DNA of 64,000 nucleotides, from contig NZ_CP108100.1 in NCBI RefSeq assembly GCF_036195045.1, positions 2,294,001 to 2,358,000 on the forward strand, written 5' to 3'. A model generated the notes under the pieces. That model worked only from the letters and a program-made list of their open reading frames with translations, made no database searches and was not told the origin of the DNA. The stretch is from Streptomyces sp. NBC_00236. GTDB lineage: Bacteria; Actinomycetota; Actinomycetes; Streptomycetales; Streptomycetaceae. Below, piece after piece: positions 1 to 64,000 of this stretch (position 1 is its first letter; the number at the start of each line of letters is the position of its first letter). A program made the position numbers and the translations under genes.

Positions 1-20
1 ACTGGATCTATCTGGGCACC

Positions 21-485
21 ATGCGTTCCGCGAACGCGGTCAGGTCCGGCGTGGACATCAAGTCGGAGATGCAGTACGCCCGGTGGCTCGGACCAGGAAC
101 CGGCACCATGACCCGTCTGCCGGATGCTGTCCGCGTCCTGATGGAGAGGGAAGAGACCACCCCCGCCCGGGGGGAGGTGGTCTCTTCGGTCCCCGGCCGC
201 GCCGAGTGGGGCCGCAGCGTCGCCACCGGATGTCGCCACACCGAGCGTTACGTACGCACCGGACTGGAACGCGGGCTCGCTCTCGTGCGGGCCCGCACCG
301 AATGCGGCGCCGGATCGCTGGCGTTCGGTGTCGCTCAGTTCCTCGCCGGACAGCACGCCACCTGCCCGGGCCCGTGCGGCCTGGAACTCCTGGGAGCGCA
401 GATCGTCACCACGGCTGTCTCTGTGGGGGTCCCCGAGGCGTATGCGTCCAGGGCCGTCACCAACGGCCTGGCAGGTGCCGCATGA
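21..485 (+). CDS. Small hypothetical protein of the integrative element, 5' end uncertain
   Basis: I do not recognise a family. The last 90 residues look like real protein (a segment with Cys-rich CPGPC and a helical tail) and the stop codon overlaps the next start as ATGA, which supports a coupled operon with the two following genes. The frame is open to the left edge, so the gene may start outside the window. An 11-bp perfect hairpin (151-186) interrupts the N-terminal half, so a GTG at 177 is another possible start. Role unknown; it is inferred to belong to the integrative element only from position. Confidence 0.5.
   Translation: MRSANAVRSGVDIKSEMQYARWLGPGTGTMTRLPDAVRVLMEREETTPARGEVVSSVPGRAEWGRSVATGCRHTERYVRTGLERGLALVRARTECGAGSLAFGVAQFLAGQHATCPGPCGLELLGAQIVTTAVSVGVPEAYASRAVTNGLAGAA
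151..186. other. Strong hairpin inside the first ORF
   Basis: AAGAGACCACC (151-161) is perfectly complementary to GGTGGTCTCTT (176-186) with a 14-nt G/C-rich loop. It could be an intrinsic terminator or attenuator at the 5' side of the small gene, or a protein-binding dyad. If it is a terminator, the first gene starts after it. Confidence 0.5.
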
Positions 486-856
486 GCGCCGCCGCCCAGC
501 CCGCCCCGGTAGGCGAGCAGTTGGGTTTCACGGGCCTGCCGGACGCTCCACAGCTCCGGCCCGGCACCGCGCACGCGGCTGTTGGGCGAAAGTCGTCGGC
601 CGCAGGCCGTCCGCTTCATCTTGTCCGCCCTGACCCGCACCCGGCCACCAGCACCGGCCCCCGGCAGGCGGTGCGGTGGCTGCACATCATCGCTCCGCCC
701 TCCTTCAGCGCGATCGTGTCCGCCCGGTCCTGGTGCAGGTGCGGATACAACCGCACCGCCAAGGGCCGGGCCGGCGTCCTGGCCCTGGTCGAAGCCCACA
801 CCGCCCATCCCGAACACTGCCCGCTGCTCAACCTCGAAGGGAGCAAGGCCGCATGA
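482..856 (+). CDS. Hypothetical protein (124 aa), element-encoded
   Basis: Translation-coupled on both sides: its ATG overlaps the upstream stop and its own stop overlaps the start of the DUF3987 gene. The N-terminal third is Pro/Ala-rich. The C-terminal part has CRCGYNRTAKGRAGVLALVEAH followed by a His-Cys pair, a spacing that could bind a metal, but no family is recognised. The tight coupling to the primase-like gene suggests a helper role in element replication or its control; that is inference. Confidence 0.7.
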   Translation: MSAAAQPAPVGEQLGFTGLPDAPQLRPGTAHAAVGRKSSAAGRPLHLVRPDPHPATSTGPRQAVRWLHIIAPPSFSAIVSARSWCRCGYNRTAKGRAGVLALVEAHTAHPEHCPLLNLEGSKAA

Positions 857-2391
857 GCGCCGATCTGTGGGAGGGCTTCGACGCCCTGGACCCCGAGACC
901 ATCACCGGCCCCGTCTGGGACGAGCCGGTACCCCTTAACCCCCGCCGGGAACTCCCGGTGTTCCCCGTGCACGCCCTGCCCGAGTGGCTGGGCGGCATGG
1001 TGGCCGGGGTCGCCGAGGAGACACAGACTCCGGTGGACCTCGCGGGGTGCCTGGCTCTGGCCGTCCTCGCCACCGCCGCCGGCGGCCGTGCCGTGGTCAG
1101 CGTCCGGGGCCACTGGCGCGAGCCCGTGAACCTGTACACCGCCGTCGCGCTGCCGCCCGGCAACCGCAAGAGCGCGGTGTTCGGACTCATGACGGGCCCG
1201 CTCCTCGCCGTCGAGAAGACATTGGTGGAGCTGTCCGGGCCGCGCCGGGCCGAAGCCGAGACCACCGCCCGTCTGGCCCGATCGGCAGCCGACAAGGCCG
1301 CCCAGAAGGCCGCAGCCGCCGAACCCGGGCTGCGGGACCAGCTCACCGCCGAAGCCGTCCACCTCGCCCAGCAGGCCGACGAGATGGCCGTCCCCGCCAA
1401 GCCGCAGTTGGTCGCTGACGACGTCACCCCGGAAAGCCTGGCCTCCCTGGTTGCCGAGCAGGACGGGCGGATGAGCGTCATGTCCGCCGAAGGGGAGATC
1501 TTCGACATCATCGCGGGCCGCTACTCCGGCACCCCCAACATGGGCATTTTCCTCAAGGGCCACGCCGGCGACATGGCCCGCGTCAACCGGCAGGGCCGCG
1601 ACGCCCAGCACGTCGAAGCCCCCGCCATCACCATGGGCCTCGCTATCCAGCCCGAAGTCCTGGACGCCCTCGGACGCGTCAAAGGCGCCGACGGACGCGG
1701 CCTGCTCGCACGCTTCCTCTACGCCAAGCCCGTCTCACTCGTAGGCAGCCGCAACCTCACACCGGCCCTGCTCCCGGAGGAGACCGCCGCCGCCTACGCC
1801 CAGCGCCTGGGCGGCCTCACCATGGCGCTCGCGGACTGGACCGACCCCGCCGTCCTCACCCTCACTCCCGAGGCCGACGCCGTACTCCTCGCCTACCAGC
1901 GGGTGACCGAGTCCCGTATCGGGAAGGGCCGCAGCCTCCACCCGATCATCAAGTGGGCCTCCAAGCGGGACGGGGCCGTGGCCCGCATCGCCGGACTCCT
2001 CCACCTCGCCACCCATCCCGACAACGGCTGGATGGTCCCGATCGAAGCGGCCACCATGGCCGCCGCCACCGAGATCGGGGACTACTTCACCGCCCACGCT
2101 CTCGAAGTCTTCGACGCCATGGGCGCCGACCCCGCCCAGGAAGCCGCCCACCAACTCCTCACTCACCTCAAGGAACAGCGCCTGTCCGGCTTCACCAAGC
2201 GCGAACTGTTCCGGGGCCTGGCACGCGGCGACTTCCCCGCCATGACCGACCTCGACCCCGCCCTGGTCCTCCTCGAAGAACACGGCTGGGTCCGACAGCA
2301 CCCTCAGCCGTCCCGCACCGGGCGCGGCCGGCCGCCGTCGCCCCGCTTCGACACCCACCCCAGCGTCACCCCGCCGCTCACCAGCGGCTGA
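853..2391 (+). CDS. DUF3987 primase/helicase-like replication protein
   Basis: A 512-aa protein of the DUF3987 type, found in plasmids, prophages and integrative elements and resembling the helicase half of primase-helicases. An ATP-binding loop variant PPGNRKSAVF lies at about residues 101-110, and an acidic strand MSVMSAEGEIFDII at about 207-220 fits Walker B. The C-terminal 80 residues look like a winged-helix domain (LSGFTKRELFRGLARG) with a basic tail. It stands where pSAM2-type elements carry their replication initiator, just before xis and int, so it is likely the replication protein of this element. Its stop codon is part of the first TGACAGAA repeat of the downstream array. No separate primase domain is visible. 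Confidence 0.8.
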   Translation: MSADLWEGFDALDPETITGPVWDEPVPLNPRRELPVFPVHALPEWLGGMVAGVAEETQTPVDLAGCLALAVLATAAGGRAVVSVRGHWREPVNLYTAVALPPGNRKSAVFGLMTGPLLAVEKTLVELSGPRRAEAETTARLARSAADKAAQKAAAAEPGLRDQLTAEAVHLAQQADEMAVPAKPQLVADDVTPESLASLVAEQDGRMSVMSAEGEIFDIIAGRYSGTPNMGIFLKGHAGDMARVNRQGRDAQHVEAPAITMGLAIQPEVLDALGRVKGADGRGLLARFLYAKPVSLVGSRNLTPALLPEETAAAYAQRLGGLTMALADWTDPAVLTLTPEADAVLLAYQRVTESRIGKGRSLHPIIKWASKRDGAVARIAGLLHLATHPDNGWMVPIEAATMAAATEIGDYFTAHALEVFDAMGADPAQEAAHQLLTHLKEQRLSGFTKRELFRGLARGDFPAMTDLDPALVLLEEHGWVRQHPQPSRTGRGRPPSPRFDTHPSVTPPLTSG

Positions 2392-2656
2392 CAGAAACCC
2401 CTGGACCGCTGACAGAACTGACAAAAATCAGCGAAACAGCCCCTGACCTGCGCAGACGGCCACTTCTGGCCCTGTGACAGAAATCAAAAGAAGTCCGACA
2501 GAAATCAAGCCCGCGCCTCGCCGGTCCGGTGGGGTGGCGTGACAGAAAGCCTCCCCAGCTATTTCTGTCAGATTTTCCGCGATTTCTGTCACAGGGCCCC
2601 CAGCGGGCAAACCAGCAGGTCAGACGCAGTGCCAGTGATTTCTGTCAGTTCTGTCA
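2389..2656. repeat. Iteron-like array forming a large inverted repeat, candidate origin or control region
   Basis: Ten copies of TGACAGAAATC or close variants lie in 268 bp. Six face right (2389, 2410, 2419, 2475, 2496, 2540) and four face left (ending 2570, 2591, 2647, 2656). Four left copies mirror the four right copies exactly about position 2533, with the same spacings of 21, 56 and 9 bp. The arms 2410-2506 and 2560-2656 match at about 70 of 97 positions by hand alignment. No gene fits. The region is A/T-rich compared with its flanks. It lies between the replication-like gene and xis, so a replication origin with iterons, or an operator for an element repressor, is the best guess. Confidence 0.8.
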
Positions 2657-2701
2657 CGGGAAATCGGCCCGCCGCCCACCCGGACAGCCGAGGAGCCCTT
2701 G

Positions 2702-2899
2702 GTGACCACCCCTCTGCCCACCACGCACAGAGCACTCACCGTCCCCCAAGTCATGGAAGCGCTCGGACTCAGCCGTTTCACGGTCTACAACCTCATCCGC
2801 TCGCGGGAGCTCCCGAGCATCACCATCGGCCGAGCCCGCCGCATCCCCGCCGAATCTCTCCGAACCTTCATGGAAACCAAGCTGGAGGAAGCCGCCTGA
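2702..2899 (+). CDS. xis: Excisionase / helix-turn-helix protein (Xis-type)
   Basis: A 65-aa protein with a MerR-like winged helix of the excisionase type: LTVPQVMEALGLSRFTVYNL, then a wing ending IGRARRIPAESL, and an acidic tail. Such proteins bend DNA at att sites and direct the integrase toward excision. I chose GTG 2702, 6 bp after GAGGAG; a TTG three bases upstream is too close to it. The stop overlaps the integrase start as TGATG, the usual xis-int coupling of Streptomyces integrative elements. The upstream repeat array may control it. Confidence 0.85.
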   Translation: MTTPLPTTHRALTVPQVMEALGLSRFTVYNLIRSRELPSITIGRARRIPAESLRTFMETKLEEAA

Positions 2900-4044
2900 T
2901 GGCACCGAAGAAGAGGAACCCGAACGGCGCCGGCAGCATCTGGCAGCGCAAAGACGGCCGGTACGAAGCCCGCGTCTACGTCCCTCAGCCCGACGGCACA
3001 CGCAAACGCAAGACCGTCTACGGCAGCACCTGGGACGAATGCGACACCAAGCGCCAGGAATTGGTCCTGCGCGACCGGCAAGGCGTCCCCACGCCCACTC
3101 GTTCCGCCAAGCTCTCCGAATGGCTGCCCTACTGGCTGGAGGAGTTCGTCAGGGACGACCGCAAGAAGACGACGTACGCCAAGTACGAGACGCACGTACG
3201 CCGGTACCTGATCCCGCACATCGGCTCCAAACGCCTGGAGACCCTTGGGGCCGCCGACGTGCGCCGCATGCTCACAGCCGTGACGGCACAGGCGTCGGCT
3301 GCGACAGCCAAGGAGTCTCACCGCGTTCTCCGCAGCGCTCTTACGGCCGCATGCCGCGAGGAGCTGATCACCAGAAACGCGGTCAAGCTCGTTCCGGCCC
3401 CCCGGGTGCAGTCACGAGAGCTGAAACCGTGGGACCTGGAAGAGACAACGACGTTCCTGGAGGCTGCGAGGAAGGATCCGCTGTACGCGGCGTTCGTGCT
3501 CGCCGTGGCTTTGGGGCTGCGGCGAGGAGAGGTCCTCGGACTCCGCTGGTCGGACATCGACCTGGAGCGCCGCACGCTCACCGTACGGAACCAGATCCAG
3601 CGGGTGCAGAAGGAGTTGTACGCGGACTCCACGAAAAATCGCCGGACGCGCGCCATCCCCGTACCACTCATGTGCGTGGCGCCGCTGCGCTGGCAGCGTC
3701 TCCGTCAAGCCGCGCAGCGCCACGACGCGGGGCGGGCCTGGCATGACAGCGACTACGTGTTCACTACCAGGACAGGGCGAACGATCGAGCCGAGAAACAT
3801 CAGCCGGTCGTTCGAGCGCATCACGGAGGACGCCGGGCTGCGCCGCATCCGCCTCCACGACGCTCGACATGGATGCGCCACACTCCTGTTCGCCGCTGGC
3901 GTGCCGGCGCGTGTCGTGATGGAGATCCTGGGGCACTCGCAGATCGCCGTCACGATGAACATCTACACCCACGTATCCGACGACAATCGGCGAGAGGCTA
4001 TGGGGCACATGGACCGGCTGTTGCGACGACGCCGACCCGAGTGA
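2899..4044 (+). CDS. int: Site-specific tyrosine integrase
   Basis: 381 aa, full length for the family. An AP2-like arm-binding N terminus (GSIWQRKDGRYEARVYVP) is followed by a SAM-like core-binding domain (about 70-165) and the catalytic domain. Catalytic residues are visible: Arg in GLRRGE (about 208), His320 and Arg323 in HDARHG, His346 in LGHSQ and the Tyr356 nucleophile in NIYTHV. It integrates and excises the element at a tRNA gene. It ends 12 bp before a hairpin and a tRNA-Val-like sequence, so the attachment site lies directly downstream, as in pSAM2-like elements. All catalytic residues are present, so it may still be active. Confidence 0.95.
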   Translation: MAPKKRNPNGAGSIWQRKDGRYEARVYVPQPDGTRKRKTVYGSTWDECDTKRQELVLRDRQGVPTPTRSAKLSEWLPYWLEEFVRDDRKKTTYAKYETHVRRYLIPHIGSKRLETLGAADVRRMLTAVTAQASAATAKESHRVLRSALTAACREELITRNAVKLVPAPRVQSRELKPWDLEETTTFLEAARKDPLYAAFVLAVALGLRRGEVLGLRWSDIDLERRTLTVRNQIQRVQKELYADSTKNRRTRAIPVPLMCVAPLRWQRLRQAAQRHDAGRAWHDSDYVFTTRTGRTIEPRNISRSFERITEDAGLRRIRLHDARHGCATLLFAAGVPARVVMEILGHSQIAVTMNIYTHVSDDNRREAMGHMDRLLRRRRPE

Positions 4045-4056
4045 GCTTCTGCCGGC

Positions 4057-4138
4057 AACGCCCCCGCAGCGAGCCGCTGCGGGGGCGTTCCGACTGCTCA
4101 GCGCAGCCGGTCGGGAACCGCCGACGTCAGCTTCGCAA
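4057..4138. other. Decayed attachment site: copy of tRNA-Val terminator and 3' half
   Basis: A hairpin with 13-bp perfect arms (4057-4069, 4077-4089) is identical in both arms to the one after tRNA-Val at 6761-6793. The next 48 bp (4091-4138) align without gaps to 6795-6842, the tRNA 3' half up to the anticodon, with 34 matches by hand count. The T-loop is destroyed, so this copy cannot be a working tRNA. Similarity ends at the anticodon loop, a usual crossover point for tyrosine integrases. The hairpin also serves as the integrase terminator. Confidence 0.75.
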
Positions 4139-4206
4139 TGCGTTCATCCAACACTGCGGGGCCGCAACTCGGGCGTGCTGTGGTCCCTTTGGCGTGTTCT
4201 GCCGTC

Positions 4207-5424
4207 TCACGGCCGAGTGATCTGCATGCTCGGTATGTCCCCCTTGCCCGTACACGCGGTCTTGCTCTCTCGATGCAAATCTTTGATGGCAGCTCGGATG
4301 TGCATCTGCCGTGCCTCCCCGAGAGCACTCCCCATGATCTCGGCGTGATAGCGATCCACGCTTACGGCAGCGTGTTCCTGTAGCAGGCGAAGAATGTTCT
4401 TCTTGATCTCTTCGACCCAGCCGCGCGCTCGTTGCTTCTCCTCTTGTTCGAACATGGCGTCGTCGTCAAACAGCGTGCCGTCCGCTGGCGGCGGAAGGAT
4501 CTCACGGCGCCACTGCGCCTGGGCGTGACTGATGGCCTCACCGAAGAGCCAAAGTCCAGCTGTGTGACGACTGAAAAGCACCAGGTGGTAGGCCGGTTGA
4601 TGATGCTCCCGGTTGCGTACCGGGATCGTCCAAGAGTGAGCCTTCACAGCGGCCCCGACTCGTTTGGCGAAGCCGTTCGCTATGCGCTGGACTGCCTCAC
4701 GATTGTCGGCCGAGTCCAGGTACTCCTCGCGCCACCAGTCCCCTCCGCAGGCGGCGTCCATAGCCTTCAGCGTCGCTTGCTTCCCCTTCGGCTCCTTGGA
4801 GCTGACCAACAACCCACCGATGCGACGTACTGCGTTGGCATTGAAGTTCAGCAACACCTCGGTTGCGTCACGGCCGGTGGATCCAGCCGGCTCACGTGAC
4901 CCAAAAAGTTGGGTGGTCAATGCCTCGAAGCTAAGCCCCAGGCCGAAGGGGTCGATGAACGCAAGGAGCGGCGACCCTTTCGCTTGCTCCAAAACGTATC
5001 CCAAGTGCTTCTCGACTTTGCCCTTGAGCGCTTCCGTGGTCAGGCCGCGCTCGCGTGCTTCCGTGACCAACTGGTCGAGACGTTTGAAGTCGGCAGGGCG
5101 ACGCTCGATGAAGTAGCAATCGAGTTGACGGATGCTCGCCACGTCGGCCGCAGAGTCCAGAATCAAGGCCGGTGACCCGGGCGTTCCGTCCTCGTAGCGG
5201 CCAGGGCCTGCGTAGCCGTCCAGGTAGACGACGCGGCCTCCTGGCGCCCACTTACCTACCTTCGCCGCGAACGGCTTGACGTATTGCTGAAGGATTTCGT
5301 GCTTCAAGACGGCGGCCGCCTTCTTGCTCACGAAGAACTGACGTGTAGCTTCGCTGACTTCCTCGCCAGCCTCTTCGCCACTGAGTAGGAGTTCCTCGTC
5401 CTCTACGTGCTCTTGCTCGACCAA
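4207..5424 (-). CDS. tcmP: Three-Cys-motif partner protein TcmP
   Basis: About 405 aa. Family signatures are the N-terminal FFVSKKAAAVLKHEILQQYV, then YLDGYAGPGRYEDGTPGSPA and later LLAFIDPFGLG. The DGYAGPG and IDPFG motifs recall motifs I and IV of Rossmann methyltransferases; SAM binding is my inference, not established. TcmP genes are typically found next to three-Cys-motif (DUF5131) genes, as here, with the partner directly upstream. Start: TTG 5424 has AGAGGGGG about 8 bp ahead; an in-frame GTG at 5496 has a poor ribosome site. Both genes lie inside a tRNA-Val att duplication, so they are cargo of a mobile island. The biochemical role is unknown to me. Confidence 0.85.
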   Translation of the reverse strand: MVEQEHVEDEELLLSGEEAGEEVSEATRQFFVSKKAAAVLKHEILQQYVKPFAAKVGKWAPGGRVVYLDGYAGPGRYEDGTPGSPALILDSAADVASIRQLDCYFIERRPADFKRLDQLVTEARERGLTTEALKGKVEKHLGYVLEQAKGSPLLAFIDPFGLGLSFEALTTQLFGSREPAGSTGRDATEVLLNFNANAVRRIGGLLVSSKEPKGKQATLKAMDAACGGDWWREEYLDSADNREAVQRIANGFAKRVGAAVKAHSWTIPVRNREHHQPAYHLVLFSRHTAGLWLFGEAISHAQAQWRREILPPPADGTLFDDDAMFEQEEKQRARGWVEEIKKNILRLLQEHAAVSVDRYHAEIMGSALGEARQMHIRAAIKDLHRESKTACTGKGDIPSMQITRP

Positions 5425-5541
5425 GATCCCGCCCCCTCTGTCTTGGATGCAGTTGCATATGACATTTTGGGGCGGGTCGCGCGCAGGCGCATCCACCTTG
5501 CAGTGATCACTTTGTCGAGTTGCTCAGCTCATGTACGGCGC

Positions 5542-6288
5542 TCAGGCGGTAACGGGGGCAGGCAACTCGTCCCACGTACGGCCTTGGAGCAGGCGGCCGT
5601 TGGCTTTGGGGGTGCGCCCGCCCCACTGCTTGAAGAAGAACGCCACACCGCTGTCTTGGCACGTGTCTCGGATGGATGCTGCCCAGGCCTCTTCCATGGG
5701 CCGGTGGCGAGGTCCAGACTCACCTCCAGCGATGACCCAATGGATGCCCTCCAGATCCAAGTTGTGTAGAGGGCCGAGGAGGGGTTCACACGACAAGAAG
5801 CGCACTGCGGCAGGCACCAGACGTAGGTCATCGACCCTCGGCAGCTCTCGGCTCGTCTCTACCGACACACCCATCCACAAGTTGGGCGGCCAGTCCAGGC
5901 TGTCTGCAACCTGACGCAGGCGTCGGGCCCGCTTGGTGAGAACTTGATACGTGTGCTGGGGGGTGTCGGACATGACCTGGAACACGCGGCGTACGTAGTC
6001 AAGCGGTACACGAGCGTGAAACAGGTCAGACATGGAGTTGACGAATACCGTGCGCGGACTGCGCCACTGGTAGGGGACTTGTAGAGCGTCCGGGTGCAGG
6101 GCGATACCGAACCCCGGGCCCGACGTCCGTGGGTCCCCGTCGCTTTGGTATTTGTCCGAACCCATAGCCTTCAGCCGCTTGGCAAGCGCTAGGGCATAGC
6201 AGTTGTCGCACCCCGAGGAAACCCGATCACATCCGGTGGTGGGATTCCACGTGGCTTCGGTCCACTCGATGCTGCTGCGATCGCTCAT
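5542..6288 (-). CDS. Three-Cys-motif protein, DUF5131 (phage Gp37/Gp68 family)
   Basis: 248 aa, full length. The three cysteines are C20, C27 and C30 (TGCDRVSSGCDNCYA, spacing x6, x2), which would suit an iron-sulfur cluster of radical-SAM type, though the spacing differs from the classical x3, x2. Other family blocks are SMSDLFHARVP, YQVLTKRA, WMGVSVE and WVIAGGESG.RHRPM, with FFFKQWGG near the end. ATG is preceded by GGGGAGG. It is cotranscribed with tcmP downstream. The family was named from mycobacteriophage proteins. Substrate and reaction are unknown; a role in nucleic-acid modification or phage conflict is inference. Confidence 0.9.
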   Translation of the reverse strand: MSDRSSIEWTEATWNPTTGCDRVSSGCDNCYALALAKRLKAMGSDKYQSDGDPRTSGPGFGIALHPDALQVPYQWRSPRTVFVNSMSDLFHARVPLDYVRRVFQVMSDTPQHTYQVLTKRARRLRQVADSLDWPPNLWMGVSVETSRELPRVDDLRLVPAAVRFLSCEPLLGPLHNLDLEGIHWVIAGGESGPRHRPMEEAWAASIRDTCQDSGVAFFFKQWGGRTPKANGRLLQGRTWDELPAPVTA

Positions 6289-6760
6289 CGGCTACCTCCC
6301 CTTCTTGCACCGCACGGACTGTTCGCAACTGTGTGCAACGACAACCCCACATCGGGCCAGACACCCCATCCAATCACCGGGACCCCCTGACTCAGGGCTG
6401 TTCGTCACGTGAAGGACCCAGACAGGGGCGATCCAGAGCAGCTGCCGCACGGTAATCGATTGTGCGTTCGAGACTAGGGGGTCGACGCGGCTCTCGACAG
6501 TGGCTGAACGTATATGCCCTGCGCAATCGACTCAGCGCACATCCCTCGCAGGTTAATCACCACGCAACAGCAGGGACCTTGCGACGGAAGCACTCCTGGG
6601 CGCCGGTGCCGCACCGTCGGTGAGCCAGGCCAACAGCTGCAGTCCCCGGCCGGGGCACGCACCGCCCCTACGAGGCGCCCGGAACCCGGGGGAAGCGTTT
6701 CCACTCACTGGTCCCGCAATCACACGCCAGGCCTGGGGACTGCCGTCACCTACTACCGTC
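6289..6760. other. Gene-poor stretch at the island's right end
   Basis: About 470 bp between the DUF5131 start and the tRNA-Val terminator. It must hold the promoter of the DUF5131-tcmP operon. I see no convincing gene, repeat or att-like extension. It may be the remains of the end of the inserted element. Confidence 0.4.
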
Positions 6761-6793
6761 AACGCCCCCGCAGCGGCTCGCTGCGGGGGCGTT
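6761..6793 (-). terminator. tRNA-Val terminator hairpin
   Basis: Perfect 13-bp arms AACGCCCCCGCAG (6761-6773) and CTGCGGGGGCGTT (6781-6793) with a 7-nt loop, 5 bp downstream of the tRNA CCA end. The arms are identical to those at 4057-4089. Confidence 0.85.
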
Positions 6794-6798
6794 CTGGC

Positions 6799-6873
6799 TG
6801 GTGGGCGCGGACGGTTTCGAACCGCCGACATCTGCTTTGTAAGAGCAGCGCTCTACCCCTGAGCTACGCACCC
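6799..6873 (-). tRNA. tRNA-Val (anticodon TAC)
   Basis: The complement strand reads a full cloverleaf: acceptor GGGTGCG pairs with CGCGCCC, a D-arm with GCTC/GAGC, anticodon stem CTGCT/AGCAG with loop CTTACAA giving anticodon TAC, T-arm GGCGG-TTCGAAA-CCGTC, discriminator A and an encoded CCA (6799-6801). It serves as the attachment gene of the integrative element to its left, whose 3' half is repeated at 4091-4138. Confidence 0.95.
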
Positions 6874-7067
6874 GTGGATGAAGGAACAGATTACATGCCC
6901 CACGGCCCCCCTCGACAATCGGTTGCCCGCCCCCGGGCAGCCCGCCCCCAAGGCCGTACGGGGGATATCCCCACCCCCGAGACGGTAGCCGTCCGGATCG
7001 TTCCGGCGGCGGGCGCTGCATACGGTGGAGGCACATCGGCAGCACCAGCCAGGGGGACTCCATCGCC

Positions 7068-7862
7068 ATGACCATCCGTACCAGTAACCGCACCCGTGCC
7101 CGTGCCCGTACCAACGCCCTCGTGGTCTCCGGGGGCGCCGTTCTGCTCGTCGGTGTGCTCAGTGGGTGCGGGAGTACGGACGTGGAGGACGCCCCGGCCG
7201 AGCACAAGTCGTTCGCGTACGGCGGGAAGGCGCTGACCATCGATGCGGAGAACTCCACCGTTGAGGTCGTGCCCGCCGATGTGGAGCAGATCGAGGTGAC
7301 GCGCAAGGTCGACGGGTGGGTGGTGCTCGGGAGTGGGCCGGATCCCGTGTGGAAGCTGGAGGGCGACACGCTGACGCTTCGGGTGGAGTGCGACGCGCTG
7401 ATCAGTGACTGCGGCGCGCGTCATCAGGTGAAGGTGCCTCGTGGGCTCGACCTGACCGTCGACGCGGACAACGGGAAGGTCACCGCGTCCGGGTTCGGTA
7501 CGCCGCTCAAGCTGTACTCCGACAACGGCGGGGTCGTCGTGCGGGATGTCACCGGGCCGCTGGAGCTGAAGAGCGACAACGGCTCCGTGCGGGGCGAGCG
7601 GCTCTCGGGGGCTTCCGTGGTGGCGCGTTCGGACAACGGTTCCGTGAATCTCGGCTTCAGCCGGGTTCCGGATCTCGTCGACACCGTCAGTGACAACGGG
7701 AGCATCACCATCGACCTGCCTGCGGGCAAGAACCGGTACGCCGTGTCCGCGTCGGCCGACAACGGGGACGTCTCCGTGGCCGTGCCCCGCAGTGACGACA
7801 GCCCGCATGCGGTGAAGGCGCACAGCGACAACGGCGAAGTCACGGTGCGAACCGCGAACTAA
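7068..7862 (+). CDS. Lipoprotein with DUF4097-type beta-helix repeats
   Basis: 264 aa. A basic N terminus, a hydrophobic stretch and lipobox VLSGC (Cys at about 33) mark a membrane-anchored lipoprotein. The mature part is a DUF4097-like, adhesin-type beta-helix: the turn motif S/D-DNG recurs about seven times at regular spacing (ADNGKV, SDNGGV, SDNGSV, SDNGSV, SDNGSI, ADNGDV, SDNGEV). It acts outside the membrane; no enzymatic residues are evident. ATG follows GGGGGA. It is a single gene reading away from the tRNA. Function of the family is not defined. Confidence 0.85.
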   Translation: MTIRTSNRTRARARTNALVVSGGAVLLVGVLSGCGSTDVEDAPAEHKSFAYGGKALTIDAENSTVEVVPADVEQIEVTRKVDGWVVLGSGPDPVWKLEGDTLTLRVECDALISDCGARHQVKVPRGLDLTVDADNGKVTASGFGTPLKLYSDNGGVVVRDVTGPLELKSDNGSVRGERLSGASVVARSDNGSVNLGFSRVPDLVDTVSDNGSITIDLPAGKNRYAVSASADNGDVSVAVPRSDDSPHAVKAHSDNGEVTVRTAN

Positions 7863-7933
7863 CAGGCCCGTGTGTTCGTCCTTACCTGGTGGGAGAATGT
7901 ACCGGGCAGGGCGAAACAGCACGGGAGAGGGAT

Positions 7934-9382
7934 GTGACGGCGACACACGCGAAGCCGCAGGCGAGAGCGGGTGCGAGTTCCGCCGTCGAGGGTGTCCCCA
8001 GTGATGTCCTGAGTGATGTCCCGAGTGTTCCTGTCAGCCGGTACGGCCGCGGTCGCGGTGTTCGTGATGCGCTGCTGTTGATGTTGCTGCCCGTGCCCTT
8101 GCTCGCCGCAGCCCTGCCCGCCGCTTTCGCCGGCGGCGGCACGCGGCGTTGGTTCGGTGGGCGCGGGGAGGGGCAGCGGGCCGAGGCTCAGGCCGCGAAG
8201 GATGCCGCTGCCGAGGCCTTCTACGAGCTCGACACCGCCCAGCGCGATCTGCAGATCTCCATCGAGACCATCACGGCCGTGGACAGTTCACCGGCCGCCC
8301 GCAAGGCCGTCGACGACTTCGCCGCGCTGGGGCGGCGCATCGACGAGGCCAGCCATACCTACATCACGGCCGTCGACGCGCACGATCTCGATCGGGATGA
8401 TCTGGAGCCTTCGGTCGCCTCCCGTGCCCGGAGCGAACTGTCCGCCGCCAAGGACGAGCTCGTACGCGTCAAGGGTGAGCTCGACCGGTTCGCCGCCGGG
8501 CTCGGTCCGCTGCTGGGGACCGCCGAGACCCAGCTCGCCCGGCTCGCCCCCGCCGTGGAGCGGGCGCGACAGGCGCTCCTCGCCGCGAGCAATGCTCTCG
8601 ACGCGGTGCGGGCGTCCGGACTGCGGGCGGACGATCTCGCCGCGCGGCTCGCCGCTCTCGCCCCCGAGCTGACCAAGCTGAACCAGGGCGCCGGCCGCCA
8701 CGGTGTGCCCGAGACCCTCCAGCGCGCCGATCAGGTGCTGCGCGATGCCGAAGCCGTACGCGCCGAGGCGTCGCAGCTGCCCGAGCGGGCCGCCGAGATC
8801 GACAAGCGGCTGGTGACGCTGCGTACGCGGGCCCAGGCGCTGACCACCCGGTCGGCCTCCGTCGAGCCCGTGCTCAGCGAGCTGCGGCGGCGGTTCTCGG
8901 CGGCCTGCTGGCAGGATCTCCAACCGGTTCCGGAGCAGGCGGCCGTCAATGTGCGCCAGGCCGAGGAGAAGCTCAAGGAGGCCGCGAAGGCGCGCGACGA
9001 GCAGCGCTGGGCGGATGCCACGTCGCGGCTTAGTACGGTACGGGCCCTGCTCAACGCCACGGACGAAGCCGTGTCCGCGGCCGGTGACCGGCTCCAGCGG
9101 CTCGACGCCGTCGCCAAGGATCCGCAGCAGGAGATCCAGCGGACCCGGTTCGCGATCCGGGATGCCCAGCGCCTCGCCATGGCCGGGCGTCACACCCCCG
9201 AGCCGCGCCACGCCCGGCCGCTCGACGACGCGGTGGCCCGGCTCGATCAGGCCGTCACCGCCCTCGATGGGCGCCACCCCGATTACTGGCACTTCCTGAC
9301 CGTGACGGAGGGCGTACGGCAGACCGCCGCGCGCGTCGTCTCCGAGATCCGCGAGGAGCGCGGCGCCGGCGCCGGCGCCTGA
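7934..9382 (+). CDS. Membrane-anchored coiled-coil protein
   Basis: 482 aa from GTG 7934, which has GGGAGAGG just upstream. The N-terminal 55 residues are low-complexity, followed by one hydrophobic segment (ALLLMLLPVPLLAAALPAAFAGG), and then about 400 residues of Ala/Glu/Arg/Leu-rich helix with heptad character. It looks like a single-pass membrane protein with an extended coiled coil, related to the TPM-associated or band-like helical proteins annotated in Streptomyces, but I cannot name a family firmly. No catalytic motif is seen. It stands alone between the lipoprotein and the DUF4383 gene. Confidence 0.75.
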   Translation: MTATHAKPQARAGASSAVEGVPSDVLSDVPSVPVSRYGRGRGVRDALLLMLLPVPLLAAALPAAFAGGGTRRWFGGRGEGQRAEAQAAKDAAAEAFYELDTAQRDLQISIETITAVDSSPAARKAVDDFAALGRRIDEASHTYITAVDAHDLDRDDLEPSVASRARSELSAAKDELVRVKGELDRFAAGLGPLLGTAETQLARLAPAVERARQALLAASNALDAVRASGLRADDLAARLAALAPELTKLNQGAGRHGVPETLQRADQVLRDAEAVRAEASQLPERAAEIDKRLVTLRTRAQALTTRSASVEPVLSELRRRFSAACWQDLQPVPEQAAVNVRQAEEKLKEAAKARDEQRWADATSRLSTVRALLNATDEAVSAAGDRLQRLDAVAKDPQQEIQRTRFAIRDAQRLAMAGRHTPEPRHARPLDDAVARLDQAVTALDGRHPDYWHFLTVTEGVRQTAARVVSEIREERGAGAGA

Positions 9383-9499
9383 CGGACGGGAGCGAGGGTG
9401 GGCGGGGCGGGGACGAGAATGTGGTCGCTCGCGTACGCGTCCCACGCGCCCGCGCCCGCCCTGACGTGCGGGGGGTCCGTCCCGGCGGGATCCTGGTAG

Positions 9500-9535
9500 G
9501 TACGTGAAGGAGTACGTGAAGGAGTACGTGAAGGA
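9500..9535 (+). repeat. Three tandem copies of a 12-bp unit carrying the ribosome-binding site
   Basis: GTACGTGAAGGA is repeated exactly three times, and the last copy supplies the AAGGAGG ahead of ATG 9542. Three Shine-Dalgarno cores therefore lie in a row in the leader of the DUF4383 gene. Copy number could alter translation or simply be slippage. Confidence 0.9.
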
Positions 9536-9541
9536 GGGCCC

Positions 9542-10129
9542 ATGGCCACGCATGTACTGCGCCCGGCACGGCGGCCCGCCGCCCACCGCAAGGCCACCCG
9601 TCTCGACGAGCACCTGCCGGTGGACCACCGGCTGAGTCGCGTCTACCGGATCGGTGCCGGGCTGATGGGGCTGGTGCTGCTCGCCTTCGGCATCCTCGGT
9701 CTGATCGACAAGGTCGGCTTCTTCGACACCGGCGGCGACACCGTCGCAGGCCTGAGCACCAATGGCGCGCTCAGCGTGCTGTCGATCTGCGTCGGGCTGC
9801 TGCTCTTCACCGGGATGATCATCGGGGGCAACTTCGCCTCGACGCTCAACATGGTGCTGGGCATCGCCTTCGTTCTCAGCGGCTTCGTCAATCTCGCCCT
9901 GCTGGACACCGGGCTCAACTTCCTCGCCTTCGAGATGCAGAACGTGATCTTCAGCTTCGTGGTCGGCCTGATGCTGATGATGTTCGGGATGTACGGACGC
10001 GTCAGCGGCGGGCTCCCCCATGACAACCCGTACTGGCGGGCCCGCCACCCGGAGGAGGCCGAGCGCGAGCAGCGGCTCGCACGACGGCGGGCGATCTCGG
10101 AGATGCCCGTCAGCCGACCCGGCCGATAG
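9542..10129 (+). CDS. DUF4383 integral membrane protein
   Basis: 195 aa with four predicted membrane helices: about 36-58 (GAGLMGLVLLAFGILGL), 78-98 (SVLSICVGLLLFTGMII), 103-125 (MVLGIAFVLSGFVNLAL) and 133-153 (IFSFVVGLMLMMFGMYG). DUF4383 is common in actinobacteria and undefined in function. Both termini are charged and probably cytoplasmic; the C terminus has an Arg/Glu-rich tail. The leader carries a triplicated ribosome-binding unit, which suggests high or variable translation. Confidence 0.9.
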   Translation: MATHVLRPARRPAAHRKATRLDEHLPVDHRLSRVYRIGAGLMGLVLLAFGILGLIDKVGFFDTGGDTVAGLSTNGALSVLSICVGLLLFTGMIIGGNFASTLNMVLGIAFVLSGFVNLALLDTGLNFLAFEMQNVIFSFVVGLMLMMFGMYGRVSGGLPHDNPYWRARHPEEAEREQRLARRRAISEMPVSRPGR

Positions 10130-10180
10130 CCGCAGTCGGGGAGCTGCCCGTTGTCCCGTCCCGGCCGATAGCCTGGGGGC

Positions 10181-10396
10181 ATGCCTCGTTACGAGTACCG
10201 CTGCCGCTCCTGCGGAGACACCTTCGAGCTCAGCCGCCCGATGGCCGAGTCCTCGGCTCCCGCTTCCTGCCCCGCCGGGCACGAGGACACCGTCAAGCTC
10301 CTCTCGGCCGTCGCCGTGGGAGGTTCCGCGGGTTCTGCGCCCGCAGCAGGTGGCGGCGGTGGCGGAGGTTGCTGCGGTGGGGGCTGCTGCGGCTGA
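10181..10396 (+). CDS. FmdB-family zinc ribbon protein with Gly/Cys tail
   Basis: 71 aa. The N-terminal MPRYEYRCRSCGDTFE is the FmdB zinc-ribbon opening; the second Cys-containing knuckle is CPAGHE in place of the usual CxxC, so Cys and His probably complete the site. The C terminus is a run of Gly ending in CCGGGCCG, two Cys pairs that could bind a metal. FmdB proteins are putative regulators, first noted near formamidase and amidase genes; the role here is unknown. The ATG follows the GATAGCCTGGGGGC leader. Confidence 0.85.
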   Translation: MPRYEYRCRSCGDTFELSRPMAESSAPASCPAGHEDTVKLLSAVAVGGSAGSAPAAGGGGGGGCCGGGCCG

Positions 10397-10438
10397 GCCG
10401 CCGTCACGGCACCAACGGCCCAGCAGCCGACAGCTCCG

Positions 10439-11098
10439 CTACCGCTTGCGCGACAGCGTGAGTCCGTCCGACACCGTGAGCATCACGCTGTCCATCCGCG
10501 GGTCGGCGGACACGTGGTTGTTGAACTCCTGGATGGCCGCCGCTCCCCCGGTCGCCCGCGGGTCCGTCACGCCGCCGTGGAAGAGCACGTTGTCCGTGGT
10601 GATGACGCCGCCCTGGCGCATCCGGGGCACCAGTTCCTCCCAGTACGCGATGTAGTTGCCCTTGTCCGCGTCCAGGTAGGCGAAGTCGATGTGCGGCTCT
10701 GCGGGCATCGCCCGCAGGGTGTCCAGGGCCGGGGCGATCCGCAGCTCGATGCGGTCGGCGACGCCTGCTTTCGCCCAGGCCTCACGGCCGTAGGCGGTCC
10801 ACTCCTCGGAGACGTCGCACGCGATCAGCCGGCCGCCTGCGGGCAGCGCCTGGGCCATCGCCAGGGCCGAGAACCCGGTGAAGGTCCCTACCTCGACGAT
10901 GTGCCGGGCCCCGGTCAGCCGTACGAGGAAGGCGAGCAGCGGACCCTGTTCCTCGGCCGACTGCATGCCCGCGTAGTCGGGCAGCCGGGCGTACGTGGTC
11001 TCCACGAGCTCGCGCTGCACCGCGTCCAGCGGCGGGTTGTGGGCGAGCATGTACGCGTACAGCTCGTCCGTGATCTTGGTTTCGTTGCCCTTGGTCAT
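10439..11098 (-). CDS. Class I SAM-dependent O-methyltransferase
   Basis: 219 aa, family-typical length (methyltransf_3, CCoAOMT-like). Motif I is IVEVGTFTGFSALAMA, then the acidic IACDVS that binds the SAM ribose, and FAYLDADKGNYIAYWEE with the metal-binding DADK region, then GGVITTDNVLFHGGV. These enzymes methylate catechol or phenolic hydroxyls with Mg2+. The C terminus FNNHVSADPRMDSVMLTVSDGLTLSRKR is intact. It is convergent with the FmdB gene; the substrate cannot be told from sequence. Confidence 0.92.
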   Translation of the reverse strand: MTKGNETKITDELYAYMLAHNPPLDAVQRELVETTYARLPDYAGMQSAEEQGPLLAFLVRLTGARHIVEVGTFTGFSALAMAQALPAGGRLIACDVSEEWTAYGREAWAKAGVADRIELRIAPALDTLRAMPAEPHIDFAYLDADKGNYIAYWEELVPRMRQGGVITTDNVLFHGGVTDPRATGGAAAIQEFNNHVSADPRMDSVMLTVSDGLTLSRKR

Positions 11099-11347
11099 CG
11101 CACCACTCCCCGCTCGCCCGAGTGCTCCGCCGAAGGGCGGGAACGCGGCGACTGTAGTCGTCGAGCCTCTGCGGTTCGCGCAGATTTCGGTGGGCGCGCG
11201 CCGGAAAGTTGACGCCCCGCATGACGCCCCGTATCTGGACGCTCTTCTCTGGCCGCTCGTCTCTGGCCGCTCTTCTCAGGCCGCCTGTTCCCGGAAGGGC
11301 CCGTCCCGGACCGACCGTCCCAGCCGCCCCGTCCCGGGCACCCCGCC

Positions 11348-12181
11348 TCACGCCGCCCTGCGCCCGCCCGACGCGTCGAGGAAACGTCGCAGGATCTCCT
11401 CGCCCGCGGCCACCCCGTTCTCGGCCGTCGCCTCCACATGCGGGGCGCTCCAGCCCGCGTCGGCCAGTTCGCCGTGGCCGGGGCGCCAGCCTCGGTCGGC
11501 GGCGAGCAGCAGGTCGGCGTCGAGGAGGGAGTCGCCCGCGGCCAGGGTGAGCGTGGTGCCCGTGCGGCGGGCGACCTCGCGCATCGCCGCGCTCTTGGTG
11601 AGCGGACGCGGTACGACGTAGATCTTGCGGCCCTGCAGCGAGACGGTCCAGCCGCGCGGTTCCGCCCACGCGGCGAGTTCCTTCGTCCACTCCGCGGGCA
11701 GGAGGGCCCGGTCGACGACGAGGTAGGCGAAGAGGTCCTCGGCGACCCGTTCCTTGAGCAACCAGGCGGGGTCGGCCGCGGAGACGAGATGGGCGCGGAC
11801 CTCGTCGAGCGAGGCGCATTCCTCGGCCAGCCGGCCGGCCACGGTGCGCTGCCAGTCGCGGTCGGAGACGCCGTTCACCAGGATGTGTCCCCCGTTGGCG
11901 CAGATCGCGAACTCGGCCGCGGTGCCCGGGAGATGGATGCGGTGGTACTGCTCGCGGGTGCGGGTCGTCGTCGGCACGAAGACCGTGGCCGGGGAGCGGG
12001 TCAGCTCGTCGAGCAGGGCCGCCGCCGTCTCCGTGACGTACGAGAGGGGCTTCTTGTCGTACACCTCGACGCAGAGGAGACGGGGGGCGTCGGCGTCCGG
12101 CATCGCGAGGTTGAGGGCCGCCGCGGAGTAGATCAGGGTGCGGTCGAGGTCGCTGGCGACCAGCGTCAGGGCCGAAGTCAC
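11348..12181 (-). CDS. HAD-family phosphatase of the ter-linked operon
   Basis: 277 aa from GTG 12181, which overlaps the stop of the upstream gene as GTGA. HAD motif I is ASDLDRTLI (Asp11, Asp13), motif II lies in FVPTTTR, and motif IV is LAAGDSLLDADLL. A cap domain sits between. It hydrolyses a phosphorylated small molecule in the cytoplasm. Together with the phosphoribosyltransferase/StiP and HpcH/HpaI genes it forms the biosynthetic module described in comparative genomics as linked to tellurium-resistance genes and predicted to make a nucleoside-like metabolite. Its substrate is unknown. Confidence 0.88.
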   Translation of the reverse strand: MTSALTLVASDLDRTLIYSAAALNLAMPDADAPRLLCVEVYDKKPLSYVTETAAALLDELTRSPATVFVPTTTRTREQYHRIHLPGTAAEFAICANGGHILVNGVSDRDWQRTVAGRLAEECASLDEVRAHLVSAADPAWLLKERVAEDLFAYLVVDRALLPAEWTKELAAWAEPRGWTVSLQGRKIYVVPRPLTKSAAMREVARRTGTTLTLAAGDSLLDADLLLAADRGWRPGHGELADAGWSAPHVEATAENGVAAGEEILRRFLDASGGRRAA

Positions 12182-14718
12182 TGGGAGTCCACCGCCTTGC
12201 CGTCGGCACCGGTCGCCCCACGCGTGTACTTCGGGTGGATCAACCCGACGCAGGTGTACGGGAGTTCGCCGACCTCCTCGACCGGGACGCCGCGCTGCTG
12301 TGCGAGCAGCCTGATGTGTTCCAGGTCCGCGCCCGCGCCGCGCTTGGCGAGGATCTTCCATGGGACGCGGCGCAGCAGGACGCGGGTGGTCTCGCCGACG
12401 CCCGGCTTGACCAGGTTCACGTCGTGGATGCCCTGCTCCTCGCTGATCCGTTCCACCGCGGCCCAGCCCTCCCAGGTCGGGGCGCGGTCGGCGGCGAGCA
12501 GGTCCTTGACCTCGGCGTCCACGGCGTCGGCGACCTCGCCGAACCGGTCGGTGACGGTGTCGAGGAAGTGGCCGGAGACATCGGATCCGGCGAGTTCCCG
12601 GTAGAACTTGGCGCCGTGGAAGTCGTCGGGCCCGACGAGGTCGGAGCGCAGGACCGTACGGGAGATCAGTCCGGACACCGTGGAGTTGAGGCAGGCCGAG
12701 GGGATCAGGAAGTCCTCCCGGGTGCCGTACGTACGGACACAGCCACCCGGGTCTGCCAGGACCGCGATCTCCGGGTTGAAGCCCTCGGTCCCGTCCGACT
12801 CCTCGAACGCGGCGATCGCCGCAGCCAGTTCGCGGGTGATGGCACCCTTGCCGGTCCAGCCGTCGACGAAGACGACGTCGGCCGGGTTGTGATGGGCGGC
12901 CAGCCAGCGCAGGGCGTTGGCGTCGATGCCCCGGCCGCGCACGATCGAGACGGCGTAGTGCGGCAGCTCGACGCCGTGCCGCAGTCGGGCCCAGCGGCGC
13001 ATCAGTACGCCGACGGGGGTGCCGGCCCGGGCGAGCGAGACGAGCACGGGGCGCGGGCCGCGCTCGGCCATGACCGTTTCGGTCACCGTGCCGACGGCGC
13101 GGGCGATGCGGGCGGCCGACAGCTCCAGGGCCGCCTTGAACAGGTCCTGGTACTCCTCGGACGGCTGGTACTCGACCGGCAGGGACTCGGCGTAGTGCGC
13201 GCCACCGCTCTGTATCGCCTCCTCGCGCTCCTCGGTGGGCGCCTCCAGTTCGGCGTCCGACAGGTCCTGGAGCAGCCAGCCGACCTCGTCCGGCGCGTAG
13301 GAGGAGAAGGCGGGGCCGCGGAGGGGCTCGGGCAGCATGGAGGGTTCTTCCTGCCAATGGGGCCGATGGGGCCGATGGGGGGCGTTTGACGGGGCCTGCT
13401 CGGCGGCCGACGCCCCGGGCGGTACGTACGAGGGGACGACCGCCAGCAGGACGTGGGCGGCGTGCGGGGTGAGCTGCTGCATCAGGCCGCGGGGGCCGTG
13501 CAGTGCGTGGGTGTCGGCGGTGGAGTCGACGACGAGGACCACGGCGTCGAAGCCGCCGCCTGCGACGTTGTACGCGTAGCGGTCGCCCGGGCCGTCGGCC
13601 GGGTCGTCGTGGGCGGGGAAGACCAGCCGGGTGCGTATCGCATATCCGGGGTCGTCCACGGCGAGGACCGGGGAGCGGGTCGTGGTCGAGTAGCGGACCT
13701 CGGCGCCGGTGCGCTCCTCCAGGGCGGTGCCCAGGCGCAGCGGCGCGTACATCAGCTCCTCGAAACCGAGGACCAGGACCTTGCGGGGGTGCTCGCCCAG
13801 GGCGTCCGCGATGCGGTCCGCCATGGCGGGGAGGGCGGGCTCCAGAAGGGCGCGGTGTGCGGGGGTGAAGCCGTGCCGGCCGCCGTCGGGCACTCCGGCG
13901 GGCCACTGGAGGTCGATCCGGGTGTGGGGGCGGGGAACGGTGCACAGCGGCTCGGGCCTTTTCCCGGACCACCCCACGCGGGGCTGCGCCGCCGCCTGGG
14001 CCGCTTCCTGCTCGGCGACCAGGGCCTGCCCCTTCTCCAGGACGCCTTCCGGAAGGCGGACCGTGCCGGTGTTCCTCGCCACCAGGTCGACGCGGGCTCC
14101 GATCTCCTCGGCGAACTCGGCGAGCCGGCCCCGGTCCGCCGGTGAGCGCATGTCGACCAGGGCCACGATGACGTACCGCTTGCGGGGGTAGCGCTCGTGC
14201 AGGGCGCGGATGGTGTTGAGGACGGTGTTGCCGGTGGAGAACTCGTCGTCGACGAGGACGAGGGTCGCGTCCGCCCCGCCGCCCCGTCCGGCTGCCAGCA
14301 GGTCCGGGTCCTCCGGCAGCAGCAGGTGCGAGGTGGCGTGCGAGTGCGACTCCTCGAAGCCGCCCGCCCGCGCCACTCCTTCGACGGGGCGTCGCGTCGA
14401 GTGGAGGTAGGGCGCCAGTCCGAGCCCGTCGGCGACGGCGTGACCGAGACCGGTGGCCGTCTCCGCGTAGCCCAGCACGACCGCGTGCCGTGCGCCGTCC
14501 TCGCCGAGCAGTTCGCGCACCCGGCGGCCGAGCTCGACGCCTGCGCCGTACACGACCGAGGGGCGCTGCGGCACGTGCTTGCCGAGCACGTTGGACACGA
14601 GCAGGTGTGCCCGCTTGGGGTTGCGCCGCAGGGCGAGGCCCAGCAGCTCACGGAGCTCCCCGTCGCCCACCAGCTCGACGCCCAGTCGTTCCGCGACCCA
14701 GCTACCCGACCACACCAC
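12178..14718 (-). CDS. Phosphoribosyltransferase-TRSP / StiP cysteine protease-like fusion
   Basis: 846 aa in one open frame. The N-terminal half is a phosphoribosyltransferase with PRPP loop VDDEFSTGNT (about 156-165), followed by a TRSP-like domain. From Met461 (MLPEPLRGPAFSSYAPDEVG) it is a complete StiP-type domain, with the conserved PSACLNSTVSGLISRT. In many genomes these are two adjacent genes; here they join through a linker coded by a short 9-bp repeat (13357-13382). AGGAAG lies upstream of codon 461, so StiP may also be made separately. GTG 14718 follows GGAAGGA. Part of a ter-linked operon with the aldolase-like and HAD genes. Confidence 0.88.
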   Translation of the reverse strand: MVWSGSWVAERLGVELVGDGELRELLGLALRRNPKRAHLLVSNVLGKHVPQRPSVVYGAGVELGRRVRELLGEDGARHAVVLGYAETATGLGHAVADGLGLAPYLHSTRRPVEGVARAGGFEESHSHATSHLLLPEDPDLLAAGRGGGADATLVLVDDEFSTGNTVLNTIRALHERYPRKRYVIVALVDMRSPADRGRLAEFAEEIGARVDLVARNTGTVRLPEGVLEKGQALVAEQEAAQAAAQPRVGWSGKRPEPLCTVPRPHTRIDLQWPAGVPDGGRHGFTPAHRALLEPALPAMADRIADALGEHPRKVLVLGFEELMYAPLRLGTALEERTGAEVRYSTTTRSPVLAVDDPGYAIRTRLVFPAHDDPADGPGDRYAYNVAGGGFDAVVLVVDSTADTHALHGPRGLMQQLTPHAAHVLLAVVPSYVPPGASAAEQAPSNAPHRPHRPHWQEEPSMLPEPLRGPAFSSYAPDEVGWLLQDLSDAELEAPTEEREEAIQSGGAHYAESLPVEYQPSEEYQDLFKAALELSAARIARAVGTVTETVMAERGPRPVLVSLARAGTPVGVLMRRWARLRHGVELPHYAVSIVRGRGIDANALRWLAAHHNPADVVFVDGWTGKGAITRELAAAIAAFEESDGTEGFNPEIAVLADPGGCVRTYGTREDFLIPSACLNSTVSGLISRTVLRSDLVGPDDFHGAKFYRELAGSDVSGHFLDTVTDRFGEVADAVDAEVKDLLAADRAPTWEGWAAVERISEEQGIHDVNLVKPGVGETTRVLLRRVPWKILAKRGAGADLEHIRLLAQQRGVPVEEVGELPYTCVGLIHPKYTRGATGADGKAVDSQ
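13357..13382. repeat. 9-bp tandem repeat at the PRTase/StiP junction
   Basis: CCGATGGGG or variants in about three tandem copies encode Pro-His-Arg steps in the linker just before the StiP start. The unit is a multiple of three, so copy changes keep the fusion in frame. Confidence 0.7.
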
Positions 14719-14743
14719 GTTCGCCGTTTCCTTCCGTCGACCT

Positions 14744-14850
14744 GTCACGCGCGCCCCACTCACCCGGGCCCGCCGCCTGTACACGCGCCCCATTCACCCG
14801 GGCCCGCCGTGTCCGTCACACGCGCCCGCTTGCCCGGACCCGTCCGTCAA
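14744..14850. repeat. Imperfect tandem repeat in the leader of the PRTase-StiP gene
   Basis: Three imperfect copies of about 32-36 bp, each with the core CACGCGCCC followed by a CCCGG and CCCG(C/T)C block, fill the gap between the HpcH/HpaI gene and the GTG at 14718. The copies differ in their last third. They could bind a regulator or be replication slippage. Confidence 0.65.
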
Positions 14851-14874
14851 GCATCACCCGCGCACCCGCACCGC

Positions 14875-16038
14875 TCATTCCGTGAGACTCGCCGCCAGCA
14901 GTTCCACGAAGCCGACGTCCGCCTTCGCCACGCCGAAGACCTCGGCCCGCCGCAGCGTGCGCTCGGCCCAGGCCCGGTGCGGCCTCACCTCGTTCATCTT
15001 GTTCGTGTACGACGAGCGCAGCACCCCGCCCCCGTCGCGCTCCGGCCGCAGGATGTCCTGGGCGTCGCTGAACTCCTCGTGACTGACCACGGACAGTGCG
15101 TGCACGGGCGCGACGTGCGACGGGTGGATGCAGGTCTTGCCGAGCAGGCCGTTCGCCCGGTCCAGCTCGATCTCCCGCAGCAGTCCGTCCAGGTCGTGCT
15201 CGATCAGGGCCGTACGAAGTTCCTCCGCCCGGCCCTCCAGGAAGGGGCTGCGGCGCAGCTGTGGCTTGAACATGCGCTCCTGGAGCCGGAAGTACTCCCA
15301 GACGGGGCCGGTGATGGTGAAGCCCGTCCCGTCCGCCCGGCCCAGCACGTTGACGACGTCGGCGATGACGTCGCCGACGATCCGGACGTCGTACGCCGTC
15401 ATGTCGGGCGCGCGGCGCAGTCCGTACGCCGAGCAGAAGTCGGTGACGCCGAGGCGCAGCGCGAGCACCCGGTCACGGTAGGTGTCGACGGTGGCGGCGA
15501 CCTTCCGGAGGGACTCCCGGCGGGTCTCCAGGTGCAGCAGCTCCGGGGATTCGAGCACGGGCATCGCGAAGAGCCGTTGCCCAGCTGCGGACTCGGCCTT
15601 GTTGAGCGCTTCCATGAACGGGACGCCACGCTCTTGCGTGAACTTGGGAAGTACAAAACCGGACAACAATCGGACGGATGCGCCGAGCCGGCGCGCGAGG
15701 TCCGTGATCTGGTGCGGTTCGCGGACGCGGATGAACAGCAGCGGGAGCTCGCCGCCGCGCTCCGCAAGGTCGGCGAACTGCCTGACCAGGTTCTCCTCGG
15801 CGCCCGGCACCTCGGAGTCGTCGATCGAATCCTCCAGGCACAGCACCATGGAGACGACTCCCCGGCGGGCCTGCTTGATGACGTCGTCGGCGAGCCGGGG
15901 ACGGGTGGCGGGGCTGTAGAGCGTGGCCCCCAGGGCCGCGGCGAGGACCGGGGCCGGGGAGCCGGCGTCGAAGTCGCACGGCTCACGGAAGAACAGATCG
16001 CCCCTCGCAGCAGGCGCGATATGCCCGAAATGACGCAT
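14875..16038 (-). CDS. HpcH/HpaI aldolase / citrate lyase beta-like protein
   Basis: 387 aa, longer than classic CitE (about 300) but usual for the ter-linked subfamily. The TIM-barrel signatures are ALGATLYSPATRPRLADDV near the N terminus, VVSMVLCLEDSIDD with the Mg2+-binding acidic pair, LLFIRVREP, and GKTCIHPSHVAPVHAL near the C terminus. It would cleave or form a C-C bond in an acyl-CoA or keto acid, in the cytoplasm. It leads the leftward operon with PRTase-StiP and HAD, 156 bp upstream of the former. The divergent TerD gene at 16260 shares its promoter region. Confidence 0.88.
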   Translation of the reverse strand: MRHFGHIAPAARGDLFFREPCDFDAGSPAPVLAAALGATLYSPATRPRLADDVIKQARRGVVSMVLCLEDSIDDSEVPGAEENLVRQFADLAERGGELPLLFIRVREPHQITDLARRLGASVRLLSGFVLPKFTQERGVPFMEALNKAESAAGQRLFAMPVLESPELLHLETRRESLRKVAATVDTYRDRVLALRLGVTDFCSAYGLRRAPDMTAYDVRIVGDVIADVVNVLGRADGTGFTITGPVWEYFRLQERMFKPQLRRSPFLEGRAEELRTALIEHDLDGLLREIELDRANGLLGKTCIHPSHVAPVHALSVVSHEEFSDAQDILRPERDGGGVLRSSYTNKMNEVRPHRAWAERTLRRAEVFGVAKADVGFVELLAASLTE

Positions 16039-16259
16039 GTGATTCCCCCCGTACTACCTGACCGGCCGGACAACGTGTGGCCGGTAATAGTACGTACGGA
16101 CGGGTGTCGGCAGTTCCCGGCTCACATGAATTCCGGGTAACTCGTCCATTTAGCGACGGTTCCCCAGGGCGCGGACCGGCTCGTTCCGGCAGTCCCGCAC
16201 GACACGGCTTGCGACCCCCGCGTTGTCCGCACGGGCAGCCAGCAGGCAGGATGACCGGC

Positions 16260-17084
16260 ATGACGCACGCGATGGTGAAAGGCTCGAACGTCCCCCTCGA
16301 CGCCATGGCCGTACGGGCCGTGCTGCGCTGGACCCCGGGCACCGGGGTCCCCGATGTGGACGCCTCGGCCCTGCTGCTCGGTTCCGGCGGCCGCGTGCGC
16401 TCCGACGAGGACTTCGTCTTCTACAACCAGCCCCGTCACCCCTCCGGCCTGGTACGAAGGCTGCCCAAGCGGAGTCTGCCCGAAGGGCTGACGGACACCA
16501 TCGAGGCCGACCTGAACGCGCTCGACCCCTCGGTCGACCAGGTCGTCATCGCCGCGTCCTCCGACGGGGCCGCCTTCGAGCACGTGCGCGATCTGCGCAT
16601 CCTGCTCTACGACGCCGCGGCGTCGGGCGGCGAGCCGCTCGCCGTCTTCGACGTGCGGCCGGAGACGGGCGCGGAAACCGCGATCATCTGCGGCGAGCTG
16701 TACCGGCGCGGCGATGGCTGGAAATTCCGGGCCGTGGGACAGGGGTACCCGACCGGCCTCATCGGTCTCGCGACCGCCTTCGGTATCTCTGTGGACGAGT
16801 CGGAGGCCGCTGCCGGGCCCGACCCCGCACCGCCCGCCCCCGCCTTCCCGCCGGCGCCCGGACCCGACGCACAGGTCACGGTCCAGCACCAGCAGCCCGC
16901 GTACGGCTACCCGCAGCCCGCTGTGGCCCCCGCGGCACCCGCCCCCGGCCCTGCCTACGGCTACCCGCAGCCGGCGTCCTCACAGCCCGCCTACGGCTAC
17001 CCACAGCCCGCGGCGGCGGCAGCGCACGCGCCGGACCCGACCTTCGTCCTGCCACCACAGGGGCCGCAGTTCATACGGCCCTGA
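16260..17084 (+). CDS. TerD-family protein with Pro/Tyr-rich repeat tail
   Basis: 274 aa. Residues 1-180 are a TerD domain ([67 protein letters not shown]). TerD domains bind Ca2+ and act in membrane-linked stress complexes. The C-terminal 95 residues are low-complexity with three copies of AYGYPQP, absent from the two short paralogs at 19209 and 19936. ATG 16260 is chosen because family members start MTHAM; an ATG 9 bp earlier is in frame. Divergent from the HpcH/HpaI operon. Confidence 0.9.
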   Translation: MTHAMVKGSNVPLDAMAVRAVLRWTPGTGVPDVDASALLLGSGGRVRSDEDFVFYNQPRHPSGLVRRLPKRSLPEGLTDTIEADLNALDPSVDQVVIAASSDGAAFEHVRDLRILLYDAAASGGEPLAVFDVRPETGAETAIICGELYRRGDGWKFRAVGQGYPTGLIGLATAFGISVDESEAAAGPDPAPPAPAFPPAPGPDAQVTVQHQQPAYGYPQPAVAPAAPAPGPAYGYPQPASSQPAYGYPQPAAAAAHAPDPTFVLPPQGPQFIRP

Positions 17085-17118
17085 CCGGCGCAACCGGCGC
17101 CAATCGACGACGCGCGGC

Positions 17119-17853
17119 CTACGCCCGGGTCTTGTAGCCGCGTCCCCACTGCATGCCGTACCCGTACAGCCGGTCCAGCTCCGACTGGAAGCCGTACACG
17201 AACTTCACCTCGCGCCGCACGATCAGCTCGCCCTTGACGTTCTCCATCGTGAACACGGCACACGAGCGGGCCTGCGGGGCCCGTTCCTCCAACTCGATCT
17301 CGATGCGCGGACCGTTGCCCGGGTAGAGCGTCACCTTCGCGTGCGTACGCTCGAAGGCCGGCGTCTGGTCGTAGATGTAGACGAAGCACAGCATCCGCTT
17401 GATCTGGTCACGCTGGTCGAGGTTGACGTAGACGGTCTCCCCGGAGGCCGATCCGAAACGGTCGTCGCCACTGAGCTTGATGTACGGCGGCGCATTCAGA
17501 TCACCGAGCAGATTGCCGAGCGGCTGCACCACGCCCTTGGTGCCGTCCGCCAGTTCGTACATACAGCCCAGGTCCAGGTCCACGTTGACCACACCCTGCG
17601 TGTGCGCCTGGACCACATCGGGCTGGAAGAGCTTCAGCGGCCGCAGCAGCCGGCCGCTCTGCCGTGACCGGCCCTCGATGTCGGACGAACGCATCTGCCA
17701 GGAGAGGTTGACCCGGAGGTTGCCGGTCAGCGCGCCCTGTTTCGTCAGCGAGACCGTGGGGTGCCGCCGCGAGAGCACGATGGAGTTGGTGGCCGCGTTG
17801 CCCGACTCGAACTGCGTCTCCCGCCCCGGCCACAGACTGTCCCAGAACGCCAT
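17119..17853 (-). CDS. TerA-like tellurium-resistance family protein
   Basis: 244 aa from ATG 17853. It has the features of the COG4110/TerA group: a long beta-rich fold with VVNVDLDLGCMYELADGTKGVVQ, PPYIKLSGDDRFG and a C-terminal LELIVRREVKFVYGFQSELDRLYGYG-like stretch. TerA acts with TerD-type Ca2+-binding proteins in the stress system. The gene is convergent with the TerD gene at 16260, 34 bp apart, and downstream of the DUF475 gene, from which a hairpin separates it. Function beyond stress association is not established. Confidence 0.8.
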   Translation of the reverse strand: MAFWDSLWPGRETQFESGNAATNSIVLSRRHPTVSLTKQGALTGNLRVNLSWQMRSSDIEGRSRQSGRLLRPLKLFQPDVVQAHTQGVVNVDLDLGCMYELADGTKGVVQPLGNLLGDLNAPPYIKLSGDDRFGSASGETVYVNLDQRDQIKRMLCFVYIYDQTPAFERTHAKVTLYPGNGPRIEIELEERAPQARSCAVFTMENVKGELIVRREVKFVYGFQSELDRLYGYGMQWGRGYKTRA

Positions 17854-17913
17854 CCCCAACCCCCACACATGTCGGCCCACCGGTCGCACGCGGCACGTGC
17901 GACGCACGCACCG

Positions 17914-17979
17914 CTGCGGGGCGGCTCCGGGCCGGATCCGGGTGTTCCCGGAACCGTTGCCGCACGAGCCGCCCCGCAG
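17914..17979 (-). terminator. Terminator-like hairpin between DUF475 and TerA-like genes
   Basis: CTGCGGGGCGGCTC (17914-17927) is the perfect reverse complement of GAGCCGCCCCGCAG (17966-17979), with a 38-nt loop that itself can fold. It lies just downstream of the DUF475 stop on the minus strand. Confidence 0.65.
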
Positions 17980-18004
17980 AGAGCGTTCCTCATTCCCTAC
18001 CGGG

Positions 18005-19138
18005 TCACACCCCGGCGGAGACTTCCGTACTCTCTTCGCCTCCAGAGGCCTCGATCGCCTTGTTGCGCCGGACCGAGGACCAGAAGGACCAGCCGATCAG
18101 GATGACGCCGACCGAACCGGTGATGAGCTCGTTGATCTCGTACTGGATCGTGACGAGCAGGATGACGGCCAGGGCGCCGATCGCGTAGTGCGCGCCGTGC
18201 TCCAGGTAGACGTAGTCGTCCAGGGTGCCCTGGCGGACCAGGTAGACCGTGAGCGAACGGACGTACATGGCACCGATACCGAGGCCCAGGGCCATCAGCA
18301 CGATCTCGTTGGTGATGGCGAAGGCGCCGATGACACCGTCGAACGAGAAGGACGCGTCGAGCACTTCCAGGTAGAGGAACATGAAGAACGCGGCCTTGCC
18401 GGAGAGCGCGATCGCGGAGATCTTCTTGCCCGACCGCTTGGCCTCTTCCTCCGCCTCATGCTCGCGTTCCTCCTCCTCCTCGAGCTTGTTCTCGAAGAAG
18501 CCGGAGAGTCCGCCGACGATGAGGTACGTGATCAGGCCCGCGATGCCCGCGAGCATGACCGTCTCGGCCTTGTCCGCGTGTCCACCGCCGTGCTGGTGCG
18601 CGTGGGTCGCGAAGGTCATGGCCGAGATCAGCAGGACGATCAGCGCGATGCAGACCGACAGCATGTCGACCTTGCCGAGCTTGGCGAGCGGGCGCTCGAT
18701 CCAGCGCAGCCACTGGATGTCACGGTCCTCGAAGATGAAGTCGAGGAAGATCATGAGCAGGAACATGCCACCGAACGCGGCGATAGCCGGGTGGGCGTCG
18801 GTGACCAGTTCCTTGTATTGGTCCGGGTCGTTGAAGGAGAGATCGATGGCCTCGATCGGTCCCAGCTTGGCGGTGACGGCCACGATCACGACGGGGAATA
18901 CCAGCCGCATACCGAAGACCGCGATGAGCACACCGATCGTGAGGAAGATCTTCTGCCAGAAGGCACTCATCTTCTTCAGGATTCCGGCGTTGATCACCGC
19001 ATTGTCGAAGGACAGCGAGATCTCCAGGACGGAAAGGATCGCCACCACTCCGAAGGCTTCCCACCCCCCGTAGAACCACGCTGCGACCAGACCGATCGCG
19101 GTAATCGCGAACGACCAGCCGAAGGTTTTCAGAACCAC
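18005..19138 (-). CDS. DUF475 / TerC-like integral membrane protein
   Basis: 377 aa with about nine hydrophobic segments. The TerC superfamily signature appears twice: ILSVLEISLSFDNAVINAG and YLEVLDASFSFDGVIGAFA, with the acidic residues in membrane segments expected to bind a metal ion. A charged loop (LEEEEEREHEAEEEAKR) lies in the middle and a His-rich HAHQHGGGH stretch before it. TerC proteins work with TerD proteins in metal or tellurite stress and in metal efflux. It is read leftward beside two terD genes, which supports a shared role. Confidence 0.9.
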   Translation of the reverse strand: MVLKTFGWSFAITAIGLVAAWFYGGWEAFGVVAILSVLEISLSFDNAVINAGILKKMSAFWQKIFLTIGVLIAVFGMRLVFPVVIVAVTAKLGPIEAIDLSFNDPDQYKELVTDAHPAIAAFGGMFLLMIFLDFIFEDRDIQWLRWIERPLAKLGKVDMLSVCIALIVLLISAMTFATHAHQHGGGHADKAETVMLAGIAGLITYLIVGGLSGFFENKLEEEEEREHEAEEEAKRSGKKISAIALSGKAAFFMFLYLEVLDASFSFDGVIGAFAITNEIVLMALGLGIGAMYVRSLTVYLVRQGTLDDYVYLEHGAHYAIGALAVILLVTIQYEINELITGSVGVILIGWSFWSSVRRNKAIEASGGEESTEVSAGV

Positions 19139-19208
19139 TGGCTACCCCATCATGTATGTAACGGGTCTCCCCCGAAGAGCACGGGGCTCCCCCGCGCCGT
19201 GCGCGGCT

Positions 19209-19784
19209 TTACGAAACGTTGACCCCGAAGTCTAGAGCGATGCCCCGCAGACCCGACGCGTACCCCTGTCCTACTGCACGGAACTTCCACTCACCGTTGT
19301 AGCGGTACAGCTCGCCGAAGATCATCGCGGTCTCCGTGGAAGCGTCTTCACTGAGGTCGTAACGCGCGAGTTCCTGGCCGTCGGCCTGGTTGACCACGCG
19401 GATGAACGCATTGCTGACCTGGCCGAACGTCTGCCCGCGATTGTCGGCCTCATGGATGGAGACCGGAAAAACGATCTTGTCGCAGTGGGCCGGCACCTCG
19501 TTGAGATTCACGATGACCGACTCGTCGTCGCCCTCGCCCTCACCCGTGAGGTTGTCGCCGGTGTGCTCGACGGAACCATCGGGGCTCGTGAGGTTGTTGT
19601 AGAACACGAACCATTCGTCGCCGAGCACCCGGCCCGACTGGCACAGCAGTGCGCTGGCGTCGAGGTCGAAGTCCGCCCCCGTCGTGGATCGTGCGTCCCA
19701 GCCGAGTCCGATGAGCACCTGGGTGAGATTGGGTGCGGCCTTGGAGAGGGAGACATTGCCTCCCTTGGCGAGCGTGACGCCCAT
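19209..19784 (-). CDS. terD: TerD-family stress protein (copy 1)
   Basis: 191 aa, standard length. [41 protein letters not shown] and [21 protein letters not shown] are diagnostic; the Asp-rich loops (DFDLDAS, GDDESV) bind Ca2+. GGGGAGGA precedes ATG 19784. It is a close paralog of the next gene (19936-20511), separated by 151 bp, which points to tandem duplication. Cytoplasmic, acting with TerC/DUF475-type membrane proteins in oxidative or tellurite stress. Confidence 0.95.
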
Positions 19785-19935
19785 GGTGTGTCCTCCCCGA
19801 GTCGATGAACCGGTGATGAACCGGTGAATCCGTCTGTTGAGCGCGTCCGGCGCCGCACAGGGTGCGGCGCCGGACGGGAGTGCTGAAGCCGTGTCCGGGG
19901 CCACCGCCCCGGACTGCCTCATCCAAACGAAGGGC

Positions 19936-20511
19936 TCAGACGTTGACGCCGAAGTCCTGCGCGATGCCGCGCAGGCCCGAGGCGTAGCCCTGGCCGATGG
20001 CGCGGAACTTCCACTCCGCACCGTTGCGGTACAGCTCGCCGAAGACCATGGCGGTCTCCGTCGAGGCGTCCTCGCTGAGGTCGTAGCGCGCGAGCTCGGT
20101 GTTGTCGGCCTGGTTGACCACGCGGATGTACGCGTTGCGGACCTGGCCGAAGCTCTGCTGGCGGGACTCGGCCTCGTAGATCGAGACCGGGAAGACGATC
20201 TTGTCGACGTCGGCCGGGACTCCGGCCAGGTTCACCTTGATGACCTCGTCGTCGCCCTCGCCCTCACCGGTGAGGTTGTCACCGGTGTGCTCGACGGAGC
20301 CGTCGGGGCTCTTGAGGTTGTTGAAGAAGACGAAGTTGCCGTCGTTGCCGACCTTGCCCTCGGCGTTCGTCAGCAGGGCGCTGGCGTCGAGGTCGAAGTC
20401 TCCGCCGGTGGTGGTACGAGCGTCCCAGCCCAGACCCACGATGACCGCGGTCAGGTTGGGCGCGGCCTTGGTCAGCGAGACGTTGCCGCCCTTGCTGAGG
20501 CTGACTCCCAC
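19936..20511 (-). CDS. terD: TerD-family stress protein (copy 2)
   Basis: 191 aa from GTG 20511 after GGAGGA. It shares most residues with copy 1, including [64 protein letters not shown] and the Ca2+-binding acidic loops. Small differences lie in the 50-60 and 100-120 regions. The two may be made from one transcript since both read left with 151 bp between them. In S. coelicolor terD-like genes sit at this same place beside ahpE and aceE. Confidence 0.95.
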
Positions 20512-20605
20512 GAGTCCTCCCATTGGTTTCTTTGGGGGCCGGCCGGTGCCGGCGCCTCCACGTCGTGTTGGCATCCGATCAACGAGTGGATCCTAGTGAC
20601 CGGTT

Positions 20606-20632
20606 CCCGGCCAAAACAGGCTTTTGGCCGGG
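20606..20632 (-). terminator. Terminator after ahpE
   Basis: Perfect 11-bp arms CCCGGCCAAAA (20606-20616) and TTTTGGCCGGG (20622-20632) with a 5-nt loop, just downstream of the ahpE stop on the minus strand. Confidence 0.75.
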
Positions 20633-20661
20633 GGTCGCCGCGAGATCCACCGGATCTCGGA

Positions 20662-21120
20662 TCAGAGGGCGCCGAGCGCCTTGATGTACTCGTTGAGGTC
20701 GCGCGCGTCGGGCAGGCCGTTGACGACCGTCCAGCGCACCACGCCCTCCTTGTCGATGATGAAGGTGCCGCGCACCGCACAGCCCTTGTCCTCGTCGAAG
20801 ACGCCGTACGCGCGCGAGGTCTCGCCGTGCGGCCAGAAGTCGGAGACGAGCGGGTACTCGAGGCCCTCCTGCTCGGCGAAGACGCGCAGCGTGTGGATGG
20901 AGTCGTTGGAGACGGCGATCAGCTGCGTGTCGTCGTTCTCGAAGGTGGGCAGCTCGTCACGGAGCGCGCAGAGCTCGCCCGTGCACACGCCGGTGAAGGC
21001 GAACGGGTAGAACAGCAGCACCACGTTCTTCTCGCCACGGAAGTCGGAGAGCTTCACGGTCCGGCCGTGGTTGTCCTTCAGCTCGAAATCCGGGGCCTTG
21101 GTGCCGACCTCGATCGCCAT
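20662..21120 (-). CDS. ahpE: AhpE-type peroxiredoxin
   Basis: 152 aa, the size of one-Cys AhpE peroxiredoxins. The thioredoxin-fold block [19 protein letters not shown] contains peroxidatic Cys46 and Cys51; the catalytic Thr is in FTGVC and the catalytic Arg lies in the [16 protein letters not shown] stretch. It reduces hydrogen peroxide and organic hydroperoxides in the cytoplasm. ATG 21120 gives the family start [14 protein letters not shown]. Its place between terD and DUF3052-aceE is conserved in Streptomyces. Confidence 0.95.
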
Positions 21121-21229
21121 GAAAACGCGTCCCTTCGCTACGTCACCGGGCTGGGCTGTCCGGGTGACTCCCACCCTACGCAGAGCCGCCGCGCGGCCGT
21201 GCGGCACCCGGCAAAGCTTCCCGCGGACG

Positions 21230-21262
21230 TGCGGGGAACATGCGGGGAACGTGCGGGGAACG
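21230..21262. repeat. Three tandem 11-bp repeats upstream of ahpE
   Basis: TGCGGGGAAC plus A or G is repeated three times in a row between the ahpE start and the DUF3052 terminator. The repeats sit where an ahpE promoter or operator would be; each contains GGGGAAC. Confidence 0.8.
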
Positions 21263-21281
21263 GACGTACGGGGGATGTACG

Positions 21282-21316
21282 AAGGCCCCGGACGGCGTGA
21301 CGCCGTGCGGGGCCTT
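21282..21316 (-). terminator. Terminator after the DUF3052 gene
   Basis: Arms AAGGCCCCGGACGGCG (21282-21297) and CGCCGTGCGGGGCCTT (21301-21316) pair with a single mismatch around a 3-nt loop, 17 bp past the DUF3052 stop on the minus strand. Confidence 0.85.
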
Positions 21317-21332
21317 CAGGGGCGAGTGCGGT

Positions 21333-21770
21333 TCAGCGCTTGGCCTTGGCCGCCTTCGGCGTGACCAGACGGCTGCCCGTCCAGTCCTTGCCCGCACTGA
21401 TGCTCTTGGTCTGGGCGAGACCGGCTGTCTGGGCAGCCTCGTTGATGTCGCTCGGCTCGACGTATCCGTCACGGCCGGTCTTCGGCGTCATCAGCCAGAC
21501 CGTACCGCCGTCCTCGAGCAGACCAATGGCATCCACCAGCGCGTCCGTAAGGTCGCCGTCCTCGTCGCGGAACCAGAGCAGGACGACGTCTGCGACGTCG
21601 TCGTACTCCTCATCGACGAGATCCTGGCCGGTAGTGGCCTCAATGCCCTCACGGAGCTCCAGCTCGACGTCGTCGTCGTAGCCGATCTCCTGGACCACCT
21701 GTCCGGGCTCGAACCCCAGGCGTGCTGCCGGGTTGGTCCGCTCCTCCGCGTGGTCCGCGGTCGCGCTCAC
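21333..21770 (-). CDS. DUF3052 domain protein
   Basis: 145 aa from GTG 21770, preceded by AGGAGG at a good distance; an ATG further up lacks a site. The DUF3052 region is LGFEPGQVVQEIGYDDDVE through DGGTVWLMTPKTGRDGYVEPSDI, then a basic Lys-rich tail. The domain is short, acidic and cytoplasmic, and widespread in actinobacteria without a proven function. It is divergent from aceE with 517 bp between, the arrangement seen in other Streptomyces. Confidence 0.92.
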   Translation of the reverse strand: MSATADHAEERTNPAARLGFEPGQVVQEIGYDDDVELELREGIEATTGQDLVDEEYDDVADVVLLWFRDEDGDLTDALVDAIGLLEDGGTVWLMTPKTGRDGYVEPSDINEAAQTAGLAQTKSISAGKDWTGSRLVTPKAAKAKR

Positions 21771-22287
21771 GGGTTGCCTCCTGATCATGTTTCGGAAAAT
21801 GCTTCAGCCACGCGCGTGCGCGGGGCGTTGGCCGTAGTCCACACGGGAGCGGCGGATCGCGCAAGTACCCAGCGCACGAGACCGCCTAAACGGTGACGTT
21901 CCCTGCCACGTCGCCGCACTGTCGGCGGGCCCTTCGCGGGAGCCAACGCTTCCGTCCACACCCTTTACGTCCTTGAACAGCTTATGCCGTATCGGTCCGG
22001 CAAACGGAGTCGAACAGCATTCGGGAACGTTGGGACCCCTTGGGCGTATGGTTGCGGTTTGGCCCGACCCATCCTGCCCGATGGCTCCCGACCGGCCGTA
22101 TACCCGCTCCGGCGCGGCCCGTGCACCCGTCCGGGAGACGGATTTCGCGACGCTTGCGGTTACCTCCCGGTAGAGATGACGTTTGCGTCCTCGCGGTACA
22201 CGATGGGATGGCGTACGCGCAGACACAGCGGGGGGACGCCTCCGTGACCAGGCCCCGTAGAGCAGCACCGAACAGCGAAGGAACAGC
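21771..22287. other. Divergent promoter region of DUF3052 and aceE
   Basis: No gene is apparent in these 517 bp. They hold the DUF3052 leader, a candidate ECF-type promoter (22024-22048) directed at aceE, and a 240-bp untranslated leader if that promoter is used. Confidence 0.5.
22024..22048 (+). promoter_or_regulatory. Candidate ECF-type promoter upstream of aceE
   Basis: GGAAC (22024-22028) is followed after 16 bp by CGTA (22045-22048), close to the SigE-type pattern GGAAC-16-CGTC. It faces aceE. Based on consensus match alone. Confidence 0.35.
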
Positions 22288-25029
22288 GTGGCTTCCGGAT
22301 CCGATCGCAACCCGATCATCATTGGCGGCCTTCCGAGTCAGGTCCCGGATTTCGATCCCGAAGAGACCCAGGAATGGCTCGACTCCCTCGACGCCGCCGT
22401 CGACGAGCGAGGCCGTGAGCGGGCCCGCTACCTCATGCTCCGGCTCATCGAGCGCGCGCGCGAGAAGCGTGTCGCCGTGCCGGAGATGCGCAGTACGGAC
22501 TACGTCAACACGATCGCCACGAAGGACGAGCCGTTCTTCCCCGGCGACGAGGAGATCGAGCGCAAGGTCCTCAACGCGACCCGCTGGAACGCGGCCGTGA
22601 TGGTGTCGAGGGCGCAGCGTCCGGGGATCGGCGTGGGCGGTCACATCGCCACGTTCGCTTCCTCCGCCTCGCTGTACGACGTCGGTTTCAACCACTTCTT
22701 CCGCGGCAAGGACGACGGCCGGGGCGGCGACCAGATCTTCTTCCAGGGGCACGCCTCCCCCGGGATCTACGCCCGCGCCTTCCTGCTGGACCGGCTGAGC
22801 GAGGCGCAGCTCGACGCGTTCCGCCAGGAGAAGTCGAAGGCGCCGAACGGGCTGTCCAGCTACCCGCACCCGCGGCTGATGCCGGACTTCTGGGAGTTCC
22901 CGACCGTGTCGATGGGTCTCGGCCCGCTCGGCGCGATCTACCAGGCGCGGATGAACCGCTACATGGAGGCGCGCGGCATCGCCGACACCTCCGATTCGCA
23001 TGTGTGGGCGTACCTCGGTGACGGCGAGATGGACGAGCCGGAGTCGCTCGGCCAGCTCTCCATCGCCGCCCGCGAGGGCCTGGACAACCTGACGTTCGTC
23101 GTCAACTGCAACCTGCAGCGCCTCGACGGGCCGGTGCGGGGCAACGGCAAGGTCATCCAGGAGCTGGAGTCGCAGTTCCGCGGTGCCGGATGGAACGTCA
23201 TCAAGCTGGTCTGGGACCGCTCCTGGGACCCGCTGCTCGCGCAGGACCGCACGGGCATCCTGGTCAACAAGCTGAACACGACGCCGGACGGCCAGTTCCA
23301 GACGTACGCGACCGAGACGGGTGCGTACATCCGTGAGCACTTCTTCGGTGACGACCCGCGGCTGCGCGACATGGTCAAGGACATGTCCGACCAGCAGATC
23401 CTGCACCTCGGGCGTGGCGGGCACGACCACAAGAAGGTCTACGCGGCGTACGCGGCGGCCAAGGCCCACAAGGGTCAGCCCACCGTGATCCTGGCGCAGA
23501 CGGTCAAGGGCTGGACGCTGGGGCCGAACTTCGAGGGCCGCAACGCGACCCACCAGATGAAGAAGCTCACGGCCGAGGACCTCAAGCGTTTCCGGGACCG
23601 GCTGCACATCCCGATCGCGGACAAGGATCTGGAGGACGGCAACCCGCCGTACTACCACCCGGGCCGCGACTCGGAGGAGATCCAGTACATGCACGACCGC
23701 CGCAAGGGTCTGGGCGGTTACGTCCCGACGCGTGTGGTGCGGGCGAAGCCGCTGGCCCTGCCCGGGGACAAGACGTACGCGACCGCGAAGAAGGGTTCGG
23801 GTCAGCAGTCGATCGCCACCACCATGGCGTTCGTCCGCATCCTGAAGGAACTCATGCGGGACAAGGAGATCGGCAAGCGTTTCGTGCTGATCGCGCCCGA
23901 CGAGTACCGCACCTTCGGCATGGACGCGTTCTTCCCGAGCGCGAAGATCTACAACCCGCTCGGCCAGCAGTACGAGTCGGTGGACCGCGATCTGCTGCTC
24001 GCGTACAAGGAGTCGCCGACCGGGCAGATGCTGCACGACGGCATCTCCGAGGCGGGCTGCACGGCCTCGCTGATCGCCGCGGGTTCGGCGTACGCCACGC
24101 ACGGCGAGCCGCTGATCCCGGTGTACGTCTTCTACTCGATGTTCGGTTTCCAGCGCACGGGTGACCAGTTCTGGCAGATGGCCGACCAGCTCGCGCGCGG
24201 CTTCGTGCTGGGCGCGACCGCCGGCCGTACGACGCTGACGGGCGAGGGCCTCCAGCACGCGGACGGCCACTCGCAGCTGCTCGCCTCGACCAACCCGGGC
24301 TGTGTCGCGTACGACCCGGCGTTCGGGTTCGAGATCGCGCACATCGTCCAGGACGGTCTGCGCAGGATGTACGGCGGGACGCCCGAGGAGAACGAGGACG
24401 TCTTCTACTACCTCACCGTCTACAACGAGCCGATCCAGCACCCGGCCGAGCCCGCCGACGTGGACGTCGACGGCATCCTGAAGGGCGTCTACCGCTACAG
24501 CAGCGGCGAGAGGGGCGCGATCCCGGCCCAGATCATGGCGTCCGGCGTGGCGGTCCCCTGGGCGGTCGAGGCGCAGCGCATCCTCGCCGACGAGTGGAAC
24601 GTGAAGGCGGACGTCTGGTCGGCGACCTCCTGGAACGAGCTGCGGCGCGAGGCCGTGGACGTGGAGCGGTACAACCTGCTGCACCCGGAGGAGGAGCAGC
24701 GCGTTCCTTACGTGACGCGCAAGCTCTCCGGCGCGCAGGGGCCGTTCGTGGCGGTCTCGGACTGGATGCGGTCCGTGCCGGACCAGATCGCGCGCTGGGT
24801 GCCCGGTGCGTACCAGTCGCTGGGTGCGGACGGGTTCGGTTTCGCGGACACGCGCGGCGCCGCTCGCCGGTTCTTCCACATCGACGCGCAGTCGATCGTC
24901 CTGGCGGTGCTCACGGAGCTCGCGAAGGAGGGGAAGATCGACCGTTCGGCGCTGAAGACCGCGGTCGACCGTTACGACCTCCTGGACGTGACCGCGGCCG
25001 ACCCCGGTGCGGCCGGCGGCGACGCGTAG
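22288..25029 (+). CDS. aceE: Pyruvate dehydrogenase E1 component, homodimeric
   Basis: 913 aa, full length for the homodimeric E1 type. It decarboxylates pyruvate with thiamine diphosphate and acetylates lipoyl-E2. The ThDP signature runs from [17 protein letters not shown] (about residue 244) to [17 protein letters not shown]; the N-terminal [22 protein letters not shown] block and the transketolase-like C-terminal domain ([15 protein letters not shown] onward) are intact. GTG 22288 follows GAAGGAAC. Monocistronic, ended by the hairpin at 25046-25083. It supplies acetyl-CoA to the fatty acid operon further right. Confidence 0.97.
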
Positions 25030-25045
25030 GGAAGCGACGCACGAC

Positions 25046-25083
25046 GCGGGGCGGCAGGACCTGGAGTGGTCCGGCCGCCCCGC
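25046..25083. terminator. Bidirectional terminator between aceE and the I36 gene
   Basis: GCGGGGCGG (25046-25054) pairs with CCGCCCCGC (25075-25083), and GGACC (25057-25061) pairs with GGTCC (25068-25072) inside. The stem lies between the two convergent genes. Confidence 0.8.
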
Positions 25084-25110
25084 GGTGCTGTGTGCGGTGT
25101 GCTGTGCGGG

Positions 25111-25473
25111 TCAGTTCTCCCAGATCTTGAAGGCCCGTACCTGATACGGGGTGCGCGGGGTCCAGGTGCCTCCGCCCGGATAGGTCTCGAACTCGCCGGT
25201 CTCCTCGCACTCCGCCGACTGGTAGGTGGTGACCGGCCTGCCGGTGCGGTTGGCCAGCGACTGGACGGTGGCACCCGGCTTCAGCGGTACGCAGCTCTCG
25301 ATGTCGATGGTGGACAGCTCGTGGACCTGTCGGGTGCCGGTGAAGTCGGGCTTGGCCCAGAGGCAGAGCTGGCCGGCCCGGCAGTCCCCGAGCCGGCCGG
25401 ACACGGCCTGGACCGGGGCCTGTGGGATCAGGGCGGTGGCGGCCAGGGCGGCCGCGACAACGGTCGTACGCAT
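25111..25473 (-). CDS. Small secreted protein, peptidase inhibitor family I36-like
   Basis: 120 aa from ATG 25473. A Sec signal peptide is clear (MRTTVVAAALAATALIPQAPVQA). The mature part has CRAGQLCLWAKPDFTGTRQ, the opening of I36/beta-gamma-crystallin-like actinobacterial proteins (SMI metalloprotease inhibitor type), and four Cys that can form two disulfides. It would be exported and fold into a small beta domain; inhibition of a metalloprotease is known for the family founder only. It is convergent with aceE. Confidence 0.85.
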   Translation of the reverse strand: MRTTVVAAALAATALIPQAPVQAVSGRLGDCRAGQLCLWAKPDFTGTRQVHELSTIDIESCVPLKPGATVQSLANRTGRPVTTYQSAECEETGEFETYPGGGTWTPRTPYQVRAFKIWEN

Positions 25474-25575
25474 ACGAATCAACCCCCGTGCTGATGTGGA
25501 TCTTTCCCACCCCACCCTGAGCTGCGCGGCAGCGGTACGGGAAGGGGCCGGAGGCCGGGACCACCCTGATAGGCG

Positions 25576-25607
25576 ACAGCCCCGCCGGAACGTTCCGGCG
25601 GGGCTGT
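25576..25607 (-). terminator. Terminator after the MFS efflux gene
   Basis: Perfect 15-bp arms ACAGCCCCGCCGGAA (25576-25590) and TTCCGGCGGGGCTGT (25593-25607) with a 2-nt centre, located 44 bp beyond the MFS stop on the minus strand. Confidence 0.88.
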
Positions 25608-25650
25608 TGGACGCGCTGTGTTGACGCTGTGGGGCGCCCACGGGGGCGGG

Positions 25651-27261
25651 TCAGATGTGACCGGCGCCCATGCCCGCCTCGGCGTTCTCGCCCCGCTTGG
25701 TCAGGGTGGCGACCAGTGCGGCGATGACCGCGACGATGCCGGCGACCATGAACGCCGTGCTCATGCCCGAGACGAAGGTGTCGTGGGCGACGTTGACGAT
25801 CTTGCCCGCGACCTCCGGCGGGGTCCCCTCGGCGACCGGCGGCATGCCGACCTTGATCGCGGAGGACGCCTGGTCGAGCTGCTCGGGCGACAGCGGCGGA
25901 AGCTGCGCTTCCTTCCAGTTGCCGGGCAGCTCGGAGTCGACGCCGGCTGCCATGATCGCGCCCAGCACCGCCGTACCGAGACTGCCACCGACCTGCATGG
26001 CGGCCTGCTGGAGACCGCCGGCGACACCGGAGAGCTCCATCGGGGCGTTGCCCACGATGACCTCGGTGGCGCCGACCATGACCGGCGCGAGGCCGAGACC
26101 GAGCAGGGCGAACCAGATCGACATGGTCAGGGTGCTGGTGTCGACGGTCAGCTGGGACATGCCGAACATGGCGATCGCGGTGCTCACCATGCCGCCGACG
26201 AGCGGGACCCGCGGGCCGAACTTGGTGATCATGGCGCCCGCGAGCGGCGAGGCGACGATCATCATCCCGGTCAGCGGCAGCAGGTGCAGACCGCTGTCGA
26301 CCGGGCTCAGACCGTGCACGTTCTGGAGATAGAAGGTGACGAAGAACAGGCCGCCCATGAAGCCGAAGGCCATCAGCACCATCAGGACCGTGCCCGCGGA
26401 CAGCGGTACGGAGCGGAACATCGCCAGCGGGATCAGCGGTTCCCTGACGCGCTGCTGGACGAGGGCGAACCCGACGAACAGGGCGACGGCGGCGACCAGG
26501 AAGCCGACCGTCTTGGTGTCGCCCCAGCCCCACTCCGCGCCCTTGATGAGCGCCCAGATCAGGCAGAACATCGCCGCCGACAGCAGCACGATGCCCGCGA
26601 TGTCGAAGGAGCGCGGCGCGTTCTCCGCGCGGTGGTCCTTCAGGATCATCACGCCCATGACGAGGGCGATCACACCGACCGGCACGTTGATGAAGAAGAC
26701 GGACTGCCAGCTGACGTGCTCGACGAGCACGCCGCCCAGGATCGGACCGCCCGCGGTCGAGGCGCCGATCACCATGCCCCAGATACCGATCGCCATGTTC
26801 AGCTTCTCGGCCGGGAAGGTGGCGCGCAGCAGGCCGAGCGCGGCAGGCATCAGCAAGGCGCCGAAGAGCCCCTGAAGCACCCGGAACACGATGACCAGGG
26901 CCACGCTGCTGGAGAACCCGATGGCCGCCGAAGCCGCGGCGAAGCCGGCGATGCCGATCAGGAAGGTCTGGCGGTGGCCGAACCGGTCACCGAGCTTGCC
27001 CGCGGTGATCAGGGACACGGCGAGGGCGAGCATGTAGCCGTTGGTGATCCACTGGACGTCGGCGAGCGAGGCGCCGAGGTCCTGCTGGATCGCGGGGTTG
27101 GCGATCGCGACGATCGTGCCGTCGAGCGCGACCATCATCACGCCGATGGCCACGGAGAAGAGCGTCAGCCAGGGGTGGCCGCGCAGGCCCTTGACTGGTG
27201 GGGTGCCGAGAGAGTCCTGGGGTTCCCGCGACGCCTTCTCGACGGTGGTCTGACTAGTCAT
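25651..27261 (-). CDS. MFS drug/proton antiporter, DHA2 (EmrB/QacA) type
   Basis: 536 aa with about 14 membrane helices. The DHA2 features are MMVALDGTIVAIANPAIQQDL in helix 1, WITNGYMLALAVSLITAGKLGDRFGHR (motif A), and the FRVLQGLFGALLMPAALGLL block. It exports hydrophobic drugs or metabolites in exchange for protons. It is divergent from a TetR gene with 118 bp between, which contains a dyad, the standard layout for TetR-controlled efflux. The C-terminal 25 residues are soluble and charged. Confidence 0.93.
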   Translation of the reverse strand: MTSQTTVEKASREPQDSLGTPPVKGLRGHPWLTLFSVAIGVMMVALDGTIVAIANPAIQQDLGASLADVQWITNGYMLALAVSLITAGKLGDRFGHRQTFLIGIAGFAAASAAIGFSSSVALVIVFRVLQGLFGALLMPAALGLLRATFPAEKLNMAIGIWGMVIGASTAGGPILGGVLVEHVSWQSVFFINVPVGVIALVMGVMILKDHRAENAPRSFDIAGIVLLSAAMFCLIWALIKGAEWGWGDTKTVGFLVAAVALFVGFALVQQRVREPLIPLAMFRSVPLSAGTVLMVLMAFGFMGGLFFVTFYLQNVHGLSPVDSGLHLLPLTGMMIVASPLAGAMITKFGPRVPLVGGMVSTAIAMFGMSQLTVDTSTLTMSIWFALLGLGLAPVMVGATEVIVGNAPMELSGVAGGLQQAAMQVGGSLGTAVLGAIMAAGVDSELPGNWKEAQLPPLSPEQLDQASSAIKVGMPPVAEGTPPEVAGKIVNVAHDTFVSGMSTAFMVAGIVAVIAALVATLTKRGENAEAGMGAGHI

Positions 27262-27274
27262 ACCCGGAGGTTAG

Positions 27275-27289
27275 TGTCAGTCGCTGACA
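27275..27289. promoter_or_regulatory. Candidate TetR operator between the MFS and tetR genes
   Basis: TGTCAG-TCG-CTGACA is a perfect 6-bp dyad, followed at once by TTGACA and, further right, an inverted GTAACTGTCAC. The related half-sites TGACA/TGTCA occur four times in the 118-bp intergenic space. Confidence 0.65.
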
Positions 27290-27379
27290 GTTGACAAACC
27301 AATTCACAAGTCGGTAACTGTCACGTAGCTCACACGTAGCCCGCGAGTAGTCTGAGCTGGACAAAGCAGGGAAAAGAGG

Positions 27380-28069
27380 ATGACTTCAGTGACCGACGGG
27401 CAGCGAACCGCAGGCCTTCCGGCCGGGCTGCGCGAACGCAAGAAGCAACGCACCCGGGACGCCCTGCTCCGTGCCGCCCTCGACCTCTTCACCACTCAGG
27501 GGTACGAGGAGACCACCGTCGACGAGATCGCCGACGCCGTCGAGGTCTCCCAGCGCACCTTCTTCCGCTACTTCGCGGGCAAGGAGTCCGTCGTCTTCGC
27601 GGTCCAGGAGATGGTGGAGTCACGCTTCATCCTCGAACTGCGTCAACGTCCCGCCAACGAAGCCCCTTTCGAGGCCATGCGCCGCGCGGTCCTGTGCGCC
27701 TGGAACAGTATCGGAGAGGCGATCGAGGCCATCATCCCGGTCGAACTCCACATGCGGGCGTACCGGATGATCGAATCGACACCCTCCCTGATCGCCGCCC
27801 ACATGCGGCGCAGCGTCGCCCTGGAGGAGCAGATCGCCGCACTGATCGCCGAGCGCGAGGGCCTGGACATGACGCGGGACCCACGTCCGCGCGTGGCCGT
27901 CGCCGCGTTCTCCGGCGTGATGCGGGTGACCGGGCAGTTGTGGGGCCGGGGCTGCGACGGCAGCATGGAGTCACTGCGGACGCTCACCGAGGCCTACCTG
28001 GACCAGCTGGGCCCGGCCCTCGCCGGAGACTGGCGTGCGCACCCCGCCGGAGCGGCGCACCTCGACTGA
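27380..28069 (+). CDS. TetR-family regulator of the divergent efflux gene
   Basis: 229 aa. The N-terminal HTH reads RDALLRAALDLFTTQGYEETTVDEIADAVEVSQRTFFRYFAGKES, a textbook TetR DNA-binding domain (about 22-68). The C-terminal ligand domain is helical, with many hydrophobics and PVELHMRAYRMIESTPSLIAAHMRR in the middle. It most likely represses the MFS exporter and itself through the dyad at 27275. ATG 27380 lies close to an AAAGAGG site. The inducer is unknown. Confidence 0.93.
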   Translation: MTSVTDGQRTAGLPAGLRERKKQRTRDALLRAALDLFTTQGYEETTVDEIADAVEVSQRTFFRYFAGKESVVFAVQEMVESRFILELRQRPANEAPFEAMRRAVLCAWNSIGEAIEAIIPVELHMRAYRMIESTPSLIAAHMRRSVALEEQIAALIAEREGLDMTRDPRPRVAVAAFSGVMRVTGQLWGRGCDGSMESLRTLTEAYLDQLGPALAGDWRAHPAGAAHLD

Positions 28070-28272
28070 GGTGGTGTGCCGCATGCCTCAGACCCGGACA
28101 TGACCGACCTCACAACAGGCGGGCCGCGACGCCCCGATGGGGCACTCCGACGGCGTCCGGCGCGGCGCAGCGTCGCGCAAGGCCGTACACAGCGTGAGGA
28201 GAACGGGGCTTCATTCCCCACACCCGGGTGATGTGCGTCACCCGCTTAACGACTCCTTACGCGCGTCTCCTA

Positions 28273-29496
28273 ATGTGTGGCGAAGTGACTTCCTTCGACT
28301 CCTCCCCCACGCTCACCGCCTGGCGCGCTCTTCTCGCCGTCGCGGTCGTGTTCGTGATGCTGGCGACCACCGGTTGGACCGCCGTGCGTCATCAGCACTC
28401 CGACGCGCCACGCACCGTCGCACTCGCTTCCTGGGCCAAGGGGTCGATAGCGGGGCGCGCGCTGCCCGCGGCGGATGCGCCTCCGTACAAGCTGGCGCAC
28501 TTCTTCGCCGCTCTCACGGACGCGCAGCAGGCCGGGCTGGCCCGCAAGTACCCCCTCGTGGTGGGGAATCTGAACGGCGCCCCGGTCACCCTGCGCTACC
28601 AGGCGAACCGGCTGGCGCTGGAACAGGCGCGCACGGCCGAGCAGACCCGGGTGCACGACTCCAGGCTCTCCCCCGACGGCCGCGCCGACGCGCAGCACCG
28701 GGTGGACCGCTTCCGGTCGATGCTGGCCGAGGGCCGCCACTTCCTCGCGTTCGACCCGTCGGGCCGGGGCCACGCCGCCGAGGTGTTCGGCGATCTGGAC
28801 CGGGCCGAGCGGGTCTCGGTGGTCGTTCCGGGCGTCGACACGAACCTGCTGACGCTGGAGCGCACCGGGGACAAGACGAACGCCGCCCCCGTCGGCATGG
28901 CCAAGTCCCTGTACGCGGCCGAGCACTCCGCGCATCCCGGCGTGCGGACCGCGGTGATCGCCTGGGCCGACTACACCGCACCGGCCGGCATCGGCATGGA
29001 CGCTGCCCTGGGCAACCTCGCCGAGCGCGGGGCCGTCCGGCTCGGCGCACTCGTGAAGTCGCTCCCGGGAGCCGCTCCCGTCTCGCTGTTCTGCCACAGC
29101 TACGGCTCCGTCCTGTGCGGCGTCGCCGCGGACGAACTGCCCGGCCGGGTGACGGACATCGCGGTCGCGGGGAGCCCCGGCATGCGGGCCGACAACGCCG
29201 GCCAGTTGCACACCCGGGCCAATGTCTGGGCGATGCGGGACCATGACGACTGGATCGAGGACGTGCCGAACCTGGAGGTCGGAGGCCTGGGCCACGGGGC
29301 CGACCCGGTGGATCCGGACTTCGGCGCGCGGATCGCTTCGGCGGGCGGCGCGGTCGGTCACAGCGGCTACTTCGAGCCGGGGACCGAGAGCCTCGGCAAC
29401 TTCGCCGCGATCGGCGCGGGCGCCTACGCGTCCGTTACCTGCGCGCCGTCCGACAGCGGCTGCCACGAACAGATTTCCGGCCACACACCGGCCTGA
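28273..29496 (+). CDS. Secreted/membrane-anchored DUF1023 alpha/beta hydrolase (copy 1)
   Basis: 407 aa. One N-terminal membrane segment (ALLAVAVVFVMLATTGWTAV) is followed by a DUF1023 alpha/beta-hydrolase with nucleophile elbow FCHSYGSVLCG, a block GRGHAAEVFGDLDRAERVSVVVPG, an acidic HDDWIEDVP and a catalytic His candidate in GLGHGADPVDP. It resembles the gene at 32997 over its full mature length. ATG 28273 or GTG 28285 could start it; neither has a clear ribosome site. It acts outside the membrane on an unknown ester or peptide. Confidence 0.88.
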   Translation: MCGEVTSFDSSPTLTAWRALLAVAVVFVMLATTGWTAVRHQHSDAPRTVALASWAKGSIAGRALPAADAPPYKLAHFFAALTDAQQAGLARKYPLVVGNLNGAPVTLRYQANRLALEQARTAEQTRVHDSRLSPDGRADAQHRVDRFRSMLAEGRHFLAFDPSGRGHAAEVFGDLDRAERVSVVVPGVDTNLLTLERTGDKTNAAPVGMAKSLYAAEHSAHPGVRTAVIAWADYTAPAGIGMDAALGNLAERGAVRLGALVKSLPGAAPVSLFCHSYGSVLCGVAADELPGRVTDIAVAGSPGMRADNAGQLHTRANVWAMRDHDDWIEDVPNLEVGGLGHGADPVDPDFGARIASAGGAVGHSGYFEPGTESLGNFAAIGAGAYASVTCAPSDSGCHEQISGHTPA

Positions 29497-29612
29497 CGCG
29501 CACAAAGAACCGTGCACACGGGTCTGACGCGCGTAGAGAACCGCGACCGGCCAGGAATTGTGAGGGCCTCCGAGGGGGGACGAGCGGGCAAGTGCCGCAT
29601 ACGATGAGGCAC

Positions 29613-30560
29613 ATGGGTGATGTGCTGGCCGGAATTCATGCCACCTGGGAGTTCGACACCGACTCCGTGCTCATCCGCTTCGAACGGGGTATCCGCACGC
29701 CGAGGCTCTTCCAGAGCCTCCGCGAGCGCCGCGTCCCGCACGCGGCGCTGGCGTCGGTGACGCTCACCCCGGGCAAGCGGGGCACGGTGGTGCTGCGTGC
29801 GGTCCCGAGACCCGGTGCCGATCCGCTGCTGGAGGCGGCGGCCGGGCAGCTCAAGGACGGCTGCGATCCGTACCGCCTGGTGCTCCCCGCCGAACGGGAG
29901 ACGCTCGCCGAGTACTACGCGGACGAGCTGCGCGCCCGGCTGGGCCCCGAGGCGCACGAACCAGCCGACCGGTTCCTGGTCGCGGCCCCCGAGGCGCCGA
30001 TGCGCTTCAAGGCGTACGACGGCAGGGCCAGTTTCGACGGCGACCGGATCTCGTTCCGGTGGTTCTGGACGGGTGCCTCCTCGGAGAAGTGGAAGGCGGG
30101 CGACCAGACGTTCCCGGTCACGGAGCTGAGCGGGGTCGAGTGGCGTTCGCCCGAGGCCTTCGAGGGCTATCTGCGGCTCGTGCCGCGGGGACCGGCGTCC
30201 GTGGCTCCGGCCGCCGGCCCGGCGGTCACCGGCCCGGGTGCCGGCCTGCTGACGAGCGCCGCCCCCAGCGCCGAGCCGATGGCGGGGCGTCCGACCCGGG
30301 CCGATCAGGACCCGGCCGCGGTGATCTTCGGCCTCGGATACGGACCGGTGCACGAGTCGCTGCCCTTCGCCGCGGCCGTTCTGGAATCCGTCCGCAGGAA
30401 GCAGTCCACGCCGGTCGCGGCCGCATTGACGAGCGCGGGACACCGGGACCCGGCGGACATCGCGGAGCGGATCCGCCATCTCGGCGAGCTGCATCAGGCG
30501 GGTCTGGTGACGGACGACGAGTTCAGCGCGAAGAAGGCCCAGCTGCTCGCCGAGCTGTAG
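29613..30560 (+). CDS. DUF4429 protein with C-terminal SHOCT-like motif
   Basis: 315 aa. Start MGDVLAGIHATWEFD is typical for DUF4429; the domain occurs twice, at about residues 1-110 and 125-195, with the second copy opening FKAYDGRASFDGDRISF. The C-terminal LGELHQAGLVTDDEFSAKKAQLLAEL is a SHOCT motif, often found in oligomerising or anchoring proteins. In between is a Pro/Ala-rich linker. ATG 29613 is chosen by family start. Cytoplasmic; function unknown. Confidence 0.88.
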   Translation: MGDVLAGIHATWEFDTDSVLIRFERGIRTPRLFQSLRERRVPHAALASVTLTPGKRGTVVLRAVPRPGADPLLEAAAGQLKDGCDPYRLVLPAERETLAEYYADELRARLGPEAHEPADRFLVAAPEAPMRFKAYDGRASFDGDRISFRWFWTGASSEKWKAGDQTFPVTELSGVEWRSPEAFEGYLRLVPRGPASVAPAAGPAVTGPGAGLLTSAAPSAEPMAGRPTRADQDPAAVIFGLGYGPVHESLPFAAAVLESVRRKQSTPVAAALTSAGHRDPADIAERIRHLGELHQAGLVTDDEFSAKKAQLLAEL

Positions 30561-30660
30561 CGAGGACCGGCGGTCATACCCCCGTACGAGAACGGCGGCG
30601 GCGGATCGGAACCCCGGTATGACGCCGGCGGGCGGCTTCGCTGCCTACCCTGATCAGGCC

Positions 30661-32052
30661 ATGCCCACTTCCTCCCCGCCCCCGCCGTCATCGCCGCCGC
30701 CCGCTCCCCCGCACCCGCCGGCGGACGGGCTGCTGAGCGCCGCCCGCCGCAATCTGCGCGAGACCGGCCACGCGCTGTCCCACCCCTCCCACCCCCCGAC
30801 ACCGCTCCTGGCCGGTGCGCCGAAGCAGTGGCAGCGGCTGCTGCCGTACGCCGCCGTCCTCGCGCTCGCCGCCATCTTCGTCCCGGTCACGATCAACGTC
30901 CTGAGCCACCAGTACGGACTGAGCGGTGGCGTCGCGGCAGCGCTCGCCGTCGCGCAGGCGGCGCCGCTCCTGATGCTGGCGCACCGCCCGCTGCAGGCCT
31001 GGTGGATCATCTTCCCGGCGCAGGTCCTGGGTGCGGTCGTGCTGATCGGGCAGGACGGCGGGCAGGACCATCCCTGGCCGTGGACCCCTCCCGGCCTCGT
31101 CGGATACCTCTTCCTGCTCCTGGCGCTGGGTCTGCGCGAACGGCGGCGGGCCCTGGTCGGCGTCTGGCTGGCGACCGGGGCGGCGGGTCTCGTCCTGTAT
31201 CTGGTCTCCGCGCACCGCGGCACCGACAACTCGCTCCTGATGGTCATCCTCGGCGCCGTGGTGCTGGTGGTCGGCGCGACGGTACGGGAACGGGGTGACG
31301 CCCAGCGCCGGCTCGCCGAGCAGGAGACGATCAGCGAGGCCGAGCGGGCGCAGCGGACGCTGCTGGAGGAACGGACCAGGATCGCCCGCGAGCTGCACGA
31401 CGTGGTCGCCCACCACATGTCGGTGATCACGGTCCAGGCCGACTCCGCCCCGTACCGGCTGCAAGGGCTGTCCGACGAGGCACGCGAGGAGTTCGCCACC
31501 ATTGCCGCGAGTGCGCGGGAGTCCCTCACGGAGATGCGGCGGCTGCTGGTGGTGCTGCGCAGCGAGGGTACGGAGGGTGAGCGGGCGCCCCAGCCGGGGC
31601 TCGACCGGGTGCAGCAGCTGGTGGAGGCAACGGTACGGGCCGGGCTGCCGGCCGAGCTGTCGCTGCCCGCCGGGCTGAAAGGCGTACCGCAGGCGGTGGA
31701 CCTGTCCGCGTACCGGATCGTGCAGGAGGCCCTGGCGAACGTGGTCCGGCACGCGCCGGGTGCCCGGACCCGGGTGTCGGTCAGCTCCGACGGTGAACAT
31801 CTGACGGTGCTGGTCGTCAACGACCCGCCGCCGCAGACGGGTTCGTCGCTCGCCCCGCGTACTCCTGTGGAGACGACGGGGACGGGACACGGGCTGGTCG
31901 GCATGCGCGAACGCGTACGGTTGACCGGTGGAACTCTGGACACCGGGCCGCTTCCGGACGGCGGCTTCCGGGTGGCCGCACGGCTCCCCCTGCCACCCGC
32001 GTCGGCGCCTGCTTCCTCTTCCGCCCCGCCCCCGACTCCGGAGGACTCGTGA
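30661..32052 (+). CDS. NarL-type sensor histidine kinase
   Basis: 463 aa. A Pro/Ser-rich N terminus precedes about five membrane helices (68-195), followed by a HisKA_3 dimer region with RIARELHDVVAHHMSVITVQ, where His246 is the phosphorylation site, and a HATPase_c domain with the N box (VQEALANVVRHA) and G box (GTGHGLVGMRERV). It senses an unknown signal at the membrane and phosphorylates the response regulator coded immediately downstream; the two genes overlap by 4 bp. Confidence 0.95.
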   Translation: MPTSSPPPPSSPPPAPPHPPADGLLSAARRNLRETGHALSHPSHPPTPLLAGAPKQWQRLLPYAAVLALAAIFVPVTINVLSHQYGLSGGVAAALAVAQAAPLLMLAHRPLQAWWIIFPAQVLGAVVLIGQDGGQDHPWPWTPPGLVGYLFLLLALGLRERRRALVGVWLATGAAGLVLYLVSAHRGTDNSLLMVILGAVVLVVGATVRERGDAQRRLAEQETISEAERAQRTLLEERTRIARELHDVVAHHMSVITVQADSAPYRLQGLSDEAREEFATIAASARESLTEMRRLLVVLRSEGTEGERAPQPGLDRVQQLVEATVRAGLPAELSLPAGLKGVPQAVDLSAYRIVQEALANVVRHAPGARTRVSVSSDGEHLTVLVVNDPPPQTGSSLAPRTPVETTGTGHGLVGMRERVRLTGGTLDTGPLPDGGFRVAARLPLPPASAPASSSAPPPTPEDS

Positions 32053-32747
32053 CCATCCGTGTGATCATCGTCGACGACCAGGCCATGGTGCGGGCAGGAT
32101 TCGCGGCGCTGCTGGCGGCGCAGTCCGACATCGACGTGGTCGGTGAGGCGCCGGACGGCCGCCAGGGTGTCGACGTCAGCCGCCACACCCATCCGGACGT
32201 GGTCCTGATGGATGTGCGGATGCCCGAGATGGACGGCCTGGCGGCGGCCCGTGAGCTGTTGAACCCGCCGGTGGGCGTGGTGCACGTGCCGAAGGTGCTG
32301 ATGCTCACCACTTTCGACGTGGACGACTACGTGTACGAGGCGCTGCGCGCCGGTGCGTCCGGGTTCCTGTTGAAGGACGCCCCGCCGGCGGACCTGATCT
32401 CGGCGGTCCGGGTGGTGGCGGCCGGGGACGCGCTGCTGGCGCCGTCCGTGACGCGGCGCCTGATCGCGGACTTCGCCCGGCAGCGGCCGTCCGGGGCCTC
32501 CCGCGGCGGGCCGGCGCTGCGGCTGAACGGGCTGACCCCGCGCGAGACGGAGGTGCTGGAGCTGATCGCGCGGGGGCTGTCGAACCAGGAGATCGCGGGG
32601 CATCTGGTGCTTGCGGAGCAGACCGTGAAGACCCACATCGGCCGGGTGCTGGCCAAGCTGGACCTGCGCGACCGCGCCCAGGCGGTGATCTTCGCGTACG
32701 AGGCGGGGCTGGTGGTGCCGGGCACACCCGGCCCGTCCGGCAGTTGA
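32049..32747 (+). CDS. NarL/LuxR-family response regulator
   Basis: 232 aa from GTG 32049 (VTIRVIIVDDQAMVRAGF). The receiver domain has the Asp-Asp pair at the N terminus and phosphoacceptor Asp55 in VVLMDVRMPEMDG. The C-terminal LuxR HTH reads LTPRETEVLELIARGLSNQEIAGHLVLAEQTVKTHIGRVLAKLDLRDR. It is translated together with its cognate kinase. Targets are unknown. Its last codons and the stop form the first unit of a 29-bp tandem repeat (32729-32844). Confidence 0.95.
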   Translation: MTIRVIIVDDQAMVRAGFAALLAAQSDIDVVGEAPDGRQGVDVSRHTHPDVVLMDVRMPEMDGLAAARELLNPPVGVVHVPKVLMLTTFDVDDYVYEALRAGASGFLLKDAPPADLISAVRVVAAGDALLAPSVTRRLIADFARQRPSGASRGGPALRLNGLTPRETEVLELIARGLSNQEIAGHLVLAEQTVKTHIGRVLAKLDLRDRAQAVIFAYEAGLVVPGTPGPSGS

Positions 32748-32844
32748 GGACGTCTTTCGGCCCGCCCGGCGACTGAGCACATCCATCGGCCCGCCCGGCA
32801 GCTGAGCACATCCATCGGCCCGCCCGGCGACTGAGTACGAAGCA
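32729..32844. repeat. Four tandem 29-bp repeats at the response regulator 3' end
   Basis: Units start at 32729, 32758, 32787 and 32816, each opening CGGCCCGYCCGGC and containing an (A/G)CTGAG-type core. The first covers the response regulator stop codon, so growth of the array does not change the protein. The units are 85-95 percent alike by eye. No hairpin typical of a terminator is clear. Confidence 0.9.
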
Positions 32845-32996
32845 GCCCGCCGGGCCGCCCCGTACACCCCCTACTCCGGTATCACCCCGCACTTGGCCCC
32901 CCGGTGTGACGCCCCCTCACCCACCCTCTTCCTACCTTCCTCTCCGACGCGCCGAACGGCGTGCGGGAGCCGGTACAGCCGGAGAGGGAGGGTCGG

Positions 32997-34040
32997 ATGC
33001 GCCGCTATGCGAGGACCTTGGTCGCGGTCGCCCTGGCGACCACCGTCGTGTCAGGGACCGCCGGCTGGGCGTCGGGGAACGCCCAGCAGGCACTGACGGG
33101 GCCGCCTCCCGGCACCGCCGCCTGGCGGTCGGATCACGTACTGGGGCGGGAGCTGCCCGATCCGGCGCGGGACACGCCCGCCGAAGTGGCGCGGTTCTTC
33201 GCAGGGTTGAGCGAGCGGGACCGGCAGTCCCTGGTCGCACGGCATCCGCTCGTCGTCGGAAACCTCGACGGCGCACCGGTCGGACTCCGCTACCGGGCCA
33301 ACGCCCTGGCCCTGAAGGCCGATCCCGATCCCCGGTACGCAAGTCTGGCCGCGGACCCGCACCGCCGGATCCTCGCGTTCGATCCGCGTGGCCGCGGCCA
33401 GGTCGCCGAGGTCTTCGGGGACCTGACCACGGCGGACCGGGTCTCGGTCGTCGTGCCGGGTTCGGACATCGACGCCGGGACCTTCGACCGTACGAGCGAT
33501 GTGTACGGGACGCCGGCCGGCATGGCCAGGTCGCTGTACGCCGAGACCGGTCCGGGCAGTGCGGTGATCGCCTGGGCCGGGTACACCACGCCCGTCGGCG
33601 TCGGCGTGGACGCCGCGACCGGCTCGCTCGCCGAGGCCGGGGCGGACCGCCTGACCCGTTTCACGGACGGGCTCGCCGCCACCGGCGTGCCCGAGCCCAC
33701 CGTGTTCTGCCACAGCTACGGCTCCGTCGTCTGCGGCCTCGCCGCGCCCCGGCTGCGCGCCGGCGACCTGGTCGTCCTCGGCTCGCCCGGGATGCGCGCG
33801 GACGACGTCGGCGATCTGCACACCGAAGCCCGGGTGTGGGCCGCCAAGGATCCCGACGACTGGATCGACAACGTGCCCCACGTCGAGTTCGCCGGGCTCG
33901 GCCACGGTGCCGACCCGGCCTCCCCGGAGTTCGGCGCCCGCCGGGTGCCCGCCGGTGACGCCCATGGCCACACCGGATACTTCGCCCCCGGCACCGAGTC
34001 CCTCCAGGCCTTCGCCGCGATCGCGGACGGGGAGCTGTGA
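32997..34040 (+). CDS. Secreted DUF1023 alpha/beta hydrolase (copy 2)
   Basis: 347 aa. A Sec signal peptide (MRRYARTLVAVALATTVVSGTAGWA) is followed by a DUF1023 domain: GRGQVAEVFGDLTTADRVSVVVPG, nucleophile elbow FCHSYGSVVCG, DPDDWIDNVP, GLGHGADPASP and a C-terminal GHTGYFAPGTESL. ATG 32997 follows GGAGAGGGAGGG. It overlaps the acyltransferase gene by one base (TGATG), so they are cotranscribed and may share a substrate pathway at the cell surface. The mature part is a homolog of the hydrolase at 28273. Confidence 0.9.
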   Translation: MRRYARTLVAVALATTVVSGTAGWASGNAQQALTGPPPGTAAWRSDHVLGRELPDPARDTPAEVARFFAGLSERDRQSLVARHPLVVGNLDGAPVGLRYRANALALKADPDPRYASLAADPHRRILAFDPRGRGQVAEVFGDLTTADRVSVVVPGSDIDAGTFDRTSDVYGTPAGMARSLYAETGPGSAVIAWAGYTTPVGVGVDAATGSLAEAGADRLTRFTDGLAATGVPEPTVFCHSYGSVVCGLAAPRLRAGDLVVLGSPGMRADDVGDLHTEARVWAAKDPDDWIDNVPHVEFAGLGHGADPASPEFGARRVPAGDAHGHTGYFAPGTESLQAFAAIADGEL

Positions 34041-35248
34041 TGAGCCTGCACGCCCTCGCCTCCCGTATCGAGGCCCGTACCCCCACCCACCGCGACCGTG
34101 CGCTCGACGGTCTGCGCGCCCTGGCGCTGCTCGCCGTCCCGACCGGGCACTGGCTGCTCGGCGGATTCCGGCTGGACGGCGGCGGGGCCCTGCACAACGC
34201 CAGTCCGCTCTCGGCCTTCGGCGCACTCGCCCCGATCAGCTGGGTGCTCCAGATGCTGGGCGTCTTCTTCCTCGTCGGCGGGTACGCCTCGGTCCTCTCC
34301 TACCGCCGGAGGAAGTCGACGACGGGCGCCTGGCTGCGCGGGCGGATGGCCCGTCTCGGCCGGCCGGTGCTCGGGGTGACGGCCGTGTGGGCGGTGATGA
34401 TCCCGGTGCTGCACGCGCTCGGAGTGCCCGGCGACACGCTGCGGACCGGGTCGACGCTGGTGATCCAGCCGCTCTGGTTCGTCGGCGTGTACGCGGTGGT
34501 GACCGCGCTGACGCCGTTCTGTATCCGGATGGCGAAGAGGCTCGGCGGCTGGGCCGCGGCCCCGTTGCTCGGTGCGGTCGCCGTCGTCGACCTGCTGCGT
34601 TACGGGCCGCTCGGTGACGCCATGCCCTCCTGGCTGAGCATGCTCAACATCCTTCCCGGCTGGCTCTTCGCGTACCAGCTCGGTGTCTCCTGGGCCGAGG
34701 GCCGGATCGGGAAGCGGGGCGCCCGGTTGCTGCTCGTCGGCGGTGTCGTGCTCTTCGCCGCCCTGCTGTTGCTCTTCCACTACCCGGTGTCGATGGTCGG
34801 GGTGCCGGGCGAGGCGCGTACCAACTCGCATCCGCCGTCGCTGCTGGTCCTCGCGCTGGGCGCCGCACAGAGCGGTGCGGCGATTCTCCTGCACGGCCGG
34901 ATCGGCCGGCTGCTGCGCAGGCCGCTGGTGTGGGCGCCGGTCGTCGTCGTCAACCTTTCGGCGATGACGATCCTGTGCTGGCACCAGACGGCGATGCTCG
35001 CGGCGGCGGTCCCGGCGTCCTTCGCGGGGGCGGTGCCCGGGCTGACGACCGGCCCGGACACGCTCGGCTGGGTCCTGGCCCGGCTGGCCTGGATGCCGGT
35101 GTTCGCGGGGCTGCTGGTGCTGATCGCCCGGTACGCGCGGAGGTTCGAGGCGCCGTGGAAGGCGGGGACCCGGGCCGCGAACGCCCGCCGCGCGATGGCT
35201 GGGGTGCTCGCGGCGGGGTTCGCGGTGTTCGCGCTGGGGCTGGCGTGA
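34040..35248 (+). CDS. Acyltransferase-3 family membrane protein
   Basis: 402 aa with about ten membrane helices. The acyltransferase-3 signature RDRALDGLRALALLAVPTGHWLLGG near the N terminus includes the catalytic His in the first membrane helix, followed by GVFFLVGGYASVLSYRRR. These enzymes move acyl groups onto exported sugars, lipids or peptides. It is translated with the secreted DUF1023 hydrolase; the pair could add and remove acyl groups on an envelope component, which is inference. The last helix FAGLLVLIARYARRFEAPW ends with a basic tail. Confidence 0.9.
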   Translation: MSLHALASRIEARTPTHRDRALDGLRALALLAVPTGHWLLGGFRLDGGGALHNASPLSAFGALAPISWVLQMLGVFFLVGGYASVLSYRRRKSTTGAWLRGRMARLGRPVLGVTAVWAVMIPVLHALGVPGDTLRTGSTLVIQPLWFVGVYAVVTALTPFCIRMAKRLGGWAAAPLLGAVAVVDLLRYGPLGDAMPSWLSMLNILPGWLFAYQLGVSWAEGRIGKRGARLLLVGGVVLFAALLLLFHYPVSMVGVPGEARTNSHPPSLLVLALGAAQSGAAILLHGRIGRLLRRPLVWAPVVVVNLSAMTILCWHQTAMLAAAVPASFAGAVPGLTTGPDTLGWVLARLAWMPVFAGLLVLIARYARRFEAPWKAGTRAANARRAMAGVLAAGFAVFALGLA

Positions 35249-35330
35249 GGACACGAACGCCGGGCCCGACGGCTGCCCGCTCACGCGCCCGTCCGGTGCG
35301 GCCGTCGCCGCGCCGGACGGGCGCACCGTG

Positions 35331-36347
<1,017 letters not shown>

Positions 36348-36373
36348 CAGGCACTGGGCCTTTCCGGCGCCTG

Positions 36374-36814
36374 TCAGGCGCCTGCGTAGAACTCGATCTT
36401 GTAGTCGAGGACGGCGAGGGTGTCCTGGAGCTCCGCGATCCGCGTCCTCACGTCGCGGCGGGTCGCCTCCAGCAGTTCCTTGCGCTCCTCGAAGGTGTGG
36501 TCGCCCTCGCGGACCAGCTCCGCGTACCGGACCATGTCGGCGACCGGCATTCCGGTCAGCCGCAGCTTGCCGACGAAGGCGAGCCAGTCCAGGTCGGCGT
36601 TGGTGAAGCGTCGCTGCCCCGTGTGCGACCGGTCGACGAGCGACATCAGCCCGATCCGCTCGTACCAGCGCAGCGTGTGGGCGCTCAGCCCGGTGAAGGC
36701 GGCCACCTCACTGATGGTGTACCGGTCCTGGCCCTCGGGCCGCGGGTGGGGCCGGGGGGCCGATGCGCAGGCATCCACCCCTGCCGAAGTGATCTCAGTC
36801 TCCCTCACCGTCAT
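36374..36814 (-). CDS. MerR-family regulator of the aldo/keto reductase
   Basis: 146 aa. A 30-residue unstructured N terminus precedes the MerR HTH (YTISEVAAFTGLSAHTLRWYERIGLM), then the wing and a C-terminal helix pair (TFEERKELLEATRRDVRTRIAELQDTLAVLDYKIEFY) that dimerises. No Cys for metal sensing is present, so the effector is likely an organic compound. It reads into the aldo/keto reductase; its own promoter holds a MerR-type dyad. Confidence 0.93.
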   Translation of the reverse strand: MTVRETEITSAGVDACASAPRPHPRPEGQDRYTISEVAAFTGLSAHTLRWYERIGLMSLVDRSHTGQRRFTNADLDWLAFVGKLRLTGMPVADMVRYAELVREGDHTFEERKELLEATRRDVRTRIAELQDTLAVLDYKIEFYAGA

Positions 36815-36831
36815 GCCTCCACGCTAGAACC

Positions 36832-36848
36832 CTTGAGTGCACTCTAAG
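36832..36848 (-). promoter_or_regulatory. MerR operator/promoter dyad
   Basis: CTTGAGTGCACTCTAAG contains the perfect palindrome GAGTGCACTC (36835-36844), 18 bp before the merR start, and fits the classical MerR-type spacer dyad (CTTG-AGTGCACT-CTAAG). The regulator would twist the promoter here to activate itself and the reductase. Confidence 0.75.
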
Positions 36849-36989
36849 CAAGCGTTGCCGGATACGAGTTTCGGACACAACCGCACCGGGCTCGACGATC
36901 CACCACCCCGGGCCCGAAGCCCCGTGACACCGCGGGCCTTTCGCGCCGGGCGGAGCAATGTGGCCCAACCTCGCGCCAACCCCTTGCCC

Positions 36990-37013
36990 AATGGTCAAGA
37001 AACGTTGACCATT
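36990..37013. promoter_or_regulatory. ArsR operator dyad
   Basis: AATGGTCAA (36990-36998) and TTGACCATT (37005-37013) form a perfect 9-bp inverted repeat with a 6-bp spacer, ending 6 bp before ATG 37020. Occupancy would block the promoter and the ribosome site, fitting autoregulation. Confidence 0.82.
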
Positions 37014-37019
37014 GAGCGC

Positions 37020-37559
37020 ATGCCTACCGATGACCCCTCCGAGACGTTTCACGTGACCACGGACGAACAGCTGCGCGCCGTCTCCAATCTCACGCGCCAC
37101 CGGATCATGGCCGTGCTCCGCTTCGAGCCGGCGACGATCACGCAGATCGCCGCGCGGGTCGGCCTCGCGAAGGGAAGTTCCAGCTATCACGTGCGCCTAC
37201 TGGAACGGGCCGGCCTCGTGAAGGTGGTCCGGACCCGCAAGGTCCGGGGGGTCACCGAGCGGTACTACGCGATGGCCGCGCAGTCCATCGCGATGCCGGA
37301 CCCCGGGGCGGGGCAGCCCGACCCGCTGATGCGGCACGCGGTGGCGGACCTGGAAGCCGCACCCGCGGAGAGCGAGCGGCATGTGCGGATGGCGCATCTG
37401 CGGCTCACCGACGAACAGTTCACGGAACTGGGGGCGCGGCTGGGCGCCCTGGCGGACGAGTACCAGAAGCTGTCCGATCCCTCACTGCCCGACGTGTCAC
37501 TCGTTTTCGCACTGTTCCGCCCGGCTCCGCCCGAGCAGGTCGAGGAGGGATCCGAGTGA
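37020..37559 (+). CDS. ArsR-family winged-helix regulator
   Basis: 179 aa from ATG 37020. The N-terminal helix-turn-helix (LTRHRIMAVLRFEPATITQIAARVGLAKGSSSYHVRLLERAGLVKVV) is ArsR/HTH_20-like, followed by a helical C-terminal domain with no visible metal Cys or His cluster. It overlaps the MFS gene by 4 bp (GTGA), so it likely controls this transporter, and a perfect dyad lies just upstream of its start. A start further upstream would run through the dyad. Confidence 0.92.
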   Translation: MPTDDPSETFHVTTDEQLRAVSNLTRHRIMAVLRFEPATITQIAARVGLAKGSSSYHVRLLERAGLVKVVRTRKVRGVTERYYAMAAQSIAMPDPGAGQPDPLMRHAVADLEAAPAESERHVRMAHLRLTDEQFTELGARLGALADEYQKLSDPSLPDVSLVFALFRPAPPEQVEEGSE

Positions 37560-38851
37560 GAGTGGACGAGAAGAAGTTGCCGTCCGGGTTCGGCCGGCTG
37601 TGGACGGCGCAGACGGTGTCGTCGCTCGGTGACGGGGTGACGCACGCCGCGCTGCCGCTGCTCGCCCTGATGCTGACGCGGGACCCGATGGCACTCGCCG
37701 TCGTCACGGCCGCCGGGACCCTGCCGTGGCTGCTCTTCGGAGTGCTCGGCGGTGCGCTGGTGGACCGCTGGGACCGCCGGCGCACGATGTGGGTGGCAGA
37801 CGCGGCGCGCGCGTTGCTGCTGGCGATACCGGCGACAGCCGCCGCACTCGACGTGCTGAGCATTCCGCTGCTCGCGGCCGTCGCCTTCCTGCTCGGCCTC
37901 GGCGGACTCTTCTTCGACACGGCCGCCACGGCCTATCTGCCGGATCTCCTCGGCCGCGACCCCGCACTCCTGGAACGCGCCAACTCCCGCCTGCGCGGCG
38001 CCCAGACCGCAACGTCCGGCTTCGCGGGGCCGCCCCTGGGCAGTGCGCTGCTCGCGCTCGGACGGGCGGTCCCCCTGCTCGCCGACGCGGTGTCGTTCGC
38101 GCTCTCCGCCCTGCTCGTACGGTCGCTGCCCGCCGCGCCCCTGCCCGTGCCCGAGGCCCGCGAGTCGCTGCTCCGGCAGGCGCGGGCCGGGGCCTCGTAC
38201 GTCTTCCGGGACCGTCTGCTGCTCGGGCTCGCTCTCCGTCCGGCCGTCGGCAACGTCGCCTTCCTCGCCGTGGAGACGGTGCTCGCCCTCTTCGCGCACG
38301 ACCGTCTCGGCATCCACACCTTCGGCTTCGGCCTGCTGCTCACCGCGGAGGCCACCGGCGGCCTGCTCGGCGCGGGCATCGCCTCCTTCCTCGGCCGGAA
38401 ACTCGGCACCGGCACCGCGCTGACCTGCACGGCAGCGGTCGAGGGGCTTGCCATCCTGGGACTCGCCTCCGCCCCGAACCCTTACGCGGCCGGGCTCGCG
38501 CTCGCCGTCTGCGGCGCGGGCATGGGCGCCACGATGGTGCTCGGCCCCTCCCTCCGGCAGACGATCGTCCCGGCCCACCTGATGGGCAGGGTCGCCTCCA
38601 CGTCCCGCATGCTCGCCATGTGCGCCGCCCCGTTCGGCGCCTTCCTCGGCGGCTGGCTGGCCACCGCGTACGACATCCGCACCCCGCTCTACGCCGCCGC
38701 CGGCCTGCTCCTCACCATGACCGCCGTCACGGCGACCATGACGAGCAACCGCCGGGTCGAGGCAGCACTGCGCGGCGCCGCCCCGGCCGACGCCCCCGAT
38801 CCCCCGGAGTCCGCGGAACCCGCCCGCGAGGCCGCACTCGAACCGTCCTGA
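37556..38851 (+). CDS. MFS exporter (MFS_3-type)
   Basis: 431 aa with about 12 membrane helices. Features are WTAQTVSSLGDGVTHAALPLLALM in helix 1, the motif A-like LGGALVDRWDRRRTMWVADAARA, and PAHLMGRVASTSRMLAMCAAPFGAFLGGWLA near helix 10. This subfamily includes tetracycline/macrolide-type exporters and enterobactin exporters. GTG 37556 overlaps the arsR stop. A soluble acidic, Pro-rich tail follows the last helix. The cargo is unknown. Confidence 0.93.
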   Translation: MRVDEKKLPSGFGRLWTAQTVSSLGDGVTHAALPLLALMLTRDPMALAVVTAAGTLPWLLFGVLGGALVDRWDRRRTMWVADAARALLLAIPATAAALDVLSIPLLAAVAFLLGLGGLFFDTAATAYLPDLLGRDPALLERANSRLRGAQTATSGFAGPPLGSALLALGRAVPLLADAVSFALSALLVRSLPAAPLPVPEARESLLRQARAGASYVFRDRLLLGLALRPAVGNVAFLAVETVLALFAHDRLGIHTFGFGLLLTAEATGGLLGAGIASFLGRKLGTGTALTCTAAVEGLAILGLASAPNPYAAGLALAVCGAGMGATMVLGPSLRQTIVPAHLMGRVASTSRMLAMCAAPFGAFLGGWLATAYDIRTPLYAAAGLLLTMTAVTATMTSNRRVEAALRGAAPADAPDPPESAEPAREAALEPS

Positions 38852-38970
38852 GGCCGCCCCGGCCCGCACCACGCACGTCTCTCGGGGTGCTCTCCAGCCG
38901 TCCGGCTCCCGACAGCCTCCGGGCGTCGGCAAGCGGCGCGACGAGGCGCAGAAGGCCCTGTCCGCCGCCG

Positions 38971-39016
<46 letters not shown>

Positions 39017-39034
39017 CAGTCAGCCCGGCTGCGT

Positions 39035-39919
39035 TCAGGACCGCCGGCGGAACGGGGCGAGCGTGGCGCGCACGAGATCCGCGGCGCCCCAGTCGGGCTC
39101 GAACTGGGCGATCACGGCCAGGTGCTGGCGCAGCTGGAGGATCGGCATGCGTGCGCGCCAGTCGCGGTCGAGTCCGGTGAGCTCGGCGTACCGCTCGAAG
39201 AACACGTGCGCCTCGGGCGGCGGCGCCGTCGTCCACAGATGGGCCAGGTCGACCTCGGCCCAGGTGTACGACACGGCCGGGTCGATCAGCGCGGGGCGCC
39301 CGTCGTGGGTGGCCATGACGTTCTGCGCCCACAGGTCGCCGTGCGTCAGGCACGGGGGCCTGACCGGCAGCAGTTCGGGCAGCCGGTCGCACAGACGCTC
39401 CAGCGCCGCCCGGTCCGCGGCGTCGAGGGCCTCCTGGACGCGTCGCTCGCCGAGCCAGCGCAGCAGCCGGTGCTGGGCGAAGAACGCGAATCCGTCGTCC
39501 TCCCAGGTGTTGACCTGCCGGCGGCGGCCCAGCCAGTTGTCCCGGTGCCATCCGAACCGGGAGGCCCGCGTGGTGGTGTGCAGGCGGGCGAGGGCGTGCG
39601 CGAGCTGTTCCCAGAAGTCCTCGGTGTCCGTCCGGGGCCGCAGTACGGACAGGACGAGCAGGTCGCGGTCCACGAGGACGGTCCCGGGCGTGGCGACGCC
39701 GCCCGCCTCGCGCAGCACGGTGAGTCCCTCGGCCTCCGCCGCGAACGCGTCGTCCGACGGCGGATCGTCGAACGCCTTGACGAACACCGTCGTGCCGTCG
39801 CCGCGGCGTGCGAGCCCCGCGGTCGCGGCGAGGCCTCCGGTGGCCGGCTCGACGGCGACGACGTCGGTCAGGCCGGCCCCGTGGAGACGTTCGAGCAGGA
39901 AGGACATCGCCTCTGTCAC
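39035..39919 (-). CDS. Fructosamine kinase / aminoglycoside-phosphotransferase-fold protein
   Basis: 294 aa from GTG 39919 after AGGAG. The fold is that of fructosamine/ketosamine-3-kinases: a Lys in TTVFVKAFDDPP, EGLTVLREAGGVATPGTVLVD, the catalytic CLTHGDLWAQNVM (with Asp) and LIDPAVSYTWAEVDLAHLW for Mg2+. It phosphorylates sugar-amine adducts on proteins so that they break down (deglycation); in bacteria a role in detoxification or antibiotic modification is also possible. Standalone gene. Confidence 0.9.
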   Translation of the reverse strand: MTEAMSFLLERLHGAGLTDVVAVEPATGGLAATAGLARRGDGTTVFVKAFDDPPSDDAFAAEAEGLTVLREAGGVATPGTVLVDRDLLVLSVLRPRTDTEDFWEQLAHALARLHTTTRASRFGWHRDNWLGRRRQVNTWEDDGFAFFAQHRLLRWLGERRVQEALDAADRAALERLCDRLPELLPVRPPCLTHGDLWAQNVMATHDGRPALIDPAVSYTWAEVDLAHLWTTAPPPEAHVFFERYAELTGLDRDWRARMPILQLRQHLAVIAQFEPDWGAADLVRATLAPFRRRS

Positions 39920-40416
39920 GAGTGTGCTCCTCTGTCGGTCACGCGTCATGCGATTCAGGGGTGGTTCAGCATCGGGCCGTCGGCACCGGTCCCTCGCTCC
40001 CGGGCCGGGCCTTCGAGGGCCGCCGCACCGGCCCGCACAGCCCTGGGAGGCAGGGAACGCCCGCCTACCGACCGGCCGCGGCAATCCTCCGCCGCGCGCA
40101 TGGCGTGATCAACCCGCAGGGGCCTTCGGAGCCGACCACTTGGCCTCGGGCTTTCAGCGCGACGTGAAGCCGCTGTCATGCAGTGGTAGTTGCAACGAGA
40201 GGAGCCGACTGCCCCGGCCTGTGACCGATGGCCGGTCCCCAGCCTCGGGTGCGCCGTGGTGACGCGGGGGTGCTGAGCCGAGGTGGTCAAGCTCAGGGGC
40301 ACGATGGGCCATCATCACGCCACAAGCGAAGAGGAAGTCCGAGCGGGCGAGCGAAAGCGAACCCTTGTCCTTACGAGCCGACATGAGGAACACCACGCTC
40401 GTCCGTTGTGCCGACT
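39920..40416. other. Gene-poor stretch left of the IS701 remnant
   Basis: No convincing gene in about 500 bp. Codon bias is weak in all frames. It probably includes the kinase promoter and degraded DNA of the adjoining insertion scar. Confidence 0.4.
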
Positions 40417-40686
40417 TCAGATGATCAAGCGGTGGCCGTGGGTCACAGGTACGGTCCGACCGCCGGCAGGCAGCGACCGACAAGCGGCCCGGCCGGACAG
40501 CCTCCAGGTTCTCCCGGATCGAGACCCGCCGCCGAGCCGGAGCAGATAGGCGCGGGCACTCGCCCTCGGCTCAACTCGACCGAAGCGGCCCGCGATCCGG
40601 GCCATGACCTGGTCGAACATCTTCCGCCAGAGGGCAGGATCCACGTCATGGCCCGCGGCCACCGAACGATCTTCGTTTGTCCCCAC
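40417..40686 (-). pseudogene. IS701-type transposase fragment
   Basis: The complement reads DPALWRKMFDQVMARIAGRF then GRVEPRASARAYLLRL, the N terminus of IS701-family DDE transposases. After about 45 residues the similarity is lost and the frame drifts, so the catalytic domain is missing. Imperfect 17-bp direct repeats (40420-40436 and 40694-40710, one mismatch) lie at both sides. It marks an old insertion or deletion. Confidence 0.6.
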
Positions 40687-40750
40687 ACCAACCGATGATC
40701 ACGCGGTGGCTGCTCCCGTTCCCAGCCGGGCCCTTCACGAGATCGCGCAA

Positions 40751-40921
40751 TCAGAACGGATTACCAGGAGCCCCGTCGCCGTCGACATTGGCCACCATCC
40801 TGCGCAGCACCTTGAGCGCGGCCACGCACTCCTCGTCGCTGATGCCCTGGTGGACCTCTTCGGGTCCGTCGCAGCCCGCGCCGTCGTGCCGAAGCCCACC
40901 GCGGTCTGTGCCGACGAGGGC
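40751..40921 (-). pseudogene. C-terminal fragment of a MarR-type regulator
   Basis: The complement codes for 56 residues without a start codon, including VHQGISDEECVAALKVLRRM then VANVDGDG, which resembles the dimerisation helix at the end of MarR-family proteins. A stop lies in frame upstream. The gene's front part appears to have been lost in the scar next to the IS701 fragment. Family assignment is tentative. Confidence 0.4.
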
Positions 40922-40966
40922 TCATCCACGCAGCCAGCGGGTGCATCACGAAGCCACACTGGAGTA

Positions 40967-41338
40967 CTAGGAGCTTTCCCGCATTTCCTGGCGGGTCGCC
41001 CCTTGGATAACAACCCTTTCTTCAGTGACCATCACCGCCACCGAATGTCTGTCGATGAACCTGCTCTCGTCCGGATTCACCAACTCCTTGTAATTCTTGG
41101 ACGCAAAGAAGGCATCGTGATCCGCCCAACTCTCGAACCAGATCTCGGTGAGACCGTCGTAGGACGGACTCGGGTACCCCCCTGCGGGTACCGGATGCGA
41201 GACGGTGTACTTCTTCACGTACTGCCGCGCTTCCGGAATTGACGTGAACAACGGGGCGTGGCGGTCCCGGTGATGCGCGACGAACTCCCCGAAGGTCATT
41301 CCGGCGACACGATTGATCATGAAAACGAACTTGATCAC
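40967..41338 (-). CDS. EthD-domain small protein
   Basis: 123 aa. EthD family features: MIKFVFMINRVAGMTFGEFV, HHRDRHAPLF, and YDGLTEIWFESWADHDAFF. EthD proteins form ferredoxin-like dimers and take part in polyketide tailoring or ether degradation; many are of unknown function. It is divergent from a MerR gene 148 bp to its right, which may control it. The C-terminal end abuts the scar with the MarR fragment, but the protein looks complete. Confidence 0.88.
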   Translation of the reverse strand: MIKFVFMINRVAGMTFGEFVAHHRDRHAPLFTSIPEARQYVKKYTVSHPVPAGGYPSPSYDGLTEIWFESWADHDAFFASKNYKELVNPDESRFIDRHSVAVMVTEERVVIQGATRQEMRESS

Positions 41339-41486
41339 GAGCTTTTCCCTTTCGTGCTCTCAGGCATACGAGGAGCCCGCGGCCGGATACCTCGACAGCA
41401 GATCGCGGGCCATGGAGTTAACCTAAACGCTCACATCGATGTCATGGGCAAGCCGCTCTGACTCAGCACACACGGGAGGGGTTCGG

Positions 41487-41966
41487 ATGCGGATCGGTGA
41501 ACTGTCCACCCGGACAGGAGCAAGCCGTCGATCGCTGCGCTACTACGAGCAGCAGGGTTTGCTGGTCAGCACGAGGTCCCCCAGCGGCCAGCGGTGCTAC
41601 GACGACGCACACATCCAGCGAGTGGCGCTGATTCAGGTCTTTCTGGCCGCCGGAATGTCCAGCAGAACCATCGCCCAATTGGTCCCCTGCATGACGCTGC
41701 CCACCCCGGACAGAGCCCGGAACGCCTTGACGGCAATGAATGAGGAGCGAACCCGCCTTTCATCCACCATTGACAGCCTGGCCGCCGCCAGGGAAGCACT
41801 TGATCACCTGATCGACGTCAACCGGAGATTTCTGGCGAACGTGGCGGACGGCTCCGGCGCGGACGGGCCGAATCAACACTCCGCAATCCCTTCGGCGAGA
41901 TGCCCCCATACCGCTCGCGCCCAAAAGATTTCCCTGGCTGACATCTTCCGCGACCCGCCGGGCTGA
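41487..41966 (+). CDS. MerR-family regulator
   Basis: 159 aa from ATG 41487, after GGGAGGGG. HTH: MRIGELSTRTGASRRSLRYYEQQGLLVSTRSPSGQRCYDD, then AHIQRVALIQVFLAAGMSSRTIAQLVPCM and a dimer helix with LSSTIDSLAAAREALDHLIDV. Two Cys (CMTL and CPH) are present but not in a metal-site arrangement. It is divergent from the EthD gene, its likely target. A short tail after the dimer helix is low-complexity. Confidence 0.92.
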   Translation: MRIGELSTRTGASRRSLRYYEQQGLLVSTRSPSGQRCYDDAHIQRVALIQVFLAAGMSSRTIAQLVPCMTLPTPDRARNALTAMNEERTRLSSTIDSLAAAREALDHLIDVNRRFLANVADGSGADGPNQHSAIPSARCPHTARAQKISLADIFRDPPG

Positions 41967-42377
41967 GGTCCGTGAAAGATCGGTCGCGATGTCGGACCTC
42001 GGCCAAGGCGTCGGCATCAGTGCCGTCATCGCCGAACCACTCCGGAGCAGGGCGCGCGGCACTCGCCCCATCGCCGCACGCCGCCAGCAAGTAGTTCCAC
42101 CAGAGACCCGGCCGGTCCAGCAGTGGTTCCCCCGGAGCAAGCGAGCCGTCGTCGTACCCATTGATCAGCACCCCCGGTTCCCGTCACCGGCCACTGACAC
42201 GGTTCGACCAGGATCAGCTCTGGGGGCGTCGTCCAGTTACGGGGACAGGTCTGCCGGCTTACGACGACAGGTCTGCCGGCTGGTGCGCGACAGTGAGTGG
42301 CCCCCAGCAGGCCCCCGAGGTCCTGTGCCTCTCACTGATCCGCTTGCCTCGCACACCAGGTCGTTAGTCTCGTAGGT
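41967..42377. other. Intergenic stretch with a 16-bp direct repeat; possible gene remnant
   Basis: GACAGGTCTGCCGGCT occurs at 42244-42259 and 42266-42281. On the minus strand an open stretch up to 42171 reads protein-like near its start (MLINGYDDGSLAPGEPLLDR) but overlaps the merR 3' end and has no clear family; it may be the remains of a gene. Confidence 0.35.
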
Positions 42378-43193
42378 ATGCAAAGCCTGGCGATGATCGA
42401 GAACTGGCCCGTCCCCACCGCGGCAGCGGCCGTCGTACGAGCAGACGGGACGGTCGCCGGTACGCACGGGCCCACCGCGCACCGCTTCCCGCTCGCCTCC
42501 GTCACCAAGCCGCTCGCGGCCTACGCGGCGCTGGTGGCGTACGAGGAGGGCGCGGTCGAACTCGACGAACCGGCGGGCCCCGACGGATCCACGGTCCGGC
42601 ATCTGCTCGCCCACACCAGCGGTCTCGCGTTCGACGAGCACCGGGTGACGGCCCCGCCCGGCACCCGGCGGCTCTACTCGAACGCCGGCTTCGAGGTGCT
42701 CGGCGATCACATCGCGAAGGCCACCGACATCCCGTTCCCCGAGTACCTGCGCCAGGCGGTGCTGGAGCCTCTGGGCATGACGGCGACCACGCTGGACGGC
42801 TCCCCCGCGCGCGACGGCGTCTCGACGGTCGAGGACCTCACCCGGTTCGCCGCCGAGGTCCAGGCCCCGCGCCTGCTCGACCCGCGCACGGTGCTGGAGG
42901 CGCAGAGCGTCGTCCACCCCGGCCTGAAGGGCGTCCTGCCCGGCTACGGCCACCAGAACCCCAACGACTGGGGCCTCGGCTTCGAGATCCGGGACCACAA
43001 GTCGCCGCACTGGACCGGCACCTCCTCCTCCCCCGCGACCTTCGGTCACTTCGGGCAGTCCGGCACGTTCCTGTGGATCGACCCGGCGGCGGGCGCGGCG
43101 TGCGTGGCGCTGACCGACCGGGCTTTCGGCCCGTGGGCGGCCGAGGTGTGGCCGCCGTTCACGGACTCGGTGCTGGCGGAACTGCGGGCGTAA
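42378..43193 (+). CDS. Serine hydrolase, beta-lactamase/class C PBP fold
   Basis: 271 aa, short for the family and without a signal peptide, so probably cytoplasmic. The Ser-x-x-Lys motif is SVTK (about residue 42), the Tyr motif is LYSNAGFEVLGDHI, and the third motif position is GHFGQSG in place of KTG. Members hydrolyse esters, amides or D-amino-acid peptides. Its end overlaps the convergent ATPase gene by 35 bp. Start ATG 42378; a second ATG (codon 6) is possible. Confidence 0.9.
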   Translation: MQSLAMIENWPVPTAAAAVVRADGTVAGTHGPTAHRFPLASVTKPLAAYAALVAYEEGAVELDEPAGPDGSTVRHLLAHTSGLAFDEHRVTAPPGTRRLYSNAGFEVLGDHIAKATDIPFPEYLRQAVLEPLGMTATTLDGSPARDGVSTVEDLTRFAAEVQAPRLLDPRTVLEAQSVVHPGLKGVLPGYGHQNPNDWGLGFEIRDHKSPHWTGTSSSPATFGHFGQSGTFLWIDPAAGAACVALTDRAFGPWAAEVWPPFTDSVLAELRA

Positions 43194-43626
43194 CCGGCGG
43201 CCCGGCGGCGGTCAGGCACTCGAACCACACCGCCTTGCCGCCGCCGTCGCGACGCGCCTCGACGCCCCACTTGTCGGCGACGGCGCCGACGAGGTGCAGC
43301 CCCCTTCCGCCCTCGTCGAGCACATCGCCCTCGACCACGACAGGGATCTGCGGGCAGTCGTCCGCCACTTCGACACGCACGCCCTCGCCGTCCGGGAGCC
43401 GGAAGACGAAGGTCTGGCAGCGGCGGCCGGGCACGTGCCGGACCACATTGGCGATCAGCTCGGTGAGCGCGAGCTCGGCAGCGTCGGCGAGGTCCGCCAT
43501 GCCCCATCCGGTGAGGTAGAGCCGCAGGATGCGCCGCAGGTGCCGGGCGGAGTGCTCGCCCATGGCGAAGTCGGCCCGGTAGACGGGCTCTTCGGACTCG
43601 GTCCGGTGAGCAATTACGTGATTCAT
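43159..43626 (-). CDS. Anti-sigma-factor-like ATP-binding protein (HATPase_c, RsbW type)
   Basis: 155 aa. GHKL ATPase motifs are visible: ELALTELIANVVRHV (N box), VEVADDCPQIP (G1) and DEGGRGLHLVGAVADKWG (G2). Streptomyces has many such short RsbW/SpoIIAB-like kinases that bind sigma factors or anti-anti-sigma proteins. It lies divergent to an Scr1-type regulator and DUF397 pair, a common neighbourhood known for BldB/AbaA-type clusters. It overlaps the 3' end of the serine hydrolase gene. Confidence 0.92.
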   Translation of the reverse strand: MNHVIAHRTESEEPVYRADFAMGEHSARHLRRILRLYLTGWGMADLADAAELALTELIANVVRHVPGRRCQTFVFRLPDGEGVRVEVADDCPQIPVVVEGDVLDEGGRGLHLVGAVADKWGVEARRDGGGKAVWFECLTAAGPPVTPAVPPAPSP

Positions 43627-43709
43627 GTCACCATCGTGCGACCAGGTGACTACGCTCGGCTACGTACCGAAACGAACGCCGCGAGGCGTTGCACACCGGA
43701 GGTCCTGCC

Positions 43710-44534
43710 GTGGCCAACGTCCAGTCGCTCGATCCCAGCGCCTCTCCACTGGACTACTACGGCTGGGAGTTGCGCCGCCTGCGCGAGGCCGCCGGCCTGA
43801 ACCAGGGCCAGTTGGGCGAGATCATCTTCTGTACGGGCTCACTGATCGGCCAGATCGAGACCACGAGGAAGCTACCCACCCGCGACTTCTCCGAACGCGT
43901 CGACGCCGCGCTGGGTACGGACGGGACGTTCTCCCGGCTGATGGGCCTGGTCCTGCGGAGCCAGCTGCCAACGTGGTTCCAGCCGTACGCGGAGATGGAG
44001 GCGAAGGCCGCCTACATCTCGACGTACCAGGCGCAGTTGGTCTACGGGCTGTTGCAGACGGAGGGGTATGCGCGGGCCCTCCTCGGGGTCGACTACCCGG
44101 ACAGAATCGACGAAATGGCGGCCGCGCGGCTGGACCGGCAGCGGATTCTAGGGCGCGAGAATCCCCCCGCGCTGTGGATCGTCATGAGCGAGGCCGCACT
44201 GCTCCAGGAGGTCGGCGGGCGTGACGTCATGCGAGAGCAACTTGGGCGGCTGTTGGGTCTCCGGAACGACCCCTGGGTACAGGTTCAGGTGCTGCCATTC
44301 GACGTCGGGCAACACACGGGAATGATGGGGTCGTTCACCTTGCTGCGTTTCGAGGACGACCCTGACCTCTTCTACGTGGAGAGCTACGATCAAGGCCATA
44401 TGACCGCCAACCCATCAGTAATCAAGGAGCGTTCGGTCGGCTACGCTCGGCTGCAAGCTACAGCCCTCTCCCCCGAGGACTCGGCATTGCTGATCGCTCG
44501 CGTGATGGAGGAACGCTATGGAAACCAGTCATGA
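43710..44534 (+). CDS. Scr1-family helix-turn-helix regulator (DUF5753)
   Basis: 274 aa from GTG 43710 after GGAGG. N-terminal Xre-type HTH: LRRLREAAGLNQGQLGEIIFCTGSLIGQIETTRKLP. The rest is a DUF5753 domain (YISTYQAQLVYGLLQTEGYARALL, then LQVQVLPFDVGQHTGMMGSFTLL-like block). It is a standard actinobacterial regulator paired with a small DUF397 protein, which starts within its last codons. Related pairs act in morphological differentiation and antibiotic control in Streptomyces. Confidence 0.95.
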   Translation: MANVQSLDPSASPLDYYGWELRRLREAAGLNQGQLGEIIFCTGSLIGQIETTRKLPTRDFSERVDAALGTDGTFSRLMGLVLRSQLPTWFQPYAEMEAKAAYISTYQAQLVYGLLQTEGYARALLGVDYPDRIDEMAAARLDRQRILGRENPPALWIVMSEAALLQEVGGRDVMREQLGRLLGLRNDPWVQVQVLPFDVGQHTGMMGSFTLLRFEDDPDLFYVESYDQGHMTANPSVIKERSVGYARLQATALSPEDSALLIARVMEERYGNQS

Positions 44535-44790
44535 GTTGGCAGGAGCGCGCTGGCGCAAGTCGTCGTACAGCGGAACCAACGGCGGCGAGTGCGTCGAGTG
44601 CACCGTGACCGGCGGCGCGGCCTGGCGTAAGTCGTCGTACAGCGGAACCAACGGCGGCGACTGCGTCGAGGTCGCTGCCGGCACCTGCGGCTCCGTCCCC
44701 GTCCGCGACAGCAAGGTCCACGACGGCCCCGTCATCGTGGTCGGAGCCGGCGCATGGCGCGGCTTCGTGGAAGGGCTTCGCGGGGAGTGA
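44518..44790 (+). CDS. DUF397 protein with an internal duplication
   Basis: 90 aa, about 25-30 longer than usual. The DUF397 opening WRKSSYSGTNGGECVE occurs twice (from residues 12 and 36), with nearly identical DNA, so the first motif was duplicated inside the gene. The second copy continues into the normal C terminus (RDSKVHDGPVIVVGAGAWRGFVEGL). It overlaps the Scr1-like gene and ends in the start of the HAD gene. DUF397 proteins bind or modulate the partner regulator. Confidence 0.93.
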   Translation: METSHELAGARWRKSSYSGTNGGECVECTVTGGAAWRKSSYSGTNGGDCVEVAAGTCGSVPVRDSKVHDGPVIVVGAGAWRGFVEGLRGE

Positions 44791-45407
44791 CGCCCCTTCT
44801 GCCCTACGACGCCGTGCTCTGCGACATCGACGGCGTGATCCGCCACTGGCCGGCTGCGGACGAGTTGGAGCGAGAGCACGGGCTTCCCATCGGCGCGCTC
44901 GCAGCCGCGGCATTCGCCCCCGTACGCCTGCACCCGGCCATCACCGGGCAGATCACCGACGAGCAGTGGCGATCTGCGGTCGCCGTCGAACTCGCGGCCC
45001 GCCACGGATCAAAGGAGCGAGCGGACGCTGCGGTGGGGGCCTGGTCCGCCCTCCTGCCCGCCGTCGATCAAGAAGTCGTCGCGCTGCTCAAGGAGGTACG
45101 CGCGGTCGCGTCCGTAGCCCTGGTCTCCAACGCAACCACACGGCTGGAGCGGGACCTGGAACGCCAAGGACTCGCCGACCTCGCCCATGCCGTCGTGAAC
45201 ACCGCGCGCATCGGCGTCGCGAAACCGGATCTTCGTGTCTACGGCACCGCTGCCGAGCGCCTGGAGGCGGCGGTCGACCGCTGCCTGTTCATCGACGACA
45301 CCGAGGCCAATGTCGCAGCGGCCCGCGAAGCCGGGATGACCGCCGTCCACTACCGCCGGTTCGCAGATCTGCACGAGGCGTTGTCGCCGCTTCGGCGCGT
45401 GGCCTGA
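44787..45407 (+). CDS. HAD-superfamily hydrolase
   Basis: 206 aa from GTG 44787, overlapping the DUF397 stop. HAD motif I is LCDIDGVIRHW (one position of the usual DxDGT is kept), motif II is VALVSNATTRLE, motif III lies around GVAKPDLRVY and motif IV is CLFIDDTEANVAAA. It hydrolyses a phosphorylated metabolite. The coupling to the Scr1/DUF397 pair is tight, though this looks like gene packing, not shared function. Confidence 0.93.
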   Translation: MTPLLPYDAVLCDIDGVIRHWPAADELEREHGLPIGALAAAAFAPVRLHPAITGQITDEQWRSAVAVELAARHGSKERADAAVGAWSALLPAVDQEVVALLKEVRAVASVALVSNATTRLERDLERQGLADLAHAVVNTARIGVAKPDLRVYGTAAERLEAAVDRCLFIDDTEANVAAAREAGMTAVHYRRFADLHEALSPLRRVA

Positions 45408-45435
45408 CTGCCACCCTGAACCACCGGCCTGGGCC

Positions 45436-45825
45436 TCAGGCGTCAGGGTCGACTTCGGGGTGTGAGAACCGCACGGGCTTGCCCAGCGACCGGGCGTAGG
45501 CGATTTCGGCTCGGGTGCTGTCCCCGATGTAGTCGCCCACTACCAGTACCTCATCGGCGAGGCGGATCTTCGCCCGGTGCAGATCGTCGAGTCGAACCTT
45601 CAGCGCCTGGGCCTCGACAGGATCGGACCAGAGTGCGTGCGGCGACTTCAGGTCGCAGCCCGGTTTGACGACGATCCTTCCGGCTTCGGTCTCCCGCAGA
45701 TCGGCCTCGTTCATCTCGGCCATGAAGCGGGTGGAGCCGCAGATCACGACGATACCCGGGAGGCTCAACAGCCTCTTCGCGTCGGCGAGCTTCTCCTCGG
45801 GGGTGAGCAGTTGCGGATATGACAC
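45436..45825 (-). CDS. Nucleoside 2-deoxyribosyltransferase-like protein
   Basis: 129 aa from GTG 45825, preceded by AGGAGG. Motifs VVICGSTRFMAEM and VLVVGDYIGDSTRAEIAYARSLGKPVRF fit the nucleoside 2-deoxyribosyltransferase/ADP-ribose-binding-like flavodoxin fold (the CGSTRF and DSTRAEIAYA blocks). Members transfer deoxyribose between bases or act on NAD derivatives; activity here is unknown. It is convergent with the HAD gene. Confidence 0.75.
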   Translation of the reverse strand: MSYPQLLTPEEKLADAKRLLSLPGIVVICGSTRFMAEMNEADLRETEAGRIVVKPGCDLKSPHALWSDPVEAQALKVRLDDLHRAKIRLADEVLVVGDYIGDSTRAEIAYARSLGKPVRFSHPEVDPDA

Positions 45826-46174
45826 CAATTCCTCCTGGCGGTGTGGTCCAAGGGGTGCCTGCGGAGACGAGAACGAGGCTACTGGCAGGTTGGCCCGATT
45901 ACGGCTGCCGCGCCCGCCACCGCCGCTTCTTCCGGGGCCTGTGCCTGGTCCTCAGTCGCCGTCGACATGACCATGCTGCGTGAGGGCGCGGGTCGTCCGG
46001 TCCGGCCGGTCGGCGACATCCGCTCTGGACGCTCTCGCGCTGTCCGTCGAGCTCACGACATGCCTCGCCTCTCTTCGAGCCATCGGGGATGTCACGCGAC
46101 GCCCCGATTCCCAGCGGCAACGAGGGCGGGCTCATCGGTAAGCTCGGCCCGAACAGGCGTGCTCTGGGGGGCTC
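45826..46174. other. Intergenic region, no gene seen
   Basis: About 350 bp between divergent genes. I see no repeat, hairpin or coding pattern that stands out; it should contain two promoters. Confidence 0.4.
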
Positions 46175-46906
46175 ATGACGGCAGCGGTTGCACCACCCAT
46201 CGTTTTCGTCCACGGAACGCGGTTCAGCGCGGGGCAGTGGAGTTCACAACTCGCCGCGCTCCGAGGCGAATACCAGGTCACAGCCGTCGACCTGCCGGGG
46301 CACGGAGCCCGTTCCGGTCAGCCCTGGAGTCTGACGTCGGCCACCGAGATCATCGCGTCCGCCGTGGACTCACTGGACAGCGGACCGGCCCTCGTCGTCG
46401 GGCACTCGCTCGGCGGGTACGCCGCGCTGGAGTTCGCGCGGCGCTGCCCCGGACGGCTGCGGGGCCTGGTTCTCGCGGGGGCCAGCGCCTCGACGCGCGG
46501 GGCGTGGTCGACGCCGTACCGGTGGGCCGCCGGGCTGGTGCCCCGCGTACCGGCGGACCGGCTGGCACGGATGAACGACCGGCTGCTGCGGCGGCTCTAC
46601 CCGGCTGATGTGGTGGAGGCGACCATTCGTTCCGGTTACGCCTTCCATACGCTGCCGGCCGCCTGGGGCGAGGTGCTGGGGCGGTTCGACGCGAACGCGA
46701 TGCGTCATGTCGCGGCTCCCGTGCTCATTCTGAACGGCGAGAAAGACACGGTCTTCCGGTCAGGTGAAGCGGCCTTCGCCCGGGCCCATCCGCAGGCCCG
46801 TGTCGAATTGATCCCGCGAGCGAGGCATCTTGCGAACTTCGACGACCCGGAGGCCTTCACCGACGCCGTCCGCCGCTTCGCCCGTGAACTGACCGCCGCC
46901 GACTGA
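46175..46906 (+). CDS. Alpha/beta hydrolase
   Basis: 243 aa. Oxyanion strand IVFVHGTRFSAGQW, nucleophile elbow VVGHSLGGYAAL (Ser about 92), acidic residue in NGEKDTVF and His in RARHLANFDDPEAF make a complete catalytic triad. No signal peptide, so cytoplasmic. The class covers esterases, lactonases and haloperoxidase-like enzymes; the substrate cannot be inferred. The ATG start lies in CTCATGACG without a strong ribosome site. Confidence 0.92.
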   Translation: MTAAVAPPIVFVHGTRFSAGQWSSQLAALRGEYQVTAVDLPGHGARSGQPWSLTSATEIIASAVDSLDSGPALVVGHSLGGYAALEFARRCPGRLRGLVLAGASASTRGAWSTPYRWAAGLVPRVPADRLARMNDRLLRRLYPADVVEATIRSGYAFHTLPAAWGEVLGRFDANAMRHVAAPVLILNGEKDTVFRSGEAAFARAHPQARVELIPRARHLANFDDPEAFTDAVRRFARELTAAD

Positions 46907-46933
46907 CCGCAGCCGTCCCCGCCCCAGTCCCCG

Positions 46934-46962
46934 TCACCTCACCTCACCTCACCTCACCTCAC
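46934..46962. repeat. Pentanucleotide microsatellite (TCACC)
   Basis: Nearly six tandem copies of TCACC lie downstream of the hydrolase gene and upstream of the sigma-factor gene. No coding use is apparent. Confidence 0.9.
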
Positions 46963-47124
46963 TGCCGAACGAGAGGTCGCGCTTCGGGCAGGGCAAGCAC
47001 CAACATGAGATCAAGTCATGCCATATCGACTCGAAGATCCTTCGCGGCAGGGCCGAATCAGTCCGACGACGCGAAGATCCGGTCCAGCGGGAACCTTCGG
47101 CCCGTTGCCGGACACGTACAGGGC

Positions 47125-47772
47125 ATGGAACCGAAAGACGCTGATTCCGCCGTACCGGTCGGAGGGATATCCGACCGGGAGCTGTGGGCGAGGGCTGTCG
47201 ACGGCGACCGGGAGGCGTTCGGCCGGATCTTCGACCGTCATGGGAAGACCGTCTACAACCATGTGTTCCGACGGACGGCCGACTGGTCCGAGGCCGAAGA
47301 CCTCACGTCGACCGTTTTCCTGCACGCCTGGCGGCGACGGTCCGAGACGGTGCTGGACCGCGACTCCGCCTTGCCCTGGTTGCTGGGCATCGCCGACCAC
47401 CTGCTGTCGAACACCAGGCGGCGGCTGAGGCGGGCGGAGGCGCTGCTGCGTCGGCTCGTCTCGCATGACGAGTCCGTGGGCGACCACGCCGACCACGTCG
47501 TCGTCATGGTCGACGACGAGCGTCGGATGTCGGAGATCCACCGGGCGCTGGCGCGGCTGCCGCGCCACGAACGCGAGGTGGTCGAGCTCTGCGTGTGGAC
47601 GGGCCTGGATCAGCAGGCAGCCGCAGCAGCGCTGGGGGTGGCGGTCGGGACCGTGAAGTCCCGACTGCACCGGGCCCGGCGGAGGCTGGGGGCCGACCTC
47701 CTCGACGGAGCGACGGTGACGGCGTCATTCAGTTCCAGTACCCCCGTCCACGCGAAGGAGGTCGCACGATGA
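47125..47772 (+). CDS. RNA polymerase sigma factor, sigma-70 family (ECF-type)
   Basis: 215 aa from ATG 47125. Region 2: REAFGRIFDRHGKTVYNHVFRR then WSEAEDLTSTVFLHAWRRR; region 4: LPRHEREVVELCVWTGLDQQAAAAALGVAVGTVKSRLHRARRRL. It directs RNA polymerase to its own promoters. The next gene overlaps by 4 bp and codes for a single-pass membrane protein, in the place where an anti-sigma factor is expected. Possible stress signalling; the signal is unknown. Confidence 0.93.
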   Translation: MEPKDADSAVPVGGISDRELWARAVDGDREAFGRIFDRHGKTVYNHVFRRTADWSEAEDLTSTVFLHAWRRRSETVLDRDSALPWLLGIADHLLSNTRRRLRRAEALLRRLVSHDESVGDHADHVVVMVDDERRMSEIHRALARLPRHEREVVELCVWTGLDQQAAAAALGVAVGTVKSRLHRARRRLGADLLDGATVTASFSSSTPVHAKEVAR

Positions 47773-48656
47773 ATGACGCGCAGGGCATTCCTGCGGCTCC
47801 TTCCGATCGTGATCTGCCGAATCACCGGCGGACTCGTGAGGAGCTACTGATGAAGATCGATCCCGAGGACAACCGTGCTTCGCTGCACCGCAGGTGGGGC
47901 GTGCCGCTGGCCGTAGCCGCCGGGGTCGCGGCGGTGAGCGTCGCGGCCGTGGCCGCCTTCGGCGGGGCGGGGGACGCCGAGCCGGTTCTCGCCGGCCCCG
48001 CCGGAAACCCTACGGGCGCCACTGCGTCACCGAGTACGGGCACCACGTCCGGCTCCACATCGGGCGGAACCGACAAGGCCCCCGTGACCACCGCTCCGGA
48101 CGCCTTCACCGTCACCAGCGGGAAGACGACCCCGATCGACGCGGGGACCGTCACCAAGATCCTCTCCTCCTGCCTGGGCGCGGACGCGTCGCGGTACCAC
48201 TCGGTGGTCGCCGTCCGCACTCCCCTCGCCTCGAAGGACTGGGACGGCGTGGTCGTCGCCGTGGACTCCGCCGGCCAGTACGTGCAGTGCGAGTCGAAGG
48301 GCAACAAGGGCAACAGCCCGGACTCCCCGCCCACGTTCATCAACAACCGCCTGTGGGGCACCGGTCACACGATCGCGTACTTCGACTCCCTCGGCACGGT
48401 CGCCGGCAAGGGGAAGTACCTCATGCTGGGCGCCGGACACTACGCGTCCAACGTTTCCAAGGTCGCCATCAGCTACGGCGACGACCCGAAGCAGTACCCG
48501 GCGGTCATGGCGGGCGGCGCGTTCGTCTATTCGGCAGCCCTGTCCGCCGACACCTCCGACCCGCACTTCACGGGCCCGAACCCCTACGTCCACGCGTACG
48601 ACGCATCCGGCAAGGAGATCTACAACCAGAAGGAGGACCCGCAGTTCGCCGGCTAG
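47769..48656 (+). CDS. Single-pass membrane protein, putative anti-sigma partner
   Basis: 295 aa. A cytoplasmic N terminus of about 45 residues has RTREELLMKIDPEDNRASLHRR, then a membrane helix (WGVPLAVAAGVAAVSVAAVAAFGG), a Thr/Ser/Gly-rich linker and an extracellular domain of about 190 residues with one Cys pair (SSCLG and VQCES). The zinc-binding HxxxCxxC of ZAS anti-sigma factors is absent, so it belongs to the non-zinc, sensor-like partners of such sigma factors. Overlap with the sigma gene supports a regulatory pair. Confidence 0.85.
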   Translation: MNDAQGIPAAPSDRDLPNHRRTREELLMKIDPEDNRASLHRRWGVPLAVAAGVAAVSVAAVAAFGGAGDAEPVLAGPAGNPTGATASPSTGTTSGSTSGGTDKAPVTTAPDAFTVTSGKTTPIDAGTVTKILSSCLGADASRYHSVVAVRTPLASKDWDGVVVAVDSAGQYVQCESKGNKGNSPDSPPTFINNRLWGTGHTIAYFDSLGTVAGKGKYLMLGAGHYASNVSKVAISYGDDPKQYPAVMAGGAFVYSAALSADTSDPHFTGPNPYVHAYDASGKEIYNQKEDPQFAG

Positions 48657-48681
48657 CAGCGGGCCGTCACCGCTCCGTCGT

Positions 48682-50751
48682 TCAGACCGTCGCCACCCGC
48701 CCCGCGTACCGCTGCGTCCAGCCGGTGCCCTTGTCGGCGGTGAGCACCACGTCGTAGTAGCCGTGCTCGGTGGGCCAGTTCACGACGGTGGAGCGGCCGC
48801 CGGGCACGGTGATCTTCCGGGTGCCGCCGACGTAGTCGTTGGCCTTCAGCGTGTAACGGACGGGGTGCCTGCCGTCGTTGTGCAGGCGCAGCCTGACCAC
48901 GGCGCGCCTGCCCTTGACCAACTCCGCCTCCACGCGCGGATGGCCGTCGCGATCAGTGCTCCCGCCCTCGGGAATCACCTGCCCTGCGAAGGAGCGCAGG
49001 AAGCCGTCGGGGCCGTAGACGGAGAAGGCGTACTTGCCGTCGGTCGCGTTCGTGTCCCAGGTGTACGTACGCGGGTTCGCCGCGCTCACCGTGTACGGGG
49101 TGTTGGCGAACGGGAGGTACCGGTCGGGGAAGACCTGGAGGCTCACCGCCTTGCCCTCCGGGCCCCCGGACAGCGACATGGAGGCGGTCACCGTGCCGGC
49201 GGCACGGTCCTCGGTGAAGGTGGCGTGCGGGTGGAAGGAGAGGCCGCGCGACTCCATCCGGTCACGCGGCGGCTTCGGCGGGGTGCCGGTGACCGGGTCG
49301 GCGATGACGACCGGGCCCGGGCGCGGGTGTGCGAAGTCGATCGCGCTGGTCAGGTCGCCGGCGATCGACCGGCGCCAGTCGGTGATGTTCGGGCAGGTGA
49401 ACGGCTTGCCCAGGTGGGCGGCCCAGGTCTCCAGGAACTTCACCGTCGAGGTGTGGTCGAACACCTCCGAGGCGACATAGCCGCCCCGGGTCCACGGCGA
49501 GACCAGCAGCATCGGTACCCGGGGGCCGAACCCGTACGGAGTGGTACCGGAGTACTCGCCGGGCGTGCCCTCCTCCGGGCGCGGGGGCAGGACGTGGTCG
49601 AACTTTCCGTCGTTCTCGTCGTAGGTGATGATCACCAGGGTGTGGTTCCAGATGTCCTGGTTGCTCTGGAGCGTCTTGAGGATCTTGTTCATGTAGCGCT
49701 CGCCGTGCACCGTGTCGAAGCCCGGGTGCTCACTCCACGCGGCGGGCATCACCACCCAGGAGACCTCGGGCAGGGGGTGCTCGGCCCCCGGTTCGCAGGC
49801 GGCGATCAGGTCGCGGAGGACGGCGTCGAGGTTCGCCTCGGAGTCGTCGTTGGGCGTGGTGGCGCCCTCGTAGACGAAGGAGTTGGCCTTCCAGATCTTG
49901 CCGGTGCCCGGTTCGAGGTCGGCCGCGTCCGCCGTGCGGGGGTCGAAGGCGGCGAAGCTGTTGGTGACGTTGCAGCCGTACTCGCCGATGAAGCCGTTCT
50001 GGAGGCTGCCGCCGACGCCGTTGCCGCTGTTGTCGGAGTAGACCCGCCAGTCGATGCCGGCCTGCTGGAGCTGTTCGGGGACCGTGGTCCAGGTGCGGCT
50101 GTAGTTGTTCTGCTTGGCGTTGGTGGTCTCGCCGCCGCCCGAACCGGTCATCAGGTAGTAGCGGTTGGGGATGGTCGGCCCGTGCATGGAGCAGAAGTTC
50201 ATGTCGCAGACGGTGTAGTGGGAGGCCAGCGAGTACATCCACGGCATGTAGTCGGGCGTGTAGTACCACATGCAGTGGTCGCCCTTGTCCTTCACCCAGG
50301 TGTCCCACCGCCCGCCGTTGGCCCCGTAGAAGTTGTGCTTGTCGCTCCAGGTGGCGGTCGACACGGCGGGCGTCACGATGGCGCCGGTGGCGTCGCGTTG
50401 CTGGAAGACGTTCGTGCCGTCCTGGAATCTCAGGACCTGCTTGTCGTCGTGTCCGCGTACGCCGCGCAGCTGACCGAGGTAGTGGTCGAAGGACCGGTTC
50501 TCCTGCATCAGGATCACCACGTGCTTCAGATCGGATATGTCGCCGTTGTAGCCCTTGGGCAGGACGTAGTCGGCCGCACTGGCCTGCGCCCCGGCGACCG
50601 CCTCGGCGACCGGGCCTGCGGCGATCGCACCGAGGGTGACGGCGGCCGTCTGCAGCATCCGGCGCCGCGTGATGCGGAATTCGCCGGTGTGCTCGCCGGT
50701 GGCGCTGTTCTCGGTGTCGGGACTCGGGGACTCGGCGGTGTGGAGGATCAT
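48682..50751 (-). CDS. Phospholipase C, phosphatidylcholine-specific type (Tat-exported)
   Basis: 689 aa, full length for the bacterial acid-phosphatase-related PLC. A twin-arginine signal (FRITRRRMLQTAAVTLGAIA) exports it folded. The catalytic block is LKHVVILMQENRSFDHYLGQLRGVRG, with metal residues in MHGPTIPNRYYLMTG and YDENDGKFDHVLPP. Two C-terminal beta domains (DUF756-like) start near 520 and 610. It cleaves phosphodiester headgroups of phospholipids outside the cell. ATG 50751 follows AGAGGTGG. Confidence 0.95.
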   Translation of the reverse strand: MILHTAESPSPDTENSATGEHTGEFRITRRRMLQTAAVTLGAIAAGPVAEAVAGAQASAADYVLPKGYNGDISDLKHVVILMQENRSFDHYLGQLRGVRGHDDKQVLRFQDGTNVFQQRDATGAIVTPAVSTATWSDKHNFYGANGGRWDTWVKDKGDHCMWYYTPDYMPWMYSLASHYTVCDMNFCSMHGPTIPNRYYLMTGSGGGETTNAKQNNYSRTWTTVPEQLQQAGIDWRVYSDNSGNGVGGSLQNGFIGEYGCNVTNSFAAFDPRTADAADLEPGTGKIWKANSFVYEGATTPNDDSEANLDAVLRDLIAACEPGAEHPLPEVSWVVMPAAWSEHPGFDTVHGERYMNKILKTLQSNQDIWNHTLVIITYDENDGKFDHVLPPRPEEGTPGEYSGTTPYGFGPRVPMLLVSPWTRGGYVASEVFDHTSTVKFLETWAAHLGKPFTCPNITDWRRSIAGDLTSAIDFAHPRPGPVVIADPVTGTPPKPPRDRMESRGLSFHPHATFTEDRAAGTVTASMSLSGGPEGKAVSLQVFPDRYLPFANTPYTVSAANPRTYTWDTNATDGKYAFSVYGPDGFLRSFAGQVIPEGGSTDRDGHPRVEAELVKGRRAVVRLRLHNDGRHPVRYTLKANDYVGGTRKITVPGGRSTVVNWPTEHGYYDVVLTADKGTGWTQRYAGRVATV

Positions 50752-51002
50752 CAGGGGCCACCTCTGGGGGGAGTGATTCGAGGGGGAGGAACGTCGGCGC
50801 GTGCCTGCGAAAACTAGGCCGCCGGAGAGAACGGCGGGCGAACCAGGGACGTATTCCTGAGGCACCGGAAGATTTCCACGGCCCTCGGCGCCGGGTCGAG
50901 ATGCTGCACGGTGATAGCCGAAACTCGCGCCCCGTTGGCTTGTTGATCCACCATGCCGCGCCACTGGTCGGTGATCACCGATGACCGCTACGCTCCCCGG
51001 CC

Positions 51003-51581
51003 ATGGCCCACACAGTCCGCGCGACCGCCTCCGACGTCCCGGCGCTCGCCGCCGTCCTCGCCAGCGCGTACGCCGAGGACCCCGTCTGGTCCTGGCTGAT
51101 GCCGCACGACCGGGACCGGCGGCTGCGGCTCCTGTTCACCGCGCACCTCGCCCAGCAGGTCCCGGCGGGCCGGGTGTGGACGGACGAGAACCGCACGGTC
51201 GCGGCGGTGTGGGCGGAGCCCGGGCAGTGGAAGCTCCCGGTGAGCTACCTGCTGCGCAACGCGGGCACGCTGCTACGAGCCGGGCGGGCCCAACTGCCAC
51301 GGACGGGGTTGCGGTTGCTCGCCCTGGAGCACCGCCACCCGGCCGGGCCGGCCCACTGGTACGTCGAGTACATCGGCACCCACGCGGACGCGCGCGGCAC
51401 GGGGCGTGGCTCGCAAGTGCTGAGCGGGCTGCTGGAGCAGGCCGACGCGGACGGGCGGCCGGTGTTCCTGGAGTCGAGCAACTCCCGCAATCTGACGTTC
51501 TACGAGCGGCACGGTTTCGCCGTGCACGAGGAGATGACGTTCCGGGCCGGTCCGCCGATGTGGTCGATGTGGCGCAGATAG
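51003..51581 (+). CDS. GNAT-family N-acetyltransferase
   Basis: 192 aa. The GNAT core is visible from VRATASDVPALAAVLASAYAEDPVW to the acetyl-CoA loop IGTHADARGTGRGSQVLSGLLEQA (pyrophosphate-binding R/Q-x-x-G-x-G/A) and LESSNSRNLTFYERHGFAVHEEM. Related proteins acetylate small amines or drugs. It faces the pirin gene, end to end, 14 bp apart. Start ATG 51003 has no strong ribosome site. Confidence 0.93.
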   Translation: MAHTVRATASDVPALAAVLASAYAEDPVWSWLMPHDRDRRLRLLFTAHLAQQVPAGRVWTDENRTVAAVWAEPGQWKLPVSYLLRNAGTLLRAGRAQLPRTGLRLLALEHRHPAGPAHWYVEYIGTHADARGTGRGSQVLSGLLEQADADGRPVFLESSNSRNLTFYERHGFAVHEEMTFRAGPPMWSMWRR

Positions 51582-51595
51582 GTCATCCGGTGGCG

Positions 51596-52261
51596 TCAGC
51601 CGGGGAGCTCCCAGATCAGCACCTCGGACGTCCCACCCGCGACCAGCTCAAGGCCCGTCTCCTCCGCGATCCGCGCCGCGTCGCCCCCCGTCAGCTCCGC
51701 GTCACCGATCCGCACGACCCCCCGCACCACGTGCACGTACACCCGCGGCGCGTCCGGCACCGCCGCGCGCTCACCCTCGGCCAGCCGGCGCACGTGGAGC
51801 ATCGCGCCGGACTCCGGCAGCGCGTACGGGGTGGAGTCGGCGATCCCGTGGACCGTCGTGTACGAGGGCTCGCCGCCCGGCTCCAGGGGCGCGAGCCACA
51901 TCTGGAGGAACGTCAACGTCCCTTCACCGTCGTTGCGTTCGACGTGGCGGACGCCGGAGGCCGCGCTGAGGTGCTGGACGTCCCCGGGCCGTACGACGGT
52001 GGCGTGACCGGCCGAGTCCCGGTGGGTCAGCTCGCCCTCCACGACCCAGGTGACGATCTCGGTGTGGCTGTGCGGGTGCTCCTCGAACCCGGCGCCGGGG
52101 GCGAGGCGTTCCTCGTTGCAGGCCAGGACCGGGCCGAAGCGGAGGTTGTCGGGGTCGTAGAACGTGCCGAAGGAGAAGGAGTGCCGGGACTCGATGCCGG
52201 CCGCCCCGTCCCCACCCCTGAAGCGGTCGCCCGAGCGACGTACGGAAATCACCCGCCCCAC
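51596..52261 (-). CDS. Pirin family protein
   Basis: 221 aa, single bicupin in family order. The N-terminal metal site is in SFGTFYDPDNLRFGPVL then FEEHPHSHTEIVTWVVEGELTHRDS; DVQHLSAASGVRHVE completes the ligands (three His and a Glu). The C-terminal cupin is shorter. Pirins bind iron and can act as quercetinases or redox-linked regulators. GTG is the start codon; other in-frame GTG codons are close. Confidence 0.93.
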   Translation of the reverse strand: MGRVISVRRSGDRFRGGDGAAGIESRHSFSFGTFYDPDNLRFGPVLACNEERLAPGAGFEEHPHSHTEIVTWVVEGELTHRDSAGHATVVRPGDVQHLSAASGVRHVERNDGEGTLTFLQMWLAPLEPGGEPSYTTVHGIADSTPYALPESGAMLHVRRLAEGERAAVPDAPRVYVHVVRGVVRIGDAELTGGDAARIAEETGLELVAGGTSEVLIWELPG

Positions 52262-52375
52262 GGTAGCCCGGCCGGGCGGGGCGGGCCCCCGGGCTCCCGT
52301 CGGCTACCCGGCGGTACGACCCGCCACCCGCCCCGCCCCTTCGGGCACGCGTCCGGATAGGGCAGTCTTGTCCCC

Positions 52376-53575
52376 GTGCCCCGACCCGATCCTGAGCAGC
52401 CCGCTGCGAACGCCGCCCATCTCCATGCCGCGACCCTGAAACGGCTGGAGCAGTCCTCCGGCCGGCTGGCCGCGAACGCGATCGCCCGCATGGACGAGTC
52501 GCTGCCCTGGTACCGGGCGATGCCACCGGAGAACCGGTCCTGGATCGGTCTGGTGGCCCAGGCCGGTATCGCCGCGTTCACCGAGTGGTTCCGGCATCCG
52601 GAGACCCCGCAGGCCATCTCGACCGATGTCTTCGGTACGGCTCCGCGCGAGCTGACCCGGGCGATCACGCTGCGGCAGACCGTCGAGATGGTGCGGACGA
52701 CCATCGAGGTCATGGAGGCGGCGATCGACGAAGTCGCCGCGCCCGGCGACGAGTCGGTGCTGCGTGAGGCGCTGCTCGTCTACGCGCGGGAGATCGCCTT
52801 CGCGACCGCCCAGGTGTACGCGCAGGCCGCCGAGGCCCGTGGCGCGTGGGACGCCCGGCTGGAATCGCTCGTGGTCAACGCGGTGCTGTCCGGCGAGGCC
52901 GACGAGGGCGCCGTGTCCCGGGCCGCCGCGCTCGGCTGGAACTCGCCCGAGCATGTGTGCGTGCTCCTGGGCACCGCCCCCGACGGGGACAGCGAGCTGA
53001 CGGTGGAGGCGATCCGCCGAGCCGCCCGGCACGCCAAGCTCCAGGTCCTGACCGGGGTGCTGGGCAACCGCCTGGTCGTGATCGCCGGCGGCAGCGACAA
53101 CCCGCTCCAGGTCGCGAAGGCGCTGATCGGCCCGTACGCGGCGGGTCCGGTCGTCGCCGGGCCCGTGGTGCCCGACCTGCTGGCCGCGACCCGGTCCGCG
53201 CAGGCGGCGGCTGCCGGGCTCAAGGCGTGCGGTGCCTGGCAGGACGCCCCGCGGCCGGTCCTCGCGGACGATCTTCTGCCGGAGCGCGCGATGGCGGGCG
53301 ACCCGGCCGCACGGGATCAGTTGGTGGAGGAGATCTACAGACCGCTCGAAGAAGCAGGTTCTGCCCTCCTGGAGACGCTGAGTGTGTATCTGGAACAGGC
53401 GAGCAGTCTCGAAGGCGCCGCCAGGATGCTCTTCGTCCACCCCAACACCGTGCGCTACCGGCTCCGACGTGTGACAGACGTCACCGGCTGGTCCCCGTCC
53501 GACGTCCGCTCGGCGTTCACTCTGCGGATCGCCCTGATTCTGGGGCGTCTGGCCGACAGGGATCTCCAGTCCTAG
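52376..53575 (+). CDS. fasR: PucR-family activator of the fatty acid synthesis operon
   Basis: 399 aa. The C-terminal PucR-type HTH (SLEGAARMLFVHPNTVRYRLRRVTDVTGW) binds DNA; the N-terminal and middle domain are GGDEF-like and helical. It sits directly upstream of fabD, where S. coelicolor fasR (SCO2386) lies, which activates fabD-fabH-acpP-fabF. Identity rests on position and domain. GTG 52376 starts the protein. Acyl-chain effectors are known for the mycobacterial homolog, not shown here. Confidence 0.92.
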   Translation: MPRPDPEQPAANAAHLHAATLKRLEQSSGRLAANAIARMDESLPWYRAMPPENRSWIGLVAQAGIAAFTEWFRHPETPQAISTDVFGTAPRELTRAITLRQTVEMVRTTIEVMEAAIDEVAAPGDESVLREALLVYAREIAFATAQVYAQAAEARGAWDARLESLVVNAVLSGEADEGAVSRAAALGWNSPEHVCVLLGTAPDGDSELTVEAIRRAARHAKLQVLTGVLGNRLVVIAGGSDNPLQVAKALIGPYAAGPVVAGPVVPDLLAATRSAQAAAAGLKACGAWQDAPRPVLADDLLPERAMAGDPAARDQLVEEIYRPLEEAGSALLETLSVYLEQASSLEGAARMLFVHPNTVRYRLRRVTDVTGWSPSDVRSAFTLRIALILGRLADRDLQS

Positions 53576-53579
53576 ACTT

Positions 53580-53609
53580 TTGTCGGACATCAACAATTCC
53601 CCCTACGGT
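53580..53609 (+). promoter_or_regulatory. Probable fabD operon promoter
   Basis: TTGTCG and TACGGT are separated by 18 bp, in the 89-bp gap between fasR and fabD. This is close to housekeeping -35/-10 pairs and fits a FasR-dependent promoter. Consensus match only. Confidence 0.5.
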
Positions 53610-53664
53610 TCTTCGTCCCTGTCCCCACGGGCGTTCCGTACCGTTCACAAGAGAGAGTGTGAGG

Positions 53665-54579
53665 GTGCTCGTACTCGTCGCTCCCGGCCAAGGCGCTCAG
53701 ACGCCCGGCTTCCTGACTCCCTGGCTCGACCTCCCCGGTGCCACCGACCGCATCGCGGCCTGGTCCGACGCCATCGGGCTCGACCTTGCCCACTACGGCA
53801 CCAAGGCTGACGCGGACGAGATCCGCGACACCGCGGTGGCTCAGCCGCTGCTGGTCGCCGCGGGTCTGCTGTCCGCTGCCGCGCTGGATGCTTCTCCGGC
53901 CGTCGTCGCAGGTCACAGCGTGGGTGAAATCACCGCGGCCGCTCTCGCCGGGGTCATCGGCGACGAGGCGGCGCTGCGTTTCGTCCGTACCCGTGGGCTC
54001 GGCATGGCCGAGGCCGCCGCGGTCACCGAGACCGGCATGGCTGCGCTGCTCGGCGGTGACCCCGAGGTCACCGTCCCGCACCTGGAGAAGCTCGGTCTGA
54101 CGCCCGCGAACGTCAACGGGGGCGGCCAGATCGTCGCCGCCGGCACGGCCGCGCAGATCGCCGCGCTCGCCGAGGACAAGCCCGAGGGTGTGCGCCGGGT
54201 CGTCCCGCTCAAGGTCGCCGGCGCGTTCCACACGCATCACATGGCTCCCGCGGTCGAGCGTCTCCGTGAGGCCGCCGCGGCCCTGGAGATCTCCGACCCG
54301 GCCGTGACATATGTCTCGAACGCCGACGGGCAGACCGTCGCCACCGGCGCGGAGGTCATCTCCCGGCTGGTCGGCCAGGTCGCCAACCCGGTCCGCTGGG
54401 ACCTGTGCATGGAGACGTTCAAGGCGCTGGGCGTCACCGCGATCGTCGAGGCCTGCCCCGGCGGCACGCTGACCGGTCTGGCCAAGCGCGCACTGCCCGG
54501 CGTGCAGACCCTCGCGCTCAAGACCCCCGACGACCTCGACGCGGCCCGCGCGCTCATCGCTGAGCACGCAGGCGCCTAA
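53665..54579 (+). CDS. fabD: Malonyl-CoA:ACP transacylase
   Basis: 304 aa from GTG 53665 (VLVLVAPGQGAQTPGFL), preceded by GAGAGAG; a GTG two codons earlier is possible. The nucleophile elbow is AGHSVGE with Ser85, and the catalytic His is in KVAGAFHTHHM at about 190. It loads malonyl groups onto ACP for fatty acid and, in Streptomyces, polyketide synthesis. First gene of the fabD-fabH-acpP-fabF operon, under FasR. Confidence 0.97.
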   Translation: MLVLVAPGQGAQTPGFLTPWLDLPGATDRIAAWSDAIGLDLAHYGTKADADEIRDTAVAQPLLVAAGLLSAAALDASPAVVAGHSVGEITAAALAGVIGDEAALRFVRTRGLGMAEAAAVTETGMAALLGGDPEVTVPHLEKLGLTPANVNGGGQIVAAGTAAQIAALAEDKPEGVRRVVPLKVAGAFHTHHMAPAVERLREAAAALEISDPAVTYVSNADGQTVATGAEVISRLVGQVANPVRWDLCMETFKALGVTAIVEACPGGTLTGLAKRALPGVQTLALKTPDDLDAARALIAEHAGA

Positions 54580-54592
54580 GGAGCCCGAGAGC

Positions 54593-55594
54593 ATGTCGAA
54601 GATCAAGCCCAGCCAGGGCGCCCCGTACGCGCGGATCATGGGTGTGGGCGGCTACCGCCCGACCCGTGTCGTGCCCAACGAGGTGATCCTCGAGACGATC
54701 GACTCGTCCGACGAGTGGATCCGCTCCCGGTCCGGCATCGCCACCCGCCACTGGGCCTCCGACGAGGAGACCGTGGCCGCGATGTCCGTCGAGGCGTCCG
54801 GCAAGGCCATCGCCGACGCCGGGATCACGCCGGAGCAGATCGGCGCGGTCATCGTCTCCACCGTCTCGCACTTCAAGCAGACCCCGGCCATCGCGACCGA
54901 GATCGCCCACAAGATCGGTGCGGGCAAGCCCGCCGCCTTCGACATCTCGGCCGGCTGCGCGGGCTTCGGCTACGGCCTGACGCTCGCCAAGGGCATGATC
55001 GTCGAGGGCTCGGCCGAGTACGTACTCGTCATCGGCGTGGAGCGGCTGAGCGACCTCACCGACCTGAGCGACCGCGCGACGGCGTTCCTGTTCGGCGACG
55101 GCGCCGGTGCGGTCATCGTCGGCCCCTCCCAGGTGCCCGCCATAGGCCCGACGGTCTGGGGCTCCGAGGGCGACAAGTCCGAGACGATCAAGCAGACCGT
55201 GGCGTGGGACACCTTCCACGCCGACCGTCCGGAGAAGTTCCCGGCCATCACGCAGGAGGGCCAGGCGGTCTTCCGCTGGGCCGTCTTCGAGATGGCGAAG
55301 GTCGCCCAGCAGGCGCTGGACGCGGCCGGGATCGCCCCGGCAGACCTGGACGTCTTCATTCCGCACCAGGCCAACATGCGGATCATCGACTCGATGGTGA
55401 AGACACTGAAGCTGCCGGAGCACGTCACGGTCGCCCGTGACGTGGAAACCACCGGCAACACCTCCGCCGCCTCGATTCCGCTCGCAATGGAGCGGCTCCT
55501 GGCGACCGGTCAGGCGAAGAGCGGCGACACCGCGCTCGTCATCGGCTTCGGGGCGGGTCTCGTCTACGCCGCGACGGTCGTTACCCTCCCCTAG
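54593..55594 (+). CDS. fabH: 3-oxoacyl-ACP synthase III (KAS III)
   Basis: 333 aa. Catalytic triad: Cys122 in DISAGCAGFGYGL, His258 in IPHQANMRI and Asn289 in TTGNTSAASIPLA. It condenses a branched or straight acyl-CoA starter with malonyl-ACP to begin each fatty acid; in Streptomyces it prefers isobutyryl- and methylbutyryl-CoA. ATG 54593 is 13 bp after the fabD stop and follows GGAG. It sets the starter choice of the pathway. Confidence 0.97.
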   Translation: MSKIKPSQGAPYARIMGVGGYRPTRVVPNEVILETIDSSDEWIRSRSGIATRHWASDEETVAAMSVEASGKAIADAGITPEQIGAVIVSTVSHFKQTPAIATEIAHKIGAGKPAAFDISAGCAGFGYGLTLAKGMIVEGSAEYVLVIGVERLSDLTDLSDRATAFLFGDGAGAVIVGPSQVPAIGPTVWGSEGDKSETIKQTVAWDTFHADRPEKFPAITQEGQAVFRWAVFEMAKVAQQALDAAGIAPADLDVFIPHQANMRIIDSMVKTLKLPEHVTVARDVETTGNTSAASIPLAMERLLATGQAKSGDTALVIGFGAGLVYAATVVTLP

Positions 55595-55656
55595 GCACAC
55601 CGGGTCTTTTCGCCCGGTCGCCCGAACCCAGCAGATATCACCGAAGGAGCGCCAAC

Positions 55657-55905
55657 ATGGCCGCCACGCAGGAAGAGATCGTCACCGGTCTCGCCGAGAT
55701 CGTCAACGAGATCGCCGGTATCCCGGTCGAGGACGTCCAGCTGGACAAGTCCTTCACCGACGACCTGGACGTCGACTCGCTGTCCATGGTCGAGGTCGTC
55801 GTCGCCGCCGAGGAGCGCTTCGACGTCAAGATCCCCGACGAGGACGTCAAGAACCTCAAGACGGTCGGCGACGCCGCCGACTACATCCTCAAGCACCAGG
55901 GCTGA
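55657..55905 (+). CDS. acpP: Acyl carrier protein
   Basis: 82 aa acidic four-helix protein. The phosphopantetheine serine is Ser41 in DLDVDSLSMVEVV. It carries acyl intermediates through the fab cycle. GAAGGAG lies 8 bp upstream of ATG 55657. The family starts MAATQEEIVTGLAEIVNEIAG here. Position between fabH and fabF is the standard Streptomyces order. Confidence 0.97.
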   Translation: MAATQEEIVTGLAEIVNEIAGIPVEDVQLDKSFTDDLDVDSLSMVEVVVAAEERFDVKIPDEDVKNLKTVGDAADYILKHQG

Positions 55906-55981
55906 TCCCAGCCGAGCTGTGTCGCCACCCGGCGGTGGCGCCGCTGATTCACGACCCTCTACACGTGGAGAAGATTTTCCA

Positions 55982-57244
55982 GTGAGCTCGACCAATCGCA
56001 CCGTGGTCGTCACCGGTATCGGCGCAACCACTCCGCTGGGTGGCGATTCCGCATCGACCTGGGAAGGTCTGATGGCCGGCCGTTCCGGCGTCAAGCCTCT
56101 TGAGGGCGAACGTTTCGCCGAACTGCCTGTCCGGATCGCGGCCCTCGCGGCCGTCGACCCGGGCGACGTCCTGCCCCGCCCGCTCGCCCGCAAGCTGGAC
56201 CGCTCGGCGCAGTTCGCGCTGATCGCGTCCCGTGAGGCGTGGGCGGACGCGGGCTTCACCGGCCCTGCCGGTGAGGACGAGAAGATCCGCCCCGAGCGGC
56301 TGGGTTCGGTCATCGCCTCCGGTATCGGCGGCGTGATCACCCTGCTCGACCAGTACGACGTGCTGAAGGAGAAGGGCGTACGCCGCGTCTCCCCGCACAC
56401 CGTGCCCATGCTCATGCCCAACGGCCCGGCCGCCAACGTGGGTATCGAGGTGAACGCCCAGGCGGGCGTCCACACCCCGGTGTCCGCCTGCGCGTCGGGT
56501 GCCGAGGCCATCGGCTACGCCGTCGAGATGATCCGTACCGGCCGTGCCGACGTGGTCCTCGCCGGTGGCACCGAGGCGGCGATCCACCCGCTGCCGATCG
56601 CCGCGTTCGCCAACATGATGGCGATGTCCAAGAGCAACGACGAGCCCGAGAAGGCCTCGCGCCCGTACGACACGGGCCGGGACGGCTTCGTCCTCGGCGA
56701 GGGCGCCGGTGTCGTCGTCCTGGAGTCCGCGGAGCACGCCGCCGCGCGTGGCGCCCGGGTCTACTGCGAGGTCCTGGGCCAGGGGCTGTCCGCGGACGCC
56801 CACCACATCGCCCAGCCCGAACCGACCGGGCGCGGCATCGCCACGGCGATGCAGAACCTGCTGGACCAGACGGACCTCAAGCCGTCCGAGGTCGTGCACC
56901 TCAACGCGCACGCCACGTCCACGCCGCAGGGTGACATCGCGGAGCTGAAGGCACTGCGCAAGGTCCTGGGCGATGATCTGGACCACGTCGCGATCTCGGC
57001 GACGAAGTCGATGACGGGGCACCTGCTCGGTGGCGCGGGCGGTATCGAGACCGTGGCGACCGTGCTGGCCCTGCACCACCGGATGGCTCCGCCGACCATC
57101 AACGTCGAGCACCTCGACGAGGCGGTCGAGGCGGACATCGTGCGCGACGATCCCCGTCCGCTGCCGGAGGGTCCGATCGCGGCGATCAACAACTCGTTCG
57201 GGTTCGGCGGGCACAACGTGGTGCTGGCGTTCCGTAGCGTGTGA
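55982..57244 (+). CDS. fabF: 3-oxoacyl-ACP synthase II (KAS II)
   Basis: 420 aa from GTG 55982. Catalytic Cys170 is in TPVSACASGAEAI; the two His lie in LNAHATSTPQGD and KSMTGHLLGGAGG. It elongates acyl-ACP by condensing with malonyl-ACP. Last gene of the fab operon; a strong hairpin 17 bp after the stop ends the transcript. The start has GGAG about 12 bp ahead. Confidence 0.97.
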   Translation: MSSTNRTVVVTGIGATTPLGGDSASTWEGLMAGRSGVKPLEGERFAELPVRIAALAAVDPGDVLPRPLARKLDRSAQFALIASREAWADAGFTGPAGEDEKIRPERLGSVIASGIGGVITLLDQYDVLKEKGVRRVSPHTVPMLMPNGPAANVGIEVNAQAGVHTPVSACASGAEAIGYAVEMIRTGRADVVLAGGTEAAIHPLPIAAFANMMAMSKSNDEPEKASRPYDTGRDGFVLGEGAGVVVLESAEHAAARGARVYCEVLGQGLSADAHHIAQPEPTGRGIATAMQNLLDQTDLKPSEVVHLNAHATSTPQGDIAELKALRKVLGDDLDHVAISATKSMTGHLLGGAGGIETVATVLALHHRMAPPTINVEHLDEAVEADIVRDDPRPLPEGPIAAINNSFGFGGHNVVLAFRSV

Positions 57245-57260
57245 TCTTTCGCGCCTGTAC

Positions 57261-57303
57261 GCGTGAAGCCCGTCTCTCCCGTGAGGAGAGGCGGGCTTCA
57301 CGC
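57261..57303 (+). terminator. Terminator of the fab operon
   Basis: Nineteen-bp arms GCGTGAAGCCCGTCTCTCC (57261-57279) and GGAGAGGCGGGCTTCACGC (57285-57303) with one G-T pair around a 5-nt loop, 17 bp after the fabF stop. Confidence 0.9.
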
Positions 57304-57320
57304 TTGGCGCGGGCCTTTTC

Positions 57321-57377
57321 GGGGGCTCCGCCCCCGGACCCCCGCTCCTCAATCGCCGGAGGGGCTTGATTTGGGCT
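57321..57377. repeat. Streptomyces dispersed intergenic repeat
   Basis: The pattern GGGGGCTCCGCCCCCGGACC followed by CCCGCTCCTCAATCGCCGGA and GGGGCTTGAT is widely scattered between Streptomyces genes, as REP-like elements. GGGGGCTCCGCCCCC is itself a small stem. Confidence 0.8.
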
Positions 57378-57429
57378 GATCTCCTCTTGGAAGGCCGTAT
57401 TCAGCCACGCCAGGAGAGCCCCGGCAACG

Positions 57430-57924
57430 TCACACCACCTGGTGCAGCCACCGCACCGGCGCGCCCTCGCCCGCGTGGCGGAAGGATTCCAGCTCGTCGT
57501 CCCACGGCTTGCCCAGGAGCTTGGCGATCTCGCCCTCCAGGTCGCTCTCGCCGCTCAACGACCGTGCCAGCGCGGCCCTCAGCCGGTCCTCGGGGACCAG
57601 GATGTCGCCGTGCATGCCGGTGACGGCGTGGAAGATGCCGAGTCCGGGCGTGGAGCTGTAGCGCTCGCCCTCCGCGGTCGGCGAGGGTTCCGCCGTCACC
57701 TCGAAGCGCAGCAGATCCCAGCCGCGCAGCGCGGAGGCCAGTTTCGACGCCGTGCCCGGGCTGGCCTGCCAGGAGAATTCGGAGCGCCAGGTGCCGGGTG
57801 CGGCCGGCTGTCTGATCCAGTCGAGCTGGACCCGCACGCCGAGTACGCCCCCCACCGCCCATTCGACGTGGGGGCAGAGCGCGCGCGGGGCTGAGTGGAC
57901 GTACAGGACTCCACGTGTCGTCAC
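57430..57924 (-). CDS. DUF3145 protein
   Basis: 164 aa, standard length. MTTRGVLYVHSAPRALCPHVEWAVGG, FSWQASPGTASKLASALRGWDLLRFEVTAEPSP and GLGIFHAVTGMHGDILVPEDRLRAAL mark the family, which is limited to actinobacteria and has no established function. In S. coelicolor it sits beside fabF (SCO2391), as here, read in the opposite direction. Cytoplasmic; a link to the fatty acid operon is positional only. Confidence 0.93.
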   Translation of the reverse strand: MTTRGVLYVHSAPRALCPHVEWAVGGVLGVRVQLDWIRQPAAPGTWRSEFSWQASPGTASKLASALRGWDLLRFEVTAEPSPTAEGERYSSTPGLGIFHAVTGMHGDILVPEDRLRAALARSLSGESDLEGEIAKLLGKPWDDELESFRHAGEGAPVRWLHQVV

Positions 57925-58285
57925 CGGGACCTCCAGTGTGGGACGAGGTTCGCCTTCCCCAGCGGCCTCGCGCCCGTACTGCCTCTTTTCGGCCGACTTC
58001 CCGAAGCTGTCATCAGTAAACAGTATCGGGAGTTAATGTCCGGAGAAGGGAGGGTATGTGACGTGATGTGAAGTTCGAGGGCCACCCGAGTGGAGCCGGG
58101 CAGCCGAAGGAACCACTGGTTCGACGGGGAAAAGCTACCGTGCGGCGGCGTCCGAGGTGTGACGTACCGTCGGTCCCGGGCCCATGATTCGCTCAGCATT
58201 CACCCTGCGGAGCACGCGGGCCCGCCGACCGGTGCCGCACGGGTGTGCCGGAGGCATGGGACAGGAACAGGAGGGGACGAGGGCA
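57925..58285. other. Intergenic region, no gene seen
   Basis: About 360 bp between the divergent DUF3145 and lipase genes. It should contain both promoters. I see no repeat or coding pattern. Confidence 0.4.
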
Positions 58286-59200
58286 ATGCCGGATCGCTCC
58301 GTACGGCACCGTTCGCGCACCGCACTGGCCGCACTGGCCGCCGTGACGTTCCTCGGCACGGCCGTCCTGACGGGCTGTGACTCCGGGCCCGACGGGACGA
58401 CGAAGGGCGCGAAGGCGGACGCGGGCCGGAAACCGGCCGCCGCACCGCTCTGGGACCGCAGTCCGGAATCGGTCGCCGCTGTCGGGGACTCCATCACTCG
58501 CGGCTTCGACGCCTGTTCGGTACTGGCCGACTGTCCCGAGGCCTCTTGGGCGACCGGCACGGACAGCTCGGTGCGCAGCCTGGCGGTACGTCTCCTCGGC
58601 GCGTCGGGCGCCGCCGACCGCAGCTGGAACCACGCCGAGACGGGCGCCAGGATCGCCCAGCTGCCGGAGCAGATGGCGCTGGCCGCGCAGGAGGACCCTG
58701 ATCTGGTGACGGTGATGATCGGTGCGAACGACGCCTGCCGGGACTCCGTGCGGACCATGACTCCGGTGGCGGACTTCCGGGCGTCGTTCGAGGCGTCGCT
58801 GCGTCAGCTGCGCAGCGCGGCGCCGAAGACACAGGTGTACGTGTCGAGCGTGCCGGACCTCAAGCGGCTCTGGTCGACGGGCCGGGTCAATCAGCTGGGC
58901 AAGCAGATCTGGAAGCTGGGCATCTGCAAGTCGATGCTGGGTGACGCGGACAACATGGGGGCCTCCGCGGTGGCCCGGCGCACGGCGGTGCAGGACCGTG
59001 TCGTCGCGTACAACGAGGTCCTGCGCGAGGTGTGCGCGAAGGACCGGCGCTGCCGTTACGACGGCGGGGCGGTGTTCGACTACCGGTTCACCGGCAAGCA
59101 GCTCAGCCAGTGGGACTGGTTCCATCCGGGGCGCAACGGGCAGGCCCGGCTCGCCGAGATCGCCTACCGCAATGTCACGGCGGCACGGCCTCCGGGCTAA
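58286..59200 (+). CDS. SGNH/GDSL-family lipase, lipoprotein
   Basis: 304 aa from ATG 58286, after GGAGGGG. A lipobox AVLTGC follows a hydrophobic segment, so it is membrane-anchored on the outside. Catalytic blocks: GDSITRG (Ser69), IGANDAC and the C-terminal WDWFHPGRNGQ with Asp and His. It cleaves esters, perhaps of lipids. Two CRDS/CRYD Cys-containing segments may form disulfides. Read together with the downstream epimerase, 11 bp apart. Confidence 0.93.
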   Translation: MPDRSVRHRSRTALAALAAVTFLGTAVLTGCDSGPDGTTKGAKADAGRKPAAAPLWDRSPESVAAVGDSITRGFDACSVLADCPEASWATGTDSSVRSLAVRLLGASGAADRSWNHAETGARIAQLPEQMALAAQEDPDLVTVMIGANDACRDSVRTMTPVADFRASFEASLRQLRSAAPKTQVYVSSVPDLKRLWSTGRVNQLGKQIWKLGICKSMLGDADNMGASAVARRTAVQDRVVAYNEVLREVCAKDRRCRYDGGAVFDYRFTGKQLSQWDWFHPGRNGQARLAEIAYRNVTAARPPG

Positions 59201-59211
59201 AGTTCGCGATC

Positions 59212-60210
59212 ATGGACACGGGTTCGAACACGGTGATGCGTACGGAACACTTCGGCACCCTCGGGGACGGCACAGCCGTTGACCGCTGGACGCTGGAACG
59301 CGGTGGCACGCGGGTCCGGTTGCTGACGTACGGCGCCGTCGTGCAGTCGGTCGAGGTGCCCGACCGGGACGGCGCACGGGCCGGGGTGGCGCTCGGGCTG
59401 CCGGATCTCGCCTCGTACCAGCGGTACACCGGGCCGTACTTCGGGGCGCTGGTCGGGCGGTACGCGAACCGGATCGGCGGGGCGGCGTTCGTGCTCGACG
59501 GGCGGACGTATCAGGTCACGCGCAACGAGGGCCGCAACCATGTGCACGGCGGGACCACCGGCTTCGACAAGCGGGTGTGGGACGCCCGCGAGATCGCCGG
59601 CGGGGTGGAGCTGTCCCTGGTCGCGGCGGACGGCGAGGAGGGCTTCCCGGGGCGGCTGGAGGTCTCGGTGGCGTACACCCTGGACGAGGACGGGGCGCTG
59701 CGGATCGCGTACCGGGCGACGACGGACGCGCCGACCGTGCTGAACCTGACCAACCACACGTACTGGAACCTGGCGGGCGCCGAATCCGGCAGTGCGCTCG
59801 GCCAGCGGCTGCGGATCGCGGCCGGGCGGATCACCCCGGCCGACGCGGAGTCCCTGCCGACGGGCGAGTTCCTGCCGGTGGACGGGACGCGGTTCGACTT
59901 CCGGGAGCCGCGGCCGGTCTCCAAGGAGTACGACCACAACTTCGTGCTGGACGAGGACGTGACGGGCCCGGTCGCCGAGCTGTACGACGAGGTGTCGGGG
60001 CGGGTCCTGACCGTCACGACGACGGAGCCGGGCCTGCAGCTGTACACGGCGGACCACTTCGGGGGACGGCCGTTCGTCCCGTGCGCCGGGATCGCCCTGG
60101 AGACCCAGCACTTCCCGGACTCGCCGAACCGGCCGGAGTTCCCGAGCACGGTGCTGCGGCCGGGCGAGGAGTTCGTCTCGACGACGGTGTACGGCTTCTC
60201 GGTGCGCTGA
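59212..60210 (+). CDS. galM: Aldose 1-epimerase (galactose mutarotase)
   Basis: 332 aa. Signatures: VGRYANRIGGAAFVLDGRTYQVTRNEGRNHVHGG, LNLTNHTYWNLAG with the catalytic His, and CAGIALETQHFPDSPNRPEFP with the catalytic Glu. It interconverts alpha and beta anomers of sugars. ATG 59212 or ATG 59236 is the start. It lies 11 bp after the lipase gene; the link may only be transcriptional. Confidence 0.93.
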   Translation: MDTGSNTVMRTEHFGTLGDGTAVDRWTLERGGTRVRLLTYGAVVQSVEVPDRDGARAGVALGLPDLASYQRYTGPYFGALVGRYANRIGGAAFVLDGRTYQVTRNEGRNHVHGGTTGFDKRVWDAREIAGGVELSLVAADGEEGFPGRLEVSVAYTLDEDGALRIAYRATTDAPTVLNLTNHTYWNLAGAESGSALGQRLRIAAGRITPADAESLPTGEFLPVDGTRFDFREPRPVSKEYDHNFVLDEDVTGPVAELYDEVSGRVLTVTTTEPGLQLYTADHFGGRPFVPCAGIALETQHFPDSPNRPEFPSTVLRPGEEFVSTTVYGFSVR

Positions 60211-60347
60211 GGCGGCATCGGCAGAGCTTGGCTGACCTGCGGGAACGCCGATATTACAAGATCGTTAAGCACCACCTGCGGGTGATTCCGGATGATCTAC
60301 GCGCGTCCGCGTAATGCGCCCCGTCCCGCGCCCCCCAGGGTGACCGC

Positions 60348-62276
60348 ATGACTTCCAAGCCTGCCGAACCGACCTCCGGCCTGCCCTCCAGGCGCACCCT
60401 CATCGCGGGTGCCGCCGCAGGTGCCGCCGCTCTTGCCACCACCGCCGTGACCACGGCCGACGCCGCCTCACCGGGCTCCCTCACGGCCCCGGCTGCCGCC
60501 CCCGGCTCCGACTGGGACGCCTGCCTGACCGTCGCCCGCGCCATCCTCGTCCACGACGAGCAGGACAAGCCGCTGGTACCGCACTACCGTGACGTCCTGC
60601 TCTCCAAGGGGCTGCCGCGCAGCCGCAAGGCCCCGAAGAAGGTGCTGATCGTCGGCGCGGGCCCGGCCGGGCTCACCGCCGCCCATCTGCTCCGCGAGGC
60701 CGGGCACACCGTCACCGTGATCGAGGCCAACGGCAACCGCGTCGGCGGCCGGATCAAGACCTTCCGCAACGGCGGCCACGAGAACGCGAAGTCGCCCTTC
60801 GCCGACCCCAAGCAGTACGCCGAGGCCGGGGCGATGCGGATCCCCGACAGCCACCCGCTCGTCACCGGGCTCATGGACGGCTTCGAGCTGAAGCGCCGCC
60901 GCTTCCACCTCGTCGACGTCGACGCCGCGGGCAAGCCCGTCAACCACACCTGGATCCACGTCAACGGCATCCGGGTCCGCAAGGCGGACTACGCGCAGAA
61001 GCCGCAGGCGGTCAACCGGTCCTTCGGGGTTCCGGCCGCCTTCGAGGACAAGACCGCCTCGGCCATCGTGCGGGAGGCCTTCGCCCCCGTACGCAAGGAG
61101 TTCGAGGGCAAGGAGGGTTCCGAGCTCGTCCAGGGCTGGGCCCGGGTCATCGAGCGGTACGGCCACTGGTCGATGTTCCGCTTCCTGACCGAGGCGGCCA
61201 AGCTGGACGAGCGCACCATCGACCTCATCGGCACGGTCGAGAACCTCACCTCGCGGCTCCCGCTCGCCTTCGTGCACAGCTTCATCGGGGCTTCCCTGAT
61301 CAGCCCGGACACCGCGTTCTACGAACTGCCCGACGGCACGGCGACGCTGGCCGACGCCATGTACGCGCGGGTGAAGGACCTGGTGCGGCTGGACCGCCGG
61401 GCCGCCAGGATCAGCCACGGGAAGGACGGCGTCCGGGTCGAGACGGTGTCGGAGGGCCGTGACGGCAAGGTCGTCCGGGAGACCTTCACCGGGGACCGGG
61501 CGATCATCACCGTGCCGTTCTCCGGCCTGCGGCACGTCCCGGTCACACCGCCGCTCTCGTACGGCAAGCGGCGGGCGATCACCGAGGTCCACTACGACAC
61601 CGCCACCAAGGTGCTGCTCGAATTCAGCCGCCGCTGGTGGGAGTTCGAGGAGAAGGACTGGAAGCGGGAGCTGGAGAAGGTCCGGCCCGGACTGTACGAC
61701 GCTTACCGGCTCGGCAAGGCGCCGGCCGACGGCTCACTGCTGGGCGCGCACCCCTCCGTACCGTCCGGACACATTCCGCCCAACCAGCGCGTGCACTACG
61801 CGGCGTACCGCGCGACCTCCCGCAACCAGCCCGAGGCGGCCCATGTCATCGGCGGCGGATCGGTCACCGACAACGCCAACCGCTTCATGTACCAGCCCTC
61901 CCACCCGGTCGAGGGCAGCAGGGGCGGGGTCCTGCTCGCCTCGTACAGCTGGGCCGACGACGCACTGAAGTGGGACTCCCTGGACGACGACGAGCGCTAC
62001 CCGCACGCCCTGGGCGGGGTCCAGGACGTGTACGGGCAGCGCATCGAGGTCTTCTACACGGGAGCCGGTGCCACGCAGTCGTGGATGCGCGACCCGTACG
62101 CGTACGGCGAGGCGTCCGTCCTGCTGCCCGGCCAGCACACCGAACTGCTCGCCGATGTGCGGTCGGTCGAGGGACCGTTGCACTTCGCGGGCTGCCACAC
62201 GTCCGTCAAGCCCGCCTGGATCGAGGGGGCGTTGGAGTCCGCCGTACGCACCGCGCTGGAGGTGCACGGAAGCTGA
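60348..62276 (+). CDS. Flavin amine oxidase / L-amino-acid oxidase-like (Tat-exported)
   Basis: 642 aa. A Tat signal ([23 protein letters not shown]) exports it. FAD binding is by [39 protein letters not shown], and the C terminus [23 protein letters not shown] is the second FAD contact of the amine oxidase fold. Middle domain features ([18 protein letters not shown] and [11 protein letters not shown]) resemble L-amino-acid oxidases. It would oxidise amino acids outside the membrane to keto acids with H2O2; substrate unknown. Confidence 0.92.
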
Positions 62277-62280
62277 CCGC

Positions 62281-63054
62281 TCAGGGGCGCGGGGGCGGCG
62301 GCTCCGTCCCCACGCTCTCCTCCCCCACCAGGTCGCGCGCCAGCAGCGTCGCCCCCGCGACGGCCCCCGGCATCAGGAACACGGCGACGAACGGGACCAG
62401 GAACGCGAGCCCGAGCGGGACGCCGAAGCCGAGGATCAGCAGCCGGCGGCCGCGCAGCAGGACGAGCCGGTCCTTCAGCACCATGCCGCGGCGCTGGAGC
62501 GCGACGGCGGTGAGTTCCTCGGCGAGGAAGTACCCCGTGACACAGAACCCAAGGATCGGGACGACGGTCTGCCCCGCGACCGGAACGAATCCGAGGGCGA
62601 AGAGCAGGACGGCGTACAGCGCGACGCGCACCAGGATGCGCACGCTGTCACGGGCGGAGATCCACAGCTCCTGCCACAGCGGCAGCCCGGACTCAGGGGC
62701 CTTGCCTCCCTCGGCGCGGTCCACCTCCTCGGAGAGCGACTCGTAGAAGGGCTGCCCGACAAGCAGGGTCACCGCCGTGAACGTGATGACGGCGAGGAAG
62801 AGGCCGAAGGCGAAGACCAGCACGGTCAGGGTGTTGCGGAGCAGGCCGAGCCAGGGCGAGGACCAGTCGTCGGCGAACGGGGTCGCCCAGTCCGCCAGGT
62901 CGTCGGCCCCGTAGCCGAGGCCGACGAGGGCGCCCGCGTACAGCACGAGGGTGATCAGGCCGGGCAGCAGCCCGAGGCCGAACCATCTGCCGTGCCAGAC
63001 GACCCAGCGCTGTCCCTTGATCAGATGGCCGAGGCCCGCCCCGAGATCACGCAT
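62281..63054 (-). CDS. EI24 domain membrane protein
   Basis: 257 aa with about five membrane helices. The EI24/CysZ region reads GHLIKGQRWVVWHGRWFGLGLLPGLITLVLYAG at the N terminus and continues with LLVGQPFYESLSEEVDRAEGG and FALGFVPVAGQTVVPILGF. The family includes CysZ sulfate permeases and eukaryotic EI24. It reads left and converges with the amine oxidase gene, 4 bp apart. Transport of sulfate is possible but not shown. Confidence 0.9.
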   Translation of the reverse strand: MRDLGAGLGHLIKGQRWVVWHGRWFGLGLLPGLITLVLYAGALVGLGYGADDLADWATPFADDWSSPWLGLLRNTLTVLVFAFGLFLAVITFTAVTLLVGQPFYESLSEEVDRAEGGKAPESGLPLWQELWISARDSVRILVRVALYAVLLFALGFVPVAGQTVVPILGFCVTGYFLAEELTAVALQRRGMVLKDRLVLLRGRRLLILGFGVPLGLAFLVPFVAVFLMPGAVAGATLLARDLVGEESVGTEPPPPRP

Positions 63055-63097
63055 GGCGTCAGCGTAACGGGACCGGGGGCGGGCCCCTGTGCGGAGG

Positions 63098-64000
63098 TCA
63101 GACGAGGCGGATCATGTTCCAGGACATCGGCTCCAGCGTGGCCCGCAGCACTCCCCCGTCGAGCACCGTGCCCTCGGCCGCGTGCGGGGCGACCCGGCCG
63201 GGTTCGGTGAGGGTGTTGCGGGCGTCCGGGTCCGCGTCGGCGAGGACCTGGTGCTCGGCGATGCCCGTCAGGTCGAGGCCGTGCAGGGCGACTTCGAGCG
63301 GGAGAGCCGTGTCCTGGCCGCGGTTGACCGCGAAGACGGTGACCGCGCCGGTCTCCGGGTCGCGGACGGCGGTGGCGTGCAGCAGGTCCGTCTCGCCGTA
63401 CCTGGCGGTGCCGTACGTGGGCGAGTCCACCCGTACGTCCAGGACCTGGCCCCGGCCGTGCCGTGCGGCCTGGGCGAACGGGAAGAAGGTGGTCTGCCGC
63501 CAGGCGGGTCCGCCGGGTTCGGTCATGATCGGGGCGATCACGTTGACCAGCTGGGCCAGGCAGGCCACGGTGACCCGGTCGGCGTGGCGCAGGAGGGCGA
63601 TGAGCAGGGTGCCGAGGACGACGGCGTCGGTGACGGAGTAGTTGTCCTCCAGCAGGCGGGGCGCCTCGGGCCAGTCGAGGGGGTTGGCCTCGGCCTCCTG
63701 CTGGCTGCGGGCCATGTACCAGACGTTCCACTCGTCGAAGGAGAGGTTGATCTTCTTCGTGGACTTCAGCCGCGCCCCGACGTGGTCGCAGGTGGCGACG
63801 ACGTCCTCGATGAAGGACTCCATGTCGACGGCGGAGGCCAGGAACGAGTCGCGGTCGCCTTCGAGTTCCTCGTAGTAGGCGTGCAGCGAGACGTAGTCCA
63901 CGAGGTCGTACGTCTCGGCGAGGACGGTCGCCTCCCAGGCGGCGAACGTGGACATGGACCGGCCCGAGGACCCACAGGCGACGAGTTCGACGGACGGGTC
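63098..64000 (-). CDS. GH51 alpha-L-arabinofuranosidase, C-terminal part (partial)
   Basis: The gene enters from the right edge; about 300 residues of the C-terminal part are present. The barrel end is clear: the nucleophile is the Glu in LSFDEWNVWYMA, followed by EDNYSVTDAVVLGTLLIALLRHADRV, then the beta domain ending in LEPMSWNMIRLV. It releases arabinose from plant polysaccharides, presumably inside the cell or in the envelope. The first half, with the acid/base Glu, lies outside the window. Confidence 0.92.
   Translation of the reverse strand, partial: DPSVELVACGSSGRSMSTFAAWEATVLAETYDLVDYVSLHAYYEELEGDRDSFLASAVDMESFIEDVVATCDHVGARLKSTKKINLSFDEWNVWYMARSQQEAEANPLDWPEAPRLLEDNYSVTDAVVLGTLLIALLRHADRVTVACLAQLVNVIAPIMTEPGGPAWRQTTFFPFAQAARHGRGQVLDVRVDSPTYGTARYGETDLLHATAVRDPETGAVTVFAVNRGQDTALPLEVALHGLDLTGIAEHQVLADADPDARNTLTEPGRVAPHAAEGTVLDGGVLRATLEPMSWNMIRLV

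Follow-up and report, generated by a model that had tools for sequence, protein, structure and literature searches.

A DUF5131-TcmP gene pair carried by an AICE-like element in Streptomyces sp. NBC_00236: predicted radical-SAM and methyltransferase halves with a possible role in DNA base chemistry

The gene pair and the element that carries it

The window, by which we mean the whole analyzed stretch of 64,000 nucleotides (positions 2,294,001 to 2,358,000 of contig NZ_CP108100.1), was taken from an assembly with a single contig of 8.33 Mb. The following genes and features were located in it.

676..2391, plus strand: DUF3987 helicase-like protein, start approximate (PF13148, E 1.4e-101; phrog_2373 DNA helicase, 4.9e-65)
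2539..4044, plus strand: tyrosine integrase of the element (PF00589, E 5.9e-30), true start likely further in
2702..2899, plus strand: HTH_17 protein of 65 aa, excisionase-like by position (PF12728, E 6.1e-14)
4046..4133, no strand: degenerate tRNA-Val/terminator att copy (~80%), directly behind the integrase stop codon
4207..5496, minus strand: TcmP, at most 429 aa (TIGR04474), start probably further in
5542..6288, minus strand: DUF5131 (Gp37/Gp68-type) protein, 248 aa (PF07505), predicted radical-SAM enzyme
6799..6873, minus strand: tRNA-Val (tac), integration target (ARAGORN; Rfam RF00005 at 6802-6873)
6801..6843, no strand: right copy of the 43-bp att core, within the tRNA-Val gene; genome 2284916-2284958, left of the window, is identical to it

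A sequence-only reading of this DNA had placed the two frames of the pair at these coordinates and assigned them to DUF5131 and TcmP, and both the frames and the family identities (PF07505 and TIGR04474) hold. On the minus strand, DUF5131 is followed by TcmP after an intergenic gap of 45 nt. The genes had also been called operonic; the common strand and the 45-nt spacing agree with this, and an operon is deduced from these two features; a promoter scan found none. The named close protein matches were mostly from Streptomyces.

The mobility claimed for the genes was borne out, as the pair lies between the tyrosine integrase and tRNA-Val inside a repeat-bounded element. The exact repeats enclose approximately 15.9 kb (genome 2284916-2300843), and the other genes between them encode a small methyltransferase, a GntR/UTRA regulator, DUF2637, an FtsK-like protein, and DUF6197; the FtsK_SpoIIIE match (E 2.5e-4) was below the cut-off, and no clear Rep was found among the named proteins. 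A 98-nt direct repeat (78%) joins positions 4041-4138 behind the integrase to positions 6745-6842 at the tRNA end, and the pair is located between the 80% att copy and tRNA-Val. With its tyrosine integrase and its att repeats at a tRNA gene, the element is AICE-like, and the pair is its cargo, at the tRNA end. Left of the window, genome 2282894-2282953 is a 93% copy of the tRNA end. The att region at tRNA-Val occurs four times in succession (the tRNA, the exact, the 93%, and the 80% copy), an arrangement that looks like an accumulation of elements at a single tRNA gene.

Predicted enzymes of the pair

DUF5131 matched PF07505 with an E of 9.2e-102 in the family scan. All 56 aligned DUF5131 sequences have the cysteines C20-x6-C27-x2-C30, and the pattern GC-x6-C-x2-CYA was kept in every one of the 120 listed homologues (7,999 were scored). 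The suggestion that this three-Cys site could hold an iron-sulfur cluster gained ground: the site is present, and comparison of the predicted structure fits an iron-sulfur radical-SAM enzyme, the model combining the three-Cys motif with the partial TIM-barrel fold of the radical SAM superfamily. Radical-SAM enzymes occupied the top rows of this comparison, with SPL as the closest solved fold; Foldseek gave a weak match to SPL (E 8.2e-3, rank 3). The cysteine spacing is CX6CX2C, compared with the canonical radical-SAM CX3CX2C. The Pfam scan of the window protein gave no row for PF04055 and, at E up to 1, none for PF20903 (SPL).

In the solved SPL, C140 is presumably the hydrogen-donor cysteine. 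Its position, aligned by eye, corresponds approximately to S85 of DUF5131, which is a serine in 56 of 56 sequences, and no cysteine beyond the three cluster ones is invariant in the 56-sequence alignment. C210, present in 53 of 56, could be another hydrogen donor.

TcmP scored 144.2 bits against TIGR04474 (curated cut-off 53; E 7.1e-42), and the three-Cys neighbor expected for this family is DUF5131, on the same strand and 45 nt upstream. Its GTG start at 5496 is doubtful: an in-frame TTG at 5424, close to where homologues begin, is probably the true start (405 aa). No Pfam family was found in TcmP at E up to 1, and neither protein had a relative among solved structures in a sequence search, which gave rows at chance level. 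The DGYAGPG and IDPFG motifs, earlier likened to those of methyltransferases, are present, and the TcmP model fits a SAM-dependent methyltransferase fold. In the paired TcmP sequences from genome loci, K65, D93, G97, G99, G107, S108, D182, P183, and G185 were kept in 56 of 56 and E131 in 55 of 56, while position 184 was F in 40, Y in 10, and C in 6.

TcmP divides into an RlmJ-like class I methyltransferase domain (approximately 49-336) and a helical C-terminal part (345-429), which looks winged-helix-like by secondary structure only and was scarcely covered in the structure comparison. The likeness to RlmJ was seen only in profile-profile comparison and fold, RlmJ being the only methyltransferase family compared by profile. 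In the structure comparison, the TcmP model was most like nucleic-acid methyltransferases, with small-molecule ones close behind (13.5), and Foldseek ranked an O-methyltransferase first and RlmJ sixth. We take the RlmJ motif to be DPPY, which is absent from TcmP, where IDPFG is found instead; PF04378 (RlmJ) gave no row at E up to 1.

Partner genes and SOS-box-like sites among relatives

A single TcmP query found no relative in genome contigs or viral contigs, and the TcmP alignment as query found two in viral contigs. Alignment search also gathered 65 genome loci, of which 60 had DUF5131 near TcmP. These pairs were convergent in 38 cases, TcmP first in 13, and DUF5131 first in 9, with two gaps above 1 kb; as 38 of 60 are convergent, the genes are often not co-transcribed. 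The five loci without DUF5131 comprised three with a broken or truncated TcmP (L190, L191, and L200), one at a contig end (L196), and L201, where TcmP is accompanied by an alternative radical-SAM frame. In a phylum sample of 246 genomes, TIGR04474 occurred in 36 and PF07505 in 34. Among its 30 TcmP loci (the window's included), 20 had DUF5131, nine had an alternative SPL-like frame, and one, with a partial TcmP, had neither. The cysteine pattern of the nine alternative frames was CX3CX3C in seven and CX3CX2C in one, and one was not read. Relatives of TcmP nearly always stand next to a partner of this kind, and the DUF5131 half can be exchanged for another SPL-like radical-SAM protein.

Across 199 Streptomyces genomes, TcmP was found in 22 (18 over the cut-off) and DUF5131 in 34, and 15 of 16 TcmP matches covering at least 250 of 263 positions had DUF5131 within 1 kb. 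The best 80 of 590 viral DUF5131 loci included TcmP in 45 and lacked it in 35. Single-sequence tblastn of 50,697 annotated phage records found TcmP in 10 and DUF5131 in 161, and plasmids contributed 41 records with TcmP, one of them haloarchaeal. A passage of PMC12429752 lists TcmP among prophage genes. Four Mycobacteriaceae pairs were convergent, and eight Micromonospora loci carried the pair at one syntenic chromosomal place. Pairwise distances of DUF5131 and TcmP were correlated (r 0.42, n = 56, 0 of 2000 permutations; r 0.37 without Micromonospora), with shared ancestry still contained in these values.

Several loci showed further peculiarities. In a Halopiger plasmid (L221, 3320-7110), TcmP adjoins two radical-SAM genes. 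A second, divergent TcmP of 344-372 aa stands beside the pair in L145 (11316-12401), L149, L155, L174, and L188, and that of L145 has a GMT-wHTH-like end, with a match just below the cut-off. An insertion seems to break up the TcmP of L246, whose distal part has a copy elsewhere in the same genome (L245; genome G171). A 719-aa TcmP frame in L247 was set aside as a run-on frame, its extension looking hydrolase-like by eye. In Streptomyces loci with DUF5131 and no TcmP (L279-L284), the family match is spread over ~1.0-1.2 kb, and insertions therefore seem to be present. A small MarR/ArsR-like HTH gene occurs in 8 of 67 loci (e.g., L146:12087-12446), with matches below the cut-off.

Upstream regions were searched for CGAAC-N4-GTTCG, which we take to be the actinobacterial LexA motif, and a site was counted when at least 9 of 10 motif positions matched upstream of a gene start. 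Using plain ORF starts, sites preceded 14 of 59 DUF5131 genes (4 exact) and 0 of 64 TcmP genes. Control genes from these loci had sites in 22 of 798 cases (3 exact), which differs from DUF5131 at a Fisher p of 1.4e-8. This control omits genes whose upstream stretch overlaps that of DUF5131 or is shorter than 250 nt, and one of its exact sites (L156) precedes a small gene on the DUF5131 strand, two genes upstream. Profile-corrected starts raised the DUF5131 count to 24 of 58 (6 exact), with control-gene starts left uncorrected, and TcmP had a site in 1 of 64 in this comparison. By orientation, the corrected counts were 19 of 36 for convergent pairs, 3 of 9 for DUF5131-first, and 2 of 13 for TcmP-first. 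Other spacings gave at most 3 of 58, and none of 29 further palindromes built from these letters exceeded 3. Sixteen of the 24 sites were at -30 to -48, and eight represent the one syntenic Micromonospora locus.

Other samples gave lower counts: 3 of 22 in the phylum sample; 4 of 13 paired and 0 of 6 solo in Streptomyces; 3 of 45 viral loci with TcmP vs 0 of 35 without, which is no clear difference; and 1 of 4 in Mycobacteriaceae, one of the four being also in the class sample. In that new class sample (27 of 30 loci scored, five of them repeats of earlier loci), a site was present in 1 of 13 new pairs and in none of the 9 new solo loci, a weaker signal than in the first set. As the sample sets overlap partly and related loci are not independent, the p-values are too small. 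An SOS-like site before the radical-SAM gene, not before TcmP, is a property of a subset of relatives, and it is for this subset only that statistics show it. The DUF5131 gene of the window has as its best site one of 8/10 at -182, below the SOS-box threshold.

Alpha- or gamma-type LexA sites were absent from the rhizobial and Gallionella loci, and no recA motif was found near the four Mycobacteriaceae pairs. Exact sites of these LexA types occurred in four viral loci with TcmP (2 alpha, 2 gamma) and in 0 of 35 without, hosts and chance level being unchecked. In L306, L308, L309, and L310, a perfect palindrome, CGCACATATGTGCG, is found at -52/-53 of DUF5131; it matches the SOS box at 8/10 and is possibly the site of another regulator.

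Proposed function, alternatives, and known systems

Sequence, structure models, and pairing together make it very probable that both proteins are SAM enzymes acting as a pair. What the pair does can be proposed more tentatively: our leading reading, given somewhat less than an even chance, is a two-enzyme SAM-dependent module acting on nucleic-acid bases, most likely those of DNA, so as to repair or tailor DNA that is damaged or modified. DUF5131 would be a small radical-SAM enzyme of SPL fold, in which the C20/C27/C30 loop would hold a [4Fe-4S] cluster that makes a 5'-deoxyadenosyl radical. TcmP would be an RlmJ-related class I methyltransferase with a complete predicted SAM site and a DP(F/Y)G motif, and its winged-helix-like C-terminal part could hold DNA. 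It would bind and present the base, possibly methylating it, and DUF5131, presumably in complex with TcmP, would perform the radical step on the presented base. In the subset of relatives described above, the radical-SAM gene, not TcmP, would be the one governed from a LexA/SOS-box-like site.

We take Rv2735c to be a TcmP, from the correspondence of locus numbers together with a passage of PMC7387457. In passages of two studies, Rv2735c was grouped with recA-recX and placed in a mitomycin-C cluster (PMC3062782, PMC5057432). SplB-like enzymes appear in SOS-linked operons in a passage of PMC3765255, and UV-C raised an SPL-family gene, which may not be of the DUF5131 family, in Curtobacterium in a passage of PMC12029717.

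Against the damage-linked reading stand the 8/10 site at -182 in the window itself; the 1 of 13 among new pairs of the further sample and the lack of sites in rhizobial and Gallionella loci; the viral counts, with no clear difference between paired and unpaired loci; the origin of 8 of 24 sites in one Micromonospora locus; the 38 of 60 convergent pairs; the lack of a recA motif in Mycobacteriaceae; the occurrence of DUF5131 without TcmP in 35 of the best 80 of 590 viral loci; the weak Foldseek E-values of DUF5131 and, for TcmP, the Foldseek rank of RlmJ behind an O-methyltransferase; and a passage of PMC12924846, where the DNA-repair link of another SPL-annotated Streptomyces radical-SAM family is called speculative. 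SOS control is also no proof of repair, because mobile elements use it too.

A more specific form of the damage-linked reading is improbable as it stands, namely that a constantly present TcmP methylates DNA bases or reads lesions and that damage induces its SPL-fold partner, a radical enzyme by which the same base is undone or rebuilt. The pair would then be a two-gene, horizontally moving direct-reversal repair or writer/eraser system, of which only the radical-SAM half would respond to LexA, where an SOS-like site is present. The literature searched contained no description of a radical-SAM/methyltransferase system of this kind.

Anti-phage defense comes second in our order and is unlikely; here, TcmP and the radical-SAM enzyme would tag the host's own DNA or damage the nucleic acid of phages. 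The PADLOC models PDC-M41/PDC-M30 match both proteins, DUF5131 (M41B) at 3.1e-111 and TcmP (M41A) at 1.9e-12. Given this entry, the pair is not undescribed, as had been proposed, although that proposal stands insofar as no function was found in the papers searched and the PADLOC candidate is unvalidated. PDC candidates stem from 'guilt-by-embedding' and most are unvalidated, according to a passage of PMC12988326; PDC-M30 was found in 32 P. aeruginosa strains, 68.8% of these resistant, in a passage of PMC10855318. The patchy and mobile distribution (22 of 199 Streptomyces genomes, 41 plasmid records) also favors defense, as does the listing of TcmP right after the defense gene hna among NolR-affected Sinorhizobium genes in a passage of PMC12445080.

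The neighbors of the pair do not add to this. Eighteen pair loci on contigs above 150 kb were picked, and a script based on codon bias called the genes. Without one Micromonospora locus, its control stretch, and three short test frames, the comparison covered 17 loci on each side, with 150 of the 161 test frames and 136 of the 147 control frames. PADLOC families within 5 kb numbered 75 (150 frames) near the pairs vs 57 (136 frames) in matched control stretches ~100 kb off, which is not clearly more, and the phage-conflict role suggested for the pair found no backing here. Among the matches listed (the first 25 on each side, from 75 and 57), pairs had Hachiman and a type IIG enzyme nearby, and controls had DpdF, ZacA/ZacB, and PsyrT. 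The fixed chromosomal place in eight Micromonospora loci and the carriage of the pair by phages and prophages themselves also argue against defense, and the SOS-box-like sites in part of the relatives would point to DNA damage rather than phage conflict. The neighbor test leaves room for defense on mobile elements, its 17 loci being mostly chromosomal.

Modification of RNA (rRNA or tRNA) in an RlmJ- and RlmN-like manner, perhaps as ribosome protection, ranks third and is slightly less likely still: in fold, DUF5131 comes closest to SPL, an enzyme of DNA, part of the relatives have SOS-like sites, and TcmP has a winged-helix-like end (by secondary structure). It is very unlikely that DUF5131 modifies nucleotides or a small molecule in the manner of viperin and TcmP methylates the product, as viperin-like enzymes were clearly behind SPL (14.2) in the DUF5131 structure comparison and TcmP most resembles nucleic-acid methyltransferases, though small-molecule ones are close (13.5).

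DUF5131 and TcmP occur in bacteria, haloarchaeal and other plasmids, and phages. No mention of DUF5131/PF07505 was found in the open-licence PMC papers searched, and searches of these on TcmP, DUF5131, radical-SAM defense, and SPL-like families found no function for the pair, which other publications may describe. The chemistry that is likely for each half, the partner exchange, and the SOS-like sites turn a guess about phage conflict into a testable question of DNA damage or nucleoside modification, and the job of the pair is testable because a site like a DNA-damage switch precedes the first gene in some relatives. Damage-linked base chemistry, if true, would amount to a way of repairing DNA or tailoring its bases that joins radical-SAM with methyltransferase chemistry.

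The element shares with pSAM2-like AICEs its integrase, excisionase-like HTH protein, GntR regulator, DUF3987 protein, tRNA att repeats, and a weak FtsK-like match, and it differs in the pair inserted between the integrase and the tRNA-side att. The paired models of the candidate defense system PDC-M41/PDC-M30 match both window proteins, TcmP weakly, whereas the pairs studied here are without a clear excess of defense genes nearby, and the passages available report no activity for that system. TcmP has in common with RlmJ (23S rRNA A2030 N6-methyltransferase) the predicted methyltransferase fold and the K-H, AG-x-G, GSP, and DP blocks; unlike RlmJ, it has DP(F/Y)G for DPPY, an extra C-terminal part, and a radical-SAM neighbor. 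DUF5131 shares the predicted radical-SAM barrel with SPL, which has CX3CX2C; DUF5131 has CX6CX2C and a partner gene, with no PF20903 row and no invariant cysteine besides the three cluster ones. The window locus belongs to the TcmP/three-Cys-motif pair (TIGR04474 with DUF5131 or another SPL-like radical-SAM protein), being alike in genes, adjacency, and mobility. That name records an association; new here are the folds predicted for the two proteins, their kinship with RlmJ and SPL, and the SOS-like sites.
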